Below are positions 1-64,000 of a DNA stretch of 64,000 nt, one piece after another. The position numbers and the translations under genes were made by a program. How positions within the stretch are numbered: position 1 is the stretch's first letter; each line of letters opens with the position of its first letter. Source of the stretch: an uncultured Bacteroidales bacterium (GTDB lineage: Bacteria; Bacteroidota; Bacteroidia; Bacteroidales; Muribaculaceae); assembly GCA_902800715.1 (NCBI GenBank), contig CADCFN010000012.1:47474-111473 (forward strand), written 5' to 3'. A model generated the notes under the pieces. The model searched no databases. It was not told the DNA's origin and saw only the letters and a program-made list of their open reading frames with translations.

Positions 1-737
1 TCCAACCATTGGTTGGTGAAATTAGTTGGACTAAACATATCCTGATACTCACTAAGTGCAAAGATACGCAGGAACGCCGTTTTTACATCCTTGCTACCAA
101 GCGCTTTGGATGGACTAAAAATGTACTTCTCCATCAGATTGAAGCAAAAGCATTCGAGAACTATTTACTTGGCCAAAGTAATTATGACCAAACATTGCCA
201 GATACCATCAAACAACAAGCCGTATTAGCATTACGTGATGATTACTCACTGTCTTTTCTGGATATTGCTGGTGATCATTCCGAACATGACTTGGAAACAG
301 CGATAGTTCGCAACATTCGAGCGTTCTTGATGGAATTTGGACATGATTTTTCTTTCATTGGCAATCAGTATCGTCTTGAGGTTGGCGGGCAAGAGTATTT
401 TATAGACCTGCTGCTTTATAGCAGACGAATACAGGCAATGGTGGCAATAGAATTGAAAGTAGGCGATTTCAAGCCTGAATATAAAGGCAAGATGGAGTTC
501 TACCTGAATGTACTTGACGAAACGGTGAAATTACCTCACGAGAATCCGTCAATCGGCATCATCATCTGCAAATCAAAGAATCGCACGATTGTTGAGTACG
601 CATTACGGCACAGCACATCGCCCATCGGTGTTGCCACATACAGTATCTCCAGTGAACTCCCAGAACATTATAAGGAAATGCTGCCTGCCAGCCAAGACAT
701 TGCGGCAAAAGTCGACCACTTACTCAACGAATGTTAG
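1..737 (+). CDS. YhcG/DUF1016-type PDDEXK nuclease, 5' truncated by window edge
   Basis: C-terminal part of a DUF1016 (YhcG-like) protein. The frame is open to the left edge and the codons before the TTG at 9 are in frame, so the true start lies upstream. The first residues (LVGEISWTKHILILTKC) match the tail of the DUF1016 N-terminal domain. From about residue 95 comes the PDDEXK nuclease-like domain, with the core Asp in GQEYFIDLLLYSRR and the E-x-K pair in VAIELKVGDFKPEYKGK. Family members are about 330-380 aa, so roughly a third is missing. In other genomes these proteins sit in restriction-modification loci and variable islands. Their exact role is not settled, though nuclease or Holliday-junction-related activity is proposed for the fold. 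No partner gene is visible here. Confidence 0.85.
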   Translation, partial: QPLVGEISWTKHILILTKCKDTQERRFYILATKRFGWTKNVLLHQIEAKAFENYLLGQSNYDQTLPDTIKQQAVLALRDDYSLSFLDIAGDHSEHDLETAIVRNIRAFLMEFGHDFSFIGNQYRLEVGGQEYFIDLLLYSRRIQAMVAIELKVGDFKPEYKGKMEFYLNVLDETVKLPHENPSIGIIICKSKNRTIVEYALRHSTSPIGVATYSISSELPEHYKEMLPASQDIAAKVDHLLNEC

Positions 738-767
738 TATAATCTTTTCACAATATCATTAAATATT

Positions 768-1406
768 ATGACACCTATCGAAATCCATAACGAATTGCTG
801 GCTGGACGCATCATCAAGCATCTGGAGCGCCGCAACTTTAATGCCCACTACTGCGCTACTGCCGAGGAGGCCATCGCACTTGTCAAGTCACTCATGCCCG
901 AAAGCAGCAGCGTCAGCTGGGGCGGGTCACAGACCATTCGCGAGATGGGGCTCACACAACGCATCATCGACAGCGGCAACTACAAGGTTATCAACCGCGA
1001 CTTGGCAGAGACACCCGAGCAGACACGCCAATGCTATCTCGACGCGATGGACGTGGACTACTTCCTTACCAGTGCCAATGCCATCACTCAGGATGGCGTC
1101 ATCGTCAATATTGATGGACGTGGCAATCGCGTCGCCGCCATCACTTGGGGACCGCACAATGTAATCCACATCATCGGACTGAACAAGGTAGCGCCCACCA
1201 TTGAGGCCGCTCTTGCCCGTGCCCGCAACATTGCCGCTCCCATCAACACAGCACGCCTGGGCTGCGACACACCCTGTCGCCTCGACGGCGTGTGCCACAA
1301 CTGCAACAGCCCGCAGTGCATCTGCAACTACGTCCATTTCACCCGCAACAGTTTCCCTGCCCACCGCCACACTGTCATCCTCGTCGGCGAGAACTGGGGC
1401 TACTAA
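768..1406 (+). CDS. LUD domain protein (LutC/YkgG-like, DUF162)
   Basis: A 212-aa protein spanning one LUD domain. Recognisable stretches are SVSWGGSQTIREMGL near residue 48, the DVDYFLTSANAITQDG core near 95 and VAAITWGPHNVIHIIGLNK near 122, as in the lactate-utilisation LutC/LutB C-terminal fold. A Cys-rich tail (CDTPCRLDGVCHNCNSPQC, residues 166-184) probably binds a metal or Fe-S cluster, a variant of the family seen in anaerobes. No lutA or lutB neighbour is present, so a role in lactate oxidation is not supported by context. It starts 30 bp after the YhcG-type gene. It was read as a stand-alone LUD protein of unknown substrate. Confidence 0.85.
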   Translation: MTPIEIHNELLAGRIIKHLERRNFNAHYCATAEEAIALVKSLMPESSSVSWGGSQTIREMGLTQRIIDSGNYKVINRDLAETPEQTRQCYLDAMDVDYFLTSANAITQDGVIVNIDGRGNRVAAITWGPHNVIHIIGLNKVAPTIEAALARARNIAAPINTARLGCDTPCRLDGVCHNCNSPQCICNYVHFTRNSFPAHRHTVILVGENWGY

Positions 1407-1524
1407 AAAGAATGGATCAACAAAAACATATTAATTTGATAATTAAAAACAACATAAACAACTGAGACAACCTTCCATACAATATTAAGTAGGCATCGTT
1501 GTTTTAGTTGTTTTTAACTCACTG

Positions 1525-2289
1525 ATGATGGATAAAGGATTGACATTTATTGGGATTATACCGGCGAGGTTTGCCTCGACGAGGTTTCCTGGGAAACCGC
1601 TAGCGATGCTAGGCGGCAAGATGATGATAGAACGGGTATATACCCAGGTGAGCAAGGTGCTTGACCGCGTGATTGTCGCTACTGACGATGACCGTATCAT
1701 GGCTGCCGTGGAGGCCTTCGGTGGCAAGGCGGTGATGACGAGTACCGAGCACCGCAGCGGCACCGACCGTTGCCAGGAAGCGTATCTGAAAAACGGTGGA
1801 GGTGAGGATGTTATCATCAACATCCAGGGGGATGAGCCGTTCATCCAACCCGACCAGCTGCAAGCCATCATGGCGTGCTTTGACGACGACACGACCGATA
1901 TCGCTACGCTGGTGCGTCCGTTTGACGCCAGCCGCCCCTACAGCGAATTGGAAAATCCCAATTCGCCCAAGGTGGTGCTAGACAAAGAGATGCGTGCACG
2001 CTACTTTTCTCGCTCTGTCATTCCCTACATTAGGGGCAAGGAATGTGACGAGTGGCCCAAGCTGGCACAATATTATACCCACGTGGGCATGTATGCTTAT
2101 CGCGCTGCCGTGTTGGCTGAAATCACGCGCCTACCGCAGTCGCCGCTAGAACTTGCCGAATCACTGGAACAGTTGCGCTGGCTTGAGAACGGCTACACCA
2201 TCAAGGCGGGCGTGACCACTACAGCAACCATCGGCATCGACACGCCTGAGGACCTTGCCCGAGCCGAAGAATACCTACGTAACTTCTAA
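1525..2289 (+). CDS. kdsB: 3-deoxy-manno-octulosonate cytidylyltransferase
   Basis: Activates Kdo with CTP to CMP-Kdo, the donor for LPS inner-core synthesis; cytoplasmic. At 254 aa it has the normal family length. The N-terminus IGIIPARFASTRFPGKPL is the nucleotide-binding signature, QGDEPFI near residue 101 carries the conserved Asp, and HVGMYAYR and SLEQLRWLENG follow in family order. ATG 1525 was chosen; the Met two codons later is an alternative. The gene ends 12 bp before the GH2 gene and could be co-transcribed with it, although the two functions are unrelated. Confidence 0.97.
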   Translation: MMDKGLTFIGIIPARFASTRFPGKPLAMLGGKMMIERVYTQVSKVLDRVIVATDDDRIMAAVEAFGGKAVMTSTEHRSGTDRCQEAYLKNGGGEDVIINIQGDEPFIQPDQLQAIMACFDDDTTDIATLVRPFDASRPYSELENPNSPKVVLDKEMRARYFSRSVIPYIRGKECDEWPKLAQYYTHVGMYAYRAAVLAEITRLPQSPLELAESLEQLRWLENGYTIKAGVTTTATIGIDTPEDLARAEEYLRNF

Positions 2290-5418
<3,129 letters not shown>

Positions 5419-5465
5419 AAAGCGGACAGATTGATGTTTGTTCAACTAAAGGGATGCGGATGCTT

Positions 5466-5494
5466 CTCTAAACTCTAACCACTAAACTCTAAAC
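5466..5494. repeat. CTAAACT heptad repeats
   Basis: Imperfect tandem copies of a 7-mer (CTAAACT / CTAACCA) between the convergent GH2 and CDF genes. The same 7-mer family recurs in many intergenic gaps of this window. Confidence 0.6.
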
Positions 5495-5514
5495 TGCGAA
5501 CGCAGCGAGCATTA

Positions 5515-6618
5515 CTACTCGCTGTAGTTGTGGTCGATGACGATGGATACTGTGTCGTCGGGGACAAGGGGCTGAAGTTCGGCCCGCAGTTCCTCGATAA
5601 ATGCGGCATCGTCGTGGATTGTGATGTCGGGGACAATATCGATTGAAACACGTTTTTCGTCCTCGAAGTAGTAGAAGCCATGGACCTGCTCGACATGTTC
5701 GTGTGCTGCTGCGGCCTGCATGAGGGTGTGCTGCAACTGAGCGCGCTTGTTATCGCCTGTGGCAACGGCATACACCCCAACGGTCATGATAATGCCATGC
5801 CGGTCAAACATTTCCTCGGTGATGCGGCGCGTCAGGCCGTGAATCTGATGGGCGTTCATTGTGTCGAGGACATTGATGTGCAGAGACCCGATTTGCACGT
5901 CAGGGCCGTAGTTGTGGACGATGATATCAAACACGCCATGTACACCATCAAAACTATTGACCTCCTTCTTTATCTGTGACAACAGTTCGGGCGAAATCTT
6001 GGCGCCAAGCAGTTCGTTGACTGGCGAAGCCAGCATCTCGATACCGGCCTTGATGATGACCAGCGAGATGAGGGCACCCAGGATGCCGTCGAGCGAAAAA
6101 TGCCACAGCAGCATCACACCAGCCGAGATGAGCGTCGCCAGTGTAATAATGGCATCGAACAGGGCATCAGAGCCCGAAGCGATAAGGGCATCGCTCTTGA
6201 GTTTCTCGCCCTGTGACTTGACATATCTGCCGAGCACGAGTTTCACCACAATCGCCACGATGATAACGATGAGCGTGACGGTGGTGTAAGTGGGTGTAGT
6301 CGGTTCAATGATTTTTTTGACAGACTCTATAAGCGAGGTCACGCCAGCCGAGAGTACAATCACTGCAATGATGATGGCGCTGAAGTACTCGATGCGCCCG
6401 AATCCGAAAGGATGTTTCCTGTCAGCAGGCCGCTGCGAGAGTTTGGTGCCCACGATGGTGATGACGCTCGAGAGCGCGTCGCTTAGGTTGTTCACGGCAT
6501 CCATGATGATGGCCACCGAACTGGCCAAAATGCCTACTCCTGCCTTAAATGCAGCCAACAACACATTGGCGATGATGCCAATCCAACTAGTCCTTATAAT
6601 CTGTGAAGAACGATCCAT
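5515..6618 (-). CDS. cation diffusion facilitator family transporter
   Basis: A 367-aa CDF-family metal/proton antiporter of the inner membrane. Six TM segments lie in the first ~215 residues and a cytoplasmic ferredoxin-like regulatory domain follows (HGVFDIIVHNYGPDVQIGSLH onward). TM2 carries DAVNNLSD and TM5 carries SDALFD. The zinc-type His of the HxxxD site is absent and both positions are Asp, a pattern seen in Mn/Fe-type CDFs, so Mn or Fe export is the better guess. The C-terminus has an extra ~85 residues with a second small alpha/beta unit (HGFYYFEDEKRVSIDIVPD). The start was set at ATG 6618 (MDRSSQ); an in-frame ATG 57 bp upstream would add a segment that does not look like this family's N-terminus. 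Confidence 0.88.
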   Translation of the reverse strand: MDRSSQIIRTSWIGIIANVLLAAFKAGVGILASSVAIIMDAVNNLSDALSSVITIVGTKLSQRPADRKHPFGFGRIEYFSAIIIAVIVLSAGVTSLIESVKKIIEPTTPTYTTVTLIVIIVAIVVKLVLGRYVKSQGEKLKSDALIASGSDALFDAIITLATLISAGVMLLWHFSLDGILGALISLVIIKAGIEMLASPVNELLGAKISPELLSQIKKEVNSFDGVHGVFDIIVHNYGPDVQIGSLHINVLDTMNAHQIHGLTRRITEEMFDRHGIIMTVGVYAVATGDNKRAQLQHTLMQAAAAHEHVEQVHGFYYFEDEKRVSIDIVPDITIHDDAAFIEELRAELQPLVPDDTVSIVIDHNYSE

Positions 6619-6703
6619 GATTTGGTTTTTTGTTTTAGTCCCTGGTTTTATTTGTGATATTGCGAAAAAATTCACAATAGATAAAATATTGACTTATAAT
6701 TGA

Positions 6704-7909
6704 TTAATACAAGAACCCAAAGAGCCATAGGGGAATACGATTGCCATTACCAATTTCGATATCATCAGCGGCAAGGTAACTGTTAGGCATATCTTTGATT
6801 TGTTCATAGGATTTGCGATGGCCACCCACCTCAATTATATAGGTATTATCAATCATGAAGTCACCATTGCCGCTGAAACTTAACTCGTGGGCACTGAATA
6901 ACTGATTGGAGAAGAATGTCTCGCGTATATTCCCAATATTGATATCGCTTGCCAAGGCGAACATCAAGTTGGTATTTTCGAGATATACTTTCTCGGGTTT
7001 GACCATTTGCTGCATATTGCTTTTCCCTTTAAACAGCATATTGATGAGAGACGCTCTTTGCATTGTGCGCAATAGTTTATGTACCGTCTGTCGGTCGCAT
7101 TCCAGTGTGTTGGCAATGCGGCTCACGTTGACTGTAAAAGGAGAAGTCTTGGCAATCAGAGAGAGCAATCGCTTGATGCGGTTAATCGTGTTCAGCTCTA
7201 CTGATTCGGCTTGAGGGATATCTTGCTCAATGACGTTCACTACCATCTGTCGTAAAGCCATCTCGTACCCCTGGGTCAGCTCATGATAGAAAGGATAATA
7301 CCCATGGCGCAAGTATTCCTCAAAATACTGTAATACATGCACTTGACTGGTAATCGCCATAGCCAGATTAACATGATGGCCCAAAATTTGATCGAGTGTA
7401 GTTGGTTCAAATCGAGCGATGCCGTTGAAATCAAGGTATTCACGGAATGAGAGTCCTTGCATGGTGAAGAAAAGGCAACGACGAGACAAGTCGGCTTTGG
7501 ATTGGTCAATTTTCAAGACGGAAGATCCTGTGAACACGACATGGAAACCTGGATAACGGTCATAGATGTTCTTGATTTCTTGTGCCCATGAGTCTTGAGG
7601 ATAACGATGCACTTCGTCAAGGAACAGGTGTGTACCGCCATGCGTATAATGGTACTCGGCCAAATCGATTAAACGATTCTCGTTGAACCACAATTCATCT
7701 AGAGAAACATACAGAGCCTGTTTACTTCCTGTGGGAAATGCTTCAGCAATACGCTGCAATAGCAGGGTGGTCTTGCCCACTCCACGTGCACCACGTATGC
7801 AGAGCATTCGTGTTTCCCAAGGCAACTGATCGTAAAGGTAACGCTTACGATCAGTAGTCATTTGAGAGACAAGTCGATAACTATTGGTGTATAATTCTTG
7901 AATATCCAT
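6704..7909 (-). CDS. AAA+ ATPase with AAA_14-type core
   Basis: A 401-aa ATP-binding protein of the AAA_14/DUF4143-like group common in Bacteroidales. Walker A is GARGVGKTTLLL (residues ~42-53) and Walker B is HLFLDEVHRYP, with sensor-like VVFTGSSVL and an RRCLFFTMQGLSFREYL segment. A winged-helix-like region (NRIKRLLSLIAKTSPFTVNVSRIANTLECD) and a small C-terminal nuclease-like fold (GDFMIDNTYIIEVGGHRKSYEQI) follow. The function is unknown; defence or mobile-element regulation is often suggested. The start is ATG 7909: the longer frame begins with a TTG that lies inside the -7 promoter box. The gene is AT-richer than its neighbours, suggesting transfer. Three spaced operator-like repeats upstream suggest autoregulation. 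Confidence 0.8.
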   Translation of the reverse strand: MDIQELYTNSYRLVSQMTTDRKRYLYDQLPWETRMLCIRGARGVGKTTLLLQRIAEAFPTGSKQALYVSLDELWFNENRLIDLAEYHYTHGGTHLFLDEVHRYPQDSWAQEIKNIYDRYPGFHVVFTGSSVLKIDQSKADLSRRCLFFTMQGLSFREYLDFNGIARFEPTTLDQILGHHVNLAMAITSQVHVLQYFEEYLRHGYYPFYHELTQGYEMALRQMVVNVIEQDIPQAESVELNTINRIKRLLSLIAKTSPFTVNVSRIANTLECDRQTVHKLLRTMQRASLINMLFKGKSNMQQMVKPEKVYLENTNLMFALASDINIGNIRETFFSNQLFSAHELSFSGNGDFMIDNTYIIEVGGHRKSYEQIKDMPNSYLAADDIEIGNGNRIPLWLFGFLY

Positions 7910-7930
7910 ATCTTGATAGTTTTTGTGCTG

Positions 7931-7938
7931 CAAAGGTA
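7931..7938 (-). promoter_or_regulatory. -7 box TACCTTTG for the AAA ATPase gene
   Basis: An exact Bacteroidota -7 element 21 bp before ATG 7909. The -33 region falls on the first GTTG-N6-ATCAAC repeat, so a protein bound there would block RNA polymerase. Confidence 0.75.
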
Positions 7939-7946
7939 GCTATTTT

Positions 7947-8027
7947 GTTGGTTCTAATCAACAAAAAAATTGAAAAATCGTTGAATAAAATCAACAAAAT
8001 TTTCAAAAGTTGTTGTTTCGAATCAAC
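7947..8027 (-). promoter_or_regulatory. three phased GTTG-N6-ATCAAC operator-like repeats
   Basis: Three 16-bp imperfect palindromes at 7947-7962, 7980-7995 and 8012-8027 share GTTG...ATCAAC and differ in the middle. Start-to-start spacing is 33 and 32 bp, about three helical turns, so bound dimers would sit on one face of the DNA. The copy nearest the gene overlaps the -33 element. Confidence 0.7.
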
Positions 8028-8064
8028 AATTTCGGCGGATTATTCAAATATTTAATGGATTTCC

Positions 8065-8505
8065 TTAGGGCTGCCACAGGAAGAGGCCTGCAGCAGTAGC
8101 AAGCTGTCGGACCAATTCAAGCAAGGCTGGCGACGGGTTGTAAAGGGTAAGATTGGTGTCGCCGCCGCTGGCAGTAATCAGAGCCTCGCCATCGTCAATC
8201 AAGACGCACAGGTGTCCGTTTTGCAGACTTTCGTTCAGCCACTTTTCCAGCATCCCGGGGTCTGGATAAAGCCATTCATCACCACCATCGCGGCTTACCA
8301 ACAGGTCATGGTAGCAATTCAAGCCGAGTAGCACATCGGCAAACTGGCGGCACAGACGTTCATGCCTCGTTCCTGTCAAATAATGCTGTTCAATGGCAAA
8401 AAATTGGCCACGACTCTCTTGTGGTACCTGCATCGGCAGGAAATCAATCACCCAATAGGGCGCTTCCAACAACCGTTCTGTTACTTTGTCAAAATCCTGT
8501 TCCAT
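8065..8505 (-). CDS. conserved hypothetical protein (Bacteroidales)
   Basis: About 146 aa, no domain I can name. It begins MEQDFDKVTERLLEAPYWV, has no signal peptide or TM segment, and ends with a conserved-looking block (CVLIDDGEALITASGGDTN, then AAGLFLWQP). The pattern resembles a small cytoplasmic Bacteroidales family found near the PASTA/RluD genes, which here lie divergently. The start is uncertain: ATG 8505 is preferred because the upstream ATGs at 8526 and 8535 overlap or precede a -7 box (8515-8522). The transcript would then have only a few untranslated bases. Confidence 0.65.
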   Translation of the reverse strand: MEQDFDKVTERLLEAPYWVIDFLPMQVPQESRGQFFAIEQHYLTGTRHERLCRQFADVLLGLNCYHDLLVSRDGGDEWLYPDPGMLEKWLNESLQNGHLCVLIDDGEALITASGGDTNLTLYNPSPALLELVRQLATAAGLFLWQP

Positions 8506-8514
8506 ATCTTCCCG

Positions 8515-8522
8515 CAAAGATA
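8515..8522 (-). promoter_or_regulatory. -7 box TATCTTTG close to the hypothetical gene start
   Basis: A -7 element on the minus strand 9 bp before ATG 8505. No clear TTTG lies at the usual -33 distance. Confidence 0.5.
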
Positions 8523-8560
8523 GCATTTTTTTCAAATCTGAAAAAAATCAGGGTGGCATG

Positions 8561-8591
8561 TTTGTTTTGCCACCGAAAAACACTACCTTTG
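8561..8591 (+). promoter_or_regulatory. promoter TTTG-N19-TACCTTTG for PASTA/rluD operon
   Basis: Textbook Bacteroidota spacing, with TTTG at 8561-8564 and TACCTTTG at 8584-8591. It gives a ~25-nt leader to the GTG start at 8620. Confidence 0.85.
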
Positions 8592-8619
8592 CAGATTATA
8601 ACCAATAAAACAACTCACC

Positions 8620-9444
8620 GTGAGCAATAATAACGACAACAATACGGGCGGCTTTACCCGCTTTCGTGACCGCCATCCCATCCTGGTCAATTCTGTCCTG
8701 ATGGCACTGGCACTTGTGGCGTTGGGCTATATCGCCCTGCTGTTTATCGACGTGTTTACCTCTCATGGCCAGCAGGTGCAGGTGCCTGACGTGCGCAATA
8801 TGCCATTGGAGAAAGCCATCGAAATCCTCGATGACGCTGGACTGCGTTGGGAAATCAGCGACTCGACCACGTTCTATGAGAACTATAAGCCAGGCACGGT
8901 CATCGACCAGGACCCCAAAGCCAAATCCTATATCAAAAAAATTCGTATCATCTACCTGAGCGTGAACGCAATGCACGCTCCCATCATACCCTTGCCCAAA
9001 CTGGTTGACCTGCCTGGACGACAAGGTGCTGCCATGTTGAAAGCTATGGGCTACAAACATGTGGATATCGACAGCGTTCCCAGCGAGATGGCGGGACTTA
9101 TCCTGCAAGTGACCGTTGATGGCCACAACGTGGCACCCAATACTCCCGTCAGCGTGAACAGCCAAATCAAGATTATCGTGGGCGATGGCTCCATTGTGGA
9201 CCTCAACCCCGAGCAGGTGATTGACCCGGCGCTGATGGACTCTATCGACGAGGCCAACTACAAGGATGCCCAAGAGACCTACGAGCAAGAAATGAAGGAA
9301 GCCCAGGCCCGCGCCGAGCAGGAACGCCGCAACCAGGAATCTCAAGAAAAGCGCGACAACAAGAAGGACGAGAAGAAGTCTGACAAAGACAAGAAAAAAG
9401 ACCAGGACAAGAAATCCTCGGACAAGGACAAGAAGAAAAACTGA
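8620..9444 (+). CDS. PASTA domain membrane protein
   Basis: A 274-aa protein with a short cytoplasmic N-terminus, one TM segment (residues ~22-45), two PASTA domains in the periplasm (QVQVPDVRNMPLEKAIEIL from ~52; PLPKLVDLPGRQGAAMLKAMG from ~125) and a highly charged Lys/Asp/Glu-rich tail of ~60 residues, probably unstructured or coiled. There is no kinase or transpeptidase domain, so this is the stand-alone PASTA type of Bacteroidota. PASTA domains bind peptidoglycan fragments or beta-lactams in other proteins; a cell-wall role is inference. The GTG start at 8620 fits the promoter. It is 6 bp upstream of the RluD-type gene and evidently in one operon with it. Confidence 0.85.
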   Translation: MSNNNDNNTGGFTRFRDRHPILVNSVLMALALVALGYIALLFIDVFTSHGQQVQVPDVRNMPLEKAIEILDDAGLRWEISDSTTFYENYKPGTVIDQDPKAKSYIKKIRIIYLSVNAMHAPIIPLPKLVDLPGRQGAAMLKAMGYKHVDIDSVPSEMAGLILQVTVDGHNVAPNTPVSVNSQIKIIVGDGSIVDLNPEQVIDPALMDSIDEANYKDAQETYEQEMKEAQARAEQERRNQESQEKRDNKKDEKKSDKDKKKDQDKKSSDKDKKKN

Positions 9445-9450
9445 CCCGTC

Positions 9451-10554
9451 ATGGCACTTGACGATGAACTGCTCGATGCCGAACTGGAAGCGGGCGGTCA
9501 AGAAATACAGTATGACTACAGTGAGCCCGACTTTACCGAGGACGGGCGAGATTACTGGGAGCACTACCACTATGTGGTGGAGCCAGGTCAGGTCTTGCTG
9601 CGCATCGACAAATATCTGGTAGAACGCATCAAGGGCACCAGCCGCAACCGTGTGCAGAACGCTGCCGAAGCGCAGTGCATACGCGTCAACGGCCGCCCCG
9701 TCAAGAGCAACTACCGCGTTCACCCCGGCGACGTCATCAGCGTCGTGATGGACAGGCCCCGCTATGAGTGTGAAATCGTCGCTCAGGACATCCCCTTGAA
9801 TATCGTCTATGAAGACGCCAGCCTGATGGTGGTCAACAAGCCCACCGGCATGGTGGTTCATCCGGGACACGGCAACTTCGACGGTACGCTCGTCAATGCC
9901 CTGGCGTGGCATTTCAAGGACAACCCCGACTATGACGTGACCGACCCGCGCCTGGGCCTCGTTCACCGCATCGACAAGGATACCAGCGGCCTGTTGGTCA
10001 TCGCCAAGACGCCCAATGCCAAGACATCACTCGGCGCCCAGTTCTTCAAGAAGACCACCAAGCGTCAGTACATAGCCGTCGTGTGGGGCGAAATGAAGCA
10101 GGAGGACGGAACTGTTACGGGCAACATCGGGCGCGACCCGCGCGACCGCGTGCTGATGAAAGTTTTTCCTGACGGAGACCAAGGCAAACACGCCGTCACC
10201 CATTGGCACACCGTCGAGAACCTCGCCCATGTGGCCGTCGTGCGCTGCCAGCTGGAAACAGGCCGCACCCACCAGATACGCGTCCACATGAAGCACATCG
10301 GGCATCCGCTGTTTAACGATGCCCGCTATGGCGGCGACCAGATTCTGCGTGGTAACCGCTCTTCCAGTTACGCCCAATTCATCCACAACTGCTTCGAACT
10401 GTGCCCCCGCCAAGCCCTCCACGCCAAAACATTAGGCTTCGTCCACCCCGAGACCGGCGAGCAGATGGACTTCGACAGCGACCTCCCTGCCGACATGGCT
10501 GCCCTCATCACCAAGTGGGAAGACTACGCCCGCAACCTCGCCAGCAAACCATAA
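9451..10554 (+). CDS. rluD: RluA-family pseudouridine synthase (RluD-like)
   Basis: A 367-aa enzyme converting uridines to pseudouridine in 23S rRNA. An acidic N-terminal extension (~50 aa) precedes the S4 RNA-binding domain (LLRIDKYLVERIKGTSRNRVQ, residues ~50-110), followed by the catalytic domain with the signature GLVHRIDKDTSGLLVIAKT, whose Asp is the catalytic residue. ETGRTHQIRVHMKHIGHP is the second RluA signature. S4 plus catalytic domain and genomic pairing with a PASTA gene are typical of RluD orthologues in Bacteroidales. The exact target uridines are inferred from the subgroup. Confidence 0.93.
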   Translation: MALDDELLDAELEAGGQEIQYDYSEPDFTEDGRDYWEHYHYVVEPGQVLLRIDKYLVERIKGTSRNRVQNAAEAQCIRVNGRPVKSNYRVHPGDVISVVMDRPRYECEIVAQDIPLNIVYEDASLMVVNKPTGMVVHPGHGNFDGTLVNALAWHFKDNPDYDVTDPRLGLVHRIDKDTSGLLVIAKTPNAKTSLGAQFFKKTTKRQYIAVVWGEMKQEDGTVTGNIGRDPRDRVLMKVFPDGDQGKHAVTHWHTVENLAHVAVVRCQLETGRTHQIRVHMKHIGHPLFNDARYGGDQILRGNRSSSYAQFIHNCFELCPRQALHAKTLGFVHPETGEQMDFDSDLPADMAALITKWEDYARNLASKP

Positions 10555-10596
10555 AGATTTTTGGGGTAGCGGATATTTTTGCTAAAAAATCTCGGG

Positions 10597-10613
10597 GAAA
10601 TAAACTTTATTTC
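10597..10613. terminator. GAAATAAA-c-TTTATTTC palindrome after rluD
   Basis: An 8-bp perfect stem with a single-base loop, followed by TGATTTT. Weak as a terminator, but it sits where the operon should end. Confidence 0.4.
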
Positions 10614-10633
10614 TGATTTTGCGCTGTAAATCA

Positions 10634-10764
10634 TTAAAAGTAACGCATCGAAGAACCCTTCTTCATCGCTGCCTGTTTTGGATAAACTTGGCTGCGCCTC
10701 AGCAAATCGAGCTAGCTCGTTTGCTTTCAACTTGCACAAGTTTTCCGTTTATCGTAACTACCAT
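10634..10764 (-). pseudogene. 5' remnant of phage tail gene (MVVTING), interrupted by element P1
   Basis: The reading MVVTING starts at 10764. After the palindromic element it resumes as KQAAMKKGSSMRYF before a stop. It matches the start of the gene at 59712 (MILTINGQQAALKKGSSIEYV), so both are 5' ends of one phage structural gene family. Only about 20 native codons remain. The operator hairpin and promoter upstream (10773-10805) are intact. Confidence 0.72.
10676..10744 (+). repeat. palindromic element copy P1
   Basis: About 69 bp. The outer stem is AAACTTG (10684-10690) with CAAGTTT (10737-10743). The middle stem pairs GCGCC with GGC/GC-like bases but is degenerate on the right side. The inner hairpin is GCAAA-t-CGAGC / GCTCGTTTGC (10702-10724) with a bulged T and a 2-base turn. 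It splits the MVVTING remnant, standing in place of about 4 bp of the paralogue. Confidence 0.8.
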
Positions 10765-10772
10765 AAGAAATC

Positions 10773-10805
10773 GCGGTTGGATTCCCGCAAAGGTAATCCA
10801 ACCGC
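10773..10805 (-). promoter_or_regulatory. operator hairpin with embedded -7 box
   Basis: 11-bp perfect arms GCGGTTGGATT and AATCCAACCGC enclose the minus-strand -7 box TACCTTTG (10788-10795). The homologous gene at 59712 has the same arrangement, so this is a conserved regulated promoter of the phage tail gene. Confidence 0.7.
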
Positions 10806-10831
10806 TTATTCCTTGAAAAGACGCAGCATTA

Positions 10832-11110
10832 TTAGAGATTTTCCTTTTTCTGCCAGCCACACTGATATCTATTGCGAACATTGAAGTGCAAATAACGATC
10901 ACTCCTGAGGAGTTTTTTCAGTTTCGATGGCCTCAAATCATCTTCAGCAATATAGAATCGGTCCTTTTCCTCCCAGACATTACTTGCATCATTATATTTG
11001 TCATCCAGCTCTTTTGCCGCATCAAATGCGTCTTCGTATGAGTTGTATTTACCAATCTCACGTTGAAACACATCAGTAACATGCCATAGGATATATTGTT
11101 TCTGTTCCAT
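10832..11110 (-). CDS. small hypothetical protein, cargo 2 of array 1
   Basis: A 92-aa soluble protein, not recognised. It is rich in charged and aromatic residues (ILWHVTDVFQREIGKYNSYED, then DRFYIAEDDLRPSKLKK); no TM or signal peptide. The gene has its own promoter-like sequence upstream and lies between a duplicated 3' tail of a tape-measure gene (11150-11240) and the start of the next phage tail gene (10764). That is the same slot as the 156-aa gene at 59779-60249. A moron-like cargo gene is the best description. Confidence 0.6.
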   Translation of the reverse strand: MEQKQYILWHVTDVFQREIGKYNSYEDAFDAAKELDDKYNDASNVWEEKDRFYIAEDDLRPSKLKKLLRSDRYLHFNVRNRYQCGWQKKENL

Positions 11111-11133
11111 TTCTTATTTCTCAATTACTCACG

Positions 11134-11141
11134 CAAAGGTC
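11134..11141 (-). promoter_or_regulatory. -7-like box GACCTTTG with TAGCG/CGCGA flanks
   Basis: It lies immediately after the tape-measure tail. The segment TTTAGCG-N6-CGCGACCTTTG aligns with the promoters at 12916 and 60275, so a conserved promoter follows each tail copy. Confidence 0.5.
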
Positions 11142-11149
11142 GCGATTCT

Positions 11150-11240
11150 TCGCTAAACTCTCATTTGCTTTTACTTTTCGATGATTTAAAGGACGCTGAT
11201 ACTCGTTCTGCTGATTCATGATGTCGGCAGCACTGGGGTA
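11150..11240 (-). pseudogene. duplicated 3' tail of tape-measure gene (array 1)
   Basis: It begins right after the C69 stop codon. It reads DIMNQQNEYQRPLNHRKVKANE, which aligns with GIKQAQDEYQRLMNNKSPKNKRK from the tail copy at 60305-60474. Divergent but collinear at the DNA level (GAGTAYCAGCGYC block). No upstream part of the gene is joined to it. Confidence 0.6.
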
Positions 11241-12893
11241 TTACAGCGACTTGATATCTCCAGAGCTCTCAGGCATCAAATAACGGGTGCCAGTGTCCTT
11301 GCTGATTTGTTCACGGAACTGCTGGTCATAGCCAGGTGTCGTATAGCGCCCAGGAACGACGACACCATTCTCTGATGGCTTCATAATCTGGTCGTTGTGC
11401 TTCACGGCGATGAGGCGGAAGAGCTTGTCCCAACGCTGCATCATCCGGGTGGTGTAGTCAGCACTCTTGCTGGTGAGGTAGCTGACGCGCTCACGCTTGG
11501 TGAGCGGCTCTATGTCTTTCAATACCTGCGCCTGATCGGCAGCGTAGAAGTCTTCCAACTCCTGTTGCGCCTCACGCAGGTCGCCTATCATGGCGCTGTA
11601 GCGCGGATAAATCATGTTGGCCACCAGATTGTTCATCCAGAAAGCGCTGTGCTCGCTGAACTCGTTGTTCACGTTGTTCTCACGGCGAAAGGCTTCGGGC
11701 ACCTCATTCACGCAGCAATACACAGGCACATAGGCTATCATGTTGGCATCGTCGCAGTTGAAGTACATGATGCCTCCCACCTCGTCGGGTAGCCAGCTGC
11801 GGAGCTGTGATACCAGCGTGAAACCCGACTGCGGAGTGCCGATGGCACGCTCACGGAAGTAGCTCTTTCCATCGACTTCCCAGTTCATGGGCAGCGGGCG
11901 GTAAGGTGAACTCCAAGGTCCTGCACTCACGTCGGCGGTCATGTCGAGCGGAGTGCCCTCGTAATGGTCGCGCATGTCATTCATGATGTCACGCACCGAC
12001 AACTTTCGGTCGGGCTTGATGTAGAGCGGCAGATGGTCGCATACGTCATGCTGACCGTTGATGTAGGGCAGGTATTTGTCCATCTCCGCCTGGTCGTAGT
12101 GGTGGCGGAAGAAACTCCACACACGGGCATCGGCATAGCGCACGGATGAGAAGGAAATAGGACAATAAGCATCGCGGAAGCTGAAGTCCGAGTCCTTGCC
12201 ACTGAAATAGCCTTTCTCTCGTGCAAAGGAAATCACATCCTTGGAATACAGGCAGTTCTTGGGGTCCTTCAACGGGAACTGGCGTATGCGGGAGAGATTG
12301 GCATGGGCACAGATGCAATCGTCAGGGATGCGAACGGCTACCCACACGGCACCTTTCACACCAGGTCCCTTACCAATGATTTCGAGAATCCAGGCCTCGT
12401 TCTTGTCGCACACGGTGATTGTCTCTCCCGTGCTGCTGTAACTATACTGCTGCACAAGGTCGGTCATGATGATAATCGCCTCGCGTGCCGTGGCTGCACG
12501 CTCCAGTCCCAGATGCATCATGGTGAAATAGTCGAGCAATCCTTCAGGGTTCTGCAACTCCAGGCGGCCATCAAAGGTGGTTTCCACGATGCTCACCTGC
12601 TTCTCATTGATAAAGCCGATGACGTCATAGGTATATTCCACTTGAGGGACATAGCCTCTCACGGCACCCCTGCCCCACTCTCGGATGGCAATCATCTCGT
12701 CTTTGTCATGCCTGCCGCCTGGAGTGCGCGACAAGGAGCCGGCAAAGCCATAGCCATCACAATTATAGGTACAAATCACTGAGCCATCTGCCGAGGCCGC
12801 TTTTCCAACGATAAGATTGGTACATGCCCATGACTGTGTGACTGCCAGCGTCAACATCGCCACAAATAAAGAGAGAAATCGTTTCATTTTCAT
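11241..12893 (-). CDS. secreted C69-family dipeptidase
   Basis: A 550-aa peptidase of the C69/PepD-A (U34) family, Ntn-hydrolase fold. The signal peptide ends at SWA and Cys24 (ACTNLIVGKAASADGS) becomes the N-terminal catalytic nucleophile after cleavage. Family blocks are visible: NCDGYGFAGSLSRTPGG, NEKQVSIVETTF, CDKNEAWILEIIGKGPG and CAHANLSRIRQFP. It releases dipeptides or acts on dipeptides in the periplasm. The gene has a -7 box at 12916. It is flanked on both sides by remnants of a phage tape-measure gene, so although it resembles a housekeeping exported peptidase it occupies the cargo-1 slot of array 1. Confidence 0.93.
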   Translation of the reverse strand: MKMKRFLSLFVAMLTLAVTQSWACTNLIVGKAASADGSVICTYNCDGYGFAGSLSRTPGGRHDKDEMIAIREWGRGAVRGYVPQVEYTYDVIGFINEKQVSIVETTFDGRLELQNPEGLLDYFTMMHLGLERAATAREAIIIMTDLVQQYSYSSTGETITVCDKNEAWILEIIGKGPGVKGAVWVAVRIPDDCICAHANLSRIRQFPLKDPKNCLYSKDVISFAREKGYFSGKDSDFSFRDAYCPISFSSVRYADARVWSFFRHHYDQAEMDKYLPYINGQHDVCDHLPLYIKPDRKLSVRDIMNDMRDHYEGTPLDMTADVSAGPWSSPYRPLPMNWEVDGKSYFRERAIGTPQSGFTLVSQLRSWLPDEVGGIMYFNCDDANMIAYVPVYCCVNEVPEAFRRENNVNNEFSEHSAFWMNNLVANMIYPRYSAMIGDLREAQQELEDFYAADQAQVLKDIEPLTKRERVSYLTSKSADYTTRMMQRWDKLFRLIAVKHNDQIMKPSENGVVVPGRYTTPGYDQQFREQISKDTGTRYLMPESSGDIKSL

Positions 12894-12915
12894 ATTGTCG
12901 TTTTTTCTATAGGGA

Positions 12916-12923
12916 CAAAGGTA
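12916..12923 (-). promoter_or_regulatory. -7 box TACCTTTG for the C69 dipeptidase
   Basis: Preceded by TTTAGCG-N7-CGC, which gives TAGCG/CGCTA arms around the box. The block matches the promoter at 60275 and follows the same tape-measure tail sequence. Confidence 0.65.
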
Positions 12924-12940
12924 GCGAAAAAAACGCTAAA

Positions 12941-13130
12941 CACTTCATTTTCTCTTAGATTTGGATATAATCCGTAGCGCCTAAGCTATTGATGTGAACT
13001 TTATTGCCTTCGGCTTGCACATTTTTTCAGTAATTCGGATAAATCGTTCACGCTCGACTATGCTCATGTGAGCACGGCATTGCCCTTGCGGGTGAAGGGA
13101 CCATTGCAACCAAGTAATTATTTTGAAAAA
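12941..13130 (-). pseudogene. decayed tape-measure gene remnant (array 1)
   Basis: On the minus strand, TTCACCCGCAAGGGC followed by a TGCCG block matches the GGFTRKGRADE region of the remnant at 61416-62122. After palindromic element P2, the last bases (ATCTAAGAGAAAATGA) match the very 3' end of that gene. The middle is deleted. This is the upstream flank of the C69 cargo gene. Confidence 0.55.
12961..13028 (+). repeat. palindromic element copy P2 (degenerate)
   Basis: Keeps the conserved blocks TTGGATA, GCGCCTAAGC (12977-12986) and GCCTTCGGCTTGCAC (13006-13020) in the right order and spacing. Inner and outer stems are largely lost. Confidence 0.6.
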
Positions 13131-13142
13131 CCAGTAAGAAAA

Positions 13143-13173
13143 TTGGCGTTTTCTTAGAGTTTTACTATCTTTG
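13143..13173 (+). promoter_or_regulatory. promoter TTGG-N19-TATCTTTG for the acyltransferase
   Basis: -7 box at 13166-13173 with a near-consensus -33 at 13143-13146, 70 bp before ATG 13244. Confidence 0.7.
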
Positions 13174-13243
13174 TGGTTTGAAGAATAATAGACAATAAAC
13201 CTGAGGGGCGTTGAGGCGTCTCCATAAAATCACTCAAACCACT

Positions 13244-14425
13244 ATGATAGAGAACGAGAACATTCCCATTCCTGTGGAGTATCAGGACATCTGCCCGATT
13301 CCTGATAAGGATTTCCAGACTGCAATGACCATCCTGGTTCAAGAGCCCGGTTTCCAAAAAATTGTGGCTATGGCATTGCCCAACTACAAGTACTCTGAGT
13401 TCAAGCATGTACTGCTGGGCATCAACTCCAAACACGAGTTCCAGGTCAAGGTGATGAAGCCCTTTATCGAGGGTCTGATGGCCAAGACGGGCACGACGCT
13501 CACCACAAGCGGTACCGAAAACCTGGACAAGGAAGTGCCTTACACCTTTGTCACCAATCACCGCGACATCGTGCTCGACTCGGCACAGTTGAGCTACCTG
13601 CTCATCAAGGGCGGCCGTGACGCGTGCGAAATCGCCATCGGCAACAACCTGCTCATCTATGACTGGATTACCAAACTGGTGCGCATGAACAAGAGCTTTA
13701 TCGTGAAGCGCAACCTGGGCCGCATCCAGACGTTGACTGCCGCCGTTCAGCTGTCAGGATACATGCACTTTGCCGTCGAGCAGAAACGCTCCTCGCTGTG
13801 GATTGCCCAGCGCGAGGGCCGCTGCAAGGATAGCAACGACCGCACCCAGGAGAGCCTGATCAAGATGCTCGCCTACGGCAATCGCGACAAGTCGTTCATC
13901 GAGAGCCTCAAGGAACTGAACATCGCACCCATCTCCATCAGCTATGAGTATGACCCGAACGACTACCTCAAGGCCAAGGAGTTCCTGTGCAAGAGCAAGA
14001 ATCCCAACTGGCGCAAGGCGCCCGAGGATGACCTCATCAGCATGAAGACCGGCATCATCGGCCACAAGGGCGAGGTACACTATGCCTTCACACCCTGCAT
14101 CAACGAGGAGTTGGACAATATTCCCGAGGGTCTCGACAAGTTCCTCGAGGTGGACCGCGTGTGCGCTATCATCGACCACGCCATCCATCAGAACTACAAG
14201 ATTTACAAGACCAACTACATCGCCCATGACATCCTATTTGACGACAAGCACTTTGCCGACAAATACACGCAGGAGGAACGCGAGGCATTCGAACAGTACC
14301 TCTCGAGCCAGATTGACAAGACCGAGGGCATCAAGCTGAGCGAAGCTGACCGTTTCTACATGTACAACAAGATGTTGCAGATGTACAGCAACCCGCTGAG
14401 CAACTACCTGGAAGCAACCAAGTAA
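13244..14425 (+). CDS. 1-acyl-glycerol-3-phosphate acyltransferase-like protein
   Basis: A 393-aa protein of the PlsC/PlsB acyltransferase superfamily. The NHRDIVLD motif near residue 104 corresponds to the catalytic NHxxxxD block, with one extra residue, and REGRCKDSNDRTQ near 195 to the EGxxR acceptor-binding block. No clear TM helix is visible, so membrane association is probably peripheral. Bacteroidota carry this family in addition to standard PlsC; the exact acyl acceptor is unknown, and a lipid A, ornithine-lipid or phospholipid role is possible. ATG 13244 (MIENENIPIPVEY) is preferred over an upstream in-frame start at 13211. Confidence 0.8.
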   Translation: MIENENIPIPVEYQDICPIPDKDFQTAMTILVQEPGFQKIVAMALPNYKYSEFKHVLLGINSKHEFQVKVMKPFIEGLMAKTGTTLTTSGTENLDKEVPYTFVTNHRDIVLDSAQLSYLLIKGGRDACEIAIGNNLLIYDWITKLVRMNKSFIVKRNLGRIQTLTAAVQLSGYMHFAVEQKRSSLWIAQREGRCKDSNDRTQESLIKMLAYGNRDKSFIESLKELNIAPISISYEYDPNDYLKAKEFLCKSKNPNWRKAPEDDLISMKTGIIGHKGEVHYAFTPCINEELDNIPEGLDKFLEVDRVCAIIDHAIHQNYKIYKTNYIAHDILFDDKHFADKYTQEEREAFEQYLSSQIDKTEGIKLSEADRFYMYNKMLQMYSNPLSNYLEATK

Positions 14426-14426
14426 T

Positions 14427-14520
14427 TAGTTAAGTTAGGAGTTAGGAGTTTGAAGTTTGGGGTTAAACTGACAACTGACAACTGACGACTGATAACTGAA
14501 AACTGACAACTGAAAGCTAA
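14427..14520. repeat. TTAGGAG and AACTGAC heptad repeats
   Basis: Tandem imperfect copies of TTAGGAGT followed by about seven copies of AACTGAC-like units fill the gap between two co-oriented genes. No promoter is seen inside. Confidence 0.7.
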
Positions 14521-14526
14521 AAAAGG

Positions 14527-15702
14527 ATGAAAATTCACTGGTTAGGATTAATCGTCGTGGCGGTGCTCTGCATCGCCATAGACGTTTATATCTGCCGAAG
14601 GTTGCGTCGCACTGGGTACCGCTGGTCCTCATGGTTCAACGCCGTGCTGGCGATATTTACCGCTGGACTTGCTACCGGTGTAGCCGTCATGCCCCTGAGC
14701 GATGCCACAACCTCCAACAGCACTTTTGTCACGGGACAGTACATGCTCTATACCTTCTTTGCCATTCTAGCGCCCGTAATGCTGGGAACGCTGATATATG
14801 GCATCGGACGGCTCATCAAGCAACGGTGGATGACGGTGTGCGCCTTTGTTGTCGCGGCACTCGTGTTCGGCGTGATGTGGTGGGGAGCAATCGTCACGCC
14901 TGGCAAAATCGAAGTGAAAGAGGTGGAACTGGCATTTGACCGCTTGCCCGATGCCTTCGACGGCTACCGCATCGTGCAGTGGAGCGACGCCCACCTGGGC
15001 ACCTACAACGGACGCACCGCCATTGTCGAGCGACAGATACAGACCATCAACAACCTGCATCCTGACATGATTTGCTTCACGGGCGACCTTGTGAGCCGCA
15101 AGACCGATGAAGCCCTGCCCTACCGTGACCTGCTGGCTCAGTTGCATGCGCCCGACGGCGTGTTCTCGGTGCTAGGCAACCATGACTATGACAACTATGT
15201 GAATTGGAAGAATGAGAGCGACAAACTCGCTGACCGCAAGGCCCTGTGTGATCTGCAAGAAAAGGCGGGCTGGCGGTTGCTCAACGATGACTATGCCATC
15301 ATCCGCCGCGGTGACCAGCAGATAGTGCTCATCGGAACCGAGAACTTCGGCGACCATCCGTTTGAAAAGCGTGGTAACCTCGCCAAAGCCTACAGTGGGC
15401 TGAATGATGGCAACTTCAAAATCGAGCTGCAACACAATCCCTATGCATGGCGCGCCAACACACTGACCAACAGTAATATAGACCTAATGCTGGCGGGACA
15501 TACCCACGCTTGGCAAATCATGCTCACATTGGGCAACTGGCGCTGGTCGCCGGCATGCCTGCGCTACCCCGAATGGGGTGGAGCCTACAACGAGGGTAAC
15601 CGCTGGCTGTATGTCAACATCGGCACTGGCATGGTGGGTCCGCCCATGCGCATCGGTGCCACACCCGAAATCACCGTTATCACCCTTCGCAAAAAACGCT
15701 AA
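14527..15702 (+). CDS. membrane metallophosphoesterase
   Basis: A 391-aa protein with four N-terminal TM segments (residues ~4-130) and a C-terminal calcineurin-like phosphoesterase domain on the far side of the membrane. Metal-site motifs in order: WSDAHLG (~158), FTGDLVS (~186), VLGNHDYD (~217) and LAGHTHAWQ (~326), all ligands present. It resembles the YaeI/YkuE type; UDP-diacylglucosamine or other phospho-lipid hydrolysis is possible but not shown. An AGGATG context precedes the start. It is separated from tex by another short heptad repeat. Confidence 0.88.
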   Translation: MKIHWLGLIVVAVLCIAIDVYICRRLRRTGYRWSSWFNAVLAIFTAGLATGVAVMPLSDATTSNSTFVTGQYMLYTFFAILAPVMLGTLIYGIGRLIKQRWMTVCAFVVAALVFGVMWWGAIVTPGKIEVKEVELAFDRLPDAFDGYRIVQWSDAHLGTYNGRTAIVERQIQTINNLHPDMICFTGDLVSRKTDEALPYRDLLAQLHAPDGVFSVLGNHDYDNYVNWKNESDKLADRKALCDLQEKAGWRLLNDDYAIIRRGDQQIVLIGTENFGDHPFEKRGNLAKAYSGLNDGNFKIELQHNPYAWRANTLTNSNIDLMLAGHTHAWQIMLTLGNWRWSPACLRYPEWGGAYNEGNRWLYVNIGTGMVGPPMRIGATPEITVITLRKKR

Positions 15703-15707
15703 AAGTG

Positions 15708-15752
15708 AGGAGTTAGGACTGTAAACTGACAACTGAAAACTGACAACTAAAA
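15708..15752. repeat. AACTGAC heptad repeats
   Basis: A shorter run of the same 7-mer family (AACTGACAACTGAAAACTG) in front of tex. Confidence 0.6.
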
Positions 15753-15753
15753 A

Positions 15754-17892
15754 ATGGCCGACAAACTATCGACGCTCATTTCCCAAGAGCTCAACATACC
15801 CATCAACCAAGTGGCAGGCACCGTCAATCTGCTCGATGACGGAGCGACCATCCCTTTCATCAGCCGTTACCGCAAGGAGGTGACTGGCAATCTAGACGAC
15901 TTTTCCATCCAGTCTATCGACCAGCGCTTGCGCTATTACCGTGAGTTGGAGAAACGCCGTGCCACCATCCTCAAGACCATCGAGGCGCAGGACAAACTCA
16001 CGCCCGAATTGGCCGACCGCATCAACAACTGCTGGGATGCCAACATGCTGGAGGACATCTACCTGCCCTTCAAACCCAAGCGCAAAACCCGCGCCGAAGC
16101 GGCCCGACAGTTGGGTCTGGAACCGCTCGCCAAAATCATCATGGCACAGCGCGGTGGCAACATCGAGGAGCGTGCCCGACAGTTTGTTGACGGTGACAAG
16201 GTGCCCGATACCGATGCCGCCATCACTGGGGCTCAAGACATCATCGCCGAGTGGGTAAGCGAGAACGAGGCAGTGCGCAACGCCGTGAGACGCGGGTTCA
16301 AGTATGACGCGCGACTGGTATCCCACTTCGTCAAGGGAAAAGAGATTGAGGGCCGCAACTATGAGAACTATTATGAGTACTCGATGCCGCTCAAGCGCGT
16401 GTCCAGCCACCAGTTGCTGGCCATCCGCCGTGGTGAGAAAGAAGGTTTCCTTAAGGTGGGCATCGAAATCAACGATGACCGCACACTCGACAACATCGCT
16501 CGCATCGTAGTCAAGGGCAACGGCGAGGCATCGCATCTGGTCGAGGAAGCTGCCGAGGACAGCTTCAAGCGCCTGGTCAAGCCGTCGATTGAGACAGAAT
16601 TCGCCTCAGCAGCCAAGGAGAAAGCCGACGATGAGGCGATTGAGACCTTTGCCCAAAACGTGCGTCAGCTGCTGTTTGCGCCGCCGTTGGGCCGCAAGCG
16701 TGTGTTGGCCGTTGACCCGGGATTCCGCACAGGCTGCAAGGTGGTCTGCCTTGACGAGCAGGGCAACCTGCTGCACAACGACGTCATCTACCCTACTGCA
16801 CCCCACAACGACATTGCTGGAGCGACCAAAAAGATACAAACGCTGACCGAGGCCTACAAAATCGATGCTATCGCCCTCGGCAACGGTACGGCAAGCCGTG
16901 AGACCGAGCGTTTCCTGAAGAAAATCCGTTACCGCCGCAATATCGACGTGTTTGTCGTCAGCGAGAACGGAGCATCCATCTACAGCGCCAGTAAGATTGC
17001 CCGCGACGAGTTCCCCGATAAGGACGTGACCGTGCGCGGTGCCGTTTCCATCGGGCGACGATTGCTCGACCCCCTTGCCGAACTGGTAAAGATAGACCCG
17101 AAATCCATCGGTGTGGGACAGTATCAGCACGATGTGGACCAGACACGTCTCAAGGAAGCGCTGGATTTCACCGTGCAGAGCTGCGTGAACAGTGTGGGCG
17201 TGAACGTCAACACAGCCTCCAAGGAACTGCTGACATATATTGCCGGTCTAGGGCCCACACTCGCCCAGAATATCGTCGATTACCGTGCCACCAACGGGCA
17301 TTTCACATCACGACACCAGTTGCTCAAGGTCCCCAAACTGGGTCCCAAGACTTTTGAACAAGCAGCAGGCTTCCTGCGTGTACCCGAGAGCGACAACCCG
17401 CTGGACAACAGTGCCGTCCACCCCGAGCGTTATGCCCTGGTGGAGCAGATGGCACATGACTGCGGATGCAGCATCGCCGACCTGATTAAGGACAAGGCAC
17501 AGCGAGAGAAAATCGACCTGCAACGCTACCTGTCAAAGGACGTGGGTGAGCCCACCCTGCGCGACATCATGAGTGAATTGGAAAAACCCGGACGCGATCC
17601 ACGCTCGACAGTTCAGGTATGGGAATTTGACGAGAACGTCAACGACATCAAGGACCTGCGCGAAGGCATGGAATTGAACGGTATTGTCACCAACGTGACG
17701 CAGTTCGGCGCCTTTGTTGACCTAGGCATCCACAAGGACGGCCTCGTCCACGTTTCGCAGATGCCTCAGCGCGGCATCCCTGCCGCACGACAAGTCCACG
17801 TCCATCAGCACGTTCGTGTCGTCGTTTCCAGCATCGACCACGACCGTGGCCGCATCGCCTTATCAATGAGAGGCATAGAGCAACCCAAGTAA
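15754..17892 (+). CDS. tex: Tex-like RNA-binding transcriptional accessory protein
   Basis: A 712-aa cytoplasmic protein with the complete Tex architecture: N-terminal helical domain (QELNIPINQVAGTVNLLDDG), YqgF/RuvX-like nuclease-fold domain (VLAVDPGFRTGCKVVCLDE near 320), helix-hairpin-helix pair (NTASKELLTYIAGLGPTLA, then LLKVPKLGPKTFEQAAGFLR) and a C-terminal S1 RNA-binding domain (GMELNGIVTNVTQFGAFVDL to the end). Tex binds nucleic acids and affects transcription and stress tolerance in other bacteria. Length is slightly below the usual ~720-780 aa but every domain is present. Confidence 0.95.
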   Translation: MADKLSTLISQELNIPINQVAGTVNLLDDGATIPFISRYRKEVTGNLDDFSIQSIDQRLRYYRELEKRRATILKTIEAQDKLTPELADRINNCWDANMLEDIYLPFKPKRKTRAEAARQLGLEPLAKIIMAQRGGNIEERARQFVDGDKVPDTDAAITGAQDIIAEWVSENEAVRNAVRRGFKYDARLVSHFVKGKEIEGRNYENYYEYSMPLKRVSSHQLLAIRRGEKEGFLKVGIEINDDRTLDNIARIVVKGNGEASHLVEEAAEDSFKRLVKPSIETEFASAAKEKADDEAIETFAQNVRQLLFAPPLGRKRVLAVDPGFRTGCKVVCLDEQGNLLHNDVIYPTAPHNDIAGATKKIQTLTEAYKIDAIALGNGTASRETERFLKKIRYRRNIDVFVVSENGASIYSASKIARDEFPDKDVTVRGAVSIGRRLLDPLAELVKIDPKSIGVGQYQHDVDQTRLKEALDFTVQSCVNSVGVNVNTASKELLTYIAGLGPTLAQNIVDYRATNGHFTSRHQLLKVPKLGPKTFEQAAGFLRVPESDNPLDNSAVHPERYALVEQMAHDCGCSIADLIKDKAQREKIDLQRYLSKDVGEPTLRDIMSELEKPGRDPRSTVQVWEFDENVNDIKDLREGMELNGIVTNVTQFGAFVDLGIHKDGLVHVSQMPQRGIPAARQVHVHQHVRVVVSSIDHDRGRIALSMRGIEQPK

Positions 17893-18239
17893 ACCTCAAC
17901 CGCGGAGCCCTGTCCAGTGGACGTCGGCTCTCCCGACGTATGCATGACTAATTTTCAATGAAAATGCGGAGTAGTACTCCTGATTGTCATAGTTTTTGGT
18001 TTACCTACGGCACTGCATGCTGAGAATTAATAACGTCAATTCAATACCCGAAACCAATAATTATTACAAAACCTCGCAAAAATAGTTTGCTTTCTACAAG
18101 AATAATAACGATATTTGCAGATGTGCATGCGGTTACTTGGTTTCAGTGATTTTATACTACTGGAATACTTGAAACAAAGCAGCATGTGTATCTTTTTGCT
18201 CTTCTTTATTAACTATTAACTAACGATTAAAGTACTATT
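17893..18239. other. intergenic region, 347 bp
   Basis: Contains a 7-bp hairpin ACGTCGG-ctctc-CCGACGT just after tex (no T tract) and an AT-rich remainder. Two tiny ORFs exist on the plus strand (22 and 32 codons, the latter from 18121, right after a GATATTTG sequence); neither looks conserved or clearly translated. A weak TTAACTATTAACTAACG repeat precedes the next gene. Confidence 0.5.
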
Positions 18240-18842
18240 ATGGACAAGAAATTATCAAAAACCGAACTTATCGAACGGCTCAAAGCGATTGCAGTAGAAG
18301 AAGTGCCCGAAAATAGTTTTAAGGGGAGGATTTCGCAGTGTTATTCCGTCTTTGAGGGTTTGCCTGGGCATGAGAAATCAAGAATAGAGACTCAAAACAC
18401 TTGTTCACATTGTGGCAAAGAATTGACTTATTACAGATGCCAAGAAGCGCTGACTTATGAGACTGATATCCCGGATTTAGTAAAAGAAATGTCTGAATTA
18501 GGATACGATGTTAAACTTGAATACGTTTGTGAGGATTGCTGCAAAAAACTGAAAGAGGAACTCTATCCTAACATTGGCGAGGGATTGGTATTTGATGTGA
18601 ATGACGAGAAGTTTATGGTCAAAGTCGTCCCATTATCGGAAAACTATGTTTTCTATTTTAGGACTGACAGCACCTTGCCTTACCACTGTGCAATCGCAAA
18701 CAAAAATCACTATTATAGAATTGTTCTGTCTTTCCTTCAGGGCAAGTCACTATACCGTGATAAATTAATTGACGAAGATATCTTCTTGGCAAGAGAAATA
18801 CACATTATTGAGTTCATGACTGGCCTGAAGATTGATGAATAA
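18240..18842 (+). CDS. CxxC-containing hypothetical partner of a radical SAM enzyme
   Basis: A 200-aa protein, not recognised. Two cysteine pairs, CSHCGKELTYYRC (~60-72) and CEDCC (~101-105), suggest a zinc ribbon-like knuckle in the N-terminal half; the C-terminal half is alpha/beta-like and unassigned. No signal peptide or TM. Its last codons overlap the radical SAM gene (ATGATGAATAA), so the two are translationally coupled. It may be the substrate, substrate-recognition protein or accessory factor of that enzyme. The pair is AT-richer than the genes on either side, suggesting recent acquisition. Confidence 0.7.
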   Translation: MDKKLSKTELIERLKAIAVEEVPENSFKGRISQCYSVFEGLPGHEKSRIETQNTCSHCGKELTYYRCQEALTYETDIPDLVKEMSELGYDVKLEYVCEDCCKKLKEELYPNIGEGLVFDVNDEKFMVKVVPLSENYVFYFRTDSTLPYHCAIANKNHYYRIVLSFLQGKSLYRDKLIDEDIFLAREIHIIEFMTGLKIDE

Positions 18843-19866
18843 CGTAAAATTACCACAGGCAGTCGCACTTGAATTGACCTACCAGTGCAATCACAAGTGC
18901 ATTTTCTGCTCCTGTCCTTGGTATGCTCCAGGGAATAACTATCCAGTTGGCAAGGAGTTGGACTGCGAGCAATGGTTCAAAGCCATTGATATCCTTTTTG
19001 AAAACGGGGTTTGTGGTTTTTCTATAACGGGTGGAGAAACTACGTTAAAGGACTGTATGCCGCAAATTGTGGAGTACATTCACACTAACAAGCTGAAAAG
19101 GGGTTATGACCTACCTACAGTGCTCATATCAAACGGCATGGAAATGAGCGACGAGTTCTTGAAACTTTTCAAGCGATGCAATGTACATCTAAGCATGAGC
19201 CTTCCTGGATATGAAACATTTGAGCAGCATACTGGCACAAATCATGCTGATGGGGTGCTCCAATGGTTTAAAAAGGCCAAAGAATACGGCATTACCACAA
19301 CAATGAATGTAACGGTTACGGCTAAGAACTTTCATGAAGTTTACGAAACGATTTCGCTTGGACTGATTAATGGCGCAACATATCTCTTGCTTAATCGATT
19401 TCTCCCGGGTGGTAGAGGGCTCTATTACATGAATGAACTTATGCTCAACAGAACACAGTTGAATGAAATGCTAAGTACTGCCGAAGAGATTCTTCAGTTG
19501 GCTAACCGCGAGGGGAGTGTCGGAACTGAGATACCATTGTGTGCTGTTGACAATCCGGAGAAATATAAGAATCTTTCTATCGGTTATTTGTGTTCGGCTG
19601 CTAATGGTTTCTTTGTCGTTGACCCGTCTGGGAATATTCGAACCTGCAACCATTCTCCAAGAATTGTCGGGAATATATTTTCCGAGCCAATAATTGAGGA
19701 TGTTCGCTATTGGAACATGTTTGCCCATAGTTTGCATAATCCCGAATACTGTTTCGACTGCAAAGCCCTTGGTTCGTGCACTGCCAGTTGCCGTGAAGTG
19801 GCTCACATTCTTAAGGGGTCTCCAAAAGAGATAGACCCGTCTTTGGAAATCCATTGCCTAAACTAA
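18832..19866 (+). CDS. radical SAM/SPASM-type enzyme
   Basis: A 344-aa radical SAM protein. The canonical CNHKCIFC (Cys19, Cys23, Cys26) binds the 4Fe-4S cluster and SAM, and SITGGETTL is the glycine-rich SAM motif. The C-terminal third holds a Cys-rich SPASM/twitch-like region (CSAANGFFVVDPSGNIRTC, then CFDCKALGSCTASC), expected to bind auxiliary Fe-S clusters. Such enzymes modify peptides or proteins (RiPP maturases, sulfatase-maturases) or act in cofactor synthesis. No known precursor peptide or transporter is adjacent, only the overlapping CxxC protein. ATG 18832 or 18835 can be the start. A strong hairpin follows at 19897. Confidence 0.88.
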   Translation: MMNNVKLPQAVALELTYQCNHKCIFCSCPWYAPGNNYPVGKELDCEQWFKAIDILFENGVCGFSITGGETTLKDCMPQIVEYIHTNKLKRGYDLPTVLISNGMEMSDEFLKLFKRCNVHLSMSLPGYETFEQHTGTNHADGVLQWFKKAKEYGITTTMNVTVTAKNFHEVYETISLGLINGATYLLLNRFLPGGRGLYYMNELMLNRTQLNEMLSTAEEILQLANREGSVGTEIPLCAVDNPEKYKNLSIGYLCSAANGFFVVDPSGNIRTCNHSPRIVGNIFSEPIIEDVRYWNMFAHSLHNPEYCFDCKALGSCTASCREVAHILKGSPKEIDPSLEIHCLN

Positions 19867-19896
19867 GCTTTATTTTAGTTTTTGCAGATAGAAATG

Positions 19897-19930
19897 TGCA
19901 AATTATCGGAGCTTATTCCGATAATTTGCA
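19897..19930 (+). terminator. 14-bp perfect stem after the radical SAM gene
   Basis: Arms TGCAAATTATCGGA and TCCGATAATTTGCA with loop GCTTAT, then TTAATTTTG. A probable end of the two-gene operon; its 3' side also holds a TAATTTTG box that may serve the next gene. Confidence 0.7.
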
Positions 19931-19974
19931 TTAATTTTGAGACCGTAAACAATGACGAATAATTATAACACAAT

Positions 19975-20277
19975 ATGGAGAAGAAAAAGGAACAAGGGAA
20001 GATGCCCGTTAGTGCACAGTTAAAGGCGTGCCGCGTGATTGGTATCGTGCTGATGGTGGCGGTCATCGCCTACCTGGTGTGGCCCGGCGACTTTGACCAC
20101 AAGGGCGTCGTGGGCTATGTGGACGACTGTTTCCTGTTCATGGTGGCCTTCACGTTCACCAAGGGCAGCTTTATGCGTCCCGAACGCCGCTACATCCGCC
20201 GCCAGCTCTACGCGCTGTCGTCACTGTTCGCCTTGCTTGCCCTGTGCTGGACCATCCTCATGGCCTTCACGAAATAA
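19975..20277 (+). CDS. small membrane protein, DUF1232-like
   Basis: A 100-aa protein with a basic N-terminus, two TM helices (residues ~20-36 and ~78-97) and a middle segment IAYLVWPGDFDHKGVVGYVDD that resembles the DUF1232 motif (Y-x-x-x-P-x-D...GYxDD). The Gly-Tyr-x-Asp-Asp block is kept; the second Pro typical of DUF1232 is missing, so the assignment is tentative. Function unknown. It lies between the radical SAM operon and the convergent acyltransferase gene. Confidence 0.65.
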   Translation: MEKKKEQGKMPVSAQLKACRVIGIVLMVAVIAYLVWPGDFDHKGVVGYVDDCFLFMVAFTFTKGSFMRPERRYIRRQLYALSSLFALLALCWTILMAFTK

Positions 20278-20364
20278 TCTATCTGCCCCCCAGTGGCCTA
20301 CACGAAAATGTGTACAGAAATGTGCACACACAAAGAACAACTTTCACAACACTCTTTTGACAAC

Positions 20365-20391
20365 GGACGACCTTTCCTTATCTGGTCGTCC
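20365..20391. terminator. GGACGACC hairpin between convergent genes
   Basis: 8-bp arms GGACGACC / GGTCGTCC with an 11-nt loop. It touches the stop codon of the minus-strand acyltransferase and could stop transcription from both sides. Confidence 0.55.
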
Positions 20392-21509
20392 TAGCTATTT
20401 ATACTGCTTGCTTTCCTGAAATAGCGGCGCACAGGGCAGTCGTAGAAGCGCCAGCAGAGCCATGCCAGCAGGATGCAAGCCGCGGGCAGTGCAATGGCAA
20501 CGTGCCACACGTCATTCATCCTGGCAATGGGCACGAGATTGCCGTCAAAGCCGATGTGGGCATAGAAGAGATACATCAAGGGATAATGGACGGCATAGAG
20601 CGGATAACTCAGTTCTCCCAGGAAATGGCTCACACGGCGCGTGATGCCACCAACTGCCAACTGTGAAGCTCCCAGCCACACAAGGCACGGGAACACCAGA
20701 ATGACGCACAAGGCGTCATACAAGCCATTCTGCCATGGCTGCAAGTCGCCAAACATGAGCGGCAGGCATCCCACCCAAAAAATGATGACAGCACATAACC
20801 CAAAAGTCCCCCCAACTCCTTTCAGCGGGCGGAACACCCGTGCCATGAGCATACCCATCGTGTAAGGGAACAGCATGCGTACCAGTCCTGTCCACAGGCC
20901 TCCGTCATCCATCGACCATCCCACGCCCAGATATCCATCTCCAACTGCAATATAAGCCAAATACGAGCCCGACACAGTTGCCAACACAGCCAGCCACCTC
21001 GTTGGCAAGCGGCGCAGCAGCAACGCGTAGAGTATATTGCCGATGTATTCAAAGAAGAGCGACCACGTTGGACCATTCAAGGGAAACAATTCGCCATTGC
21101 CGCGCACATCGGCCGCTGCTCCAGGCCATAAAGGCAACATCAGCATCCCCATCAGCATGGCGACCATCACCCACCCTACTGAAACGTGTGACCCGTCCCA
21201 ACGAACGCTGCCCTGCAAGAAAAAGCACAACGCTCCGATGAGGACTCCGATTACAACCATCGGATGCAGGCGAATGAGGCGGCGCTTGAAGAAGTTCCCT
21301 ATTGTGAGCCCCTCATTCCAGCGGCTGTCATAGGCATAGCCGATGACAAATCCCGAGAGCACAAAAAAGAAATCCACGGCAAGATAACCATGGGGAACAG
21401 GTGTCCAGTCAAAACACTCAAACACATGATACACAATCACCATCAGCGCTGCGACGCCGCGCAACCCGTCAAGGATATCATAATGGGGCTTGGACTGGAA
21501 TCGTTGCAT
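20391..21509 (-). CDS. acyltransferase 3 family membrane protein (OafA-like)
   Basis: A 372-aa integral membrane acyltransferase (Acyl_transf_3) with about ten TM helices. The N-terminal block YDILDGLRGVAALMVIVYHV carries the family's R-x(n)-H residues, and FFFVLSGFVIGYAYD follows. Members O-acetylate surface polysaccharides, LPS or peptidoglycan; the substrate cannot be told from sequence. It starts 24 bp after the universal stress protein gene ends and is probably co-transcribed with it. Confidence 0.9.
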   Translation of the reverse strand: MQRFQSKPHYDILDGLRGVAALMVIVYHVFECFDWTPVPHGYLAVDFFFVLSGFVIGYAYDSRWNEGLTIGNFFKRRLIRLHPMVVIGVLIGALCFFLQGSVRWDGSHVSVGWVMVAMLMGMLMLPLWPGAAADVRGNGELFPLNGPTWSLFFEYIGNILYALLLRRLPTRWLAVLATVSGSYLAYIAVGDGYLGVGWSMDDGGLWTGLVRMLFPYTMGMLMARVFRPLKGVGGTFGLCAVIIFWVGCLPLMFGDLQPWQNGLYDALCVILVFPCLVWLGASQLAVGGITRRVSHFLGELSYPLYAVHYPLMYLFYAHIGFDGNLVPIARMNDVWHVAIALPAACILLAWLCWRFYDCPVRRYFRKASSINS

Positions 21510-21533
21510 GGGGAGTCCAAACGGAATAACGCA

Positions 21534-22643
21534 TTACACGGGCACGACAAGCATGGGCGTGTCGGTCTGGAACAGGACGCGGTGGGCAATGCTGGGGTTG
21601 AACAGGCGCGAGAAGATGCTCGATTTCTTGTTGGGGACAGCGATGAGCTGGATATTCTCGTCCTTGGCAAATTGGGCAAAGCTGTCCATGAAGGTCTTGG
21701 CTGCAATGCGCTTGGTCTTGAAGGTACACTCGGGGTAATGCTCACGGCAGTACTTCACCAGTTGCTGCAACGACTGGTCCACCAGTCGGCGCTCCTTCTT
21801 ATCGACCACGGGGATAATGGTAATCTCCACACCGCGCATATTGAACAAACGCGCGAAGCGGTCAAACGAAATCAAATCCTGCTGGACAAGATTAGAGAAA
21901 AACGCCACATGGGTGATGTCGGTCAAACCAACATCGGGCATACCGATGGGCACGGTGAAAATGGGGAACTTGCAGGCATCCATCACCTCGCCCGCCACAC
22001 TGCCGATGAGGTTCTGACGACGGCGGTTGGTACCACTGGTACCCATCACGATAAGCGCCACGTCATACTTGCGCGCATAATGCAGAATCTGTTCCTCGGG
22101 GATGCCCTCGGTCACCTTGGTCTCGATTTTCACCTTAGGCAACTCGCCGGCAGCGATTTTCTCCTTGAGCATCTGCTCAAACTCGTCCATGCGTTGGCGA
22201 GCGTTCTTCTTGATGTTCTTGAAATCATCCTCGGGACTTTCATAGCGGTCACTACCGAACGGCAATGACATCGTGTGGCGCTCATTGATATAACTGTGCA
22301 ACAAAACAACACGCCCACGGCTGCGACGGGCATACTCCATTCCCAGCTTCACCGACTTGAGGGAGTATTTGCCAAAGTCCACAGGCAACAGCACGCAGCG
22401 CTGGTCACTACTCGATGTCTCGGGTGACTCGATAATCTGGAGTGCCAACGGCAGGTCACGCTCACGGATGCGCACCCTCACGCCCGAGCCAAGCACCTTC
22501 TCGTCGAGATTGACATTGTGCAGTTTCACCTCAATGCCTTCTTCCTCAAGGGTGTTCTTTAAGTCCACCGCTCGGTCAAACGTGTGGATGGCGACGGTAA
22601 TTAATCGGTTGGGATCGTTGTTGTTATTCTTGTTGCAGTCCAT
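21534..22643 (-). CDS. universal stress protein (UspA family), two-domain
   Basis: A 369-aa protein. An N-terminal ~80-residue domain (VAIHTFDRAVDLKNTLEEEG) resembles a small regulatory alpha/beta unit. A UspA domain follows (CVLLPVDFGKYSLKSVKLGM from ~83) with the ATP-binding pattern VMGTSGTNRRRQNLIGSVA near 217. A second, degenerate Usp-like domain fills the C-terminus (THVAFFSNLVQQDLISFDRF; ending VLFQTDTPMLVVPV) and lacks the G-x2-G-x9-G motif. Cytoplasmic; role in stress survival inferred from the family. Heptad repeats precede the gene. Confidence 0.88.
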   Translation of the reverse strand: MDCNKNNNNDPNRLITVAIHTFDRAVDLKNTLEEEGIEVKLHNVNLDEKVLGSGVRVRIRERDLPLALQIIESPETSSSDQRCVLLPVDFGKYSLKSVKLGMEYARRSRGRVVLLHSYINERHTMSLPFGSDRYESPEDDFKNIKKNARQRMDEFEQMLKEKIAAGELPKVKIETKVTEGIPEEQILHYARKYDVALIVMGTSGTNRRRQNLIGSVAGEVMDACKFPIFTVPIGMPDVGLTDITHVAFFSNLVQQDLISFDRFARLFNMRGVEITIIPVVDKKERRLVDQSLQQLVKYCREHYPECTFKTKRIAAKTFMDSFAQFAKDENIQLIAVPNKKSSIFSRLFNPSIAHRVLFQTDTPMLVVPV

Positions 22644-22646
22644 AGG

Positions 22647-22736
22647 GGGAAATTAGGAATTAGGAGTGAGGAATTAGGAATTAAAGTTATGACTGATGCC
22701 AACAACTATTAACTTTTAACTGTTAACTATTAACTT
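22647..22736. repeat. TTAGGAATTAGGA and TTAACTATTAAC repeats
   Basis: Two different short tandem repeats back to back, between the Usp gene and the small DNA-binding protein gene. Confidence 0.6.
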
Positions 22737-22990
22737 TTAGTGCCCGCTTTCTCGAGAATCTCGAGAGCCATATCCAGAATCTGGGGGTCGTCAAGCACGA
22801 CAAGACCGCCGTCGGGGCCAGGCTCCAAATGGAAGCCCATATTGGTCCCCAACTCATAATTTGACCCGCCAAAATAGTTGCGCACCGACTGAACCGGCAG
22901 GTTGAGTTTGTCGGCGATAGCATGGATGGAGCCTTCGGGCAGACGATTTTTGATGCGTCTCAGTTCGTTGAATGTGATGGTTCTCGACAT
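22730..22990 (-). CDS. small conserved DNA-binding protein (HTH-like)
   Basis: An 86-aa protein. The N-terminal segment MSRTITFNELRRIKNRLPEG and IHAIADKLNLPVQSVRNYFGG look like a helix-turn-helix resembling a Cro/FIS fold; the acidic tail (DDPQILDMALEILEKAG) is also typical of this Bacteroidota family. Probably a nucleoid-associated or regulatory protein. ATG 22990 is chosen because it follows a perfect promoter by about 55 bp; the longer frame from 23047 would begin inside the -7 box. Confidence 0.8.
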   Translation of the reverse strand: MSRTITFNELRRIKNRLPEGSIHAIADKLNLPVQSVRNYFGGSNYELGTNMGFHLEPGPDGGLVVLDDPQILDMALEILEKAGTKS

Positions 22991-23044
22991 AATCGATTCT
23001 TTATGTTTGATGAGTGAAAATTGCAGTATATCAGTAATTTTCCC

Positions 23045-23075
23045 CAAAGATACGACAATTTATCCAATTCACAAA
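23045..23075 (-). promoter_or_regulatory. promoter TTTG-N19-TATCTTTG (minus)
   Basis: -7 at 23045-23052 and -33 at 23072-23075 on the minus strand, perfect spacing, serving the small DNA-binding protein gene. Confidence 0.85.
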
Positions 23076-23186
23076 AATAATCCCAACAAAACCTGTTAAT
23101 CACAGCAAATTGCGCCCTTTCCAGAACAATGGAAACGTAGTGCCTGTATCACTTAACAAGACACAGTTAAAACTATTGAAAAGAAA

Positions 23187-23849
23187 TCAAAGGGTTTGGA
23201 TGAGGGCGGCAGTGAGGAGACCGAGGATGGTAATGGCTACCGATGAGGCCATAATGGTCGCGTCAGGGCGGGTGTAGTGGCCCTGGGGGAGGCGCCAACG
23301 GTGCTGTATCCAACGCATCAGGCACCACAATAGCCAGCCGGCGAGCACGCCCACGACGATGCCGCCCATAATATCGCCAGGATAGTGGACTCCCAAATAG
23401 ACGCGGCTATAACACTGCAGCAACGCCCATGTGAACAATGAGCAGGTTACCAACCGATGACGCATGACAAAGGACAGGAGCGTGGCAACCGCAAAGAAGT
23501 TGGCTGCATGGCTCGACACGAAGCCGTACATGCCACCACGATAGCCGTTGATGACGTGGACCATATTGTCGAGCGAGGGGTCATGGGTGGGACGCAGGCG
23601 CTCCACTAGATGCTTGATGAGTCCCGACGACACCTGGTCAGCTACCAGCACGGTAAATGCCAGCATCACCAGCATGAGCAAGGCATGACGACGGTTCTGA
23701 TGCAACAATATCCACACGAGTGCCAACAATAGCAGTGCAGATGACCACTTGGCAGACACCATCCACCAGAAAGCATCCTGGAACATGTCATGCAGGCCGT
23801 TCACTGCCAGCAGCGCATCAGTATCAATGTCATTCAAATACTCTAGCAT
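23187..23849 (-). CDS. PAP2-family membrane phosphatase
   Basis: A 220-aa type-2 phosphatidic acid phosphatase with five to six TM helices. Catalytic motifs: KHLVERLRPTHDP (K-x6-RP), GFVSSHAANFFAVAT (PSGH equivalent, here SSH) and CYSRVYLGVHYPGDIMGG (SR-x5-H-x3-D). It dephosphorylates lipid phosphates such as undecaprenyl-PP, phosphatidic acid or PGP. It is the gene after batE with an 87-bp gap filled by heptad repeats; membership in the Bat operon is possible but not shown. Confidence 0.92.
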   Translation of the reverse strand: MLEYLNDIDTDALLAVNGLHDMFQDAFWWMVSAKWSSALLLLALVWILLHQNRRHALLMLVMLAFTVLVADQVSSGLIKHLVERLRPTHDPSLDNMVHVINGYRGGMYGFVSSHAANFFAVATLLSFVMRHRLVTCSLFTWALLQCYSRVYLGVHYPGDIMGGIVVGVLAGWLLWCLMRWIQHRWRLPQGHYTRPDATIMASSVAITILGLLTAALIQTL

Positions 23850-23879
23850 CAGTTTCTAGTTTTTTGTGCCTTGCTATAA

Positions 23880-23935
23880 CTCCTCTAAACTCTAAACCCT
23901 AAACTCTAAACTTCCATTGCGCAATAGCGCAATGG
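23880..23935. repeat. CTAAACT heptads plus CCATTGCGC palindrome
   Basis: Heptads at 23880-23910, then a hairpin CCATTGCGC-aata-GCGCAATGG (23914-23935) just past the batE stop codon. Confidence 0.65.
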
Positions 23936-23936
23936 A

Positions 23937-24710
23937 CTAAATTACCTCTACGTCCTTGGCACTGAGCCATGCCTTGTGACCGCCCGCAGTAGAAACCTGT
24001 AACCACTTGCTGCCATTGGCGCTGTCGGTAATGGTATCGACAATCTCTACTCGGGTGCCTTGTCGCAGCTGGAAAGCTTCATGCTCCTTGTCACGAGGCT
24101 CGCGAGGTGCCTTGCTCAAAGTCACAGTTTCAGGCATGATGATTGCGCCGTTACCGGCAGTAGCCTTGTTATAAACATGGAAGGCAGCCAGATTGGCAAG
24201 GATGCATGCCACAATCAGCATTGCTCCACCAAAGAAGCCTATCTTCCTCATCAGCACATTATCCATAAACATATAGATTGCCACACCCGCCAGGAACAGC
24301 AAGAAGGTGATGATGGCAATGATTGCCCATGTGTTGCTCGAGAAACGGCTCACCGTCTGATCAACCCAGTTGCTGAACCACGAGTCGCCCGCATCGTCGG
24401 GTAACTGCATCTTGCCGCGAACGAACTCCAGGTTAAACCTCGCATCACTGTTAGACGGATCAAGCAGCAGCGCGCGCTCATAGAAGAGCACAGCATGCAC
24501 GTTGTCCTTGAGGCGGTAATAGGTGTCGCCGATGTTGCAATACAACGCCGACGAAACGCCAGTCTTTTCAGCCTCCTGCAGGTAGAGCTTCAGCGCCTCA
24601 TTATAGAGTTCCTGCTTGTAAGCTTGGTTAGCACGGTCGATGTTGGCATTATTTGCCAGCATAGGCAACGCCAACACAGCTAACATTATGGTGATGATGA
24701 CTTGTTTCAT
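23937..24710 (-). CDS. batE: BatE: TPR and SH3-like membrane protein
   Basis: A 257-aa protein and the last gene of the Bat cluster. Signal/anchor at the N-terminus, TPR repeats at ~25-100 (RANQAYKQELYNEALKLYLQ; YCNIGDTYYRLKDNVHAVLF), two TM helices (~135-185) and a C-terminal bacterial SH3-like domain (FQLRQGTRVEIVDTITDSAN, ending GGHKAWLSAKDVEVI). This matches BatE of Bacteroides, linked to aerotolerance and cell-envelope stress, with unknown biochemistry. Separated from batD by 31 bp. Confidence 0.88.
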   Translation of the reverse strand: MKQVIITIMLAVLALPMLANNANIDRANQAYKQELYNEALKLYLQEAEKTGVSSALYCNIGDTYYRLKDNVHAVLFYERALLLDPSNSDARFNLEFVRGKMQLPDDAGDSWFSNWVDQTVSRFSSNTWAIIAIITFLLFLAGVAIYMFMDNVLMRKIGFFGGAMLIVACILANLAAFHVYNKATAGNGAIIMPETVTLSKAPREPRDKEHEAFQLRQGTRVEIVDTITDSANGSKWLQVSTAGGHKAWLSAKDVEVI

Positions 24711-24741
24711 TTTTTCAGTTGTCAGTCGTCAGTTTTTAGTT

Positions 24742-26559
24742 TTAACTTCTCACTTTTCTTTTCACGCTTTCCAATCGGTCAATAACGCCTGCTGCCTCGT
24801 CGAGCACAGCGTTCATGTCTCCCGAAGCCAGTTCAGGAGCATACTGTGCAAACTCGCACTTGTCGATGAGAGCAATCGACTCTTGGCGCAGTTGCTCGTC
24901 GATGCCATACTGCTCCAGCTCGGCATTGATGTTGTCCTTGCTCAGCTCGCTTACGGGAATCGACAGTTTGTCGCTCATGTAGCCCCACAGGGCACTCAGC
25001 ATCTCGGCATAGAAGCCACTGCGGTCACCACGCGAAGCGAAGCCACGGGCGGCTTTGAGACGTCGCTGTGCCACCTTGCTGGCTCGCTTGGAGCGCATGC
25101 GGCGCACATCGGCGCGTTCTTTCAACTGTTTGCGGTAATACAGCAACAGAGCCACCAGCGCCATGAACGGCAACAGGAACCACAACCAGTAAGTCCAACT
25201 GTCCACGATATAGCCATGTGACTTTTTCAAGCCCAGGTCACCCCCCTTGATAGGACGGATGTCCATGTTCTTCATGCGGTAGTGGTTACTGGGCTGTCCC
25301 TCGCCCTTGGCAACGGTGAGGTGGCGCGCGGGCACGTCTACGGTAACATATTTGCCTGCGTCAGGATCAAAATAAGAAAACTCGCTCGCAGGGATATCAA
25401 ACTCGCCTGCATATTGCGGGATAAAGGTGTAGTCCATCACAACCTTGCCGCTCATGTCACCGGCACCGTCATTGACTTGAACGTCGGTTTTGGGGTCATA
25501 GACATCAAACTGGTCGGGGAATTTGACCTCGGGGGCCTTGATATACTTGATGTTGCCTGTACCGCTGACGATGTAGCGGTAGGTAGCGGCGCTGTAGGTC
25601 TTGAGGCCGGTAGCGGGTTTGAGGTCGGTGGTGACGTTGAAGTGGCCCACAGCACCCGTAAACGAGGCGGGCTTGGGGTCAGGCAACGGCAGAATGTGGA
25701 CTGTGGCCTTGTTGCTGGTCACCTTCAAGTTCTTCTCGACGGGCTTAGAGATGGAGCCGAAAATGCTGCGGAACGTGTCGAACTGGACCACACTCACGTC
25801 ATAGTTACCTGATGTGATGGTAAGGTTGCCACTCTGCTGCGGATACAGGATGCACTGCTTGAGGATGGCTGTCATGTAGCGTTCTCCGTTCAAGGTCTCG
25901 ACCTTGTTCAAGGCGGGCTGAACGGGAATCTCCTCAATCAAGAAACCATCGAACGAAGGCTGGATAGTGGGCATGAACTGCGAAATCTGGTACTTGGTGT
26001 ACAATTTGATGGTACACACGACAGCTTGCTGTTCATAGACACGCGGCTTGGACATCTCGATGCGCACAAACAGGTCCTTGCTGCTCACCGCCTTGTCGGC
26101 AGTCTGCGTCATGGGGTCACTGTAGGGCGTGGGGGCTCCAGGTGTGGTCTGCTGCTGCGACTGGGTGTTGGCATGACTGCCCGATGGCAGCACCTCGATG
26201 GTGAAAGCCTTGGTCGCCATGCGCTTACCACCCACAACAATCGATGCGGCACCAATGTGGCACTTGCCCGTAGCGGTAGCCTTATAAATCATGGTGTACT
26301 CCTCGCTAGTGCTACTGCTCGACTTGCCGTTCACCCACGATGAACTGTAGCTGTGCGACACGCTGGGACCGTAGATAAGTTTGGCCCCCGTCACCTCGGG
26401 AGGTGTGAAACTGCTACCCTCACCGTTGTTGAGCACAAATGTGACGTTGAACTTGTTGCCCTCGACAACCTGGCGCGGCGCCTCGACTGTAAACGATGCC
26501 GCTTGTACTGCCATCACGGTCGTCAAGAGCAGGATTGCTATGTTGATGATTCGCTTCAT
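24742..26559 (-). CDS. batD: BatD: oxygen-tolerance membrane protein
   Basis: A 605-aa protein of the BatD (oxygen tolerance) family. Sec signal peptide, then an extended series of periplasmic beta-sandwich domains (QVVEGNKFNVTFVLNNGEG near 30; PRVYEQQAVVCTIKLYTKY near 175), one TM helix near residue 455 (WTYWLWFLLPFMALVALLLY) and a basic cytoplasmic tail with helical bundle. Function is unproven; loss reduces aerobic growth in Bacteroides. It lies between batC and batE in the usual order. Confidence 0.9.
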   Translation of the reverse strand: MKRIINIAILLLTTVMAVQAASFTVEAPRQVVEGNKFNVTFVLNNGEGSSFTPPEVTGAKLIYGPSVSHSYSSSWVNGKSSSSTSEEYTMIYKATATGKCHIGAASIVVGGKRMATKAFTIEVLPSGSHANTQSQQQTTPGAPTPYSDPMTQTADKAVSSKDLFVRIEMSKPRVYEQQAVVCTIKLYTKYQISQFMPTIQPSFDGFLIEEIPVQPALNKVETLNGERYMTAILKQCILYPQQSGNLTITSGNYDVSVVQFDTFRSIFGSISKPVEKNLKVTSNKATVHILPLPDPKPASFTGAVGHFNVTTDLKPATGLKTYSAATYRYIVSGTGNIKYIKAPEVKFPDQFDVYDPKTDVQVNDGAGDMSGKVVMDYTFIPQYAGEFDIPASEFSYFDPDAGKYVTVDVPARHLTVAKGEGQPSNHYRMKNMDIRPIKGGDLGLKKSHGYIVDSWTYWLWFLLPFMALVALLLYYRKQLKERADVRRMRSKRASKVAQRRLKAARGFASRGDRSGFYAEMLSALWGYMSDKLSIPVSELSKDNINAELEQYGIDEQLRQESIALIDKCEFAQYAPELASGDMNAVLDEAAGVIDRLESVKRKVRS

Positions 26560-26598
26560 TGATTTATATCAGTTGCCAGTTCTCACAGAGTATGATGA

Positions 26599-27426
26599 TT
26601 ACCACTTCTTGTTGGTGCGCTGACGCTCATGACGCTGTTGCTGAGCCTGCTGGGCGTTGATGCGCTGCTGTGTGGCACGCTCACGGTCCTGCATGGCCTT
26701 GAGCACCTGTTCGGCGTTCTGCTGGCTCATGCCGCCTTGCTGTTGCTGTTGTTTATCCTGATTCTGCTGATTCTGGTTTTGGTCTTGCTTGTCTTGGTTC
26801 TGGTCCTTATTCTGGTCTTTGTTCTGGTCTTTATTTTGATCCTTGTTCTGATCTTTGTTTTGGTCCTTGTTCTGGTCCTTATTGTCTTGATTCTTATCCT
26901 TGTTTTGGTCCTGTTGCTGCTTCTTGAGCTGGGCTAAGCGCAGGTTTTGGCGCGCCTGGTTGTCATTAGGATTGCAGCGCAGGGCATGTTTGTAGAACTC
27001 TATCGCCTTGCCATAGTCTTGACGGCCATAGGCTATATTGCCCAAGTCATAACTGGCTTTACCGCGCAGTTGCTTGTCCTGAGCGCCCTTGGCGAGGTTG
27101 GTCAGGATGCCCTCGGCCTGCTTCATCGGGTTCTTATCGTCATTTTCCTGTGAAGTGACGCTTCCCTGACGCATGAGTGCGGTAGCGAGGTTGAACTGTG
27201 CTTTCTCGCTAGCAGGATTGGCTTGCAAGGCCTTGCGGTACTCGACCTCGGCCTCGGCATAGCGTTTTTTCCCATATAGCTTGTTGCCGTTGCGCAGGCA
27301 CACACGCTCCTGCTTGGTCATCTTGGGTCCCTTGTCCCCAGCCTGTGCGGGCAGAGTGACACCCATTGCCATGACAGCAAGCAGCATTATTGCTACCAGA
27401 TGCTTATTTATCTTGTTGAGTCTCAT
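26599..27426 (-). CDS. batC: BatC: TPR protein with NKDQ repeat tail
   Basis: A 275-aa exported protein: signal peptide (LVAIMLLAVMAMGVTLPAQA), TPR region ~40-155 (NKLYGKKRYAEAEVEYRKAL; YDLGNIAYGRQDYGKAIEFY), then a low-complexity tail of about ten N-K-D-Q units followed by Gln-rich sequence. TPR plus charged tail is the BatC pattern. The start is ATG 27426, overlapping the batB stop region by 23 bp; the longer frame reads a Cys/Arg-rich shadow of batB. The tail is coded by near-identical 12-bp units, so its length is likely variable between strains. Confidence 0.88.
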   Translation of the reverse strand: MRLNKINKHLVAIMLLAVMAMGVTLPAQAGDKGPKMTKQERVCLRNGNKLYGKKRYAEAEVEYRKALQANPASEKAQFNLATALMRQGSVTSQENDDKNPMKQAEGILTNLAKGAQDKQLRGKASYDLGNIAYGRQDYGKAIEFYKHALRCNPNDNQARQNLRLAQLKKQQQDQNKDKNQDNKDQNKDQNKDQNKDQNKDQNKDQNKDQNQDKQDQNQNQQNQDKQQQQQGGMSQQNAEQVLKAMQDRERATQQRINAQQAQQQRHERQRTNKKW

Positions 27427-28480
27427 TGTTCTTCTTAACAGTATTCTCTTTCTTGTCCTTAGTAAAGAAATTGTACTTCTTGAGCCACGGATTCTTGCGT
27501 TCGAGCAGGAGCAGCAGCGCCAACAGCAACAACAGCGCCAGTGTAGCAAACACGGGGAATTGCTCGTCGTGCTGTGTATAGGTCACCGCTGCCAGGTCGC
27601 TCTTGGCGAGTTTGTCAAGCGTTTCCTGCAAGGTCGATACGGCATCAGATGCCGTTCCCGAGATATAGACACCTTTACCCGCATGGGCTATCTCCTGCGC
27701 CATCTTCTCGTTGAGATAGGTGGTCACGGGATTGCCGTTCTCGTCGGTCAGGTAGCCACCTTCCATGGGGATGGGAGCGCCATTGGTAGAGCCCACACCG
27801 ATGACATCGACCTGCACACCCAATTTGGCGGCCTCCTTGGCGGCCTCGACTGCATCGTCCTCAAAGTTCTCACCATCGGTGATGATGATGATGGCTTTCT
27901 GCGACTTCTTGCTTTGAGAGAAGCCATTAAGCGCCAGATTAATGGCTGCGCCGATTGCGGTGCCTTGTGTAGGCGCCATACTGGTGCTGATGCCATTCAG
28001 GAACAGCTTGGCCGATGCGGCGTCGCTGGTCATGGGCATCTGCATGTAGGCATTACCCGCGAACACGATAAGGCCCACCTTGTTATTGTCAAGACGGTCG
28101 ATGAGTTTCTGCAGTATCATCTTGGAGCGCTGCAAACGGCTCACATCCTGCGGGTTATCGGTGCTCGAAGCATTCATCGAGTTGGACACGTCAACAGCGA
28201 CCATTACCTCGATGCCATGGACCTGGGTTGTTGTCTTGCTGGAGCCGGCACGGGGACGGGCAAGCACCACGATGACCATCGTGAGCAACAGCAGTTCCAG
28301 TACAAGTCTAATCCAAGGCTTGTAGCGCGACACCTCGGGCATCAACGGCTCGATGGAAGCGCGCTTGCCATATCGCTGCAACCGCCGCTTGCGGTCATTG
28401 CGGTTCCACAGGAACAGCAGCACCAGTGCGGGCAGCAGGAGCAGCAGGTAGAAATATTGCGGATGAGCAAAATTGATCAT
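27404..28480 (-). CDS. batB: BatB: von Willebrand factor A membrane protein
   Basis: A 358-aa protein: two N-terminal TM helices (residues ~7-25 and ~55-73), a VWA domain (~90-290) with intact MIDAS motif DVSNSMNAS, TSDAASA and ITDGENFED, and a C-terminal TM helix (FATLALLLLLALLLLLE) with a basic tail. The VWA domain faces the periplasm and likely mediates Mg-dependent protein contact. Gene order and topology identify it as BatB. Confidence 0.93.
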   Translation of the reverse strand: MINFAHPQYFYLLLLLPALVLLFLWNRNDRKRRLQRYGKRASIEPLMPEVSRYKPWIRLVLELLLLTMVIVVLARPRAGSSKTTTQVHGIEVMVAVDVSNSMNASSTDNPQDVSRLQRSKMILQKLIDRLDNNKVGLIVFAGNAYMQMPMTSDAASAKLFLNGISTSMAPTQGTAIGAAINLALNGFSQSKKSQKAIIIITDGENFEDDAVEAAKEAAKLGVQVDVIGVGSTNGAPIPMEGGYLTDENGNPVTTYLNEKMAQEIAHAGKGVYISGTASDAVSTLQETLDKLAKSDLAAVTYTQHDEQFPVFATLALLLLLALLLLLERKNPWLKKYNFFTKDKKENTVKKNNETQQDK

Positions 28481-28483
28481 ATT

Positions 28484-28552
28484 CTAGTTGTCAGTTTCTA
28501 GTTGACAGTTGTCAGTTCTCGGTTGACTAAAAGCTAAGTGCTAAAAGCTAGT
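28484..28552. repeat. CAGTTGT/CTAGTTG repeats between batB and batA
   Basis: Copies of the AGTTGTC 7-mer (reverse of GACAACT) inside the operon, showing that these repeats also occur in transcribed spacers. Confidence 0.55.
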
Positions 28553-29547
28553 TACGGTATATGCCTTAACAAGGTGTAATCCATCAGCAGGCTCAACAGC
28601 AGCAATCCGAGCAGGAGCAGTGCCCATGGCTCGTAATGGTCCTCGGTGTGGGTGAAGCGCTGCACGTCCATGTGGGTCTTCTCCAATTGGTCGATTTCCT
28701 TGAAGATGCTGCGCAGCACACTGCCCGAGGTGGCACGGAAGTACTTGCCGCCCGTCTTCGAGGCGATGGTCTTCAAGGTCGCCTCGTCAATGACAACGGG
28801 CATACGCTGGTACTGGATGTTGCCGGCATAGTCGATGGCAACAGGGTACTCGGCGGTACCGTTGCTGCCCACGCCGATGGTGTAAATCTTGATGCCGTAT
28901 TTGCGGGCAATGTCGGCAGCGGTGTTGGGTGCCACCACGCCCGTGTTGTTGGAGCCGTCGGTGAGCAGGATGATGCTCTTGCTCGCAGCCTTACCGTCAC
29001 GGATGCGGTTGATGGCGGTGGCTATACCGTCACCGATGGCAGTACCGTCCTCCAGCGCGCCAATCTCGGTCATCCCGATGGCATTGACGAGCGTTGCATT
29101 GTCCATGGTCATGGGCACCTGGGTGAAGCTCTCGCCAGCAAACAGCACCAGTCCGATGTTGTCATGGTCACGGCCACTCACAAACTGGGTTGCCACCCGC
29201 TTGGCGCTCTCAAAGCGGTTGGGAGAGAAATCCTTGGCGAGCATACTGGTGGACACATCGAGGGCGATGACGATGTCGGTACCTTCCACATCGCTGGTTG
29301 ACCAGCTGTCCTTAGTCTGCGGACGGCACAGGATAATGATGAGGCATGCCAACGCTCCCATCTTGAGGGCAAATGACAGGTGCTTGAGCCACACTTTCCA
29401 ACTCGTGCCCATGCCGTCAAACGCACGCGTTGACGACACGTTCATCTCGGGTTCGTTCTTGTCCTGGCTATAGATGTACCATGCGATGAGCGGTATCATC
29501 AGCGCGGGCAGCAGCCACAACCATCCTGGATGAGCAAGGTTCATCAT
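28552..29547 (-). CDS. batA: BatA: von Willebrand factor A membrane protein
   Basis: A 331-aa protein with the same plan as BatB: N-terminal TM pair, VWA domain with MIDAS residues ALDVSTSMLAKD and LLTDGSNNTG, and a C-terminal TM helix (PWALLLLGLLLLSLLMDY). ATG 29547 overlaps the stop of the upstream gene (ATGA at 29544-29547), showing translational coupling. Confidence 0.93.
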   Translation of the reverse strand: MMNLAHPGWLWLLPALMIPLIAWYIYSQDKNEPEMNVSSTRAFDGMGTSWKVWLKHLSFALKMGALACLIIILCRPQTKDSWSTSDVEGTDIVIALDVSTSMLAKDFSPNRFESAKRVATQFVSGRDHDNIGLVLFAGESFTQVPMTMDNATLVNAIGMTEIGALEDGTAIGDGIATAINRIRDGKAASKSIILLTDGSNNTGVVAPNTAADIARKYGIKIYTIGVGSNGTAEYPVAIDYAGNIQYQRMPVVIDEATLKTIASKTGGKYFRATSGSVLRSIFKEIDQLEKTHMDVQRFTHTEDHYEPWALLLLGLLLLSLLMDYTLLRHIP

Positions 29548-30497
29548 TTCTTCACCTCCTCCTTCTTTTCGGGTTGTTCAACGGGACGCGTCGCCTCGAC
29601 AAAATTCACGGCACGCTGATAGGCGACCTCGTTGTCGTCGGCAAGCGGACGGGCGTTGGCAAACTTCACGATGTCGGCCACCTCGAGAATCATCTCCAGC
29701 TGCTCGTTCACTGCCTTGGTCTCCTTGTTCTCTTTCAAGGTCTCAATAATCTGAGATGAGGTCATCTCCACGGCATTGATGTGGAAACGGCGGTCGATAT
29801 ACACGCGCAGGATGTCGGTCAGACCAGTGAAGTACTCCTTCTCCTGTCCTCTCTGCCACAGTTGGGCGGCCTTCAGGTTCTGCAGGTTAATCATCGCTTC
29901 CTCGTAGGGCGGCAGACGTTTCTTGGTGGGTTTCAATGGATTGATGCCCTTCTTGTAGTACTTGCGATAAGCCCAGATGCCTGCACCGATGAGCAACAGT
30001 GCCAGCAGCCATGCCCACCAGTAGTCAGGCAGCCAGTCAAACAGGTTGAAGGGTACGTCCTCGACCGGTTTGATGTCGTGGATATCCTTCATCTGGCTCA
30101 CATTGACTGGATGCACCTTGAGCGTGAGTTGGTTGCAATAGGCAGTATCACCGTTTACAACATATGGAATGGGCTTGATAATCCACATGCCCGAATCGAA
30201 ACTCTGGATAATCAGGTCACGGTTGATCTGGATGCGGTTGTTGCCCAGGTCGGTCGTGTCGGCGGCAGGCCGCTCGGCAATCTCTACCATCGCATTGAGC
30301 GTATCCAGTTGCTCTGTAGGAAAGAAACCACGCGCATCCTTGTCCTGGGTAATCTCCAGGTGCAATGCGGTGGTCTTGCCCATAAGCAATGTGGCACTGT
30401 CGAGCCGCGCCTTGAATGTTACGTTACCGCCCCATGCAGTTGACGCGGCAAGCAGCACGATGGCAGTCATCACGATATATCTCACTTTTTGTGACAT
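29544..30497 (-). CDS. Bat-operon membrane protein, DUF4381-like
   Basis: A 317-aa protein between the DUF58 gene and batA, the position held by DUF4381-type proteins in Bat/MoxR operons. Signal peptide (IVMTAIVLLAASTAWGG), periplasmic beta-rich half (~25-165), one TM helix (YWWAWLLALLLIGAGIWAY, ~178-196) and a cytoplasmic helical tail (PYEEAMINLQNLKAAQLWQR). Function unknown; probably part of the same membrane complex as BatA/BatB. Confidence 0.82.
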   Translation of the reverse strand: MSQKVRYIVMTAIVLLAASTAWGGNVTFKARLDSATLLMGKTTALHLEITQDKDARGFFPTEQLDTLNAMVEIAERPAADTTDLGNNRIQINRDLIIQSFDSGMWIIKPIPYVVNGDTAYCNQLTLKVHPVNVSQMKDIHDIKPVEDVPFNLFDWLPDYWWAWLLALLLIGAGIWAYRKYYKKGINPLKPTKKRLPPYEEAMINLQNLKAAQLWQRGQEKEYFTGLTDILRVYIDRRFHINAVEMTSSQIIETLKENKETKAVNEQLEMILEVADIVKFANARPLADDNEVAYQRAVNFVEATRPVEQPEKKEEVKK

Positions 30498-30499
30498 TT

Positions 30500-30542
30500 T
30501 TCAGTTGTCGGTTTTCAGTTGTCAGTTCTAACTTCTAACTCC
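30500..30542. repeat. CAGTTGTC/TCAGTTG repeats
   Basis: Short run of the same heptad family, between the DUF58 and DUF4381-like genes. Confidence 0.5.
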
Positions 30543-31406
30543 ACGGTTCTTGAACAATCCCATTAGGGCGGTAACATAGTCCTCGTCGGTTGCCACGCTC
30601 GCCATATCCACGTTGCAGCGCTGCAGCGTGCTGTTGACCGCCTGCTGCTGGTTGTACCACCAGCGGCTATAAGCGTCGCGCACACGCTTGCTGCCCGTGT
30701 TCACCCAGCGCATGGTACCGCGCTCGGCATCACGCACGCGCATGAGTCCCACGTCGGGCAACTTCGCCTCACGCTTGTCATAGACCTGTACTGCGATGAC
30801 GTCATGCTTGTGGTTGGCGATGGACAAGGACTTGCTGTAGTCGTGCTCATCGATGAAGTCGCTCACCAGGAATGTGGTGCAGCGTTTCTTCAGAGCGCTG
30901 GTCATGTATTCCAGAGCCATATTGATATCGGTGCCGGTGTTCTCGGGCTGGAAGTCGAGCAGTTCACGGATGACAAGCAGGATGTGCTTGCGGCCCTTCT
31001 TGGGCGGGATAAACTTCTCGATTTTGTCGCTGAAAAAGATGACACCCACCTTGTCGTTGTTCTCGATAGCCGAGAAGGCGATGGTAGCACCGATTTCGGC
31101 CATCATCTCGCGCTTGGCGACACCCACAGCACCAAAGTCTTTGCTCCCCGACACGTCAACGAGCAACATCACCGTGAGTTCGCGCTCCTCTTCATAGACT
31201 TTCACATACGGGCGGTTGTAGCGGGCTGTGACGTTCCAGTCGATGTCGCGCACGTCGTCACCATACTGGTACTCGCGCACCTCGCTGAATGTCATACCCC
31301 TGCCCTTAAAAGCGGAGTGGTATTCACCGGCAAATATGTTCTGCGACAGGCCCTTGGTCTTGATTTCTATCTTACGGACCTTGCGCAGCAGTTCGTTAGT
31401 ATCCAT
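30528..31406 (-). CDS. DUF58 domain protein
   Basis: A 292-aa cytoplasmic protein of the DUF58 family that accompanies MoxR ATPases. The DUF58 motif (GRGMTFSEVREYQYGDDVRDID, ~36-57) and a VWA-like core with LLVDVSGSKDFG (~85-96) are clear. DUF58 proteins are thought to be MoxR clients or adaptors linking it to the VWA membrane proteins. Confidence 0.93.
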   Translation of the reverse strand: MDTNELLRKVRKIEIKTKGLSQNIFAGEYHSAFKGRGMTFSEVREYQYGDDVRDIDWNVTARYNRPYVKVYEEERELTVMLLVDVSGSKDFGAVGVAKREMMAEIGATIAFSAIENNDKVGVIFFSDKIEKFIPPKKGRKHILLVIRELLDFQPENTGTDINMALEYMTSALKKRCTTFLVSDFIDEHDYSKSLSIANHKHDVIAVQVYDKREAKLPDVGLMRVRDAERGTMRWVNTGSKRVRDAYSRWWYNQQQAVNSTLQRCNVDMASVATDEDYVTALMGLFKNRGVRS

Positions 31407-31414
31407 TGATCATC

Positions 31415-31519
31415 AAGTGAATAGTTAATAGTTAACAGTGAATAGTTCATTCATGCTCATTAAGAGATATGCTGCCATCAGCCTCAAACTATTAACTTTA
31501 AACTATTCTCTATTAACTG

Positions 31520-31525
<6 letters not shown>
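31415..31525. repeat. TTAATAGTTAACAG-type repeats
   Basis: Repeated ATAGTTAA / TTAACTAT units between moxR and the DUF58 gene; they can fold into imperfect hairpins. Confidence 0.55.
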
Positions 31526-32515
<990 letters not shown>

Positions 32516-32567
32516 AACAATATAGTTTTTTCTGTCTTATGTCTATTGTAAGCTATTTTACAGGGTG

Positions 32568-32575
32568 CAAAAATA
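32568..32575 (-). promoter_or_regulatory. -7 box TATTTTTG upstream of moxR
   Basis: 52 bp before the moxR start; the -33 half is not clear. It would drive the whole moxR-bat operon. Confidence 0.55.
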
Positions 32576-32965
32576 CATCTTTACCTAACACCCACGCGTG
32601 AAAAACACGTTAATTTAACACATATATTGTTAAAAGCTTAACACATATCACAGATACGCCCGCCAGAGCCAATACCATGGCTTTGACAGGCGTTTGTACA
32701 TTAAAAAAAAATCCCCGACTCTCGCCGCGGATCATTTTGAAAAAATCTAATTAACCTCTAATACCATTAACATAAACCTTAAAACTAAATCTTAACCTTT
32801 CACAATAACCTCATGCCTCACGGCATCTGTTTTTTGCGCTTATGAAAAATGTGCTGCAAAATTAATGCTAAATATGTTATTAAACATAATTTTCGAGCAA
32901 GAAAACGCAGTTTATTAACATAATTTAACCTTTATAGACTGTTTTTCAGTAAAATAGGACCAAAA
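32576..32965. other. long AT-rich intergenic region between divergent ends
   Basis: About 390 bp with no plausible gene. Holds ACACATATATTGTTAA/TTAACACATATCA direct repeats and an A-run. I see no known RNA or promoter in it apart from the moxR box. Confidence 0.5.
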
Positions 32966-33029
32966 ACAGGGCTAATCGGTCCCCTTTCACCAATTAGCCC
33001 TGTAAGCTTTACTGGCTGTTGCAGCCAGT
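32966..33029 (-). terminator. two hairpins ending the GH13 gene, second followed by T5
   Basis: On the minus strand the first stem is ACTGGCT/AGCCAGT (33011-33029), close to the GH13 stop. The second is ACAGGGCTAAT / ATTAGCCCTGT (32966-33003) followed by TTTTT, a good intrinsic terminator. Confidence 0.75.
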
Positions 33030-33047
33030 GTCATCACGACAAGGGTA

Positions 33048-34400
33048 TCACTTGTAGGACAACAGCATGTACTGATAAGGTTTCAGCGGGAACCATTCCT
33101 TCAGTTCGACGCTCTCACCGGTCATCAGGTCGGTGGCTGTCCTGTTAGCCCACATAGCCGGCAGCTGATAGCTGTGGGCATCGCCCCTGACGTTGACCAT
33201 CACCAGCACATTGTCGTTGTTGAGCACACGCTCGACACACAGCACATTGTTCTGATCATCATCAAAGGGGTGTACCTTACCGCTGCTGCGCAATGACGGA
33301 TGTGCATTGTAAACTGCAATAAGCTTCTTATACTCTTTGCGCAAGTCGGGGTTGGCATTCCAGTTGACCGGCACATAGTGGAAGAAGTTGATGGTTTCGG
33401 GATATCCTACTTCCTGCGAGCCATAGACGAGCATGCCGCCGTGCAGCATGGTAGTGGCAACAAAGGCTGCCATCGAAGCACGCACTCCTCCATAGAGTGT
33501 AATCGGTGACGCCTTGGTTGCCTCATCATGATTGGTCGTGAAACGCATCTTGTATTTGCCTTGGGTCAGGTCTTCGTACTCGTGCTTGTCCACTTCAATC
33601 AGTTTGCCAACCTTGACTCCGTCCTTCATCACCTCGGCAATAGCGCCCATGAATTCCCAAGCATAGTTCAAGTCAAAGCCTGCCACAAAATTCTCGGGAT
33701 TGGCACCCTCGGCGAGCATGATGAGTTTGCGCGGATTGGCGGCAACACGCAGTTTGGTGATGGCTTCTCTCCAGAAATCCACAGGCACCTGGTCGGCCAC
33801 GTCACAACGGAAGCCATCGACGCCGACGCTATCTACCCAGAACTGCATCGCGTCAATCATGGCGGCGCGCATGTCCTTATTGTCATAGTTCAGGTCAGCG
33901 ACATCGGTCCAGTCGGTGCCGGGAGGATAGACGATGTTACCGGTCGAGTCGTGGGTGTACCAGTCGGGATGCTGCTCGAGCCACACATTGTCCCATGCCG
34001 TGTGGTTGGCTACCCAGTCAAGGATGACGCCCATGCCACGTTCATGGCAGGCATTCACAAGTTCCTGCAAATCCTTGATTGTACCGTACTCAGGAGCCAC
34101 AGCCTTGTAGTCACGCACCGAATAAGGTGAGTTCTTGCTCTTCACCTCGCCGATGGGATAAATGGGCATAATCCACAACATGTTCACGCCCAAGTCGGCG
34201 ATGGTGTCCAGACGGGCCTGAACCGCTTTCAGCGAATTGGACGGGGCAAACACTCGGGGATTGACCTGATACAGCACCACATCCGACACCTCAGGCACCA
34301 CAAAACCGTCAGCCTCAATCTCTGCACGATGGGAAGTGGGCTTGCATGCCACAACAAGAACCATCAATGCCAACAGTAATACAAATAAAAAATGTCTCAT
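33048..34400 (-). CDS. GH13 alpha-amylase-family lipoprotein
   Basis: A 450-aa glycoside hydrolase family 13 enzyme with a lipoprotein signal (LLLALMVLVVACKP; lipobox VVAC), so anchored to a membrane. Conserved regions: DWVANHT (region I), GFRCDVADQV with the nucleophile Asp, LIMLAEG with the acid/base Glu and TTNHDE with the transition-state Asp. It is short and lacks a clear domain B insertion, like the cytoplasmic/periplasmic maltodextrin-type amylases of Bacteroidales. ATG 34400 is used because the longer frame starts at a TTG overlapping the upstream gene's stop. It follows the coiled-coil gene by 32 bp. Confidence 0.92.
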   Translation of the reverse strand: MRHFLFVLLLALMVLVVACKPTSHRAEIEADGFVVPEVSDVVLYQVNPRVFAPSNSLKAVQARLDTIADLGVNMLWIMPIYPIGEVKSKNSPYSVRDYKAVAPEYGTIKDLQELVNACHERGMGVILDWVANHTAWDNVWLEQHPDWYTHDSTGNIVYPPGTDWTDVADLNYDNKDMRAAMIDAMQFWVDSVGVDGFRCDVADQVPVDFWREAITKLRVAANPRKLIMLAEGANPENFVAGFDLNYAWEFMGAIAEVMKDGVKVGKLIEVDKHEYEDLTQGKYKMRFTTNHDEATKASPITLYGGVRASMAAFVATTMLHGGMLVYGSQEVGYPETINFFHYVPVNWNANPDLRKEYKKLIAVYNAHPSLRSSGKVHPFDDDQNNVLCVERVLNNDNVLVMVNVRGDAHSYQLPAMWANRTATDLMTGESVELKEWFPLKPYQYMLLSYK

Positions 34401-34432
34401 TTCTGTCAATATTTTAGTTGTTAAGTATTCTT

Positions 34433-35686
34433 TCAATCTGAGTTGAGGGAACGCTTGAAGCGTTCAAACTGCTCATTGCTTACCTCAGTGACAGTGAGGG
34501 TGATGCGTTCCTCGGCATCCTTGCCGATGGCAAACACCAGCACATGGTCATCGACCGTGTAGCCTGTCTCGACCTCCTGTGTCTCGCTGTTAAGGCGCCA
34601 AGGCACTGCCATGCGGGAGTTACTGCCCTTGAGCGCGTTTTTGATGGCTAGTTTCGCCATCTCAATGTCTTTGACTGCCGTTGAGAACATCGTGCATGAG
34701 CCGCCATCGTCACGGGTCTGGGTAAAGTCATATTTCTCGCTCAGCCACAACGCCACATCAGAGTAGTGATAACGGCTCTCCTCCGACGGCGCTTTGCTGA
34801 CCGATGCGCTAGCGGCTTTCTGCTGTTGCTGTGCGGCACGTTCCTGACGCTGGCGCTCTCGTTCCTGTTCACGCTGCTGTTTTTCCTGTTCGCGCTTGAG
34901 GCGTTTTTCTTCCTCGCGTTGCTTCTTTTCTTCAGCCTTTTTCAGTTTCTCGGCTTCACGCAGTGCCTTGGCTTCCTCGCGGCGCTTTTCTTGCTCACGG
35001 CGTTGCTGCAGGCGCAGTTCGCTACGCTCGGCCTCGCGTTGTTCCGCTTCGAGTTTACGCTGTTGCTTTGCACTGATGACGTTCCCTTCTTGAGCCTCTT
35101 CCTGAACCTCGGCATCGTCCACAGTGGGGGCTTCCTTTTCCTCATCGGGGATAACCACAGGGTGGCGGTCGCGAGTGCTGCGGCGAGTCGTTTTCTCGGC
35201 ACTGGCAGGCTTAGCTTCACTATTTTCGGTTGTCTTCTTGCCTAAGGACTTGTAATAGCCTGCTGTCTCGGTGACACTCACATAGTAGGTACCGTCTTCG
35301 AGTGCCTTGCGCTTAACGCTGAAACGGAAGTTGTTCTTCTCGTAGCGGAAATCCTTCCAGTAGGTTCCCGTGGTCATATGCCAGTCGCCCACGGCTTTGA
35401 TATCGTCATAGCTTGCCATGATTCTGTCAATCATGTCACGCACTTTTTTGCTATTGAGACCTTCGGGAGTGTTCAGGAAATAGTTCACCTCACCCTTGGC
35501 ACGCTGCTGCTCCATGTCGGCAGCGCTGGGCGAGTAGTAGTACTCAAAGTAATTGCGTCCCACAAAGGTCTCGCTGACTACCTCATCGAGATACCACTCC
35601 CACTCGGGCGTCTGCTGTGTGGGCTGTGACGATACTGCTAACGCAAAACACGCCAGCAGACTCAACATGATGCTTTTCACTCTCAT
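34433..35686 (-). CDS. exported coiled-coil protein of unknown function
   Basis: A 417-aa protein with a signal peptide (SIMLSLLACFALAVSSQ). A folded N-terminal domain (~25-150, FVGRNYFEYYYSPSAADMEQ) is separated from a folded C-terminal domain (~310-417, HYSDVALWLSEKYDFTQTRD) by a ~130-residue run of Glu/Arg/Lys/Gln-rich sequence predicted as a single long helix or coiled coil. No family recognised. The promoter is only 5 bp before the ATG (35692-35699), so the mRNA is nearly leaderless. Probably co-transcribed with the GH13 gene. Confidence 0.75.
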   Translation of the reverse strand: MRVKSIMLSLLACFALAVSSQPTQQTPEWEWYLDEVVSETFVGRNYFEYYYSPSAADMEQQRAKGEVNYFLNTPEGLNSKKVRDMIDRIMASYDDIKAVGDWHMTTGTYWKDFRYEKNNFRFSVKRKALEDGTYYVSVTETAGYYKSLGKKTTENSEAKPASAEKTTRRSTRDRHPVVIPDEEKEAPTVDDAEVQEEAQEGNVISAKQQRKLEAEQREAERSELRLQQRREQEKRREEAKALREAEKLKKAEEKKQREEEKRLKREQEKQQREQERERQRQERAAQQQQKAASASVSKAPSEESRYHYSDVALWLSEKYDFTQTRDDGGSCTMFSTAVKDIEMAKLAIKNALKGSNSRMAVPWRLNSETQEVETGYTVDDHVLVFAIGKDAEERITLTVTEVSNEQFERFKRSLNSD

Positions 35687-35691
35687 AGCCG

Positions 35692-35723
35692 CAAATTTAA
35701 TCTCTTTTTTGATTTACTGCAAG
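35692..35723 (-). promoter_or_regulatory. promoter CTTG-N20-TAAATTTG with very short leader
   Basis: -7 box 35692-35699, -33 35720-35723 on the minus strand. The ATG begins 5 bp after the box. Confidence 0.65.
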
Positions 35724-35792
35724 ATTTTGAAAGTATTTTTTCATTTTCAAATGACGATTATTTACATTATTGGTAGAAAAAGTGTAAAAACA

Positions 35793-35824
35793 TTTGCTTA
35801 TTTCAAAGGAATATGCTATATTTG
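35793..35824 (+). promoter_or_regulatory. promoter TTTG-N20-TATATTTG for the LRR gene
   Basis: Perfect element pair; it implies a ~147-nt leader before ATG 35976. Confidence 0.8.
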
Positions 35825-35975
35825 CGGCGAGAGATGTTCTGTTCCATCCGTACTTTCACGGAGCACATAGATAAAAGCGTGTTGTCCCCAATTGGCAAAC
35901 AATGTCCCTGCGCTTTTCATTTACTAATACTTTAATGCCGAATTCGGGGGACGTCAGGAGGCACCAGTAAATATT
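35825..35975 (+). promoter_or_regulatory. structured 5' leader of the LRR gene
   Basis: Stems visible: TCCGT/ACGGA (35847-35862); AAAAGCG (35873-35879) with CGCTTTT (35911-35917), enclosing TTGT/ACAA and a CCAATTGG turn. The later GGGGGAC (35946-35952) can pair with either GTCCCC (35884-35889) or GTCCC (35904-35908), which would break the second stem. Two exclusive folds next to the start codon look like a cis-regulatory RNA; no known class matched. Confidence 0.5.
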
Positions 35976-38597
35976 ATGAAAAAGCTATACTCTTTACTCA
36001 TGATCGTGCTGCTGGCAGGGCTAGCCGCACAGGCTGCCACCAACTATGGCATTAAGGTTGCCGGTGTGAATGTCACCAGTGACAATGCCTCTGGAGTTAC
36101 GGGCACGAATATCAGCGGATCGGTAACCTATAACAACTCGACCAAGACGCTGACGATGACCAACGTCACCATCAATCTCACCAGTGGCAGCGAACGCGCC
36201 CTGCTCAACACAGGCTGCTCGGGACTGACTGTAAAATTCGTCGGTACCTGCACCCTCAAGACCACCAACAAAGCACCTATACGCTCCGAGTGCGACACCT
36301 ACTTGTACGCTCCGTCGTCAAGTTCTGTGGTCAACGTCACTGGCGTCAACGAAGGAGCCATCTTTATGGCAGGCGACAATCACACGCTTCAAATTGTCGG
36401 CCCAGGAAAATTCAATATCAGCACCACAAAGTGTCCCGCGATTGAAGGTGCCGAATCCTCGGGTCAGCTGCAATCAGGTTACTTTGTGGAGTTTTATGAT
36501 GTAACTGCCGAATTGTATTCTCCCGAGAATGCATTGAGAAGGCTCTATGGTGTGAAATTCCATGAATCCAGCCACATCACGTTCAAGGCCACCAACAATG
36601 CCGACTACTCTATCGCTACAAGTATTCAGGGTTTTGCGTTTTTTGGTAACGAGACCGTCTTGGCTCCCATAGGCGCCTATGCCAGCAACAGTGCCGGGTC
36701 CTTCCTGGACAAGGACGGCAACCGCATCAAGTACCAGGACGTTTATGTCAGCGACAACTATGCGTTCATCATCAATGCCACCAACTTCCCTGACCCCAAC
36801 TTCAAGAACTACATGCTTTATCTCTATCCCAAGGGATACGTGACGCCGACCGAAGTGCAGAACCTGACAAATCTTGACCTGCACGGCCTGGGTATGTACG
36901 ATATAACAGGTATCGAAAAGATGCCCTACCTGAAGACGCTCTATTGCAACAACAACGACCTCACGTCACTCAACCTTAGCAGCAACACCAACCTTACATA
37001 CCTCAGTTGCTACAACAACGGGATGACGTCGCTCAATGTGAACAACTGCACCAAGCTCACCTATCTGGACTGCGCGACCAACAACTTGACGACGCTCAAC
37101 CTGTCGAACCTGACTGCCCTGCAGACGCTCTACTGTAACAACAACAAGCTGACGTCGATTTCATTCGCTTCCAGTACACCCAACCTGCAGACAGTGAACT
37201 GCTCCAGTAACAAGTTCACCCATTTCAACCTGTACGACCGCTCAGCCCTGAAAACCCTGAATATCTCCTATTGCCCAACGATGACCATCCTGCAGTGTTT
37301 CGGCTGCGCTTTGACTTCGTTGAACGTGACCGGAAATACTGCGCTAACTGACTTTGATTGTTATTATAACACCAACCTCAGCAACATCACGGGTCTGGCA
37401 GATTGTGCTGCAACAATGGAGAAGTTCAGCTGCCACCACACCGCCATTTCCAATTTGGACGTTGCCAACAATATGAATAACCTGAATTGGATCAATTGCT
37501 ATGACACTAAACTCACTTCACTCACCTTGACAAACAAGAGCAAGCTGACGGCCGTCCACTGCTATAACAATCCGCAAATGACAACACTTGTCGTCAGGGA
37601 CAACAGCATATTAACCACCCTCTATGCCAACAATTGCTCGTCGCTCAACTTCCTTCTTTGCAGCAGCAATAAGCTGACCACGCTTTCAGTAACGGGATGC
37701 ACCGCCTTGACCGACCTGCGTTGTTTCTATAATTACAATCTGACCACCATCACGGGTCTGGCCGACTGCGCTGCCTTGACCAATCTGACTTGTAATGAAT
37801 GCGCCATCACCAGTTTACCCCTCTCAAACGCCACCAACATCGCCACTATCCACGCTGCCAGCAATAGGCTAACCTCGTTGAGTCTCACGTACAAGAGACA
37901 GCTTAAAGACCTTGACGTTTCATACAATACGGCGCTTACCTCGCTCGTATGCACTGGCGACGCCTTGACCACATTGAATGTCACCGGTTGTGTCGCTTTG
38001 ACCCAACTGGGTGCAGGCGATAATGCCAACCTGACGGCCGTCACTGGTCTTAACGACTGTACCAACATCACCTCATTGAATCTCAATGACTGTAATTTCT
38101 CCACGCTGAGTGTGAACAATAAGACCAAACTGACCACCCTCAAATGTAACGGAAACCAGTTGACCTCGCTCAACGTATCAGGGTGCAGCGCTCTCACGAC
38201 GATCGAATGCTACAAGAATAAGATCACCGGCTCGGGCATGAACATCCTGGTGAACAGCCTACCCACGCGCTCGACCAGCAACCCGGGCACTTTACGTGTC
38301 ATCTACCACACTGGCGAGAACAATGCGATGACCGCCGCCCAAATCACCACAGCCACCAACAAGTACTGGATGCCCAAGAAGTACAACGGTTCTGCCTGGA
38401 TGGACCTGACAGCGACCCTGCGTGGTGACGTGAATAGTGATGGCAGTGTGACCATCGCTGACGTGACCGCACTCATTGATCTGTTGCTCAGTGGCAACAC
38501 TTCCGGCAATGACTCTGCCGACTGCAACATCGATGGTTCCGTGAACATCGCCGACGTAACCGCCCTCATCGACTACCTGCTGAGCGACAGCTGGTAA
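35976..38597 (+). CDS. secreted leucine-rich-repeat protein with dockerin-like tail
   Basis: An 873-aa exported protein. Signal peptide (YSLLMIVLLAGLAAQA). Residues ~20-260 form a beta-rich domain (NYGIKVAGVNVTSDNASGV). From ~295 to ~800 come many tandem leucine-rich repeats of the Bacteroidales type, with L-x-x-L-x-C/V-x-x-N-x-L-T-x-L units (YLSCYNNGMTSLNV, TLYCNNNKLTSI). Residues ~810-873 hold two calcium-binding dockerin type I-like repeats (GDVNSDGSVTIADVTALIDL; CNIDGSVNIADVTALIDYLL). Surface interaction or adhesion is likely; the dockerin-like tail is common in Bacteroidales secreted proteins where no cellulosome exists. Confidence 0.88.
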   Translation: MKKLYSLLMIVLLAGLAAQAATNYGIKVAGVNVTSDNASGVTGTNISGSVTYNNSTKTLTMTNVTINLTSGSERALLNTGCSGLTVKFVGTCTLKTTNKAPIRSECDTYLYAPSSSSVVNVTGVNEGAIFMAGDNHTLQIVGPGKFNISTTKCPAIEGAESSGQLQSGYFVEFYDVTAELYSPENALRRLYGVKFHESSHITFKATNNADYSIATSIQGFAFFGNETVLAPIGAYASNSAGSFLDKDGNRIKYQDVYVSDNYAFIINATNFPDPNFKNYMLYLYPKGYVTPTEVQNLTNLDLHGLGMYDITGIEKMPYLKTLYCNNNDLTSLNLSSNTNLTYLSCYNNGMTSLNVNNCTKLTYLDCATNNLTTLNLSNLTALQTLYCNNNKLTSISFASSTPNLQTVNCSSNKFTHFNLYDRSALKTLNISYCPTMTILQCFGCALTSLNVTGNTALTDFDCYYNTNLSNITGLADCAATMEKFSCHHTAISNLDVANNMNNLNWINCYDTKLTSLTLTNKSKLTAVHCYNNPQMTTLVVRDNSILTTLYANNCSSLNFLLCSSNKLTTLSVTGCTALTDLRCFYNYNLTTITGLADCAALTNLTCNECAITSLPLSNATNIATIHAASNRLTSLSLTYKRQLKDLDVSYNTALTSLVCTGDALTTLNVTGCVALTQLGAGDNANLTAVTGLNDCTNITSLNLNDCNFSTLSVNNKTKLTTLKCNGNQLTSLNVSGCSALTTIECYKNKITGSGMNILVNSLPTRSTSNPGTLRVIYHTGENNAMTAAQITTATNKYWMPKKYNGSAWMDLTATLRGDVNSDGSVTIADVTALIDLLLSGNTSGNDSADCNIDGSVNIADVTALIDYLLSDSW

Positions 38598-38646
38598 TGC
38601 TCGTGTTACTCGCAGTTTAGGGTTTAGTGTTTAGAGTTTAGAGGGT

Positions 38647-38678
38647 CATCCGCATTCCATTATTCAGGAGTGCGGATG
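38647..38678 (+). terminator. CATCCGCA/TGCGGATG hairpin after the LRR gene
   Basis: 8-bp arms with inner CC/GG pairing, followed by CCTTGATTT rather than a strong T tract. Heptad repeats (GTTTAGAG) precede it at 38614-38645. Confidence 0.45.
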
Positions 38679-38698
38679 CCTTGATTTAGATGACTCAA

Positions 38699-38730
38699 TT
38701 TGGACGATTGGAGAAGAATGATTACCTTTG
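38699..38730 (+). promoter_or_regulatory. promoter TTTG-N20-TACCTTTG for GH125
   Basis: -33 at 38699-38702, -7 at 38723-38730. An in-frame TTG at 38728 falls inside the box, which fixes the true start at ATG 38755. Confidence 0.85.
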
Positions 38731-38754
38731 CAAGAGGAAACAACCCACAAAACT

Positions 38755-40215
38755 ATGAAACTGAGACACCTTATATTAAGTATTGTAGCGGTGGCAGCCG
38801 TATTACCGGCTACTGCCGATGTGCATCCGCGCTACACCGCGGTAGTGAGTGACGCAACCTCGACCTATGTCACCAAACGCCCGCCCGCCGAGGAACGGCT
38901 GTTCACCAGTGTGATTATCGAGAAACGCATCAAAGAAGTGCTGAAGAAAATCAAGGGCAATCCACGGTTGGCGTGGATGTTTGAGAACTGTTTCCCAAAC
39001 ACGCTCGACAGCACGGTGCATTATCGCCTGACCGACGACGGCGATGACGACACATTTGTATATACGGGTGACATCCACGCGATGTGGTTGCGCGACAGCG
39101 GTGCCCAAGTGTGGCCCTACGTCAAGTATGCCAACAAGGACGAGAAACTGCGCCACATGCTGCGCGGCGTTATCCTGCGCCAACTCAAGTGCATCGTTCT
39201 GGACCCCTATGCCAACGCCTTCAACGACGGCCCGACAGGCAGCCAGTGGCAGGAAGACCTGACCGACATGAAGCCTGAACTGCATGAGCGCAAGTACGAG
39301 ATTGACTCGCTGTGTTACCCCATCCGCTTGGCCTACGAGTACTGGTTGGTAACGGGCGACGACAGCATCTTCGGCGACCTGTGGGTTGAAGCGATGCAGG
39401 CTGTGTTGCGCACCTTCAAGGAGCAGCAGCGCAAGAACGGCGACAAGGGACCCTACAAGTTCATGCGTCGCGACATCGATGCCAAATCGTCACTCACATG
39501 GTATGGCTGGGGACCTCCCGTCAACCCCGTCGGACTGATTGTGTCGTGTTTCCGTCCCAGCGACGACGCCACGGTGCTGCCCTTCTTGGTGCCCAGCAAC
39601 TTCATGGCTGTCAACTCGCTGCGCAAGGCGGCTGAAATTCTTCAAAAAGTGAACAATGACTACCTGCTGGCTGACCAGTGCCGCACCCTTGCCCAGGAGG
39701 TGGAGGATGCCCTGCACAAGTACGCCATCGTGGACCATCCCAAATACGGCAAAATCTACGCCTACGAGGTGGACGGCTGGGGCGGACGAGTCCTCGCCGA
39801 CGATGCCAATGTGCCTAGCCTGCTGGCAATGGGCTATCTGGGCGATGTGCCGATGGATGACCCCATCTACCTCAACACGCGCCGCTTTGTCTGGAGCGAG
39901 GATAATCCTTGCTTCTTCAAGGGCACGGCATGCGAGGGAATCGGCGGGGCTCACACGGCCTATAACCTCATCTGGCCCATGAGCATCATGATGAAGGCCT
40001 TTACCGCCCAAGATGATGCCGAAATCACCTGGTGCATGCGACAACTGCTCACCACCGATGCTGGCACTGGCTTCATGCATGAGTCGTTCCACAAGGACAA
40101 TCCCCAGAATTATACCCGCGCCTGGTTCGCCTGGCAGAATACCCTCTTCGGCGAGCTGGTCATCCACCTCATCGAGAACGGCAAGACCGACCTGCTCATC
40201 CACTGCCTTGACTAG
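38755..40215 (+). CDS. GH125 exo-alpha-1,6-mannosidase
   Basis: A 486-aa exported enzyme (signal [21 protein letters not shown]) of glycoside hydrolase family 125, metal-independent inverting alpha-mannosidases acting on N-glycan alpha-1,6-mannose. Family blocks: [17 protein letters not shown] (~101, catalytic Asp region), [18 protein letters not shown], the [12 protein letters not shown] segment and [19 protein letters not shown] near the second acid. Length is normal for the family. It is the only gene of its transcription unit; next to the sialidase and GH2 it fits host glycan foraging. Confidence 0.93.
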
Positions 40216-40312
40216 TTAGGAATTAGGAATTAGGAGTTAGGAATTAGGAGTTAGGAATTAGGAGTTAGGAATTGGCGGTTACCCTCTAAACACTAAACTC
40301 TAAACTCTAAAC
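40216..40312. repeat. long run of TTAGGAATTAGGAG and CTAAACT repeats
   Basis: The longest heptad array in the window: about ten TTAGGAR-type units followed by CTAAACT units. It lies between the GH125 stop and a terminator hairpin. Confidence 0.75.
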
Positions 40313-40353
40313 TGCGAGCAACGCTCGTACTAGAAAAAGCTAAAAAACCTTTT

Positions 40354-40389
40354 ACAATCCCTATCAAATATTAAAATGATAGGGATTGT
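40354..40389. terminator. 12-bp perfect stem ACAATCCCTATC/GATAGGGATTGT
   Basis: Flanked by AAAAAACCTTTT on the left and CTATTTTT on the right, so it can terminate in either direction; it ends the GH125 transcript. Confidence 0.75.
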
Positions 40390-40412
40390 CTATTTTTACT
40401 ACACATTAATAC

Positions 40413-40420
40413 TACCTTTG
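40413..40420 (+). promoter_or_regulatory. -7 box TACCTTTG for the DUF4954 gene
   Basis: 31 bp before the ATG at 40451; the -33 region is poor. Confidence 0.65.
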
Positions 40421-40450
40421 CGCCGCATTTACTAAAAAAATGTCTAACTC

Positions 40451-42307
40451 ATGAAAGAATACAGACACCTTACAGACCAACAAATCGATGCCTTGAAGAA
40501 AAACGACTGTTGGGCGCAAGACTGGAACGATATACAAGTTACTGATGACTTTGACGTTAAGCGCTGTCATCGCGTGCAATTCTATGGATGGGCACGACTG
40601 GGCAGCAGCGAAGGCACCATCGAGATTACCGAGGGTTTTGTAAAAAACTGCGGCATCTACAATGCTACGTTGCGCAACGTGAGCATTGGTGACGGCTGCC
40701 TGATTGAGAACATCGGCAACTATCTGAATAAAGTCAATATCGGTGATGGCTGCTACATCTCCAACGTGAGCACCATCGACACCGTGCGCGAGCCCAATTA
40801 CGGTCAAGGACACACCATTGCAGTGCTCAACGAGGTGGGCAATGGCAACTTGATGCTGCTCAATGAGTTGAACAGCCAGCTCGCCGCCTTCATGGTCAAG
40901 CACGGCGACAACAAGCCCCTGATGGAAGCCATCAAACGGATGGTGGAGCAATCGGTAGCGGCATCGCGTCCCGAGTGCAGCACCATCGGCAACCACGTGC
41001 GCATCATCAACACGGGCGTCGTCATCAACACCATTATCGACGACGGCTGCCAGATCTGCGGTGTGTCGCGGCTGAATAACTGCACCATCAAGAGCACCGT
41101 CGAGAACCCGATTATCATCCGCACGGGTGTAATCTGTGAGAATACCATCATCAGCGGCGGATCACACATCAAGGGTAGCGTCAAGTTAACCGACTGCTTT
41201 GTGGGCGAATCCTGCCATCTGGAGAACGGCTTTACGGCAGCCAGCAGCGTCTTTTTCGCCAATAGCTATATGTCTAATGGTGAGGCGTGCGCGGCGTTCT
41301 GCGGCCCGTTTACGGTGAGCCACCACAAGAGTTCACTGCTCATCGGTGCCATGTTCTCGTTCTACAATGCGGGATCGGCAACCAACTTCAGCAACCATGC
41401 CTACAAGATGGGTCCAATGCACCACGGAGCCCTGGAACGCGGCTGCAAGACCGCCAGCGGCGCCTATCTGCTGTTGCCCGCCAACATCGGCTCGTTCAGC
41501 GTCCTGTTCGGTAAACTGATGTATCACCCCGACACACGCGACCTGCCTTTCTCCTACCTGATTGCCTATGGCGACACCATGTACCTGAAACCGGGTCGCA
41601 ACTTCGCCACCGTGGGCCTGTACCGCGACATCCGCAAGTGGCCCAAGCGCGACAAGCGCTACCGAGGCGAACACCGCAGCGTGGTCAACTTCGACTGGCT
41701 AAGCCCGTTCACCATCAGCGAGGTATTGCGTGGCAAAAAGATTCTGGAAAACCTGCGTGCCGCCAGTGGCGACAATGTGAGCACCTACAACTATCACGAG
41801 TACGTCATCAAGGCGCCCTTGCTGCACAAGGGCATCAAGTACTATGACATGGCATTGCGCATCTATATGGGTGCCGTGCTCAAGCGCCACAAACCCATAC
41901 CGCCCGTCACGACCGACGGCGAAGGCAACTGGATTGACCTGATGGGCCTGCTGATGCCTCAGAACGCTGAGGATAAGATTATCGACGACATCACTAGCGG
42001 ACGCCTTAACACCATCGAAGCCCTTAACGCTCGTTTCAAGGAGATTGATGCCAACTACAACGAATTGCGCTGGTCTTGGAGCTACCGCATCATCCTGGAC
42101 TATTACGGCATCGATGAGTTGACCGAAGAAGCCGTGGCGCGCATCCATCAGGACTACGTCACCGCCCGCCGTGAATGGATAGCCCTCATCCGTGAGGATG
42201 CTGAGAACGAGTACACCCTGGGCGACATCGACCGCGACGTCCTCGACGACTTCGTAACCCTCCTCGACCGCGAGGTCGACTTCGAAAACCAAAAATTATA
42301 CATGTAA
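40451..42307 (+). CDS. DUF4954 family protein with left-handed beta-helix
   Basis: A 618-aa cytoplasmic protein conserved in Bacteroidales. Residues ~60-290 contain hexapeptide-like repeats (NVSIGDGCLIENIGNYLNKV; NTIIDDGCQICGVSRLNNC) of a left-handed parallel beta-helix as in nucleotide-sugar pyrophosphorylases and acyltransferases. A large C-terminal helical domain follows (WRLRW-like region, then YNELRWSWSYRIILDYYGID). No nucleotidyltransferase motif is present. Function unknown, possibly sugar-nucleotide related. Its stop codon is inside a perfect 36-bp inverted repeat. Confidence 0.85.
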   Translation: MKEYRHLTDQQIDALKKNDCWAQDWNDIQVTDDFDVKRCHRVQFYGWARLGSSEGTIEITEGFVKNCGIYNATLRNVSIGDGCLIENIGNYLNKVNIGDGCYISNVSTIDTVREPNYGQGHTIAVLNEVGNGNLMLLNELNSQLAAFMVKHGDNKPLMEAIKRMVEQSVAASRPECSTIGNHVRIINTGVVINTIIDDGCQICGVSRLNNCTIKSTVENPIIIRTGVICENTIISGGSHIKGSVKLTDCFVGESCHLENGFTAASSVFFANSYMSNGEACAAFCGPFTVSHHKSSLLIGAMFSFYNAGSATNFSNHAYKMGPMHHGALERGCKTASGAYLLLPANIGSFSVLFGKLMYHPDTRDLPFSYLIAYGDTMYLKPGRNFATVGLYRDIRKWPKRDKRYRGEHRSVVNFDWLSPFTISEVLRGKKILENLRAASGDNVSTYNYHEYVIKAPLLHKGIKYYDMALRIYMGAVLKRHKPIPPVTTDGEGNWIDLMGLLMPQNAEDKIIDDITSGRLNTIEALNARFKEIDANYNELRWSWSYRIILDYYGIDELTEEAVARIHQDYVTARREWIALIREDAENEYTLGDIDRDVLDDFVTLLDREVDFENQKLYM

Positions 42308-42331
42308 AATGCGTGCATTTTACATGTATAA
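42296..42331. terminator. 17-bp perfect inverted repeat over the DUF4954 stop codon
   Basis: Arms TTATACATGTAAAATGC and GCATTTTACATGTATAA with a 2-base spacer; the TAA stop (42305-42307) is part of the left arm. Confidence 0.8.
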
Positions 42332-42367
42332 GTTTAGAGTTTAGAGTTTAGAGTTTAGAGAATTAGT

Positions 42368-42425
42368 GGTTTGAAAGGTCAGCAGCATGGCGAAGAGCTA
42401 AAGAATTGCAGCTTATTATTGTTAG
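42368..42425 (+). pseudogene. degenerate duplicate of the four-helix-bundle gene 5' end
   Basis: GGTTTGAAAGGTCAGCAGC and following bases match 42450-42510 at the start of the next gene (AGTTTGAAAGATTAACAGC). Both copies are preceded by the same GTTTAGAGAAT repeat, so a tandem duplication of about 80 bp occurred. It is not translatable. Confidence 0.6.
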
Positions 42426-42437
42426 AGTTTAGAGAAT

Positions 42438-42818
42438 ATGGATTCTTATCAGTTTGAAAGATTAACAGCATGGCAAAAAGCCAAGGAACTGGCTGTAGCC
42501 GTTTATCAGATTGCCAACACATTTCCTCAATATGAGCAATATGCCCTTAGTAGCCAAATAAGGAGAGCTGCGATATCTGTACCATCGAATATTGCCGAAG
42601 GAACAGGACGGGTATCAGTGAAAGAGAAAATCCATTTTCTTGAGATTTCCTATGGTTCATTGTTAGAAACTTATTGTCAATTGCAGATTGCTGTAGAGTT
42701 GAATTACATTTCTCTCGATGATTTAGAAGCAATCAAGTCTCTTTTCTTTGAAACATCCCGTTTAATCAGTGGCTTGCGCAACAGCTACGCTTCTAAATCC
42801 CAAAAGGATAGTGACTGA
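42438..42818 (+). CDS. four-helix-bundle protein (23S rRNA IVS-type)
   Basis: A 126-aa protein of the family named after 23S rRNA intervening-sequence ORFs (S23/four-helix bundle). Signature stretches: FERLTAWQKAKELAVAVYQI and SSQIRRAAISVPSNIAEGTG (~39-58), and a C-terminal helix SLFFETSRLISGLRNS. Length and motifs are complete. Function unknown; the family is often strain-variable and occurs between unrelated genes or inside rRNA. Here it lies in a heptad-repeat-rich gap next to a tRNA gene. Confidence 0.9.
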   Translation: MDSYQFERLTAWQKAKELAVAVYQIANTFPQYEQYALSSQIRRAAISVPSNIAEGTGRVSVKEKIHFLEISYGSLLETYCQLQIAVELNYISLDDLEAIKSLFFETSRLISGLRNSYASKSQKDSD

Positions 42819-42901
42819 GTACTTCTCCAGAGGCAAAGACATAACGAGACTGGTAGAAGAAAACTGCTGGCTCTCTAAACTCTAAACCCTAAACTCTAAA
42901 C

Positions 42902-42937
42902 TTCAAGGGGCCGCACCATTTGGTGCGACCCCTTGAA
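42902..42937. terminator. palindrome TTCAAGGGG...CCCCTTGAA after the tRNA gene
   Basis: Nested perfect stems TTCAAGGGG/CCCCTTGAA and CGCACCA/TGGTGCG with a 2-base turn. It lies 2 bp beyond the tRNA 3' end on the minus strand; no T tract, so possibly an extragenic palindrome used as a processing or stop signal. Confidence 0.6.
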
Positions 42938-42939
42938 TG

Positions 42940-43013
42940 TAGCGGGACTGAGAATTGAACTCAGGACCTCCGGGTTATGAATCCGACGCTCTAACCGACT
43001 GAGCTATCCCGCC
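42940..43013 (-). tRNA. tRNA-Met (anticodon CAT)
   Basis: A 74-nt cloverleaf on the minus strand: acceptor GGCGGGA/TCCCGCT (G1-U72 wobble), D stem GCTC/GAGC, anticodon loop TTCATAA, T stem CTGAG/CTCAG with TTCAATT loop, A73. CCA is not encoded. The anticodon stem has an A31-C39 mismatch. CAT could also be a lysidine tRNA-Ile or an initiator, but the start base pair and D arm fit elongator Met. Confidence 0.92.
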
Positions 43014-43175
43014 ATTTGCTAAAAGCGACTGCAAAGGTACAACCAATTCCCGAACTGACCAAATTTTTTTCGAAAAAAGTTTTTTACTCCATTCCAAATC
43101 GGCTCGACAGGCGTCGTATTCCGCTCCCAATTACGAGGGCTAAAGTCAAGATTAGATGCAGTTTTGGCGTTAAAA

Positions 43176-43253
43176 CTTGTAGGAATGAAATAATACTTCT
43201 ATTTTTGTAGGGTATGACATGAGCCTATCGACAGAACGACTCAATCGATAGGC
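43176..43253 (+). promoter_or_regulatory. promoter CTTG-N20-TATTTTTG and leader hairpin of the sialidase gene
   Basis: -33 at 43176-43179, -7 at 43200-43207. Directly after the expected transcription start is a 9-bp perfect stem GCCTATCGA (43223-43231) / TCGATAGGC (43245-43253). The leader is about 80 nt. Confidence 0.65.
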
Positions 43254-43292
43254 ATCATAGCACAAGAATAACGATTCAAACAACTTGAGCAC

Positions 43293-44648
43293 ATGAAGAA
43301 GTTTCTACAATCAAGCGCATTGTTACTGGCAGCACTGCTCTCGCTGGCAGGCAGCGCACAGGGCATCTATGGCGACGTGAACGGCGACGGCGAAGTAAGC
43401 ATTGCCGACGTGAACGAGGTAGTACGCGTAATTGTGGGCAACACAATCCCCACGCCCCCTGACGAACCCAATGCCGATCCGGTGACCGTGTTTGACACCA
43501 ATCTCACCCCACGTCACTTCTACCGCATTCCAGCGATTGTACAGATGAGCGACGGAAGGCTGCTCGCCATTGCCGACGACAGGCACAGCAGCGACACCGA
43601 CATCGGCGGCAACCAGGGCATCGACATCGTGGGTAGAGTCAGCGATGACGGCGGCAAGACCTGGGGCAGCACCTTCATCATTGCCGACGGCAACATACGT
43701 CAACAGGGCTTCAACAACAGCCACGGTGATGCCGCAGCGATAGCCGACCGTGAAACTGGCAAACTGCTCATCATGTGTGCTTCAGGCAAACAGGGATTCC
43801 TGGCCTCTACCCTGACCAATCCTTTGCTTGTGGGGCGCTACACGAGCAACGACAACGGCACGACCTGGTCTGGCCAAGAGGTGACAAGCGACATCTACGG
43901 CATCTTTGCCGATTACCCCGAGGTCAACGCCCTGTTTTTCTCCAGCGGACGCATCTGCCAGAGCAGTCACATCAAGCAGGGCAGCCATTACCGCATCTAC
44001 TCGGCGATATGCACCCCTGTAGGTGTTGGCAGTCTTGTCTTGTACAGCGACGACTTCGGGCAGACATGGCAGGCCCTGGGCGGTCCCGAGGCCAGACCGA
44101 CAACGGCTCCATTTGGCGATGAGGCAAAAGTCGAAGAGTTGCCCAATGGCAACGTGCTGCTGAGTTGCCGCTCCAAGCAGACCGCCACCAATGGCAGACT
44201 GTTTAACATCTACGATTACGCCACAGGCACATGGGGCGAGATGGCCGTCAGCAACGACCCGGAATCTGGTACCTATAGCGAGGACTGTTCCTGCAATGGT
44301 GAATTGCTCATCGTGCCTGCGATACGCACCAGCGACGGCCGCCACGTCCACCTGGCATTGCAGTCGGTTCCGCGGGGCAAGGGGCGTCAGCGGGTAAGCA
44401 TCTACTATAAGGAATTGCTCGACAGCAGTGACTATGATGAGCCCCTCGATTTCACATGGGGATGGAAGTGCTACCAGATAACCGAAAACTATTCAGCCTA
44501 CTCTACGATGATTGCCACTACTGACGGCAATATCGCCTTCTTCCTCGAAGACTGCAATGACAACAACAGCACGTCGGCCTACGATTTGATTTACAAGACC
44601 CTAACCATAAAAAACATAACCGACGGCAGATACACCATTATTAAATAA
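43293..44648 (+). CDS. secreted sialidase (GH33) with N-terminal dockerin-like motif
   Basis: A 451-aa exo-alpha-sialidase that removes terminal sialic acid from host glycans. Signal peptide (FLQSSALLLAALLSLAGSAQ), then a single calcium-binding dockerin-like repeat YGDVNGDGEVSIADVNEVV (~26-44), a linker and a six-bladed beta-propeller. The FYRIPAIV motif carries the first catalytic Arg, and Asp boxes SDDGGKTWG, SNDNGTTWS and SDDFGQTWQ mark the blades. EDCSCNGELL and the late YSAYSTMI (catalytic Tyr) fit GH33. The dockerin-like module at the N-terminus is unusual; it is normally C-terminal. The stop overlaps the dus start by one base. Confidence 0.92.
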   Translation: MKKFLQSSALLLAALLSLAGSAQGIYGDVNGDGEVSIADVNEVVRVIVGNTIPTPPDEPNADPVTVFDTNLTPRHFYRIPAIVQMSDGRLLAIADDRHSSDTDIGGNQGIDIVGRVSDDGGKTWGSTFIIADGNIRQQGFNNSHGDAAAIADRETGKLLIMCASGKQGFLASTLTNPLLVGRYTSNDNGTTWSGQEVTSDIYGIFADYPEVNALFFSSGRICQSSHIKQGSHYRIYSAICTPVGVGSLVLYSDDFGQTWQALGGPEARPTTAPFGDEAKVEELPNGNVLLSCRSKQTATNGRLFNIYDYATGTWGEMAVSNDPESGTYSEDCSCNGELLIVPAIRTSDGRHVHLALQSVPRGKGRQRVSIYYKELLDSSDYDEPLDFTWGWKCYQITENYSAYSTMIATTDGNIAFFLEDCNDNNSTSAYDLIYKTLTIKNITDGRYTIIK

Positions 44649-45625
44649 TGAATATGAACGACATCAAGATACCAGTGCTTGCGGCACCGCTGCAAGGTGT
44701 GACCGATAACGTGTGGCGCATGGCGCAACACGAAGTGTTTGGCGGTGTGACCGCCTATTATGCTCCCTTCATGCGTGTGGAGCATGGCGAGGTGAGGCGC
44801 AAGGACCTTCGTGACGTGGACCCCGAGCGCAACCAGGGCATCACGCTCATTCCCCAGATTCTCGCCTGCCAACCCGACCACGCCCTGATGATGGTGGATG
44901 TCCTCCGTCAGATGGGTTATCGCCGCATCGACATCAACCTGGGTTGCCCGTTCCCGCCCATTGCCCTGCACCGCAAGGGCTCGGGCATGCTGGTCTATCC
45001 CGACCTCGTGGAGGCGCTCTTTAAGGCCCTTGCTACAGTCGAGGACGTGGAGTATAGCGTGAAAATGCGCATCGGTTGGGACCGCAACGACCAGTGGCGC
45101 GACATCCTGCCCTTAATGGACATCATCAAGCCTGTCAACATCGCCATCCATCCCCGCACAGGCAAACAGCAATACAAAGGCGAACTCGACATGGAGCAGT
45201 TCGATGCCCTGCTTGCCGCATCGCCATGGCCAGTTGTCTATAACGGCAGCCTGCGCACCATCGAGGACATCGAGCAAACCATCCAGCGCTACCCCACCCT
45301 TGCAGCCGTGATGGTGGGCAGCGGCCTGGCTGCCAACCCCGGCATGTTCGCCCCTGACGCCACGCCCGACGACTACCGCCGCTTCCACGACCTGCTGGTA
45401 GATGGCTACACCGAGCAACTCAACGGCGGTGAGGCTCAACTGGTGCGCCACCTGCAGGACATCTGGCAGACCTTCCTCCCTGGCACAGGCCACAAACTCT
45501 TCAAGGCCATCCGCAAGTCCCGCACCCTCGACCAATACCAGAACGCCGCTGCAGCAGCCCTCGACGACGTCGAGAATGCCCTGACTGCCAAGGCCGAAGA
45601 CAATGACCAAGAAATCATTTCATAA
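44648..45625 (+). CDS. dus: tRNA-dihydrouridine synthase
   Basis: A 325-aa FMN enzyme reducing uridine to dihydrouridine in tRNA. TIM-barrel motifs: VLAAPLQGVTDNVWR (FMN-binding start), the signature INLGCPFPPIALHRKGSG with the catalytic Cys, VKMRIGWDRNDQW, IHPRTGKQQYKGE and VMVGSGLAANPGMF. A C-terminal helical domain recognises tRNA. It resembles the DusC/DusB-like group of Bacteroidales. The start overlaps the sialidase stop (TAATG), giving translational coupling to an unrelated function. Confidence 0.93.
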   Translation: MNMNDIKIPVLAAPLQGVTDNVWRMAQHEVFGGVTAYYAPFMRVEHGEVRRKDLRDVDPERNQGITLIPQILACQPDHALMMVDVLRQMGYRRIDINLGCPFPPIALHRKGSGMLVYPDLVEALFKALATVEDVEYSVKMRIGWDRNDQWRDILPLMDIIKPVNIAIHPRTGKQQYKGELDMEQFDALLAASPWPVVYNGSLRTIEDIEQTIQRYPTLAAVMVGSGLAANPGMFAPDATPDDYRRFHDLLVDGYTEQLNGGEAQLVRHLQDIWQTFLPGTGHKLFKAIRKSRTLDQYQNAAAAALDDVENALTAKAEDNDQEIIS

Positions 45626-45648
45626 ATAGCTGGGGCGGCATTCACTGA

Positions 45649-46053
45649 CAAGTCAGCCAGGCAGTGACCACGCACAAGCCCAAGGTTGACCGCTCGATAG
45701 CGGTGACGAACCGAATCTCCACGTTCTACAACCAGCAGAACGAGAAGCTGTACGAGGTCGAGACTTCGGGCCTGACCATGGAGCAGGCCCGGTGGATCGA
45801 GCAGCTGTTCTACAGCCATGACGTGCGCATGGCGACCAAGCGCACCGACTTCTCGCAGGGCTACACTCCGCAAGGCATGCCGATTGTGCTCATCACCGAG
45901 CCGACCTGCGAGATCAGCGACGCGGACGGTGAACTCAACACCGTGAAGTTCACCTACCAGTACCAAGACAGGCGGACGTATCTGCCGACAGATTACCTGT
46001 CAGTGGATCACGACCGCATCTTTACCGAAGAGTTTGACCCCTCATTCCAATAG
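45649..46053 (+). pseudogene. 3' fragment of a phage tail-associated gene
   Basis: The frame opens after a TGA at 45646-45648 and reads SQAVTTHKPKVDRSIAVTNR, then ISTFYNQQNEKLYEVETSGL and ITEPTCEISDADGELNTVKF, ending at 46053. It has the look of the C-terminal part of a Bacteroidales phage minor structural protein; no proper start or promoter is present (a GTG at 45664 could still be used). Codon use is GC-rich like the other phage pieces. It begins 23 bp after dus, so the phage remnant joins the host gene abruptly. Confidence 0.6.
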
Positions 46054-46057
46054 ATCT

Positions 46058-46291
46058 ATGGCACAGTCAATCCACATCAGCACCCTTCGCAGGATGCTCA
46101 AGGCCGGTGACCCGGTTGACCTGAAGCTTTGGACCAAGAGCGGGGAGATCCAGTGCTGGCGCAACTGCATCCCCCTGCGCTACAACTTCTACCAGGGAAC
46201 CCAGCAGTTCAAACTGCTTGACTCGCATCAGATACGCCAGGCCCGCATCTGCTGCATCTTCGAGATCAACGGCCTCGAAGTACATCTATAA
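46058..46291 (+). CDS. small phage-like hypothetical protein
   Basis: A 77-aa protein (AQSIHISTLRRMLKAGDPVD...GTQQFKLLDSHQIRQARIC), 4 bp behind the previous phage gene and in the same orientation. Not recognised beyond resembling small genes in Bacteroidetes prophages. Complete in itself; probably a relic that is still open. Confidence 0.55.
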   Translation: MAQSIHISTLRRMLKAGDPVDLKLWTKSGEIQCWRNCIPLRYNFYQGTQQFKLLDSHQIRQARICCIFEINGLEVHL

Positions 46292-46330
46292 TTTCGTCGC
46301 ATTATTTATGTGATTATTGGATAAAAGTTG

Positions 46331-46338
46331 TATCTTTG
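46331..46338 (+). promoter_or_regulatory. -7 box TATCTTTG for the 46364 gene
   Basis: 25 bp before ATG 46364; shows that the inserted cargo gene carries its own promoter. Confidence 0.65.
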
Positions 46339-46363
46339 CGAATAAAAATTGGAGGAATACATC

Positions 46364-46714
46364 ATGAGACAGTTTTTGCTATACATATTTCTATTGCTCG
46401 TGTGTAGTGTAAATGCTGAACAGTTTAAGATAACTGGTAAGGTAGTTGACGCAGTAGACAAAGAGCCTTTGATTTTTACGGTCGTTCAGATCAAAGGTAC
46501 CGACCGCGCTGTTTGTGCGGATTTTGATGGCAATTTCAGCATTGAAGTTGAAAAAGGTGATACCCTTAAGTTTTCTTTTGTGAGATATCTTTCCAGGGAA
46601 GTAGAGGTCTTGAATGATTCTTCTCTTGTCATTGAATTGGACTATGACCCTGAAGCGTTTTATGATGAAATACCCATAATAACCTATAGCGGATGTAAGC
46701 GAGCGCATATTTGA
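46364..46714 (+). CDS. exported CarboxypepD_reg-like single-domain protein
   Basis: A 116-aa protein: signal peptide (QFLLYIFLLLVCSVNA) followed by one carboxypeptidase regulatory-like beta-sandwich (FKITGKVVDAVDKEPLIFTV, then ADFDGNFSIEVEKGDTLKFS). The same domain begins many SusC/TonB-dependent proteins, but here it stands alone. The ATG at 46364 is fixed by the promoter; an upstream TTG is too close to the -7 box. It lies between two phage gene fragments, in a cargo-like position, and is AT-richer than them. Confidence 0.7.
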   Translation: MRQFLLYIFLLLVCSVNAEQFKITGKVVDAVDKEPLIFTVVQIKGTDRAVCADFDGNFSIEVEKGDTLKFSFVRYLSREVEVLNDSSLVIELDYDPEAFYDEIPIITYSGCKRAHI

Positions 46715-46822
46715 TCCTGCCAAAACTCAAATCATTGTGATCAATCATTAAGCAGTGTGTAGATTCAACTATGCTGCGTAATGCTGTTATATACTACCCA
46801 TGAATGGCAATTAACTCTGTCT

Positions 46823-46853
46823 TTTAGACAACCGAACAGACTCCATAATTTTG
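46823..46853 (+). promoter_or_regulatory. promoter TTTA-N19-TAATTTTG before the portal fragment
   Basis: -33 at 46823-46826, -7 at 46846-46853, 22 bp before ATG 46876. Confidence 0.6.
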
Positions 46854-46875
46854 CGGAAACTTAAACCGCAAGATT

Positions 46876-47361
46876 ATGGAGTTAAATTTTAATAGTGTAG
46901 AGACCATCCCGATGCTCAACGCATCGGCAGCTTTCAAGACCGACAGCGGCAAGGTGTTCAAGGAGGACGTGGACATCGTGCCCACCATCATCGACAAGTC
47001 CTTGTCCTATATCCCCTGGGGAGCGGACAACAACATGCCGTACCACATCATTGACCTCATCGAGAGTGACGAAACCCTCGCCACCTGCCAGATGTTCAAT
47101 GCCGAGGTGTGCTACGGCAGCGGGCTGCAGTACAACACCGACTCGTGTGTCGGCGATGTCAAGCGGGAGGTCGAGGACTTCCTGCTCGACAACGCCTTGC
47201 CTTCATACTTCCTCGGTGTGTGCCAGGACTTCAAACACTTCGCCTTCTGCGTCTCGGTCGTCATCCTCAATGCTGAGGGCACGAGGATTGTACGACTGAT
47301 CCGCAAGGAGGCCTGCTACTGCCGTCTCACCCCTGCGGAGAAGGACGGCAGCATTTTCTAG
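46876..47361 (+). pseudogene. 5' fragment of a phage portal-like protein
   Basis: 161 codons: LNFNSVETIPMLNASAAFKT, DIVPTIIDKSLSYIPWGADN and IIDLIESDETLATCQMFNAE resemble the N-terminus of portal proteins of Bacteroidetes phages, normally 400-500 aa. The frame stops at 47361 and flows directly into an unrelated, reversed AAA pseudogene, so the gene is truncated. It keeps its own promoter. Confidence 0.6.
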
Positions 47362-47376
47362 CAAAATCCAGCACTA

Positions 47377-47720
47377 TTACGCAGGCTCGAAGAGGTCGTC
47401 CATGACAACTTCGTTTTGGACAATACCGGAGTAGATGCCAGGGGGATGCCATAGGTGGTTACCATCGTCAGGGCAAGAGCCTTGCAGATGCGTGTGGCTT
47501 CGGCGAAGATGACCATTTTCATGCGCAGGACATCGGCATAAGACTTAGTGATGCTGTAAGGCTTCTCATAGAATTTCATTTCACAGATATTGATGGTGCG
47601 GTCGCTGCGGTCTATCAGCAAATCAACCTGTGCTCAATCGCCAACGCAGCCTTGCTTCCACCAAGAGCAGGTATTGGTGGCAAATTCATTAATAAAATCG
47701 AGTTGTGGCAAGTTTTATTG
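47377..47720 (-). pseudogene. C-terminal remnant of an AAA/DUF234-type ATP-binding protein
   Basis: Readable pieces on the minus strand: LDFINEFATNTCSWWKQGC, then after an in-frame TGA AQVDLLIDRSDRTINICEMK (nuclease-like C-terminal domain) and, after a frameshift near 47440, SGIVQNEVVMDDLFEPA and a stop at 47377. The ATPase half is missing. A related AAA gene is intact at 6704-7909, of a different subgroup. Confidence 0.7.
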
Positions 47721-47823
47721 AGATAAAAGTGTCCTCAAGTCGAGAGAAAACGAATTGTGGACACTTTTTTTGATGCTTTCGGTAGCCGACAGCCATTATC
47801 AAGCCACAAAAACAGCGCATGGA

Positions 47824-47854
47824 ATTGTCAACTGAAAAGTATTTACTACCTTTG
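47824..47854 (+). promoter_or_regulatory. promoter ATTG-N19-TACCTTTG
   Basis: -33 at 47824-47827, -7 at 47847-47854, serving the outer-membrane protein gene 41 bp downstream. Confidence 0.75.
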
Positions 47855-47894
47855 CAGCCGCAATCAAAAACAACTATATATTAATATTTCGAAT

Positions 47895-48509
47895 ATGATG
47901 AAAATTAAATGTCTTTTAGCCGCATTGGCTTTTAGTTCTATCTTTTGCCTTCCCGTACAGGCTCATAACGATATGGAAACCCGTCACGAGGTTGCCGTCA
48001 GCTACGGTACCGTACCCAATTCAATATGGATTGACGTATACACCGATCTCATTCCCGCCATGTTTGGAGAGACTCATAAGACCAAGAACCGCATTGGTCC
48101 GATCGGACTTGAATACTACTATCACACCAGCTCACTGATTGGTGTCGGAGCCGTTGCTGTATTTAACACCAATAAGATGGACACATTCTACAAGGAGGTA
48201 CAATCTTCCCTCATCACAAGGTCCTACTTCTCATTTTTGCCGTCGGTGAAATTCAACTGGCTGCGCAGGAATAATTGGGGCTTGTACTCCAAGGTGGCAG
48301 CGGGTGTCACTTATGCCAATTTCAAGGATGAGGACTATGATGACAATGGCAAGAAAAACGGTGAATCGGCATCAGCTAGAGACCTGTTGTTCAACTACCA
48401 GGCATCACTTCTCGGTGTTGAAGCCGGCGGCCAGCATTTGCGCGGTTTTGCTGAGTTTGGTATAGGAGAGCAAGGTATCGCTCTTGCTGGACTGCGTTTC
48501 AAATTCTGA
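47895..48509 (+). CDS. outer-membrane beta-barrel protein
   Basis: A 204-aa protein with signal peptide (CLLAALAFSSIFCLPVQA) and alternating hydrophobic strands ending in a terminal aromatic residue (ALAGLRFKF), typical of small outer-membrane beta-barrels (OMP_b-brl type). Strands such as GVGAVAVFNTNKMDTFYKEV and YSKVAAGVTYANFKDEDYD are visible. The start is ATG 47895 or 47898, after the promoter; the longer frame reads through promoter DNA. Function unknown. Confidence 0.8.
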   Translation: MMKIKCLLAALAFSSIFCLPVQAHNDMETRHEVAVSYGTVPNSIWIDVYTDLIPAMFGETHKTKNRIGPIGLEYYYHTSSLIGVGAVAVFNTNKMDTFYKEVQSSLITRSYFSFLPSVKFNWLRRNNWGLYSKVAAGVTYANFKDEDYDDNGKKNGESASARDLLFNYQASLLGVEAGGQHLRGFAEFGIGEQGIALAGLRFKF

Positions 48510-48536
48510 GAATCCCGCTTGCAATTCAAGGCATTT

Positions 48537-48571
48537 TGCGACCAATGGTACATCCAATGGTCGCATTTTTT
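48537..48571 (+). terminator. intrinsic terminator with T6, overlapping the next promoter
   Basis: Arms TGCGACCAATGG / CCAATGGTCGCA (one mismatch), loop TACAT, then TTTTTT. The -33 element of the next promoter starts at 48569, inside the T tract. Confidence 0.8.
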
Positions 48572-48600
48572 GTGTCTATCGGGATTTTCCATTACCTTTG
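48569..48600 (+). promoter_or_regulatory. promoter TTTG-N20-TACCTTTG for the FucI-like gene
   Basis: -33 at 48569-48572, -7 at 48593-48600; leader about 30 nt to ATG 48635. Confidence 0.8.
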
Positions 48601-48634
48601 CAGTAAACAACACATTAATAACCTAAAAAAAGAC

Positions 48635-49876
48635 ATGATGAAACTGAATCTGATAACTTTCGCGTCGTCGCTTGCCACCCGTGAATCAATTTTCACCGAC
48701 CATCACGAACTGCTCGACGCCATCAGCGAGAAATATGACGTGCAATACATTTTCCCCGAGGAACTTGACGGCATCATGCCCGAGGGTGCCACGATGGTGC
48801 TTGTGGGCAGTGGCGGTGTGGAGGAAATGGTCAAAGCCAACATCGACCGCCTGCCACCCTATGTCGTACTCATTGCCGACGGACTGAAGAACTCTCTCGC
48901 CGCATCGTTAGAGATATTGTCATGGATGCGGCTCAATGACCGCCACGGCCGCGTGTTGCACGGTCCCATCAGTTTCATCATGCAGGGCATCGACGATTAT
49001 GCTGCAGCCCACGAGGCCTTGGCCAAGCTGCACGGCAAGCGCGTGGGCGTCATCGGCAAGCCCTCGGGATGGCTCATCGCCAGCAATGTAGACTATGCCG
49101 CCATGCGTGAGCGTTGGGGCATTGAGATGGTCGATGTGCCGCTCGACGAGGTGGTCGAGGGCTATGAGGCTGTTACCGACGACGAGGTGCAGGACATTAC
49201 CGACCAATTCATCAACAAGGCCGTGAGCATCAAGGAACCCTCGCGCGACGAGGTCGTCAAGGCGATGCGCCTCTACCGCTCGGTCAAGGGCATTGTGGGG
49301 CGTTACCGCCTGGATGCTTTCACCCTCAACTGTTTTGACCTGATTCCCACAACCCGCACCACGGGCTGCGTGGCGTTGGCACTGCTCAACCAGGAGGGCA
49401 TTCCCGCCGGTTGCGAGGGTGACGAGCAGACGCTGCTCACCATGCTCGCCGTTCAGGCTGCCACAGGCGAGATGACCTTTATGGCCAATCCGTCCAAAAT
49501 CCTGAATAATGCTGCCCACGAGATGGTGTTTGCCCATTGCACCATTGCACCCGCGATGACCGACCGTTACATCGTGCGCGACCACTACGAGTCGCTGAGC
49601 GGTGTTGCGGTTGAGGGCATTTTCGACCCGATGGACGTGACCGTGGTCAAGTGCGGTGGCAAGAACATGGAGCGTTATTTCATCAGCAAGGCACGACTGC
49701 TCGAGTGCACCACCAATCCCAATATGTGCCGCACCCAGCTGCATCTGCGCCTCGACGAGTCGCTTGACTATTTCCTGGAGCGCAGCATCGGCAACCACCA
49801 CGTCATCATCCGCGGTGACCACAAGCAACGCTTGGAAACCGTCTTGCGCATGCTCGGCGCCAACGCCACGACTTGA
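48635..49876 (+). CDS. L-fucose/L-arabinose isomerase-fold protein
   Basis: A 413-aa protein related to the FucI/AraA C-terminal-domain superfamily. Features: VLVGSGGVEEMVKANIDRLP, GKRVGVIGKPSGWLIAS (~145), LNCFDLIPTTRTTGCVAL (~245), IPAGCEGDEQTLLTMLAV (conserved Glu/Asp metal-site block) and the C-terminal VKCGGKNMERYF. It is shorter than true fucose isomerases (~590 aa), and substrate assignment is not possible; the group includes uncharacterised sugar isomerase-like proteins. Single gene with its own promoter; the next gene has a separate promoter. Confidence 0.75.
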   Translation: MMKLNLITFASSLATRESIFTDHHELLDAISEKYDVQYIFPEELDGIMPEGATMVLVGSGGVEEMVKANIDRLPPYVVLIADGLKNSLAASLEILSWMRLNDRHGRVLHGPISFIMQGIDDYAAAHEALAKLHGKRVGVIGKPSGWLIASNVDYAAMRERWGIEMVDVPLDEVVEGYEAVTDDEVQDITDQFINKAVSIKEPSRDEVVKAMRLYRSVKGIVGRYRLDAFTLNCFDLIPTTRTTGCVALALLNQEGIPAGCEGDEQTLLTMLAVQAATGEMTFMANPSKILNNAAHEMVFAHCTIAPAMTDRYIVRDHYESLSGVAVEGIFDPMDVTVVKCGGKNMERYFISKARLLECTTNPNMCRTQLHLRLDESLDYFLERSIGNHHVIIRGDHKQRLETVLRMLGANATT

Positions 49877-49910
49877 CATCGCCAATTTCCCACGGATTTT
49901 AAGAATCATT

Positions 49911-49941
49911 TTTCAACCTTCGATTTGTCTATGTATCTTTG
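49911..49941 (+). promoter_or_regulatory. promoter TTTC-N19-TATCTTTG, near-leaderless
   Basis: -7 at 49934-49941; the ATG of the DUF5687 gene starts 5 bp later at 49947. Confidence 0.65.
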
Positions 49942-49946
49942 AAACC

Positions 49947-51338
49947 ATGTTGAAACTGTTATTATCCTTACGGTATATCCAGTGGCGCCGCAACTTCAGT
50001 TGGAAGAAATTCCTGGCGGTGCTTTATCTCGTTGGTATTATGCTGCTGATGATTGTGTCCATGCTCTTTGTGAGTCGCGATTTGTTGGCCGACCTGCTGG
50101 CCGATTTCTCGCCTGCAGCTTTGGCCATTCTACTGGTAGCGATGTTGGCCTTGCCCGACTTCATGATGAAAATGATGTGGGGCACTGATGCAGTGGTGAT
50201 GGACGACTTCCTGCGCACCAAACCCATTTCATCCCGTGCGTGGAACCGATTCATGGCTGTATTGCTCGCAGCCGACCCTTGGAACTTGGTGATGCCGATG
50301 TTCGTGGCCCTGGTGGGCGCATGGCTGTGGCCTGCCGGAGTGACGGTCTTGGCCGTTTTGGCAGCATTGGTGCAGACGCTGATGCTGTCATGGCTGGTGG
50401 CTGATATCCACAAGGCTCCTGACATCAATCACTCGCTGCCGTTGTGGGTTGGAGCGGCGGTTTATTATTTGGGAATGACTGGCTTGGGCGCCCTCCTGGT
50501 TGTGATGGCCAAGATGTTTCATTTGCCCGGTTCGCCGTGGACTGAGCTGGTGCTGTTCATCGTGCTGGACATTGTGCTGACGGGGGTGCTCTACCTCTAC
50601 TTCTGCCGCATGCGCGTTTATGACGAGCATGAGCAGCACGCCAACTCCGTCCGCTCGGTGGGCGACGTGACGCTCTTCTCTACCGAATACCTGAGCGTGT
50701 TGCGCAGCAAGCGTTTTCGTTTCCCGATAATCATGTTCACTATCCTGTTTCTCCTGCAGAGCTATACATTTCCTCACGATGATATTAATCGGATGAACAT
50801 CGCTTTGTACTTCCTATTATGTTGGCCGTCGCTGTTTCTGGGTCAATGGGTGTTCGGCATCGAGGGCAACTACTTCCACGGTTTGTGGACCAAGCCTTAT
50901 TCCGTCGAGCAATTGTTGCTGAACAAGTACAAGTTCTTCATCCTGCTCACCTTGGGCATGGCGGTATTGCTCATCCCGGCCATTTTCTTCATGGGGCTGC
51001 GGCCCACAACGCTATTGGCACTAATCCTGTTATTGGGTTGCGGCCAGAATCTGTTGATGATGCCCACGTGCCTGTTCTCCACACGCTTAGACCTGTTCAC
51101 GTCGTCCTTCTTCAACTATCAGGGAGCAAATATGCGCATAACCATATATTCGCTCATCTGTTTCATCCCGTTGGCTATTTATGCAATTTGTACCCTCGCG
51201 TTGCCACCGCTGTGGGGTGACGCTGTGATGGCTGCCATCGGCCTTGCCGCACTGGCTGTTCACCGTCCCTGCATCCGCAAGTTGGCACAGAAGTGGAAGG
51301 ACAATCGGTATGAAAATATGGAAAGGTATTTGAAATAA
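49947..51338 (+). CDS. DUF5687-type ABC exporter membrane subunit
   Basis: A 463-aa membrane protein with about twelve TM helices and a short cytoplasmic N-terminus (KLLLSLRYIQWRRNFSWKKF). It matches the DUF5687 pattern: ABC permeases of Bacteroidetes always paired with one ATPase gene, here 26 bp downstream. LRTKPISSRAWNRFM and FHGLWTKPYSVEQLLLNKY are cytoplasmic loops expected to contact the ATPase. Substrate unknown. The earlier in-frame ORF start at 49656 is a shadow of the previous gene; ATG 49947 follows the promoter directly. Confidence 0.85.
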   Translation: MLKLLLSLRYIQWRRNFSWKKFLAVLYLVGIMLLMIVSMLFVSRDLLADLLADFSPAALAILLVAMLALPDFMMKMMWGTDAVVMDDFLRTKPISSRAWNRFMAVLLAADPWNLVMPMFVALVGAWLWPAGVTVLAVLAALVQTLMLSWLVADIHKAPDINHSLPLWVGAAVYYLGMTGLGALLVVMAKMFHLPGSPWTELVLFIVLDIVLTGVLYLYFCRMRVYDEHEQHANSVRSVGDVTLFSTEYLSVLRSKRFRFPIIMFTILFLLQSYTFPHDDINRMNIALYFLLCWPSLFLGQWVFGIEGNYFHGLWTKPYSVEQLLLNKYKFFILLTLGMAVLLIPAIFFMGLRPTTLLALILLLGCGQNLLMMPTCLFSTRLDLFTSSFFNYQGANMRITIYSLICFIPLAIYAICTLALPPLWGDAVMAAIGLAALAVHRPCIRKLAQKWKDNRYENMERYLK

Positions 51339-51363
51339 TTTAGAGTTTAAATAATTAGAACAG

Positions 51364-52104
51364 ATGGATATCAAGATAACAAACCTCAAGAAAGTGTATG
51401 ATTGGGTCACGGTGCTCGACATCCCCGAACTGACGCTTGCCTCGGGCGAGCTGATAGGCCTGGTAGGGAATAACGGTGCAGGCAAGACCACGCTGATGCG
51501 TCTTATCCTCGATGTAATCGGTGCCAACTCAGGCTATGTGGAGAGCGACGGCCGTCGGGTGGATGAGGACGAATTGTGGAAGACCTATACAGGCTCTTTC
51601 ATCGACGGCAATTTCCTCATCGACTTCTTCACGCCTGAGGAGTATTTCTCCTTCATCGGTCGCATCTACGGCATTGACAAGGACACGCTGGAGCAGCGTC
51701 TGAAACCCTTCGAACCGCTGATGCACGGCGAAATCATGGGCACAAGTAAATTCCTGAAAGACTTCTCACAGGGCAACCGTCAGAAGGTCGGCATCATCGG
51801 GGCTATGATGATTCAGCCCAAGGTGCTTATCCTCGATGAGCCCTTCAACTACCTGGATCCGTCGTCGCAGATTATTGTGGCCCGCCTCATTGAACAGATG
51901 AACCGCGAGTTGGGCACCACCGTGCTCATCTCCAGCCACAACCTCAGTTTCATCACCGACATCTCCTCCCGCATCCTGCTCTTGGAGAAAGGTGTAATCG
52001 TGAAGGACCTGGACAACCGCGAGGGCATGGCCGAGGGCATACTCAAGGATTACTTCCAGCAACAGAATCCCATCCCCATGACCCCTCCCGAGGGACAGGC
52101 ATAG
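51364..52104 (+). CDS. ABC transporter ATP-binding protein
   Basis: A 246-aa ABC ATPase, partner of the DUF5687 permease. Walker A GLVGNNGAGKTTLMR (~32-46), ABC signature FSQGNRQK (a variant of LSGGQ, ~133), Walker B VLILDEPFNYLDP (~157) and the switch His in LISSHNLSF. All residues for ATP hydrolysis are present. The pair is a candidate drug or lipid exporter; no other transporter genes are adjacent. Confidence 0.95.
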   Translation: MDIKITNLKKVYDWVTVLDIPELTLASGELIGLVGNNGAGKTTLMRLILDVIGANSGYVESDGRRVDEDELWKTYTGSFIDGNFLIDFFTPEEYFSFIGRIYGIDKDTLEQRLKPFEPLMHGEIMGTSKFLKDFSQGNRQKVGIIGAMMIQPKVLILDEPFNYLDPSSQIIVARLIEQMNRELGTTVLISSHNLSFITDISSRILLLEKGVIVKDLDNREGMAEGILKDYFQQQNPIPMTPPEGQA

Positions 52105-52163
52105 AGTGGGAACAGCCATTTGAGGCAAATTATGACATACTGCCTTGTAAGGGCTTTTTAAGC

Positions 52164-52910
52164 ATGATGATTAATAAGAAATATGAGCACCTGAGCGGCT
52201 GGCTTAAACGCTTGCCCGAACAATTTGAGCAACTGGGCGAGGTCATCTATGACAAGCGCAATCAGTTGCGCGTCATCAGTGCTCCTGACGGTACCCTCAT
52301 CAATGCCAAGCGCTATTGTGTGCCCCATGTGGTCAACCGCGTGGTGTATTCGCTGGGTATACGCCAGCCAAAGGGATTGCGGGCCTTCAACTACCCTAAC
52401 CGCCTGCTGGAACGCGGCATCGAGACTCCCGAACCCATCGCCTATATCGAAGAACGGCGATGCGGCCTGTTGGGACTGAGCTACTTCGTCAGCGTGCAGT
52501 CACCATTGGGGCACACGCTCTACGAGTTGAGCCACGCTGTCGAGGGCTCATATGAGGAGCTTGCCGAGGCCGTAGGGCGCTTTGTCGCGATGATGCACGA
52601 GCGCGAAGTGCTGCATCTGGACCTTTCCCCAGGCAATATCCTGTGGGACAAAGACGAGCAGGGCTACCATTTTGCCGTGGTGGACATCAACAGGATGCGC
52701 TTCGGCAAGGTGGGCATGAAACAAGGCTGCTCCACCCTGTGCCGCCTGTGGGGCCCCAAGCGCCTCACCGAACTGGTCGCCCGCAGCTATGCCCAGGCTC
52801 GCCAGTTTGACGTGGACGAAGCCCTCAGCCTCACCATGCAAGCCCGCACAGCCTACTGGCAGCGCTACCTGCACCGAGGCCACACCATCGACTTCACCCT
52901 GGAACTTTAA
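52164..52910 (+). CDS. lipopolysaccharide kinase-like protein (InaA/KdkA family)
   Basis: A 248-aa kinase-fold protein of the lipopolysaccharide kinase (InaA/Kdo-kinase) group. Catalytic loop HLDLSPGNILWD (~154-165, with the catalytic Asp and metal Asn), then VVDINRMRFG in place of DFG, and an N-lobe with ISAPDGTLINAKRYCV. It probably phosphorylates Kdo or core sugar of LPS, consistent with kdsB elsewhere in the window. Its promoter is not evident; it may share the ABC transcript (59-bp gap). Confidence 0.85.
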   Translation: MMINKKYEHLSGWLKRLPEQFEQLGEVIYDKRNQLRVISAPDGTLINAKRYCVPHVVNRVVYSLGIRQPKGLRAFNYPNRLLERGIETPEPIAYIEERRCGLLGLSYFVSVQSPLGHTLYELSHAVEGSYEELAEAVGRFVAMMHEREVLHLDLSPGNILWDKDEQGYHFAVVDINRMRFGKVGMKQGCSTLCRLWGPKRLTELVARSYAQARQFDVDEALSLTMQARTAYWQRYLHRGHTIDFTLEL

Positions 52911-52951
52911 TCTCTCACCTTTTATTAATATTTAATCCCATATCACTACAA

Positions 52952-53377
52952 ATGAAGCTATTACATTTATTTACCATCGTTGCGATAGTGCTGTCCTATG
53001 GATTCCAAAGCACTGCTGCAGCCCAAGAAGCCGCCCAAACACCTGGCTTTGACAGGGCTGTTATCGAGGCTCTCAGCAGTCAAGTATTCTCTGATGAAGA
53101 CTATACCGCCGACCCGACTTTCTTTGCCAAAGCAGTCGTTCAAGTCGAGGCACTACTCACCTACTTTGAACAGAAATACGGCATCGAAAAAGTACGCAGC
53201 GGAGTGATTGAAGTGGCTCAGGGTAACCAACCCTTCGGTGAAGAGGATACTGAACTCTTCAAGAGTCTCAACTTCCTGAGTTCCAGCCTCTATAACCAAG
53301 AGTCCAAGATGGACGAGGCAACCCGGGAAGCTTACGCAAAATATGAAGCGCACAGCGAGGCCGTAAGAGGGTTCTAA
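52952..53377 (+). CDS. exported hypothetical protein
   Basis: A 141-aa protein with a signal peptide (HLFTIVAIVLSYGFQSTAAAQ). The mature part is acidic and helical (FDRAVIEALSSQVFSDEDY, VVQVEALLTYFEQKYGIEKV). Not recognised. It follows the kinase gene by 41 bp without its own clear promoter and is followed by three strong hairpins. Confidence 0.7.
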   Translation: MKLLHLFTIVAIVLSYGFQSTAAAQEAAQTPGFDRAVIEALSSQVFSDEDYTADPTFFAKAVVQVEALLTYFEQKYGIEKVRSGVIEVAQGNQPFGEEDTELFKSLNFLSSSLYNQESKMDEATREAYAKYEAHSEAVRGF

Positions 53378-53378
53378 A

Positions 53379-53519
53379 ACGTCTTTCAGCCGTTGAAAAC
53401 GACTGAAAGACGTGGAGAATGGATAAAAGAGAATGTTTAATGATTAAAGAGCGGCTGTCTCTGCCCTAAAAATCATTAAACATTCTCCTTTCTGCACGGC
53501 TAAAGCCTGCTTTAGCCGT
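53379..53519. terminator. three successive hairpins between convergent genes
   Basis: 53379-53413: ACGTCTTTCAG / CTGAAAGACGT. 53429-53487: perfect 17-bp stem GAGAATGTTTAATGATT / AATCATTAAACATTCTC with a 25-nt loop. 53496-53519: ACGGCTAAAGC-ct-GCTTTAGCCGT. They fill the gap between the convergent genes ending at 53377 and 53525 and can stop both transcripts. Confidence 0.75.
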
Positions 53520-53524
53520 TATCG

Positions 53525-54937
53525 TTATCGATAGATAACGTAAGCTGTCATCGGGGCGAGGGTGGCCTTGAGGACGCCTTTCTTGACCTGAAGGCGTTGC
53601 TTGGTCACCGCGTCGCGGTACTTGCCGTTGCTCAGGGTGACGGGGATAGCGACCTGGCTGGGTTGCTCGTCGAGGTTGATGACCACAGCGGCCTTGTTGC
53701 CACGCTCGACGATAATCTGCTTGCCGTTCTCGCTATAGACGATGTTCTCGGGCTGATTGATATTGCGGTGACGGAACTCGTTGACGGCCTTCACAACGGG
53801 GTGCTTGAACTCGTCGTTACCCACCTTGCCAATCTCGTTGTCGCCCCAATAGTTCTCGCGGGTGCTGCCGTGAGGACGGGAGTAGAACAGCGGCGTGCCA
53901 TACTTGCGCGCGGTCAGGAAGACCCATCCCAGGCGGATAAGCTCATCGCTCATGCCGGCTGAAGCGTGCTCATTGCAGTAGGTGTCGTGCGACTCCACCC
54001 AGGTCACCAGGTGGGCGGGGTCCACCGAGTGGTGCCAAGTGAGCAGGTTGTCGGCACGGGCATCGTGCTTATTGAGGACGTTGCGCAGCACCCAGCCGTA
54101 GTTGCTGGCAGTCAAGTCCATATACTCGGCATAGCCCTGCTCAGGCACATTGCGGTCCTGCAGCACCTCGCCATAGATAAACAGCTGTTCGCGAGGCACA
54201 GCCAACCTGAGGCCCTTGACGGCTTTGCGGCCCATGGCCACATCCCAGAAGTCGTTCTCGGGCGACTTGGGGTCACGCATTTCATTAGGCAAGCCGATGT
54301 GCTTGGCCGTGTCATAGCGGAAGCCACTGGCACCGCAGGCCAGCACGTCGTTGACATATTGCATGTAGTAGTATTGGAAATCAGGGTTCTCGGTGTTCAC
54401 GTCGGGCAACGTACCCATTTCACCTGTCGTGCACTGGTAGCGGTCACTGTAGTCCTTGATGGGCCACAAGCCGTTGGCATGGAACAGGTTCTCGCGGCCA
54501 TGCACGGCGCTGTCCAGGCGGGCATTGATTTGCGTGCGGTCAATCACCGTGTGGTTGGGCAGCACATCCACAATGACGCGCAGCCCCAGACTCTTAGCCT
54601 CGGCACACATCGCCTTGAACTCGTCACGCGTACCCAGCTGGTAGTTGCCGATAGTCCAGTCGGTCGGCTGGTAGTGGTAATACCATTTGCCGTGACCGAA
54701 CAGCTGGCGGCCGCCGTCTTCGCCCACGACACACTCGTTGATGGGAGATGTCTGCACAATGGTGTAGCCCGCATCCTTGATTTCGGGCAGATGTTCCTTG
54801 ATGGTGTTGAACGACCACGACCAGGCGTGAAGGATAATCTCGTTATTACCCTGCGTGGGTTGGGATTGGGCCACCGTGGCCATGCCCGGCAGCATACAGA
54901 TAACGGCAACAAACACCGTGGTGATAAACTTTCTCAT
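53525..54937 (-). CDS. secreted GH13 alpha-amylase
   Basis: A 470-aa alpha-amylase with signal peptide (FITTVFVAVICMLPGMATVAQ). Calcium/catalytic regions: VDVLPNHT (region I), FRYDTAKHIGL (nucleophile Asp), LFIYGEVLQDR (acid/base Glu) and WVESHDTYCN (third Asp). A C-terminal beta-sandwich (domain C) ends at VIYR. It resembles the secreted/periplasmic starch enzymes of Bacteroidales and complements the lipoprotein GH13 at 33-34 kb. ATG 54937 was selected; the longer frame extends through the promoter. Confidence 0.94.
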   Translation of the reverse strand: MRKFITTVFVAVICMLPGMATVAQSQPTQGNNEIILHAWSWSFNTIKEHLPEIKDAGYTIVQTSPINECVVGEDGGRQLFGHGKWYYHYQPTDWTIGNYQLGTRDEFKAMCAEAKSLGLRVIVDVLPNHTVIDRTQINARLDSAVHGRENLFHANGLWPIKDYSDRYQCTTGEMGTLPDVNTENPDFQYYYMQYVNDVLACGASGFRYDTAKHIGLPNEMRDPKSPENDFWDVAMGRKAVKGLRLAVPREQLFIYGEVLQDRNVPEQGYAEYMDLTASNYGWVLRNVLNKHDARADNLLTWHHSVDPAHLVTWVESHDTYCNEHASAGMSDELIRLGWVFLTARKYGTPLFYSRPHGSTRENYWGDNEIGKVGNDEFKHPVVKAVNEFRHRNINQPENIVYSENGKQIIVERGNKAAVVINLDEQPSQVAIPVTLSNGKYRDAVTKQRLQVKKGVLKATLAPMTAYVIYR

Positions 54938-55016
54938 GACAATATATACTAAAATCTTGTTAAACAATGTCGCTTGAAACCATGACACACGACCCCATGA
55001 TCCTGTATCATGATTG

Positions 55017-55024
55017 CAAAGGTA
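55017..55024 (-). promoter_or_regulatory. -7 box TACCTTTG for the GH13 gene
   Basis: On the minus strand, giving a ~75-nt leader; the -33 is not clear. Confidence 0.6.
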
Positions 55025-55095
55025 ATAAAAATGATGAGTAACTCCACCGAATCGCACTGCAAAATACCCGACCAATACATTTTAGCGGACTACTG

Positions 55096-55128
55096 TTGGC
55101 TGATTTCAATGGAAATGGTTTATCTTTG
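55096..55128 (+). promoter_or_regulatory. promoter TTGG-N21-TATCTTTG for the transglutaminase gene
   Basis: -7 at 55121-55128, divergent from the GH13 promoter. Confidence 0.6.
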
Positions 55129-55168
55129 CGAGGCATAAACCAACAGATGTGCTATGAAACAATAACTG

Positions 55169-56407
55169 ATGTCAAAGATGAAAAAGTACTTTTTAATTCT
55201 ATTGTTGGCATGCTCGTTGTCTGTTCAAACCGGTGCGCAGGACACTGTTGCAATGCAACGCATGCAGGAGTTGAACAAGCAGATGCAGAGCATGAGCCAA
55301 CAGATCCGCAAGGCGTTTGACAAGAAGGACTATGCCCTTGTGGCCGAACTCAATTACCGGGGCATTTCGATGGTGGACAGCAACCACGATTTCCTGCTGT
55401 CGGTCATGGGGAGCGATCGGCAAGTCGAGTCCATCAAGGGATATTTTTATTATGACTTGGCATGTTCCTATTCACGCAGGGGGATGAACGAGGGTGCGCT
55501 TTACCACCTGGGGCGTGCCGTGGCCTGTGACTACAACGACTGGAAACACATCCTTGAGGACCATGACCTGGACAACATCCGCAATGATGCGCGCATGGAC
55601 TCGCTGATTGACGTCATCAGGAACCGGGCCGACTACGTCAAAATCCTGCAACAAGCGGCACCCTACACGACCAACGAGCGGCGCGATACACTGCCTGTGT
55701 TCACTTACCAATCGGCCAGTGACTCTAACCTGCAACGCGTCAAGACCTACTTCAATCTGGACAAGGTTGCCGGCAAGGGTGATGAGATTTCCAGGATCAA
55801 GAATGTGTTAAAACACATTCACAACCTCATCAGGCATGACGGCAGCAACGGCAATCCCGAGCACCTCAACGCCATCGACCTGGTTGAGGCCTGCAAGGAC
55901 GGTAGCCGCGGCCTGAATTGCCGTGGTATGGCCATCGTGTTGAACGAGTGTTTCCTGGCCATGGGCATCCCATCGCGCTATGTCACCTGCATGCCTAAGG
56001 ATTACATCAGCGACTGCCATGTGATCAACGCCGTGTGGTCAAGCCAACTTGGCAAGTGGTTGTGGATTGACCCAGAGTTCAACGCATGGGTGACAGACAA
56101 GCAGGGTAATCTGCTCAGTATCCAAGAGGTTCGCGAGAACCTGCGCAACGGCACGCCTGTTGTCCTGAACAAGGAGGCCAACTGGAACAACCAGAACAAG
56201 GAAACCACCGAGGAGTACCTGTACAACTACATGGCCAAGAATCTGTACTACCTAATTGTCTCGGCCAACCAGGAATATGGTCTTGAAGATCATGCGGTTC
56301 CCAATGCTGCCCACATGATCTGCCTCGTGCCTACTGGATTCTCGTCAAGCCACACCCAGGGGCTGGTGGTCAATGACGATGCCTGGTTCTGGCAAGGCCC
56401 GCAATAA
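55169..56407 (+). CDS. exported transglutaminase-like protein
   Basis: A 412-aa protein: signal peptide (YFLILLLACSLSVQTGAQ), an N-terminal helical/TPR-like region (~25-140, with YFYYDLACSYSRRGMNEGAL) and a transglutaminase-like papain-fold domain with the triad Cys in GLNCRGMAIVLNECF (~252), His in DCHVINAVW (~288) and Asp in WLWIDPEFNAW (~301). Such secreted proteins are peptidases or cross-linkers of unknown target. ATG 55169 or 55178 are both possible. The triad is complete, so it is likely active. Confidence 0.86.
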   Translation: MSKMKKYFLILLLACSLSVQTGAQDTVAMQRMQELNKQMQSMSQQIRKAFDKKDYALVAELNYRGISMVDSNHDFLLSVMGSDRQVESIKGYFYYDLACSYSRRGMNEGALYHLGRAVACDYNDWKHILEDHDLDNIRNDARMDSLIDVIRNRADYVKILQQAAPYTTNERRDTLPVFTYQSASDSNLQRVKTYFNLDKVAGKGDEISRIKNVLKHIHNLIRHDGSNGNPEHLNAIDLVEACKDGSRGLNCRGMAIVLNECFLAMGIPSRYVTCMPKDYISDCHVINAVWSSQLGKWLWIDPEFNAWVTDKQGNLLSIQEVRENLRNGTPVVLNKEANWNNQNKETTEEYLYNYMAKNLYYLIVSANQEYGLEDHAVPNAAHMICLVPTGFSSSHTQGLVVNDDAWFWQGPQ

Positions 56408-56461
56408 CCAGCAGCTGGGAAACGTAAATTTAGGATCACAATCACAAAAAACATCCGAATA

Positions 56462-56494
56462 ATTGTGGTTGTAATCTTAATTTTTATATCTTTG
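56462..56494 (+). promoter_or_regulatory. promoter ATTG-N21-TATCTTTG for pepD
   Basis: -7 at 56487-56494, 58 bp before ATG 56553. Confidence 0.65.
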
Positions 56495-56552
56495 TGGCAC
56501 TGAAACAAATACATTCTTTTTTAAACCTGTAAGACATTAACAGAACAAGAAA

Positions 56553-58013
56553 ATGAACGAAATTGAAAAACTGCAACCGACGTGCATCTGGCGCAACTTC
56601 TATGCGCTGACACAGATTCCCCGTCCCTCGGGACATGTTGAGAAAATCCAGCAATTCCTGCTCGACTTCGCCAAGAAGGTGGGCGTGGAGGCCTTCCAGG
56701 ACCCCGCCGGCAACATCGTGATGCGTAAACCCGCCACTCCCGGTATGGAGAACCGCAAGTGCATCACCATGCAGGCCCACATGGACATGGTGCCCCAGAA
56801 GACGCCCGAATCGAAGCACGACTTCGAGAAGGATCCCATCGAGCCCTATATCGACGGCGAGTGGATCAAGGCCCGCGGCACCACCCTCGGCGCTGACGAC
56901 GGTCTGGGCGTGGCAGCCATCATGGCAGTCATGGAGGACAACACCCTCAAGCATGGTCCCATCGAGGGCCTCATCACCAAGGACGAGGAAACGGGCATGT
57001 ATGGCGCCAACGACCTGCCCAAGGGTCAGATGAAGGGCGACATCCTGTTCAACCTCGACAGCGAGACCTGGGGCAAGTTCGTCATCGGTAGCGCCGGTGG
57101 TATCGACGTTACCTGCACGCGCAAATACAACGAGGTGAAGACCGCTGCCGGCGACACCGCAGTGCGCATCACCCTCAAGGGCCTGAAGGGCGGCCACAGC
57201 GGCCTCGAAATCCATGAGGGCCGTGCCAACGCCAACAAGCTGATGGCCCGCCTGCTGCAACTCGCCATCGTGGACCACAAGGCCCGCCTGGTGAGCTGGC
57301 ATGGCGGCAACATGCGCAATGCCATCCCGTTCAAGGCCGAGACCGTAGTCGTTGTTCCCGAGGACAACCTCAAGGGTCTGAAGAAGCTCGTCAAGACGAT
57401 GAAGGCCCAGTTCGAGAGCGAGTTCAAGTTCATCGAGGACACCGTTGACCTGACCATCAAGGCCATCGACCGTCCCAAGATGAAGATGGCGCTCGACGAC
57501 CAGACGACTATCCTGCGCGCCCTGTACGCCTGCCATGACGGCGTCGTTCGCTTCATCCCCGCCTACCCCAACGTGGTAGAGACCTCCTCTAACCTCGCCA
57601 TCATCGACATCGAGGACGGCAAGGCTTCTGTCAAGATTCTCGCCCGCTCGGCCCGTGAGGACATGAAGGACTACATCGTTAAGATGCTCAAGACCTGCTT
57701 CCACCTTGCCGACTTCAAGGTAGAGACCGGTGGTGACTACATCGGCTGGGATCCCAACCCCGACAGCGAGGCCCTGCACATGCTGCTCGACCTGTACAAG
57801 CAGCTCTTCAACGAGGATGGCATCGTGCAAGTTGACCACGCCGGCCTGGAGTGCTCCATCATCCTGGGCAAGTACCCGCACATGGACGTCGTGAGCTTCG
57901 GTCCCACGCTGCGCAGCCCGCACACCACCATCGAGCGTGCCTTCATCCCCGCAGCAGAGCCCTTCTGGAAACTGCTCGTCAAGGCCCTCGAGGAGGCTCC
58001 CGTGAAGAAATAA
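56553..58013 (+). CDS. pepD: aminoacyl-histidine dipeptidase (M20C)
   Basis: A 486-aa cytosolic dinuclear zinc dipeptidase cleaving Xaa-His and other dipeptides. Metal ligands and catalytic residues are in MQAHMDMVPQK (~76), LGADDGLGVAAIMAVMED (~112), LITKDEETGMYG (~143), FNLDSETWGKF (~165) and the late LRSPHTTIERAFIP His; all present. Length is that of E. coli PepD (485 aa). Strong codon bias suggests high expression. A T-tailed terminator follows. Confidence 0.97.
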   Translation: MNEIEKLQPTCIWRNFYALTQIPRPSGHVEKIQQFLLDFAKKVGVEAFQDPAGNIVMRKPATPGMENRKCITMQAHMDMVPQKTPESKHDFEKDPIEPYIDGEWIKARGTTLGADDGLGVAAIMAVMEDNTLKHGPIEGLITKDEETGMYGANDLPKGQMKGDILFNLDSETWGKFVIGSAGGIDVTCTRKYNEVKTAAGDTAVRITLKGLKGGHSGLEIHEGRANANKLMARLLQLAIVDHKARLVSWHGGNMRNAIPFKAETVVVVPEDNLKGLKKLVKTMKAQFESEFKFIEDTVDLTIKAIDRPKMKMALDDQTTILRALYACHDGVVRFIPAYPNVVETSSNLAIIDIEDGKASVKILARSAREDMKDYIVKMLKTCFHLADFKVETGGDYIGWDPNPDSEALHMLLDLYKQLFNEDGIVQVDHAGLECSIILGKYPHMDVVSFGPTLRSPHTTIERAFIPAAEPFWKLLVKALEEAPVKK

Positions 58014-58036
58014 GTTAGTATTTTTTTCATAATCAA

Positions 58037-58076
58037 CAATTACCGCAGGTCGCCACAACGGCCCCTGCGGTAATTG
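58037..58076 (+). terminator. pepD terminator, 13-bp stem plus TTTT
   Basis: Arms CAATTACCGCAGG / CCTGCGGTAATTG followed by TTTTAATTAG, directly behind pepD. Confidence 0.85.
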
Positions 58077-58135
58077 TTTTAATTAGAAAACAAGAAATAC
58101 AACAAACTCAAACCATGCGGCTTGCAACAATGAAT

Positions 58136-58200
58136 AAAGACAACTCGGACAACGATCACAACAGCAGGTTATTGTTGTAAAAGTTGTCCGAGTTGTCTTT
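58136..58200. terminator. 18-bp perfect stem AAAGACAACTCGGACAAC
   Basis: The right arm at 58183-58200 is the exact reverse complement; the 29-nt loop holds a second stem ACAACA/TGTTGT. It lies between pepD and the convergent Xre gene. Flanking A and T runs (TTTAATTTT on the right) allow termination in both directions. Confidence 0.75.
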
Positions 58201-58250
58201 AATTTTCAAGGGCGCAGATGCCTTCAGATAATTCAGACCATTCAGTTGTT

Positions 58251-58460
58251 TTACTCGGCATCGGGGCAGTACTCGAGGATGTCGCCGGGGGTGCAGTCCA
58301 GGACGCGACAGATGGCGTCGAGGGTGGAGAAACGGACGGCCTTGGCCTTGCCTGTCTTCAGGATGGAGAGGTTGGCTACGGTGATGCCCACGCGTTCGCT
58401 CAGCTCATTGAGCGACATCTTGCGGCGGGCCATCATTACATCAAGATTCACGATAATCAT
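58251..58460 (-). CDS. Xre-family transcriptional regulator
   Basis: A 69-aa protein consisting of one Cro/C1-type HTH (IIVNLDVMMARRKMSLNELS, ERVGITVANLSILKTGKAKA, then LDAICRVLDCTPGDILEY). It belongs to the YozG-like group that regulates neighbouring DUF2975 genes. ATG 58460 was chosen to match family length; the longer frame reads the end of the DUF2975 gene. It follows the DUF2975 gene by 14 bp, an operon pair seen in many Firmicutes and Bacteroidota. Confidence 0.9.
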   Translation of the reverse strand: MIIVNLDVMMARRKMSLNELSERVGITVANLSILKTGKAKAVRFSTLDAICRVLDCTPGDILEYCPDAE

Positions 58461-58474
58461 AGCGCACAAGGGGT

Positions 58475-58957
58475 TTAAATGGTTAACTTCTGTTCCTCGG
58501 CCGCATCGTATGCCAACTTGTAAAGTATGGCGACCAGTACTGCCACAATCGCATAGACAAACGGGGTGTCGGTCAGACACCATTCATAGTGATCAGAGGC
58601 CGAGCAGGCAAAGCCCATATTATCACTGATGAACGAATGGATGGGCAGTACTATCGCCATAATCCATAACAGCACCACATTGGCACGATTAAAAATTGTG
58701 CCTCCCTTCAAGTGCTTGAGGATGTTGAACACAAACGCTGCCATCAGCCCAGCCAACGTGAGAATCAGGAGACGGTTGATAACAAACATCGTCAGCTTGC
58801 CGCCCATGTTCGGCGAGCCCCAGTTGATCACCCCGTTACCGCTGCCAGTCGTCAAGACGAAATAGCTCTGAACAGCATAAAAAGCCACCCACATGAGGGT
58901 GCAGATGAGTGCGAACACGCACAAAATTGTCAATAGTTTGCCGGATGTCTTTTTCAT
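58475..58957 (-). CDS. DUF2975 membrane protein
   Basis: A 160-aa protein with four TM helices (~8-30, ~58-80, ~95-112, ~135-152), matching DUF2975 (motif RGGTIFNRANVVLLWI-like: LKGGTIFNRANVVLLWIM). Function unknown; always next to a small Xre regulator. Promoter TATCTTTG at 58991-58998; the region upstream contains TTTATTG-aaaaa-CAATAAA, a possible operator for the regulator. Confidence 0.88.
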   Translation of the reverse strand: MKKTSGKLLTILCVFALICTLMWVAFYAVQSYFVLTTGSGNGVINWGSPNMGGKLTMFVINRLLILTLAGLMAAFVFNILKHLKGGTIFNRANVVLLWIMAIVLPIHSFISDNMGFACSASDHYEWCLTDTPFVYAIVAVLVAILYKLAYDAAEEQKLTI

Positions 58958-58990
58958 AATGTAGAATGCTTTTGATTACTAATTCCGCTG

Positions 58991-59032
58991 CAAAGATAAA
59001 TCAATTTATTGAAAAACAATAAATATATCGTG
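58991..59032 (-). promoter_or_regulatory. promoter -7 TATCTTTG with inverted repeats upstream
   Basis: -7 at 58991-58998; TTTATTG/CAATAAA and ATATCGTGATAT lie just upstream. Candidate binding sites for the Xre protein. Confidence 0.55.
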
Positions 59033-59328
59033 ATATTTAAGAAATTTTAATTGTTTCACAAAACAGCCCATAGCCAATTCCTTCCTTTTGCACAGTCCAA
59101 TATTGAGGTGGAATGCATTCTTAGGGTTTCGTTACCTAATCTAAACTACTAATATGGTCTGCAACCCACGGCAAGGCGGTGTAGTCCTCCGTCCGTGCCC
59201 ACAGTTCAGCTGGTGAGGCGTAGGACACTTCTTCCCCGGGTCTAGGTTGGGCCCCGCCGCCGGTCGGCGAATTGTCGGGATAGATGCTGGGCCATTTGCC
59301 CAGGTCGAGCTCGTCGATGTAGGTCTGC

Positions 59329-59393
59329 ATAAAGTTGACTGCGCCTTAACAATGCTCAAGTAAACTTGGCATTGTCTTCTGCTTGCACAAATA
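59329..59393 (+). repeat. palindromic element copy D
   Basis: Conserved GCGCCTTAAC and CTGCTTGCAC flank an inner hairpin AATGC-t-CAAGT / ACTTGGCATT (59351-59373) with the same bulged T as the other copies but different stem sequence. The outer stem is weak. Confidence 0.72.
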
Positions 59394-59493
59394 TTCATCG
59401 AAGCGTGGGAAGAAGTTCTGGTAACTGCGCTTCTCCAGGAACTGCACCTTGACTGATTCCTGCGTGATGCCGGTGATCACGACGGCACCTCGG

Positions 59494-59564
59494 TTAGATA
59501 AAATAGGCTACGCCTTAACAGAGTTCAAGCAAGCTTGACTCTGCATTCGGCTTGCTCTATTTTT
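59494..59564 (+). repeat. palindromic element copy C
   Basis: Outer stem AAAATAG (59500-59506) / CTATTTT (59557-59563); inner hairpin AGAGT-t-CAAGC / GCTTGACTCT (59520-59542) with bulged T; GCATTCGGCTTGC conserved. Stem sequences differ from P1 and B while pairing is kept. Confidence 0.82.
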
Positions 59565-59719
59565 GAAGAAGTTGGTGTCCTGCAGCACCCAGGGGCAGTT
59601 CAATCTCCATGGAGTAGTCATCGGCATCGGTGAAGATGCGGTTCTCCGAGACGTACTCTATTGACGAGCCTTTCTTGAGGGCGGCTTGCTGCCCGTTGAT
59701 GGTGAGTATCATAAGAATA

Positions 59720-59756
59720 GCGGTTGATTTACTTGATGCAAAGGTATATCAACCGC
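59720..59756 (-). promoter_or_regulatory. operator hairpin with embedded -7 box
   Basis: Arms GCGGTTGAT and ATCAACCGC enclose the minus-strand -7 box TACCTTTG (59739-59746), 8 bp upstream of ATG 59712. Same design as 10773-10805. Confidence 0.7.
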
Positions 59757-59778
59757 GTAAAGCTTGAAAAGACGGGGA

Positions 59779-60249
59779 TTATGGCATAACATTCAAAGGG
59801 CCAATGTTATCAGTCAAGATGACACCGCCATTAAAACAGTTATCAAATCCTTTGTTTTCTCTCGTTAACAAGTCAGTCCCTTTTTTGAATATGTTATTCT
59901 TTACTATCAATTTTTTCTCAAAGATGCAATCAAAGAAACTGAAGAAGCCATTAAAGATATTATGCGATATGATCATTTCGTCATTATTATGCCCTCCCAT
60001 CTGGTAATCGATATCAGACATTACGATATTTCCTGTAAAATTCAGACCAGCACCAAACACAGTTGAATGAATACCTAATTTGTCAATAATACAATTACAG
60101 ATAGTCACTTTGCCCGAAAATCTAACCGCCATTATATCAAGTTCATGAATATGGCAATGCTCAAGAGTCATGCCTTCACTTTCACAGTCATGTCCATCAA
60201 CAGTGAATTCATCAATACGCTCTATTATTTGATTCTTTATTTCTAGCAT
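59779..60249 (-). CDS. hypothetical protein, cargo 2 of array 2
   Basis: A 156-aa soluble protein, AT-rich and unlike its flanks. A succession of short beta-type repeats (HCHIHELDIMAVRFSGKVTI; CNCIIDKLGIHSTVFGAGLN; DCIFEKKLIVKNNIFKKG) suggests a right-handed beta-helix/pentapeptide-like fold. No enzymatic motif. It has its own promoter (60275-60282) and sits between a copy of the tape-measure 3' tail and the start of the MILTING gene, the slot of the 92-aa gene in array 1. Confidence 0.65.
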   Translation of the reverse strand: MLEIKNQIIERIDEFTVDGHDCESEGMTLEHCHIHELDIMAVRFSGKVTICNCIIDKLGIHSTVFGAGLNFTGNIVMSDIDYQMGGHNNDEMIISHNIFNGFFSFFDCIFEKKLIVKNNIFKKGTDLLTRENKGFDNCFNGGVILTDNIGPLNVMP

Positions 60250-60274
60250 AACCTGTTAGAGAATTTTTATTAGG

Positions 60275-60282
60275 CAAAGATA
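60275..60282 (-). promoter_or_regulatory. -7 box TATCTTTG after the tape-measure tail
   Basis: Context TTTAGGCG-N8-CGCTATCTTTG is shared with 12916 and 11134, so the promoter belongs to the repeated tail unit. Confidence 0.65.
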
Positions 60283-60304
60283 GCGATTATTTTCGCCTAA
60301 ACAC

Positions 60305-60474
60305 TCACTTTCTCTTATTTTTCGGTGATTTATTGTTCATGAGGCGCTGGTACTCGTCCTGCGCCTGCTTGATGCCCTTGTCGCCAGTCACGGTGTTGAC
60401 GGTGACAAAGGGCTCGTCCAATCGCTCGTTGAGACGGGCGATGATCTCCTTCAAGTCTTTACTCTCCTGGACAA
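60305..60474 (-). pseudogene. duplicated 3' tail of tape-measure gene (array 2)
   Basis: 170 bp nearly identical to the end of the gene at 61416-62122. It starts right after the stop codon of the outer-membrane protein gene, with VQESKDLKEIIARLNERLDE, and runs uninterrupted through GDKGIKQAQDEYQRLMNNKS to a TGA. It provides the empty-site reference for element B. Confidence 0.8.
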
Positions 60475-61191
60475 TCAATGTTTGGTAAGGTTAATGCTCA
60501 TGCGCACCACGAATGAGAGTTGGTGGTCAAAGTGGCCGTTGGAAGTGGATACAGTAGGAGCTGAAGTATTATCATCGTAATTGAAATTTGAACCCACAAC
60601 GATGCGTGGTGAATACTCGATTCCCAAATAGGTGGTACTAGTGGCTCGCCAACCTGCCGTCATAAGGGGGCCTAATGCATAGTGAATAGAACGGAAATCT
60701 TGTGTGCCGTATTTTGGTGAGCTGTCGCCGTCTTCTACGTCAAAGCTAACTCTTCTCCGCTCAAACGATGGACCCACTCCCAGCACCCATCGCTTGGCAT
60801 ACCACATGTGTACCAGCGATATAGTTGAATTCAAGACTATACGCGTTGGCGGGTATGGAGGGAAAGTTTCAGCAATAGAGAACTGATTATTGCCAATTAT
60901 TCCCACATGTGCCATCAATCGCAGTGTGCGATTGTCACGATAAGCCATCTCAACTCCAGTGCCAATGTTCAAAATACCAAATGACGATACGTCGGTTGTC
61001 TTAATGTTGGGTAAATAGGACCAGGCAATGTCATAGGCATTCAAATTGATTAGAGCTCTCCATTGACCTTGAGAAAATGTCCATCGGGTGCTGTCGGTTT
61101 GTGCCACAACTGGCAAGAAAACCGATAAACATATTATAAGCAACGATATTATTCTCCACTTGAAGAAAGCAATACCAATAGTTGTTTTCAT
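60475..61191 (-). CDS. outer-membrane protein, cargo 1 of array 2
   Basis: A 238-aa protein with signal peptide (IISLLIICLSVFLPVVAQ) and alternating strand pattern (IGTGVEMAYRDNRTLRLMAH; YLGIEYSPRIVVGSNFNYDD), ending in MSINLTKH; an outer-membrane beta-barrel of unknown function. It has its own promoter (CTTG-N20-TAACTTTG, 61232-61263) and is flanked on both sides by tape-measure gene sequence: the long 5'-truncated copy upstream and the 3' tail immediately after its stop codon. This position equals that of the C69 dipeptidase in array 1. Confidence 0.78.
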   Translation of the reverse strand: MKTTIGIAFFKWRIISLLIICLSVFLPVVAQTDSTRWTFSQGQWRALINLNAYDIAWSYLPNIKTTDVSSFGILNIGTGVEMAYRDNRTLRLMAHVGIIGNNQFSIAETFPPYPPTRIVLNSTISLVHMWYAKRWVLGVGPSFERRRVSFDVEDGDSSPKYGTQDFRSIHYALGPLMTAGWRATSTTYLGIEYSPRIVVGSNFNYDDNTSAPTVSTSNGHFDHQLSFVVRMSINLTKH

Positions 61192-61231
61192 CTCAGCAAC
61201 AGTTAAAGTTTGACCCCAAAGTATTATTTTA

Positions 61232-61263
61232 CAAAGTTACTGCTTATGGTTGTTTCGCACAAG
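61232..61263 (-). promoter_or_regulatory. promoter CTTG-N20-TAACTTTG
   Basis: Serves the outer-membrane cargo gene; it does not carry the TAGCG/CGCTA arms of the other three cargo promoters. Confidence 0.65.
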
Positions 61264-61478
61264 AAATTCGGTAGTTATTTGAGTTCATTTTGCATTTTGT
61301 AAATAACTGAAATTCAAACATATAAAAAACAAAATATTCATTATGGGGAAAATGCAGTTAATTCGGCATTGTTTTGAGCCCAAAAAGCCGATAAAAATAC
61401 CATGATTGCATTCTTCTATTTTCTTTTAGATTTCGGTGATTTATTGTTCATAAGGCGCTGGTACTCGTCCTGCGCCTG

Positions 61479-61547
61479 GTTGGATAAACTTGGCGGCGCC
61501 TCAGCAAATCGAGCGAGCTCGTTTGCATTCGGCTTGCACAAGTTTTT
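61479..61547 (+). repeat. palindromic element copy B with known empty site
   Basis: 69 bp lies where the copy at 60305-60474 has only 4 bp (60368-60371). Outer stem AAACTTG (61486-61492) / CAAGTTT (61539-61545); inner hairpin GCAAA-t-CGAGC / GCTCGTTTGC (61504-61526). Confidence 0.9.
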
Positions 61548-61701
61548 ATGCCCTTGTCGCCGGTCACAGTGTTGACGGTGACGAAGGGCTCGTCCAATCG
61601 CTCGTTGAGACGGGCGATGATCTCTTTCAAGTCTTTACTCTCCTGGACTATCACCTGCGGTTGGCTTTGCGCCAAAGCCATCGGCGCGGTGATTGACCTT
61701 G

Positions 61702-61768
61702 AAAATTGGTGCAAGGCGAGCGCAGAGGCAAACTCGCTTGCACTTTGCCGAGCCGCAGCCCAATTTAT
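61702..61768 (-). repeat. palindromic element copy E, inverted
   Basis: The only copy on the opposite strand. Outer stem AAATTGG/CCAATTT; the middle stem changes from GCGCC..GGCttGC to GCGGC..GCCttGC, a compensated change; inner stem GGCAAA/TTTGCC. The tape-measure frame stays open through it. Confidence 0.7.
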
Positions 61769-62168
61769 GCACACGTCGGCACTGCGAAGCGAGCCGATCG
61801 TGTTGGTGCGCTGCGCGTAGTCCAGAGCCTCGATCAGAGGACGGGCAACGGGTGAAGCGACCAGCCGCTGGCTCGCCACCCATTCCCCGGCATGGACCAC
61901 GCCAGCCACCTCGTCGGCACGGCCCTTGCGGGTGAAACCGCCCTCGCCGTAGCCCTGCGCCTGGCTCGCCTGCTGCTGTTTTTTGATGGCGGCCACCTGC
62001 ATGGCACCTGCAGCCACTGCCATGGCAGCGGCTATAGGGGCGATGATGTAGCCCACGACAGGGATGGCGGCGGCACTGGAGTAGGCGTTCAGGGCAGCGG
62101 TCGCCGTCTGGGCCAGGGCATGTAAAGTATTTTTTCAAGTTTATATACCTTATTAAAAAAATAATGCG

Positions 62169-62176
62169 TACCTTTG
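62169..62176 (+). promoter_or_regulatory. -7 box TACCTTTG for nifJ
   Basis: 63 bp before ATG 62239; the -33 side has been replaced or is weak, close to the phage junction at 62122. Confidence 0.65.
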
Positions 62177-62232
62177 CACCCTGTAAACCAAACTGAACAT
62201 TGACTAATAACTAACTATATCAGTTTTTCTAA

Positions 62233-64000
<1,768 letters not shown>

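Follow-up and report, generated by a model that had tools for sequence, protein, structure and literature searches.

A family of short hairpin repeats in the order Bacteroidales is interpreted here, with somewhat better than even confidence, as a non-autonomous mobile DNA element that is recognised by its fold, is probably moved as a single strand and can often be used as a promoter. The family was studied from the window, a stretch of 64,000 nucleotides from an uncultured Muribaculaceae bacterium. The units are non-coding, measure 65 to about 90 bp, form a nested hairpin and can lie in head-to-tail arrays. In alignments the typical unit reads RN-ATAA-N4-GGC(N)GC(R)CCTYR, hairpin, TTCGGYTTGCAC-N4-TTT(T), and many intergenic copies have other left ends (e.g., GCGAA). 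The outer stem is formed by the two N4 segments and the flanking A/T bases, and encloses a GC/GC stem with a one-base bulge followed by a 3-bp middle stem (GCC/GGC). The bases between the stems are conserved and unpaired, and in the first ten copies the loop bases TTC and TT do not vary. The inner hairpin of the window copies consists of 5-6 bp, an unpaired T, a further 5-6 bp and a loop; elsewhere it can be longer or lack the bulge.

A covariance model built from five clean copies (R1) gave 55 matches at E<0.1 across the source genome, six of them in the window. These copies and two associated features are as follows:

10680 to 10744, plus strand: element P1, 65 bp, R1 score 93.0 bits.
12963 to 13026, plus strand: degenerate sixth copy, R1 score 44.8 bits, ends and loop motifs kept, stems decayed.
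59327 to 59395, plus strand: element D, 69 bp, R1 score 44.0 bits, outer stem decayed, inner stem and its bulged T preserved.
59496 to 59564, plus strand: element C, 69 bp, R1 score 59.1 bits, outer stem AAATAG/CTATTT, inner stem with bulged T.
60309 to 60477, no strand: second copy of the surroundings of B that lacks the element (direct repeats D1 and D2), with the empty site near 60368-60372.
61448 to 62056, minus strand: tape-measure-like frame holding B and E, residues 2-64 similar to the tail length tape measure protein phrog_1506 (E 1.6e-9).
61482 to 61546, plus strand: element B, 65 bp, R1 score 97.8 bits.
61702 to 61770, minus strand: element E, 69 bp, R1 score 50.4 bits, middle stem reversed (GGC/GCC).

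Elements C and D are 100 bp apart and both lie within one short minus-strand frame, another copy of which forms the site of P1; a second occurrence of C was found at G000:C25. The short frame cut by C gave no PHROG match better than E 0.23 over the 51 residues searched, so that its label as prophage-like or prophage-derived rests on its neighbourhood. Element B causes a frameshift close to the C-terminal end in the tape-measure-like gene, as seen against an uninterrupted 168-aa frame in a related locus (L274), and E is read through in frame, adding 23 codons and no stop. Positions 61460-61570 of the window had no match in phage or plasmid collections. Viral contigs were taken up as a lead in the form of 10 stretches and set aside.

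Mobility is indicated by empty sites. An uninterrupted duplicate of the DNA around B is present within the window, 1.1 kb away, and the region was compared with 101 genomes of the genus (its own included). The empty site of D (GGTCT^CATCG) was found in five of 20 fetched same-genus stretches, that of C (CGCTT^GAAG) in six of 20, and that of E (GTGT^) in three of 20 and in more stretches of a further comparison. The empty site of B in same-genus stretches is CTGCTT^TATG, and that of P1 is TGTTTT^CCG or TGCTTT^CCG. Four further sites came from the source genome and relatives, among them the site of the decayed copy 12963-13026 (approximately GATTT^CGGTG), one site of a sister family and one that was approximately matched. 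The pairs of empty and filled sites for the five better-preserved window copies show that the element is mobile. Insertions in the window measure 65 or 69 bp and lie 3' of a T, with no target duplication apart from a possible single T. None was seen at any of the nine compared sites (one approximate, one from the sister family), a one-base duplication of T being indistinguishable from none. In 38 single copies with defined ends, T occupies position -1 in 38, -2 in 33 and -3 in 26, against a background T frequency of 0.26, although these rows are not all independent and some share one site. Copies with defined boundaries carry the 5' foot RNATAA. The base before TT was G in all six filled rows of C and in seven of nine filled rows of B (overlapping loci counted), and C or T in the empty rows.

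Elements with the same fold were first proposed from the base pairing of the window copies. The original prediction placed them at 59329-59564, an interval that does hold C and D, whereas P1, B and E lie elsewhere. Its reading of the individual stems was correct in most respects. The inner stems GCAAA-t-CGAGC (P1 and B), AGAGT-t-CAAGC (C) and AATGC-t-CAAGT (D) have complementary right arms and an unpaired T, complements are present for the outer stems AAACTTG (P1/B), AAAATAG (C) and AAATTGG (E), and the middle stem is reversed in E as described. An unpaired T can be drawn in the matching place of E on the minus strand, with one A.C and one G.T pair. Conservation of the stems was overstated, however, as the outer stem of D (AAAGTTG versus CAAATAT) and the middle stem of P1 (GCC versus AAC) are broken and the sixth copy has lost the fold altogether. 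In DNA folding against shuffled sequences the z-scores were -1.35 to -2.24 for five copies and 0.09 for the copy at 12963-13026, and the lowest-energy DNA fold of E differs from the nested fold. Single copies thus fold only moderately better than shuffles, and the case for the fold rests on covariation.

Covariation was examined in an anchored set of 79 copies from 76 fetched stretches, located with a search pattern that places no constraint on the outer stem or the inner hairpin. The set comprises 79 of the 84 matches listed for 80 of the 118 fetched stretches, the other five having flanks shorter than 40 bases. The middle stem and the GC pairs are part of the pattern itself, so this model-free result bears on the outer stem and not on those pairs. 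Standard pairs, with G.T allowed, were found at outer positions -1 to -6 in 77, 69, 79, 65, 75 and 77 of the 79 copies, respectively. Pair -3 is Watson-Crick in every copy and occurs in all four types (AT 43, TA 18, GC 13, CG 5), which bears out the earlier claim that pairing is kept while sequence is not. The copies have 37 distinct six-base right arms, and 44 of them have perfect six-base outer stems of 19 kinds. The covariation persists when each locus contributes a single copy, and when right arms resembling a promoter are left out. Stem pairing exceeds chance.

In a 100-row model alignment, which leans towards the model, 95.1% of the structure cells are paired versus 72.9% after shuffling. 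Cells changed on both sides number 448 versus 118.5 in shuffles and at most 65 in slid registers of this model-fitted alignment, and two-sided changes occur in 20 of the 21 structure pairs. A home-made tree-based null with 60 replicates, similar to R-scape but not R-scape itself, served for the covariation test suggested with the original prediction and was applied to 2016 column pairs. Nine pairs reached E<0.05, and all nine lie inside the proposed stems; the top 14 scores are likewise all within the structure. The remaining 12 structure pairs fall below significance; several of them scarcely vary, and the columns of one (45-86) are too close in the loop for testing. The anchored set and the home-made null agree that the fold is what is kept. 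The accompanying claim that the elements keep a bulged T holds for a common form and not for all copies. In the 79 copies, which come from other genomes, a simple stem finder with mismatches forbidden found a single left bulge in 36 (T in 32), no bulge in 34 and a right bulge in nine.

Many intergenic copies are predicted to carry a promoter. In sigma-ABfr promoters the spacing between TTTG and TAnnTTTG is 19-21 bp. PMC4747536 gives TAnnTTTG as the Bacteroides -7 consensus, and PMC7366714 describes the sigma-ABfr promoter as TAnnTTTG with TTTG near -33, the latter motif not being found in Flavobacterium johnsoniae. The right outer arm of the element reads TAnnTTTG in 34 of the 79 copies. A TTTG 19-21 nt upstream, inside the element, is present in 26 of these 34 and in nine of the 45 others (p 8e-7), and neighbouring spacings show almost no TTTG signal. 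In many intergenic copies, TAnnTTTG in the right arm of the outer stem and TTTG in that of the inner stem would together make a sigma-ABfr-type promoter. The right-hand neighbour gene is co-oriented with the element in 45 cases and opposed in 17 in the named set, and in 25 and 16 cases, respectively, in the source genome, by crude frame calls. In promoter-type copies the two free bases of TAnnTTT follow the left arm, pair -3 being matched in 35 of 35 copies (14.1 in shuffles) and pair -4 in 30 of 35 (20.4 in shuffles). The -7 box is thus under both constraints at once, that of the promoter and that of the fold.

Promoter boxes also appear at insertion sites. In one genome (G466) all seven inspected places lie directly 3' of a TATCTTTGC box. 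Only one locus, upstream of a gene read from its translation as leuS-like, had usable orthologues. The upstream regions of the leuS-like gene in relatives contain a native TAnnTTTG box in 13 of 14 cases (11 found by script, two by eye), and no base-exact empty site was found in them. These flanks and native boxes suggest insertion at TTT^G.

The distribution of the element was estimated with two models. R1 with strict filters matched 22 of 25 genomes of the genus (the source genome included) and none of 16 others of the order. R2, a broader model for which at most 12 candidates were scored per genome, matched at least 67 of 393 sampled genomes of the order Bacteroidales, representing at least 38 of 205 genera, and also matched G032, one of the 16 genomes negative with R1. 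Among the matches listed for the exact pattern (80 of 118 stretches named), the named records include Prevotella, Leyella, Hoylesella, Prevotellamassilia and Muribaculaceae, and also Marinifilaceae, Tannerella, Parabacteroides and Alistipes. One record among the matches listed is labelled uncultured proteobacterium; element records have so far been labelled almost only as Bacteroidales or Bacteroidetes. No description of the element was found in open-licence PMC papers.

Several other repeats were noted. A sister hairpin family with similar ends (GGATAAA...TTTT) is present at 13037 to about 13097 of the window, at L015:681, L052:378 and L285:665, and in L378. It has differing loop motifs (CACGCTCGAC...CTCACTTAATC) and inserts without target duplication at GATTT^ATTG (L015 and L285); the L378 copy lies upstream of the leuS-like gene with TATCTTTGC as its outer arm. 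At about 2633-2710 of L193, the left halves of an E-type and a B-type element, the latter inverted, form one chimeric palindrome; a deletion from the tip of one element to the tip of another in inverted orientation would leave such a structure. A MITE-like repeat of about 215 bp in G310 (L346-L351), with the ends GTGTCTRTCCATAAAGTC and GACTTTATAGAYGGACTCT, contains one copy of the element, and the two have multiplied together. This repeat was considered as a larger parent and rejected as an unrelated MITE-like vehicle with other ends, found in G310 only. A larger parent with split ends was also rejected, as lone halves in 1.44 Mb of fetched DNA look like chance or decayed copies (70 of 127 left and 27 of 27 right halves inspected). 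Short arrays of 7- and 14-bp units (types CTCTAAA, AACTGAC and AGTTAGG) occur in both orientations at 14451-14543, 22704-22739, 40207-40281 and 42317-42360 of the window, among others. A 29-nt inverted repeat at 58135-58201, 90% complementary with 9 nt between its arms, is unrelated to the element.

A search for the enzyme that mobilises the element covered Y1 transposases, GIY-YIG nucleases and recurrent neighbours. The source genome has two Y1 hits, one of which is a RAYT-like 338-aa protein (NF047646 at 47.4 bits, against a cut-off of 80). It is encoded at L011:1935-2951 (G000:C5), its only Pfam match ends at residue 179, and it has its own REPIN-like inverted repeats on both sides (CCGTGGCAGGAGCCACGG). 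Loci L104, L105 and L112 hold another Y1 class (frames of about 270-320 aa), with nearby inverted repeats containing GGGACGGTTCT or similar. When 52 Y1 loci (the two of the source genome and 50 among those listed) were scanned with R1, no adjacent element was found, and the only clear hits nearby were a truncated copy about 1.4 kb off (L085) and another about 6.6 kb off (L122). Of the five RAYT-like loci inspected, L108 shows no inverted repeats and the other four have repeats of their own that differ from the element. PF01797 at E<=0.01 is absent from 14 of 26 element-bearing genomes, where draft gaps or loss after amplification are possible; G374, a single contig, has 40 element hits and no such match. 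A Y1 transposase was rejected as the mobiliser in view of the 52 loci and the many carriers without Y1 hits. A small GIY-YIG nuclease of the kind in Ssn-type repeat systems was also set aside. In 12 of the 18 carriers searched, PF01541 matched nothing but a UvrC-sized frame (600-680 aa); another five carriers have additional matches, and G009 has one weak match. Among 371 frames near elements, four groups were common to at least three loci (9, 5, 3 and 3), and the examples inspected do not look like transposases by eye; none of the neighbours recurs in the manner expected of a mobiliser. No replication-strand bias was detected by GC skew in 77 of 79 named copies (p 0.78) or in 36 of 56 copies of the source genome (p 0.29), nor in the single-contig G374 (18 of 32).

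One alternative to recognition of the fold is that the covariation is unselected and results from replication template switching, in which one arm of an imperfect palindrome is copied onto the other. The very few G.T intermediates and the many arm words fit this process, which could in principle maintain the outer-stem covariation. Template switching should nevertheless erase conserved unpaired loops and a one-sided T bulge, whereas loop bases are invariant in the first ten copies, and it leaves insertion unexplained; it is judged unlikely. The conserved unpaired loops favour recognition by an enzyme. The original statement that the folded form is selected or recognised is upheld for the keeping of the fold; recognition by an enzyme still competes with template switching. 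Covarying stems and conserved loops are also typical of structured RNAs, and the frequent co-orientation with a downstream gene would suit a cis-regulatory leader, a terminator, a small RNA or an RNA-borne mobile element. A search of the whole window with Rfam 15 returned only tRNA at gathering score, however, and near the element one chance-level match up to E 5. Among 2031 cells, which are not independent, A.C pairs (51) outnumber G.T pairs (20), unexpectedly for RNA selection on the element strand; the hairpin of promoter-type copies would lie upstream of the start site, and both orientations occur inside prophage-like frames. An RNA is considered rather improbable. The earlier choice between single-stranded DNA and RNA can be narrowed towards DNA, as we infer from the deficit of G.T relative to A.C, the position of the hairpin upstream of the start in promoter-type copies and insertion as DNA units.

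Among DNA elements, a REP/BIME-type hairpin or one derived from IS200/IS605, mobilised by a Y1 (HUH) transposase that reads the hairpin and its unpaired T, would account for the bulged T, the lack of target duplication and insertion 3' of a short fixed target, and the source genome does encode two Y1 proteins. The Y1 loci lack adjacent elements, though, RAYT-like loci mostly have their own repeats, 14 of 26 carriers lack a PF01797 match and no strand bias is seen, which together make this origin improbable. An ordinary DDE-transposase MITE, bounded by terminal inverted repeats, would likewise be small, non-coding, palindromic and present in many copies, and the G310 copies ride in a MITE-like repeat. 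Against this, the termini are not conserved in sequence, as the 19 kinds of perfect outer stem indicate, the outer stems covary, target duplications of 2-9 bp are absent, and the G310 repeat has other ends and was seen there only. A MITE of this kind is thus very unlikely, and by terminal repeats or target duplications the element is not a MITE; nor does it match any Rfam family.

The preferred reading remains a fold-recognised mobile DNA hairpin. A trans-acting enzyme would recognise the folded single strand through the conserved loops and any complementary arms, would cut on the 5' side of RNATAA and on the 3' side of the T run that ends the unit, and would join the cut strand to single-stranded target DNA, 3' of a T. 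The single-strand step is deduced from insertion without target duplication, the conserved unpaired loops and conservation of the fold. Promoter-type copies would then act as a mobile promoter, judging from their sequence motifs. Three findings count against this reading: no mobiliser was found in the searches above, there is no replication bias of the kind that lagging-strand transposition of single-stranded DNA would leave, and more than half of the copies have no bulged T. A stronger version, considered unlikely, is a new class of mobile DNA. In it, a single-stranded hairpin would owe its mobility to fold and loop motifs instead of terminal sequence, would be moved by an enzyme outside the known mobile-element families, would target melted promoter DNA (TTT^G of -7 boxes) and would give the target genes a replacement promoter from its stem arms. 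The flanks behind the idea of melted-promoter targeting are those of the seven G466 places and three in G295. There is a real chance that the mechanism is new.

If active, the promoter-type copies would allow gut Bacteroidales to gain promoters or to exchange existing ones. The search for the mobiliser has a clear goal and is narrowed by the carrier genomes without Y1 hits. With clean empty sites and dozens of compensatory variants that arose naturally, the family allows a direct test of which parts of a hairpin a recombinase reads.

Four known systems are closest to the element. Integron attC sites are recombined as folded single strands with extrahelical bases, with exchange at G^TTRRRY. Unlike them, the element has no attC boxes, and the site of D (GGTCT^CATCG) does not fit a G^TT exchange. 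The ends of IS200/IS605 elements are recognised hairpins with a mid-stem unpaired T, insertion occurs without target duplication 3' of a fixed short target, and transposition of this type shows an orientation bias with replication. The element similarly inserts without target duplication 3' of a T (T at -1 in all 38 copies), but a single hairpin spans the whole element, and it has no transposase and no replication-strand bias. The Porphyromonas MITEs (BrickBuilt, MITE239 and MITE464) are also small non-coding repeats of the same order, but according to PMC4596501, which contains the words “mobile promoter” once, they differ from the element in having IS5-like terminal repeats and, in some BrickBuilt copies, target duplications. 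REP elements and REPINs with their RAYTs are, according to PMC6006769, short hairpins in many copies with bulges in some stems and a fold thought to be recognised, as in the element, and REP elements have a GT[AG]G foot 5' of the hairpin that is absent in RAYT subclass 2.6. The element differs in its longer nested fold, its conserved internal loops and the lack of a GT[AG]G foot, a lack that alone does not exclude subclass 2.6, and also in having no copies flanking a Y1 gene (REPtron) at the 52 loci and many carriers without Y1 hits. The element resembles a REP or IS200/IS605 hairpin in its working but lacks several of the membership features tested for them. Short mobile hairpin repeats are already known as a kind, and the element is rated a variant of them.
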